This document shows positions 1-10,485 of a stretch of DNA of 10,485 bases, piece after piece. The stretch is from contig VBOM01000130.1 of NCBI GenBank assembly GCA_005877535.1, forward strand, positions 1-10,485, read 5' to 3'. Made by a program: the position numbers and the translations under genes. Position 1 is the first letter of the stretch, and each line of letters starts with the position of its first letter. Under the pieces are notes generated by a model, which made no database searches, was not told the DNA's origin, and saw only the letters and a program-made list of their open reading frames with translations. The DNA is from Nitrospirota bacterium (GTDB lineage: Bacteria; Nitrospirota; Nitrospiria; Nitrospirales; Nitrospiraceae).

Positions 1-716
1 TGACGCTCCTCACCACCGCACCGACCGTCGTCTATCGCGTGCTGACCACCAAGGGCGAGGTGCTGGAGGTCAATAACCCGTCACAGCTTCCGCCTCCCAG
101 CAGTATTGACTCATTTGAGGAGCCGTTTATTCTGGCTTCGGTGATTACCCCCGAACGGTACATGGGGGCCATCCTAAAGCTCTGTCAGGAACGCCGCGGT
201 ATTCAGCGGAGCATGCATTTTCTCGATCCGACGCGGGTAGTGATCAGTTACGAATTGCCGCTCAACGAAGTCATTCTCGATTTTTACGACAAACTCAAGT
301 CGCGCACGCAGGGCTATGCCTCGCTCGATTATGAGTTGCTCGGCTATCGCGAGTCTGATCTTGTGAGACTTGATATTTTATTGAACGGCGAGGCGGTCGA
401 TGCCCTGTCATTTATCACCCATAAAGATCGTTCCATTCAGCGTGGGCGTCAGCTTGCCGAGAAAATGAAGGAGCTCATTCCCCGGCAGATGTACGAGATT
501 GCCATTCAGGCGGCGATTGGGAGCAAGATCATCGCGCGTGAGACGATCGGAGCCATGAAGAAGAACGTCCTTGCGAAATGCTATGGCGGCGACATTACAC
601 GGAAACGCAAGCTCCTCGAGAAACAGAAGGAAGGAAAGAAGCGCATGAAATCAGTGGGGAGCGTGGAAGTGCCGCAAGAGGCCTTCCTCGCCATTTTGAA
701 AGTCGGTGAGGAGTGA
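1..716 (+). CDS. lepA: Elongation factor 4 (LepA), C-terminal part; 5' end outside the window
   Basis: LepA is a ribosome-associated GTPase that back-translocates or remodels stalled ribosomes. Frame 3 is open from the window edge, so the gene starts upstream; about 238 residues are visible and the GTPase domain is not. The visible part contains the EF-G-like domain V and the LepA-specific C-terminal domain. Landmarks are CQERRG, the [17 protein letters not shown] strand-helix, GYASLDYE, and the conserved tail with [20 protein letters not shown] followed by [15 protein letters not shown]. These are diagnostic of LepA rather than EF-G. The C-terminus is full length and intact. The TGA stop overlaps the GTG start of lepB by four bases, so the two are probably co-transcribed and translationally coupled. 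lepA-lepB is a common bacterial pairing. Confidence 0.97.
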
Positions 717-1282
717 GCGGGGAGACGAAACGACCCCCATCGGACGACATCCGGCACTCGACCCAACAGGGGCGGACGGATGCCGCAGGAGCGCCGGCGG
801 TGTTCGGCGAACCGTCGGCGCGGTCACAGCCGGGCAGGAAGTCGCTCGTTCGCGAGTATGCCGAAGCCATTGTCGTGGCGATGCTCCTGGCCTTTGCGAT
901 CCGGGTGTTTGTCGTCCAAGCCTTCAAGATTCCCTCCGGCTCGATGATTCCCACGTTATTGATCGGGGATCATATCCTGGTCAGCAAGCTGTCCTACGGC
1001 ATGGTCGTGCTCGATGACAAACCATTCACTCAACGGATCGATCCGGGGATTATCGACGGCACGATCAATCCGCGCGACAATTTCGGGCCGGTGACAGTGC
1101 CTGATGGCGCCTATTTCGTGATGGGCGACAATCGCGATCAAAGTCTGGATAGCCGGTTTTGGGGGTTCGTGCGCGAGGAAAAAATCCGCGGGAAAGCATT
1201 CCGTATTTACTGGTCGTGGAGCGGGCAAGGTCAAATGACGGAGTGGGTCAGATGGGATCGATTCGGCAAAGCCATCCAATAG
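713..1282 (+). CDS. lepB: Signal peptidase I (LepB) apparently lacking the catalytic-lysine segment
   Basis: Signal peptidase I removes signal peptides from exported proteins at the outer face of the inner membrane, using a Ser/Lys dyad. The 189-residue product has a polar N-terminal extension (residues 1-47), one membrane segment (about 50-70), box B with [10 protein letters not shown] and the nucleophile Ser77, box C with [12 protein letters not shown] (85-96), and box E with [12 protein letters not shown] (137-148). Box D, normally an RGDIVVF-like strand followed by a KR pair with the catalytic lysine, is absent. Tyr95-Gly96 is followed almost at once by [11 protein letters not shown], which normally lies well after box D. 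Ser77 to Asp146 is 69 residues, against about 110 in the short Bacillus SipS enzyme. Total length looks normal only because the N-terminus is long. The GTG start overlaps the lepA stop. Identity is secure; activity is doubtful. Confidence 0.9.
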
Positions 1283-2091
1283 GCAAAACCTCGCGCCAAA
1301 CGTCGGCAGGCTCCGGGGCCCAGGGCCAAGGAGGTGGGGCGTCCTCAAAAGTGCTTCGGCAGTATATCTCGCGGTTTCCGCAAGCCTCCGTGCTCGTCAT
1401 CGGCGACCTCATTCTCGACCATTATATCTGCCCGACCACCAGAAAGTCCCGAGTCATCGCACATAATCAGCAGATCGTGCGGTATGACGTGGAGCGCCGC
1501 GCGGAACTGAAGCCGGTGATGCAACGGCGGATTCTCCGCTACGTAGAATCGCGGTTACGGGAGCTATCCTGTCTCGTGGTGTCGGACTATGCCAAGGGAG
1601 TGGTGAGTGCCACGCTGATGTCGGAACTCACGCGGCTCGCCGCACTTCGCGGCATACCCCTGGTCGTCGATCCGAAAGTCGAACACTTCAGCTACTACAA
1701 GGGGGCGACAGTCATCACGCCGAACCATCTTGAAGCGACACAAGCGGCCGGAGTGCACGGCGATGACGATCAAGCCAGCAACGAGGCCGGCGCGACCATA
1801 CGACAGCGTTTAGGATGCCAAGCGGTGCTCATTACGCGCGGCGAAAAAGGGATGAGTTTGTATGAGGGAGAGGGCGTCTCCTGGCACATTCCCACACAAG
1901 CCCGCCAAGTCTACGATGTCACCGGTGCGGGCGATACGGTGATTGGGACGTTAGCCCTCGCGCTGTCGACCGGTGCCTCGATGAGAGATGCGGCGACGCT
2001 GGCCAACTATGCCGCGGGTATCGTTGTCGGCATGGTCGGCACCGCGACTCTATCGGCACAGCAGCTTTCGGAGGCTCTCAGCAATGAGTAA
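1252..2091 (+). CDS. hldA: D-glycero-beta-D-manno-heptose-7-phosphate kinase (HldA / HldE domain I type), internally shortened
   Basis: Enzymes of this PfkB/ribokinase family phosphorylate heptose 7-phosphate to the 1,7-bisphosphate in ADP-heptose synthesis for the LPS core. Visible motifs are VLVIGDLILDHY (48-58), TRKSRVIAHNQQIVR, LVVSDYAKG, VVDPK, TPNHLEA, LITRGEKGMSL, and the anion-hole and catalytic motif DVTGAGDT (222-229, base Asp228). There is no C-terminal cytidylyltransferase domain. Compared with E. coli HldE (from memory), about 75 residues are missing between Ile59 and Pro61: the SRISPEAPVPVV lid and the GGAANVA sugar-binding region. ATG 1252 (279 residues) has GGAG eight bases upstream and overlaps lepB by 31 bases. 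GTG 1351 would match the usual N-terminus, but the AAGGAGGT at 1328-1335 lies 15 bases ahead of it. The gene overlaps kdsB by eight bases. Kinase activity is doubtful. Confidence 0.85.
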   Translation: MGSIRQSHPIGKTSRQTSAGSGAQGQGGGASSKVLRQYISRFPQASVLVIGDLILDHYICPTTRKSRVIAHNQQIVRYDVERRAELKPVMQRRILRYVESRLRELSCLVVSDYAKGVVSATLMSELTRLAALRGIPLVVDPKVEHFSYYKGATVITPNHLEATQAAGVHGDDDQASNEAGATIRQRLGCQAVLITRGEKGMSLYEGEGVSWHIPTQARQVYDVTGAGDTVIGTLALALSTGASMRDAATLANYAAGIVVGMVGTATLSAQQLSEALSNE

Positions 2092-2884
2092 GGTCACACC
2101 ATCCGTCATGGTGGTGATCCCGGCCCGGTATGGGTCGTCGCGCTTTCCAGGAAAGCCCCTCGTCATGCTAGGTCAGAAGCCTATGATCCAGCATGTGTAT
2201 GAACAGGCTGCGGCCTGTCGAGCGGTGACAGAGGTTCTGGTCGCCACTGACGACGAGCGGATCAAACAAGCCGTGGAAGGATTTGGCGGGCGTGCCGTGA
2301 TGGTAACCGGAGACTATCGGACTGGCACCGATCGAGTCGCCGGAGTGGCGCGCATGTTCGGCGGGGACTATTTTGTGAATCTACAAGGAGATGAGATCCC
2401 GCTGCAGCCGGATCTGTTGGCGGATCTCATCGAGCCGTTCGTCAAGAGCGGCTCAGGAATGGGCACGCTGAAGCGCAGGATCGATTCGACGGAGGATGTC
2501 CACAATCCCTCGGTGGTGAAGGTGGTTACGGACCAGCTCGGCAACGCCCTCTATTTCTCGCGGGCGCCAATTCCATCGGTGCGGGACGACGCTAGCCGCC
2601 GAGCCATCGGAGGGTTGCACTACATTCACCTCGGTCTCTATATGTACCGGCGCGACACCTTGTTGAAGCTGGCGTCTCTTCCCACCGGACGGCTGGAGGA
2701 TGCGGAAAAGCTCGAGCAGTTGCGCGCGTTGGAGCATGGCATTCCGATCAAGGTCTGGGAAACCAAACATGCCTCTATGCGGGTGGATACGCCGGAAGAT
2801 GTTGAGTCGGTGGCGGAGAAGCTCCAACAGCCTGACGTCATCAAGCGGGAGCTGGGCGCACTGAAGTCAGCCCCTTCCAGGTAA
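2084..2884 (+). CDS. kdsB: 3-deoxy-manno-octulosonate cytidylyltransferase (CMP-Kdo synthetase)
   Basis: KdsB activates Kdo with CTP to CMP-Kdo, the donor for Kdo transfer to lipid A in the cytoplasm. The 266-residue product carries the nucleotide-binding motif [15 protein letters not shown] (12-26), [17 protein letters not shown], the TGTDR loop, QGDE with metal ligand Asp103, [10 protein letters not shown], the [10 protein letters not shown] segment, [10 protein letters not shown] and VDTPEDVE with the second metal ligand Asp235. Length is close to the roughly 250 residues usual for the family, and no internal gap is seen. I chose ATG 2084 because it aligns with the family start, giving MSKVTPS before the first beta strand; an in-frame ATG at 1988 lies inside the upstream gene. 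It overlaps the kinase gene by eight bases and is followed by pyrG, which makes its CTP substrate. Confidence 0.96.
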
Positions 2885-2933
2885 GGGTGGCATGCGTATC
2901 AGAATCATACGATCCGACAAGATGGGGGCACCG

Positions 2934-4535
2934 ATGAGCAAGTTCATTTTTGTCACAGGTGGAGTCGTCTCTTCCTTGGGGAAAGGGCTTGCCTCGGCTT
3001 CGATCGGCAACCTGCTCGAGAGTCGAGGCTTGAAGGTCACGTTCCTCAAGCTTGATCCCTATATCAACGTCGATCCCGGCACGATGAATCCCTATCAACA
3101 CGGAGAAGTCTATGTGACGGACGACGGAGCGGAAACAGACCTGGATCTCGGCCACTATGAAAGGTACACGTCCCTAACCCTTACCAAAGAAAACAACTAC
3201 ACGACCGGCAGGATCTACCATTCGGTCATCACAAAAGAGCGTCGTGGCGACTACCTCGGCGGGACAGTGCAGGTGGTGCCCCATGTTACCGACGAGATCA
3301 AACAGTGCATCATGCGCATCTCCCAGGGGATAGACGTGACGATCGTGGAGATCGGCGGGACGGTTGGCGACATCGAGAGTTTGCCCTTCCTCGAAGCGAT
3401 TCGCCAGATGCCCTATGACGTCGGCCGCGAGAACGTGCTCTATGTCCACCTTACGCTGGTGCCCTACATCGGCACAGCCGGTGAGTTGAAGACCAAACCA
3501 ACGCAACACTCTGTCAATAAGCTCCGGGAGATCGGAATTCAGCCGCATATCCTCCTCTGCCGGACTGATCGGTATCTGCCACCGGAACTCAAGGGCAAGA
3601 TCGCGATGTTCTGTAACGTCGAGAAAGACGCGGTGATCACGGCCAAGGACGTCGATACAATTTATGAAGTGCCGATCGTGTTCCGGAAGGAAGGGCTGGA
3701 CGAGCTGATCGTGCGCCTGCTTCAACTCAAAACAGGACCGCCGAACCTCCGTGAATGGGATGCGATGGTCCAGAGGATCAAGTATCCCAAGCATGAAGTC
3801 TCAGTCGCCCTCGTCGGCAAGTACGCGGGTTTGAGGGAATGTTACAAGAGTCTCGCGGAATCGCTCGTCCACGGGGGTATCGACCATGAAACGCGGGTGA
3901 ACATCCAGTGGATCGAATCGGAGGAGATTGAACGGCAAGGGACCGAGCGTATCCTGCGCGAGGTCGATGGCATCTTGGTTCCCGGCGGGTTCGGCGCGCG
4001 CGGGATCGAAGGGAAAATTGCAGCGATTCGATACGCACGGGAACACCTGATTCCATTTCTCGGCTTGTGTCTGGGCATGCAGTGCGCGACGATCGAGTTT
4101 GCGCGGAACGTCGCTGGGCTGGCCGGCGCAAACAGTGCTGAATTTGACGAGGCCTGCCCCTATCCCGTCATTCATTTGATGTCGGATCAGCAGTCTGTCA
4201 GTAACAAGGGCGGGACGATGCGGCTGGGGTCCTATGCCTGTACGCTCGGGGAGGGAACCCTGGCCCAAAAGATGTACGGAGTGAACGAAGTGCGTGAGCG
4301 CCATCGGCATCGGTACGAATTCAACAATGCGTACCGCGAGCAATTGCTTGGCAAAGGATTCGTGCTGAGCGGGCTTTCGCCGGACGGCCGGCTTGTCGAG
4401 ATCGTCGAGCTACGCGACCATCCCTGGTTCCTGGCGACGCAGTTCCATCCGGAATATAATTCGCGGCCCCACCGTCCACATCCGTTGTTTAGCGGCTTTG
4501 TGGGAGCGGCGTTGCGCCGCAAGTGCGGCCACTGA
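2934..4535 (+). CDS. pyrG: CTP synthase (glutamine-hydrolysing)
   Basis: PyrG converts UTP to CTP using ATP and ammonia from glutamine. The 533-residue product has an N-terminal synthase domain (about 1-270) with the P-loop VSSLGKG (12-18), [31 protein letters not shown] and KTKPTQHSV. The C-terminal class I glutamine amidotransferase domain has [13 protein letters not shown] with nucleophile Cys379, RHRHRYE, and the FHPEY pair His505/Glu507. The length matches the family (about 535-545) and nothing is missing. I chose ATG 2934 because [10 protein letters not shown] is the family N-terminus; in-frame ATGs at 2892 and 2922 would add 14 or 4 residues with no conserved content. It sits between kdsB and kdsA, which links CTP supply to CMP-Kdo formation. 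A long inverted repeat begins directly after the stop codon. Confidence 0.98.
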
Positions 4536-4536
4536 A

Positions 4537-4665
4537 GTGAGAATGCTGAAACAGGCTCCCAACTTCGTTCTCGGCTCGACAAGATCCTCAACGTAGCCAA
4601 GAGGCTACGCCTCCGGTCTTGTCTTCGCCTGCGGCCTCGTTGGATAGCCTGTTTGAGCATCTCAC
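4537..4665. repeat. Long imperfect inverted repeat between pyrG and kdsA
   Basis: The 152-base gap between pyrG and kdsA is almost entirely one large palindrome. The left arm (4537-4598) begins GTGAGAATGCTGAAACAGGC, and the right arm (4603-4665) reads back as GTGAGATGCTCAAACAGGCT. The arms meet at a perfect seven-pair stem, CGTAGCC (4592-4598) and GGCTACG (4603-4609), around an AAGA loop. Inner matching blocks include CCAAC/GTTGG and GACAAGA/TCTTGTC. Transcribed, it would fold into a hairpin about 60 bases tall. There is no T tract, so it is not a classic intrinsic terminator. It resembles a dispersed intergenic palindromic element (REP- or MITE-like). Family membership is an inference; the palindrome itself is seen directly. 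Confidence 0.85.
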
Positions 4666-4687
4666 GGGAAGTTGAAGAAAAAAGACT

Positions 4688-5515
4688 ATGGCGCAGGAAG
4701 TCAAGATAGGAAACTTCAAAGTCGGCGCAGACCATCGGCCGTTTCTGATCGCCGGGCCCTGTGTCATCGAGAGCGAACAGCTCGTGCTGGAGACGGCGGC
4801 ACGCATCGCTGAGATCGCCAAATCTCTGGGGATGCCCTATATCTTCAAATCGTCCTTCGATAAAGCGAACCGGACCTCCATCACGTCGTATCGCGGACCG
4901 GGTCTCGAAAAAGGCCTGGCGGTGCTGAAGCAGGTCAAGGGTCAGCTGGGCCTTCCTGTCTTAACGGACGTCCATACGGAAGAACAGGCGACTGAGGCAG
5001 GGAAGATCGTGGACGTGCTCCAGATTCCCGCGTTCCTCTGCCGACAGACGGATTTACTCCTTGCAGCGGCGAAGACCGGGAAAGTTGTGAATGTGAAGAA
5101 GGGCCAGTTCCTCTCCCCGCAGGAAATGGGCAACGCGGTAAAGAAATTGGAGGAGGCCGGAAACAGGCGGATTATCCTGACCGAACGAGGATCGTCGTTC
5201 GGCTACAATAATCTCGTCGTTGATATGCGGTCCTTCCCTGTCCTTCGGAGCTTCGGCTATCCGGTGGTCTTCGACGCCACCCATAGTGTGCAGTTGCCGG
5301 GCGGTGGGGGAACCAAATCCAGCGGTCAGCGTGAATTCGTCGGGCCCCTGGCCTGCGCAGCAGCCGGTGCCGGAGTCGATGGCTTTTTCATGGAGGTCCA
5401 TCCCAATCCCGATGAGGCCTTATCGGACGGACCCAATATGGTGCCGCTCCATCAATTACAAGCTTTGCTAGAACGGGTCATGCGTATATGCGACGCGTCA
5501 GAACCTCGAAAGTAA
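4688..5515 (+). CDS. kdsA: 2-dehydro-3-deoxyphosphooctonate aldolase (Kdo-8-phosphate synthase), metal-dependent class
   Basis: KdsA condenses phosphoenolpyruvate with D-arabinose 5-phosphate to Kdo 8-phosphate. The 275-residue TIM-barrel protein shows IAGPCVIES near the start, [73 protein letters not shown] and [16 protein letters not shown]. Cys25, His199, Glu236 and Asp247 correspond to the metal ligands Cys11, His185, Glu222 and Asp233 of the Aquifex enzyme at a constant offset of 14. This places it in the metal-dependent class; the E. coli type has Asn at the Cys position. ATG 4688 is the only sensible start, with only a weak purine-rich stretch upstream. It follows the large palindrome after pyrG, and its 3' end overlaps kdsD by 28 bases. 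It is complete. Confidence 0.97.
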
Positions 5516-6516
5516 TCAAACCGAGGGACGCTCAGGCGGCCTCGCCGAATGGCGGAACCAGCCTCGATGTAGGCCGGCGTGTGCTGGACATCGAAGCGCG
5601 TGCCGTCCAGGCCCTCGTTCAACGTCTCGATGGTGGGTTCTCGGAGGCCGTGGACCTACTCTATCAATGCAAGGGCAAGGCCGTCGTCTCAGGCATGGGC
5701 AAGTCCGGGTTGATCGGCCAGAAGATCGCCGCCACGATGGCGAGTACCGGGACGCCGTCTTTCTTTCTCCATCCAGCCGAAGGGCTCCACGGCGACCTGG
5801 GCATGTTGGCGCGCCGCGATGTCCTCATTGCGATTTCGAATAGCGGAGAGACGCAGGAAATTTTGCAGCTCTTGCCGTTCATGGAGCGCATGGGCATTCC
5901 TGTTGTGGCGGTTGTCGGCCGAAAGAATTCAACGCTGGCCAAAAATAGCGCCGTCGCGTTGGATGTGTCCGTCGAAGAAGAGGCTTGCCCCATGGGACTT
6001 GCGCCGACGGCGAGCACGACCGCCGCGCTCGCAATGGGCGACGCGTTGGCCGTCGCCTTGCTCGAGAAGCGCGGGTTCAAGGAGCAGGATTTTGCGCAAT
6101 TCCACCCAGGTGGGACGCTCGGCCGTCGTTTGCTGGTGAAAGTGCGGGACCTGATGCATAGGGGGCAGGAGTTGCCTCAGGTGCAGGACACGGTGTTAGC
6201 CTCGGTGGCCATTCTCGAAATGTCGGCCAAAAAGCTTGGCATGACCACGGTGGTCGATCGAGCAGGCGCGCTCCTGGGTGTGATTACCGACGGCGACCTG
6301 CGGCGGTTTCTCGAACAGGGCGGGGATTTCTCCAAGATCACCGCCGGGTCTTTAGCCTCGCGCCGCCCCAAGTTGATTGGGCCGGATGAGCTGGCGGCCA
6401 AGGCGGTCGAAATGATGGAGCGCTATTCCATTACCACACTCGTCGTCTCGGACAACGCCAAGCGAATTGCGGGGGTCGTGCATCTGCATGACTTGCTGAA
6501 ACATGGAATTTTCTAA
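5488..6516 (+). CDS. kdsD: D-arabinose 5-phosphate isomerase (SIS domain plus two CBS domains)
   Basis: KdsD/KpsF isomerises ribulose 5-phosphate to arabinose 5-phosphate, the substrate of KdsA encoded just upstream. The 342-residue product has an N-terminal SIS domain (about 50-215) with [46 protein letters not shown] and FHPGGTLG. Two CBS domains follow (about 220-340) with [11 protein letters not shown] and GVVHLHDLL. Residues equivalent to the E. coli catalytic set K59, E111, E152 and H193 are K72, E124, E165 and H206, all at offset 13. It is about 14 residues longer than E. coli KdsD, at the N-terminus. ATG 5488 is the only ATG or GTG before residue 32, so the 28-base overlap with kdsA is probably real. 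The ribosome binding site is weak, which suggests translational coupling. pgsA follows after 15 bases. Confidence 0.96.
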
Positions 6517-6531
6517 CGGAATAGGTCGTCG

Positions 6532-7128
6532 ATGAATCGCGTACTGGCGGTATGGAGATCGGTCGGGCAGGAATCGCTCAACCTGCCGAATGTCATTACC
6601 CTCACACGCATCCTCTTGATCCCTGTCTTCGTGGTGTTGTTTGCCACGCCGACTCCGAATCGATCCCTCACCGCGGCCCTCGTCTTCGTCGTCGCAGCGG
6701 TCACCGATTTATTGGATGGCTACCTGGCTCGCCGTAACGGCCAAGTGACCACACTCGGGAAGCTGCTCGACCCTATCGCCGATAAGTTGTTGGTTCTCTC
6801 CGCCTTGATTCTCCTGGTCAATGTCGATCGTGTGAGTGCACTGGTCGCGATATTGATCATCGCACGCGAAGTTGCGGTGACGGGCATTCGCGCCATTGCG
6901 GCAGGCGAAGGGATGGTGATTGCGGCTGAGATGACGGGCAAGTACAAGATGGCGTTGCAAGTCGTGGCAATTGTACTGTTGATCCTCGAGGGGACGTTCC
7001 TGTCTGATTTCGGCAATCTGCATCTCGCCGGTATCGTCACGCTCTATCTGTCGCTGGTGCTCGGCTATGTCTCAGGCGGTCAATATGTGTGGGGTTTCTG
7101 GAAGCAAGTCGTCGCGAAGGGACTCTGA
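6532..7128 (+). CDS. pgsA: CDP-diacylglycerol-glycerol-3-phosphate 3-phosphatidyltransferase
   Basis: PgsA transfers a phosphatidyl group from CDP-diacylglycerol to glycerol 3-phosphate, the committed step to phosphatidylglycerol in the inner membrane. The 198-residue protein begins with the typical LNLPNVITLTRILLIPVF segment. It carries the complete CDP-alcohol phosphatidyltransferase motif: Asp59, Asp62, Gly63, Ala66, Arg67, Gly76, Asp80 and Asp84 in the spacing D-x2-DG-x2-AR-x8-G-x3-D-x3-D. Several hydrophobic segments follow (about 87-112, 138-156 and 163-185), and an AREVAVTGIR stretch typical of PgsA lies between them. The length fits the family (about 180-200). The start codon lies 15 bases after kdsD with a short AGG upstream. 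PgsA is the likely identity; other members of the superfamily would fit the core motif but not the whole pattern. Confidence 0.93.
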   Translation: MNRVLAVWRSVGQESLNLPNVITLTRILLIPVFVVLFATPTPNRSLTAALVFVVAAVTDLLDGYLARRNGQVTTLGKLLDPIADKLLVLSALILLVNVDRVSALVAILIIAREVAVTGIRAIAAGEGMVIAAEMTGKYKMALQVVAIVLLILEGTFLSDFGNLHLAGIVTLYLSLVLGYVSGGQYVWGFWKQVVAKGL

Positions 7129-7130
7129 CA

Positions 7131-7292
7131 GTATGCGGGAAACCGCGCGAGAAGCGCGCGACATGCGAGATAGGCGTGACGTGGACAGATTGGGTTCCCA
7201 CCTCGCTTGGCCCGTCTCGCTCATCCCGCCTGTGTCTCGCATTTCACTTATCACAGTCCATGGCTGATCGCGGACTGTTCATCATCCTGCTA
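7131..7292. repeat. Degenerate inverted-repeat element after pgsA
   Basis: The 213-base gap between pgsA and plsY has no convincing gene but is rich in symmetry. A small hairpin GCGG-GAAA-CCGC (7135-7146) overlaps a CGCGC-GAGAA-GCGCG stem (7144-7158). A longer imperfect pair is ATGCGAGATAGGCG (7163-7176) with CGCCTGTGTCTCGCAT (7227-7242). Between them lies TGGGTTCCCA (7191-7200). The right end, GCGGACTGTTCATCATCCTG (7270-7289), looks like a degraded version of the palindrome end seen after pyrG. I read this as an eroded member of a dispersed palindromic element. The stems are visible; the family link is an inference and weak. Confidence 0.45.
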
Positions 7293-7341
7293 GTGTGAAC
7301 ATCCTGTAGCGCATTGGGTCTGACTCCTCGGGCAATTCTCC

Positions 7342-7968
7342 ATGGATCAACAAGTGCTGGTCGCAGTGCTCCTGGTCGTCGGCTATCTGCTGGGGGCCAT
7401 TCCCTTCGGCATCGTGGTGTCGAAGGCGATGGGACTGCCCGATCCTCGTACGGTCGGGAGCAAGAATGTCGGGTTCACGAATGTACTGCGCGCATCCGGC
7501 AGCAAAGCTGGTGCGCTCACGCTCCTCGGCGATATGGGGAAGGGGTGGGTGATAGGGTGGGCTGCCATGCAATGGCTCACCGATGAACGATTTATCATGC
7601 TCGTGGCGCTGTCGGTAATCCTGGGCCACATCTTCTCGCCATTCCTGAACTTCAAAGGAGGGAAGGGTGTGGCGACGGCCTTGGGAGCGGTGCTAGGTCT
7701 GTCTCCCTCTATCGGACTCCTCTTGGTGTTGATCTGGCTGGGGGCCGTAGCGATCTGGCGCTATTCATCCGGCGGCGCGCTGGCAGCCTTCGCGTGCCTT
7801 CCGGTCGTGGCGATCGTGAACGAACAGCGGCAGGAATTTCTCGTCTTTGCCCTGATCGTCAGCGGGCTTATCTGGATCAAGCACAAGGATAATCTCGTCC
7901 GGCTCTGGAAGGGAACAGAAAACAAAATAGGGAAAACAAAGCAGGGATTGGGAGATAGGGAGCAGTGA
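7342..7968 (+). CDS. plsY: Acyl-phosphate glycerol-3-phosphate acyltransferase (PlsY)
   Basis: PlsY is an integral membrane enzyme that acylates glycerol 3-phosphate from acyl-phosphate, the first step of phospholipid synthesis. The 208-residue product has the PlsY motif order: GYLLGAIPFG in the first membrane segment, VGSKNVGFTNVLR (38-50), a TLLGDMGKG loop, GHIFSPFLNFKGGKGVATALG, and a late IWIKHKDNLVRL. The usual GSGNIGATN loop reads GSKNVGFTN here, with Lys and Phe at two positions normally small. The overall fit to PlsY is strong and the core is complete. The last 15 residues or so, a polar tail after LWKGTEN, are encoded by an inverted-repeat arm and are probably not conserved. ATG 7342 fits the family start; the ribosome binding site is poor. 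With PgsA it forms a small phospholipid-synthesis pair. Confidence 0.93.
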   Translation: MDQQVLVAVLLVVGYLLGAIPFGIVVSKAMGLPDPRTVGSKNVGFTNVLRASGSKAGALTLLGDMGKGWVIGWAAMQWLTDERFIMLVALSVILGHIFSPFLNFKGGKGVATALGAVLGLSPSIGLLLVLIWLGAVAIWRYSSGGALAAFACLPVVAIVNEQRQEFLVFALIVSGLIWIKHKDNLVRLWKGTENKIGKTKQGLGDREQ

Positions 7969-8053
7969 GGCGTCCTTCTTGCTCGTGGAACGCACACGAT
8001 GAAACAGCGCTCGTTCGACAGGCGCAGTGAACGACTCCCTCACCACTCCCTAT
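7955..8053. repeat. Inverted repeat spanning the plsY stop codon
   Basis: ATAGGGAGCAGTGAGG (7955-7970) is matched on the opposite strand by CCTCACCACTCCCTAT (8038-8053), 14 of 16 positions. The spacer is 67 bases. The left arm includes the last codons and the TGA of plsY. Upstream, AAAATAGGGAAAACAAAGCAGGG is similar in composition, so the element may extend into the plsY tail. No T tract follows the right arm. It could act as a 3' stabilising hairpin or be the two ends of a small inserted element; the sequence does not say which. Confidence 0.5.
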
Positions 8054-8104
8054 TTTAGCTTTGAAGGGAAGAGGAGGAAAGAGGCCGCGGAAGGAATGAC
8101 AGCT

Positions 8105-8308
8105 ATGTTGGTTCTTTGCTCCCAGGGCGCACGTTTCGTGAGCAATGGACCATCTTTGGCGTTAGTCGAGATCCTTGCCATTGACACCTACCAGGAGGCG
8201 GACTACCTTGCGGCAAAGCGCTTGGCGCTCTCGGGAACGTGTGGCTGGCACTTGGAAAGCTGCGAACACGTTGGACACTGCGAAGGAGGGTGTGATGCTG
8301 GACGGTAA
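8105..8308 (+). CDS. Small Cys/His-rich hypothetical protein, 67 residues
   Basis: I do not recognise this protein. From ATG 8105 it has 67 residues: a short hydrophobic-mixed first half with LALVEILAIDTYQEADYLAAKRLALSG, then a C-terminal cluster Cys46, His49, Cys53, His55, His58, Cys59 and Cys63. The spacing C-x2-H-x3-C-x-H-x2-HC-x3-C suggests metal binding. ATG 8105 is preferred over ATG 8096 because GGAAGGA (8089-8095) lies nine bases before it and directly abuts 8096. Amino-acid composition looks like real protein, without the Arg/Pro bias of shadow frames. The stop overlaps the start of the lipoprotein gene by 14 bases, suggesting coupling. It could still be a chance frame; the main support is the overlap, the ribosome binding site and the composition. 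Confidence 0.45.
   Translation: MLVLCSQGARFVSNGPSLALVEILAIDTYQEADYLAAKRLALSGTCGWHLESCEHVGHCEGGCDAGR
8283..8289 (+). promoter_or_regulatory. Strong Shine-Dalgarno sequence for the lipoprotein gene
   Basis: AAGGAGG lies five bases before ATG 8295 and is the best ribosome binding site in the window. It fixes the lipoprotein start at 8295 rather than at upstream in-frame codons near 8175. It lies inside the preceding small reading frame, so ribosomes finishing that frame pass over it. Confidence 0.8.
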
Positions 8309-8852
8309 GGCACGCCATTCGTATCTGGTTCGGCTCGGACTTCCTGGATCCATTGTCGTCTTGGGTCTTTCCTTGATCGGCTGTCCTCAGCCGATACCCA
8401 GGGTCTCGATTCCAGGTTCTGATGCGTCTCCCCCGACCATGGCCTGGCAGACGTACAACATGGTGACAAAAGAGAGAGGAGAGATCATGAAAGACGGCCA
8501 GTCTATTGACGTGCCGTCCGGCGAGCAATACGTTGTGACGTTGGCCGTTGAAGATCTCAACAGCGGTGTGAAAGATGTCACCATGAGCGGCAACGTCCAG
8601 TATGCGTGCGAGCAAGGCGGACAGGTTGAGAACAAGAAGTTTCCCCTCGAAACGCAGCAAACTAAGCCTACTCTCGACCAGGAGAACAAAGTGCCCGTCA
8701 GAGCCGCACTTGTCTATGCCGTGGAATTCGGCAAGATGGGATGCAAGGAAAACTGGACGTTTGGTGGAGGGAAACTATCTCTGGTGGGGAAGGCGCATAA
8801 TTTCGTTGGCGGAGCTGAGAAGAGAACGCTGCACGTTAATCTGAAGAAGTAA
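8295..8852 (+). CDS. Hypothetical lipoprotein with lipobox LIGC
   Basis: I do not recognise the family. The 185-residue product begins with a type II signal peptide: basic N-terminus (Lys5, Arg7, Arg13), hydrophobic core (14-28) and lipobox Leu27-Ile28-Gly29-Cys30. Cys30 is the predicted lipid attachment site. Position +2 is Pro rather than Asp, which by the usual rule favours the outer membrane. The mature part (about 155 residues) is hydrophilic with alternating strands such as QYVVTLAVEDL and AALVYAVEF, suggesting a beta-sandwich fold. It has two further cysteines, Cys105 and Cys150, that could form a disulfide in the periplasm. The start is set by a strong ribosome binding site five bases upstream. 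A hairpin terminator follows 14 bases after the stop, so this is probably the end of a transcript. Confidence 0.82.
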   Translation: MLDGKARHSYLVRLGLPGSIVVLGLSLIGCPQPIPRVSIPGSDASPPTMAWQTYNMVTKERGEIMKDGQSIDVPSGEQYVVTLAVEDLNSGVKDVTMSGNVQYACEQGGQVENKKFPLETQQTKPTLDQENKVPVRAALVYAVEFGKMGCKENWTFGGGKLSLVGKAHNFVGGAEKRTLHVNLKK

Positions 8853-8866
8853 CTCTCAAGACGAAT

Positions 8867-8890
8867 AAGGCCCTGTCTGACGAGGGCCTT
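8867..8890 (+). terminator. Hairpin terminator after the lipoprotein gene
   Basis: AAGGCCCT (8867-8874) and AGGGCCTT (8883-8890) form a perfect eight-pair stem around the loop GTCTGACG. It lies 14 bases after the lipoprotein stop. Only TTCT follows on the + strand, so the U tract is short; the A-rich flank before the stem would also give a weak terminator in the other direction. Position and perfect pairing support a terminator. Confidence 0.7.
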
Positions 8891-9231
8891 CTGAGGCCGC
8901 GCGTTGCGCGAGCACGGGAAATCAACAGGTCGCCGTCCACCTGTGCTCCCGGCAGAGAGTAGGCTGAGGCGCGGTTGTTCCGCTTTTCTGAATCTCGCGA
9001 GGTGGATGGTCTGGCTCTTTTGGTGCATCCTCTCCGCCGCTCTCGAATACTGCCATTTTAAAGGTGTAGCCCCTCTCCCGTCGTTCGTAATGCGTGAGCT
9101 TCTTCAACCGCTCCTGCTGCTTCATCATCTATCCATCCGTCGCCATCCATCCTCGATTTACTATTGTCGATGTCTGCTTTTCATTGTGTGAGCTTCGTGG
9201 CATATTGAATCACTTCAAACGGGGTGTGTCT
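8891..9231. other. Non-coding gap with no confident gene
   Basis: No convincing + strand gene is present; the open + frames have the composition of chance translation. Two competing small stems occur: ACAGGT (8925-8930) with ACCTGT (8939-8944), and GAGCAC (8910-8915) with GTGCTC (8943-8948). They share bases and cannot both form. The second half is pyrimidine-rich on the + strand. It contains repeated CCATC units near 9132-9150 and one weak antisense reading frame, listed separately. Confidence 0.5.
8922..9128 (-). CDS. Possible antisense small protein, 68 residues
   Basis: A minus-strand frame in the gap after the lipoprotein terminator encodes a strongly charged peptide starting MMKQQERLKKLTHYERRERG and continuing TFKMAVFESGGED. 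The charged helix at the start looks more protein-like than the competing frames. The second half (PKEPDHPPREI and on) looks disordered or non-coding. The upstream sequence has only a weak GGATGG-type ribosome binding site. I do not recognise it and regard it as a candidate only. Confidence 0.22.
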   Translation of the reverse strand: MMKQQERLKKLTHYERRERGYTFKMAVFESGGEDAPKEPDHPPREIQKSGTTAPQPTLCREHRWTATC

Positions 9232-9381
9232 GTGGAACAGGGCTATCGGTTGATCATTGTGGACAAGGCCGGTGTGCTGGTTTCTGAATTCCAACTGACG
9301 GAGAATGCCCTGGCTCAGCCGGAAGCCTTTGTTGCGGCGCTGAAGCGGTCGATCGACGACATTGAAGAGGAAGAACCTTGA
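9232..9381 (+). CDS. Small acidic hypothetical protein, 49 residues
   Basis: I do not recognise this protein. It reads MEQGYRLIIVDKAGVLVSEF, followed by QLTENALAQPEAFVAALKRS and an acidic tail IDDIEEEEP. The pattern is a short beta hairpin (YRLIIVDKAGVLVSEF) then an amphipathic helix (PEAFVAALKRSIDDI), which looks like a real small fold. GTG 9232 is preferred because GGGG (9221-9224) lies seven bases upstream; GTG 9226 is an alternative. An in-frame ATG at 9094 would add 46 residues of poor composition. It stands alone between a terminator and a response-regulator gene. A weak promoter-like pair upstream (TTTTCA near 9178 and CATATT near 9201) cannot be relied on. Confidence 0.5.
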   Translation: MEQGYRLIIVDKAGVLVSEFQLTENALAQPEAFVAALKRSIDDIEEEEP

Positions 9382-9540
9382 AGGGACGGCATCGGTTCTC
9401 CTTGCTGGGCCTGCGCATCCCTCACCCGGTTGCGCTGTTCTTCAGGTGGGGAGGCGGCTAGGGTGTTGTGTTGCTTCGCGCTCAGGATTTCTTCATTACC
9501 ATCGCTGGAAATGCTTGATCCTCTTGCCCTGCGTGGCGGG

Positions 9541-9583
9541 GAGCACCCGTACCGGGCTCAGGATGTCCGTACTCTGAGAGAGT
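9541..9583 (+). other. Two adjacent hairpins just upstream of the receiver gene
   Basis: CCCG-TAC-CGGG (9546-9556) is extended by GAG/CTC (9541-9543 and 9557-9559) with a two-base bulge. It is followed by ACTCT-GAG-AGAGT (9571-9583). The second stem ends four bases before the AGGA ribosome binding site (9587-9590) of the receiver gene. Neither has a T tract. They could shape the leader of that mRNA, but short GC-rich stems also arise by chance. Confidence 0.3.
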
Positions 9584-9599
9584 AACAGGAATATTTTAC

Positions 9600-9962
9600 A
9601 TGGCGACGATTTTGATCATCGACGACGAAGCAATCATCCGGGTACTTCTCCGCTCCGCCCTTGAAGAGGTGGGGTATGAGGTCACGGAAGCTGTAAACGG
9701 TCGTGAGGGACTAGAGTTGTACCGCCACAGGCCGGCGGATTTGGTCATCACAGACATTGTTATGCCTGAGCTGAATGGGCTGGACATGCTCCTGGAACTG
9801 ACGCGTGAATTCCTCCACGCCAAGGTGATCGCGATCTCAGGCGCAGGAGGAGAAAAGAATGTCTTGGATGTCGCGAAACTCCTCGGGGCACGGCAGACTT
9901 TCCAGAAGCCCTTTAGCATGCCGCATTTGCTGGGCGCTGTGCGATACGAATTGGAACATTAG
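9600..9962 (+). CDS. Stand-alone response-regulator receiver domain protein (CheY-like)
   Basis: The 120-residue protein is a single receiver domain with no output domain. It has the acidic pocket Asp8-Asp9, the phospho-acceptor Asp52 in DLVITDIVMPELNGL, the switch residue Ser80 in VIAISGAGG, and Lys103 in FQKPF. It would take a phosphoryl group from a histidine kinase or phosphotransfer protein and act by protein-protein contact. ATG 9600 has AGGA nine bases upstream. No kinase gene is adjacent, so it is an orphan regulator, and its partner and pathway cannot be told from the window. The residues GAGGEKNVLDVAKLLGA after the switch residue are typical of receivers in multi-component sensory systems rather than chemotaxis CheY. 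All catalytic residues are present. Confidence 0.93.
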   Translation: MATILIIDDEAIIRVLLRSALEEVGYEVTEAVNGREGLELYRHRPADLVITDIVMPELNGLDMLLELTREFLHAKVIAISGAGGEKNVLDVAKLLGARQTFQKPFSMPHLLGAVRYELEH

Positions 9963-10485
9963 CAGGATGCGATCAGGGTTGACCAGTCTCTCGATCGCGC
10001 GACGCGAACCTCTGGTTCCGAGTGTCTCGCCATTCGACCACTCTCGTGTGTCTCGCACGGCTACCTTGTGGTTCTTGTCCTGTTGTCCCAGACGCGCGGA
10101 CCATCAGATTTCCATCGTGCCAGAATAGTTTTCCGTAGCCCGCTAGATACCGGTACTTTTTTTGCGTGGAGCCCTTCGGGCGCGCGCGTCATTCTGACTG
10201 CGCGGCTGCCACTGCGACGCTCGATCTTCCTGCCTGGCGCAGCCGGTTATTAGCGGAGGTGCTGAGCGGGCAGGTTGAGCTGCCCAATGATGTCTACAAT
10301 GGCAGACTCCCGGCTCAGTTCCATTATAACTGTTCGATTATGGTCGATGAGGCTCCGAGTTTCGTATAATTCGAAGGACCCCTGCAAATCATAGGGCCGA
10401 TCATGTGAATCGAACTTGTGTGCCCCCCCTTGCCTACAAAGCCAGTGGACAAGAAAATTTCTTCAAAATAACGTGGGCTGGTACG
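9963..10485. other. No gene recognised at the end of the window
   Basis: These 523 bases contain only short open frames with poor composition. The longest with any protein-like run is 10166-10369, whose end reads LLAEVLSGQVELPNDVYNG before SIMVDEAPSFV; this may be a decayed gene fragment, but I cannot name it. A perfect TATAAT (10365-10370) sits within the near-palindrome TTCGTATAATTCGAA, but no good -35 box lies 16-18 bases upstream. AAGAAA-A-TTTCTT (10451-10463) is a small perfect palindrome. GCCC-TTC-GGGC near 10170 is preceded, not followed, by a T run. Confidence 0.5.

Follow-up and report, generated by a model that had tools for sequence, protein, structure and literature searches.

A signal peptidase I gene without box D and a shortened neighbouring heptose kinase gene on a Nitrospirota contig very probably reflect sequence dropped in assembly

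The contig and its genes

The window, meaning the whole stretch of 10,485 nucleotides that was analysed, is the entire contig C384 of genome G000, a draft of 2.33 Mb in 505 contigs which is 79.8% complete. From left to right it carries the 3' part of lepA, lepB, the kinase domain of hldE, kdsB, pyrG and kdsA, followed by genes for a KpsF/GutQ-type isomerase, pgsA, plsY and others. In a search from which 80 loci were kept, and which may omit records from the window's own genome, the top named matches were Nitrospira or Nitrospirota metagenome genomes and the lower rows often belonged to other phyla; 20 same-genus loci were fetched and aligned to the window. The features under study are the following (position, strand, description):

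713-1282 (+): lepB (signal peptidase I), 189 aa, box D missing; TIGR02227 matched in two stretches
1002/1003 (+): junction 1, where 210 bp of the relatives' loci are absent (70 codons, including box D and its catalytic lysine)
1252-2091 (+): hldE / rfaE domain I (D-glycero-beta-D-manno-heptose-7-phosphate kinase), 279 aa; TIGR02198
1430..1431 (+): junction 2, where 228 bp of the relatives' loci are absent (76 codons, GGAANV region)

Further along the contig, the intergenic stretch between pyrG and kdsA (4540-4661) matches repeats elsewhere in relatives, for example before pgsA, with extra matches in 6 of the 20 loci (L041, L044, L047, L049, L050 and L053); by eye it has a palindromic look, and no Rfam match was obtained for the window. 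In and around pyrG, two relatives are shorter than the window, G010 by about 1190 bp (L041, G010:C12, 7925/7926) and G009 by approximately 363 bp (L045, G009:C1, 6693-6799).

The lepB frame passes directly from box C to box E

The conserved boxes of signal peptidase I are referred to here as B, C, D and E. The window LepB has the catalytic serine of box B (Ser77 in IPSGSM), an intact box C (LVSKLSYGM) and the 11-residue box E motif (GDNRxxSxDSR), and it shares these boxes and the C-terminal part with bacterial signal peptidase I (LepB; PF10502, TIGR02227; E. coli 1b12), scoring 104.4 bits against TIGR02227 where the cut-off is 47. Unlike signal peptidase I (peptidase family S26), it is without the general-base lysine of box D ([FY]IKR.[VI]G.PGD), as box E follows directly on box C in the frame, the segment between being absent. 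Pfam PF10502, TIGR02227 and the E. coli LepB structures each match in two parts, between which the protein has no counterpart to their middle. The translation and these profile and structure matches thus bear out the original prediction, made from the sequence alone, that the protein keeps boxes B, C and E intact but has lost box D.

Alignment with relatives, which had been proposed as a check, showed that all 19 same-genus loci which span 1002/1003 have exactly 210 bp there that the window lacks; the remaining locus of the 20, L036, starts partway through these 210 bp and was left out of the count. The join is blunt, with no shared bases seen. In the relatives the 210 bp encode box D, for example GDIIVFRFPEDEEKDFIKRIVGTPGD in P0001, and this box D aligns with that of the solved LepB 9nlo. 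P0001 is a full-length LepB of 259 aa, and its identity to the window protein is 96% to the left of the junction and 98% to the right.

Two other lysines were considered as substitutes and rejected: Lys92 belongs to box C, and Lys103 is no relocated box D residue, since the full-length P0001 has the same 13-residue stretch after its box D. A profile search of the 79.8% complete genome found no second PF10502 gene, the only match being the lepB of the window, although at this completeness a second copy could be unassembled; PF00717 matched two other places in the genome, on C490 and C472.

LepB among its relatives

The best 120 of 7750 database proteins with E <= 1e-30 were compared. Both the serine motif and the box D lysine motif were matched in 116 of the 120, and in all 116 the two residues lie 69 residues apart, not the 40-55 which the original prediction had expected. 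Its view that the total length is normal also failed: the window protein has 189 aa, compared to 230-267 aa in the 119 other listed relatives, and the nearest of these have the same long N-terminus. Junction 1 was not found in any of the 119 (the window's own entry aside).

The four proteins without a box D motif match were the window's own entry, P0049, which is called there as 133 aa, and P0005, P0019 and P0114. P0005 keeps the lysine in a slightly variant motif. P0114 (256 aa), which represents a cluster of 43 sequences, has glutamine in place of the catalytic lysine (FIQRIVGRPGD), for which a single base change or error would suffice. P0019 (244 aa) is a single metagenome sequence on a contig of 2110 bp; it is missing about 15 residues, among them the box D lysine, possibly through the same kind of artefact.

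In a survey of the genus, a lepB match was present in 29 of 32 genomes, the window's own counted. Of the 28 other matching genomes, 24 had a single open frame of 253-260 aa containing both halves of the gene, and the remaining four (G006, G001, G004 and G011) had parts only. In G006 the lepB gene is interrupted by exactly 100 N (L020, G006:C23, 1218-1317), which resembles a marked scaffold gap, and an intact box D follows shortly after. From G001, G004 and G011 only lepB fragments were obtained, and their fetched loci contain no box D motif; the loci of G001 and G011 run to the contig end, and the G004 match is 55% identical and broken.

The adjacent hldE frame lacks the GGAANV region

A second gap, absent from the original prediction, lies in hldE, the next gene after lepB on the contig. 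Exactly 228 bp are missing at 1430 relative to all 19 spanning same-genus loci (L035 ends inside the missing stretch and was left out of the count), and at most one base is shared at the join. The window HldE runs from LDHYI directly into CPTTRKSR, so that the GGAANV region is lost. Residues 61-279 resemble HldE domain I / RfaE (TIGR02198), with identities to database relatives that reach about 97-98%, and the protein retains VYDVTGAGDTV, which contains the C-terminal PfkB signature DVTGAGD. Unlike HldE domain I, it is without 76 codons of the N-terminal PfkB-fold part, including the GGAANV motif, and TIGR02198 matches in a single stretch from model position 100 with 260.9 bits, below the cut-off of 345.

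Among the best 120 of 1638 database proteins with E <= 1e-60, the GGAANV motif was present in 117, the exceptions being P0121 (the window's own entry), P0178 (225 aa, N-terminus missing) and P0142 (a variant). Nearly all of the other listed relatives (116 of 119) have 336-367 aa, compared to 279 aa in the window, and junction 2 was not found in any of the 119 (P0121 aside).

The kept reading frames of both genes contain no stop codon. Ratios of nonsynonymous to synonymous change relative to relatives were 0.03 and 0.00 in lepB to the right of its gap and 0.13 and 0.07 for hldE after its gap, that is 0.00-0.13 in 4 of the 6 comparisons of kept parts; the other two ratios, 0.36 and 0.44, came from the N-terminal parts of the two genes, where there are few sites. 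The kept parts differ from relatives mostly by silent changes, which would not be expected of a gene long dead but could fit a very recent deletion.

Clean losses on other contigs of the assembly

Seven other contigs of G000 (the longest, being 7 of 23 fetched) were compared with the relatives G005, G012 and G020, a loss being counted where the query sequence runs on with a break of no more than 15 bases and two or more other genomes have an additional 50-1500 bp. Outside the window, six clean losses (160-193 bp) were observed on five of the seven contigs, five of them in recognisable genes (position, description; each supported by at least two genomes):

C5:6350-6356: GspG-like pseudopilin, 160 bp lost; family match below the curated NCBIfam cut-off
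C8:8227: PEP-synthase-like protein, 177 bp lost; family match below the curated NCBIfam cut-off
C18:6189-6192: prolyl-tRNA synthetase 3' end, 182-183 bp lost
C19:3685-3695: no ORF of at least 100 aa in the relative, 170-174 bp lost
C19:6179-6192: lipoamide dehydrogenase, 193 bp lost
C23:4013: KefC-like antiporter, 192 bp lost; family match below the curated NCBIfam cut-off

C12 and C22 had no loss supported by two genomes; losses relative to a single genome were seen once in C22 (265 bp) and twice more in C19. With the two in the window, the eight losses span 160-228 bp. Unaligned bases at the break numbered 5-12 in C5 and C19, and about 4 bases are shared in C18. Two of the five gaps in recognisable genes have lengths not divisible by three, namely those in the genes for the pseudopilin and for lipoamide dehydrogenase, and in G000 the lipoamide dehydrogenase is split over two different frames. 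Selection for the reading frame was rejected as an explanation: of the six gaps that fall entirely within genes, four have a length divisible by three (P = 0.10 by chance) and two do not.

Deletion between direct repeats was likewise rejected, none being seen at junctions 1 and 2, as was sequencing dropout by extreme composition: GC content and folding energy of seven missing segments (the C23 segment was left out) were near those of their flanks, the missing piece of hldE being somewhat GC-richer (0.654 compared to 0.593 and 0.583). A search for the missing lepB and hldE pieces elsewhere in G000 gave no match, an empty result that is weak as there was no positive control. Dispersed repeats of about 180-190 bp were noted on C5 (L139, 1398-1574 and 7334-7520) and C23 (L215, 2262-2452 and 4552-4740); many copies occur in several relatives of the genus, and in appearance the repeats resemble small mobile or palindromic elements.

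The same rule applied to the three relatives gave 13 losses in 203 kb (G020 6, G012 5 and G005 2). The largest overlapping ORF was scanned against Pfam for 12 of the 13, the thirteenth having no ORF of 100 aa. Two of the 13 were inside or at the edge of the Pfam-matched part of a gene, namely a T2SSE-type ATPase gene (G012) and an FGE-sulfatase-type gene (G005); the others had no family match or lay upstream of the matched part, and several were multi-copy in the comparison set. The window was left out of the rate comparison, having been chosen for its gap. The rate of all losses was not significantly higher in G000 (6 in 49.7 kb compared to 13 in 203 kb, P = 0.15), while that of family-matched losses was (5 in 49.7 kb compared to 2 in 203 kb, P = 0.004, a value which treats the places as independent when G012 and G020 share at least one and shared places were counted twice). 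The excess is therefore confined to losses that hit genes, as sorted by hand from the family hits. G012 itself (L197, G012:C31) has clean losses of 78 and 77 bp at 2699 and 4570, one of them inside the T2SSE-type ATPase gene; two losses so alike in size suggest that assembly was the cause in this genome as well.

Discussion

Several contigs of G000 carry clean losses in conserved genes that are absent from the relatives compared, and we infer that these arose in the assembly and not in the cell. It is very probable that the contig lost 210 bp and 228 bp in assembly or scaffolding and that the lepB and hldE of the organism are ordinary, a reading favoured by the single exact gap length per gene against every spanning relative in two adjacent genes. 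The original prediction had offered missing bases as one of two explanations, and it is this one which the clean gaps in hldE and on other contigs, including those that break frames, uphold. Several observations run against it: both gaps in the window are in frame, clean losses are present in three relatives too, C12 and C22 had none supported by two genomes, and two of the six rate ratios are higher.

Assembly or scaffolding would have joined pieces of sequence end to end and dropped the stretch between, perhaps where pieces were merged across an unfilled scaffold gap or where runs of N were removed, and the G000 assembly would have done so repeatedly, at about 160-230 bp each time. As both joins in the window are nearly blunt, a merger of pieces over an unfilled gap fits better than repeat collapse.

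It is very unlikely that the 70 codons were truly deleted in frame to leave a LepB without its catalytic lysine, inactive or using another base, with another peptidase cleaving signal peptides. The frame is open, the other boxes are intact and lysine-less entries do exist in the database (P0019 and P0114), but the same kind of loss occurs in the very next gene, and such losses in neighbouring genes with 0-1 bp shared make a functional remodelling of one enzyme hard to invoke. The second lepB which the original prediction had put forward to do the work did not appear in the profile search of the 79.8% complete genome, the junction was seen in no other listed relative, and gaps elsewhere in the assembly break the frames of conserved genes. 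A genuinely decaying lineage or sub-population, with several gene pieces recently deleted, would account for damage to several genes across contigs, but it is slightly less likely still, as the eight losses fall within a narrow size range, they affect genes expected to be needed (lepB, proS and lpd), and what is left of lepB and hldE has a mostly conserved protein sequence and frames free of stop codons. Equally improbable is a living Nitrospira-type bacterium in which recent in-frame deletions have removed box D from LepB and the N-terminal core from the heptose kinase encoded next to it.

Were the LepB without box D true, signal-peptide cleavage would rest on another enzyme or another base. 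With the stretch very probably dropped in assembly, it has no importance as an enzyme finding. What the locus does illustrate is that in-frame losses leave the frame open and the family still recognisable, and thereby produce false 'catalytically dead' members of families. The short-form proteins of this contig turned up in the protein search (P0049 for LepB and P0121 for HldE), and proteins from the G000 assembly need checking.
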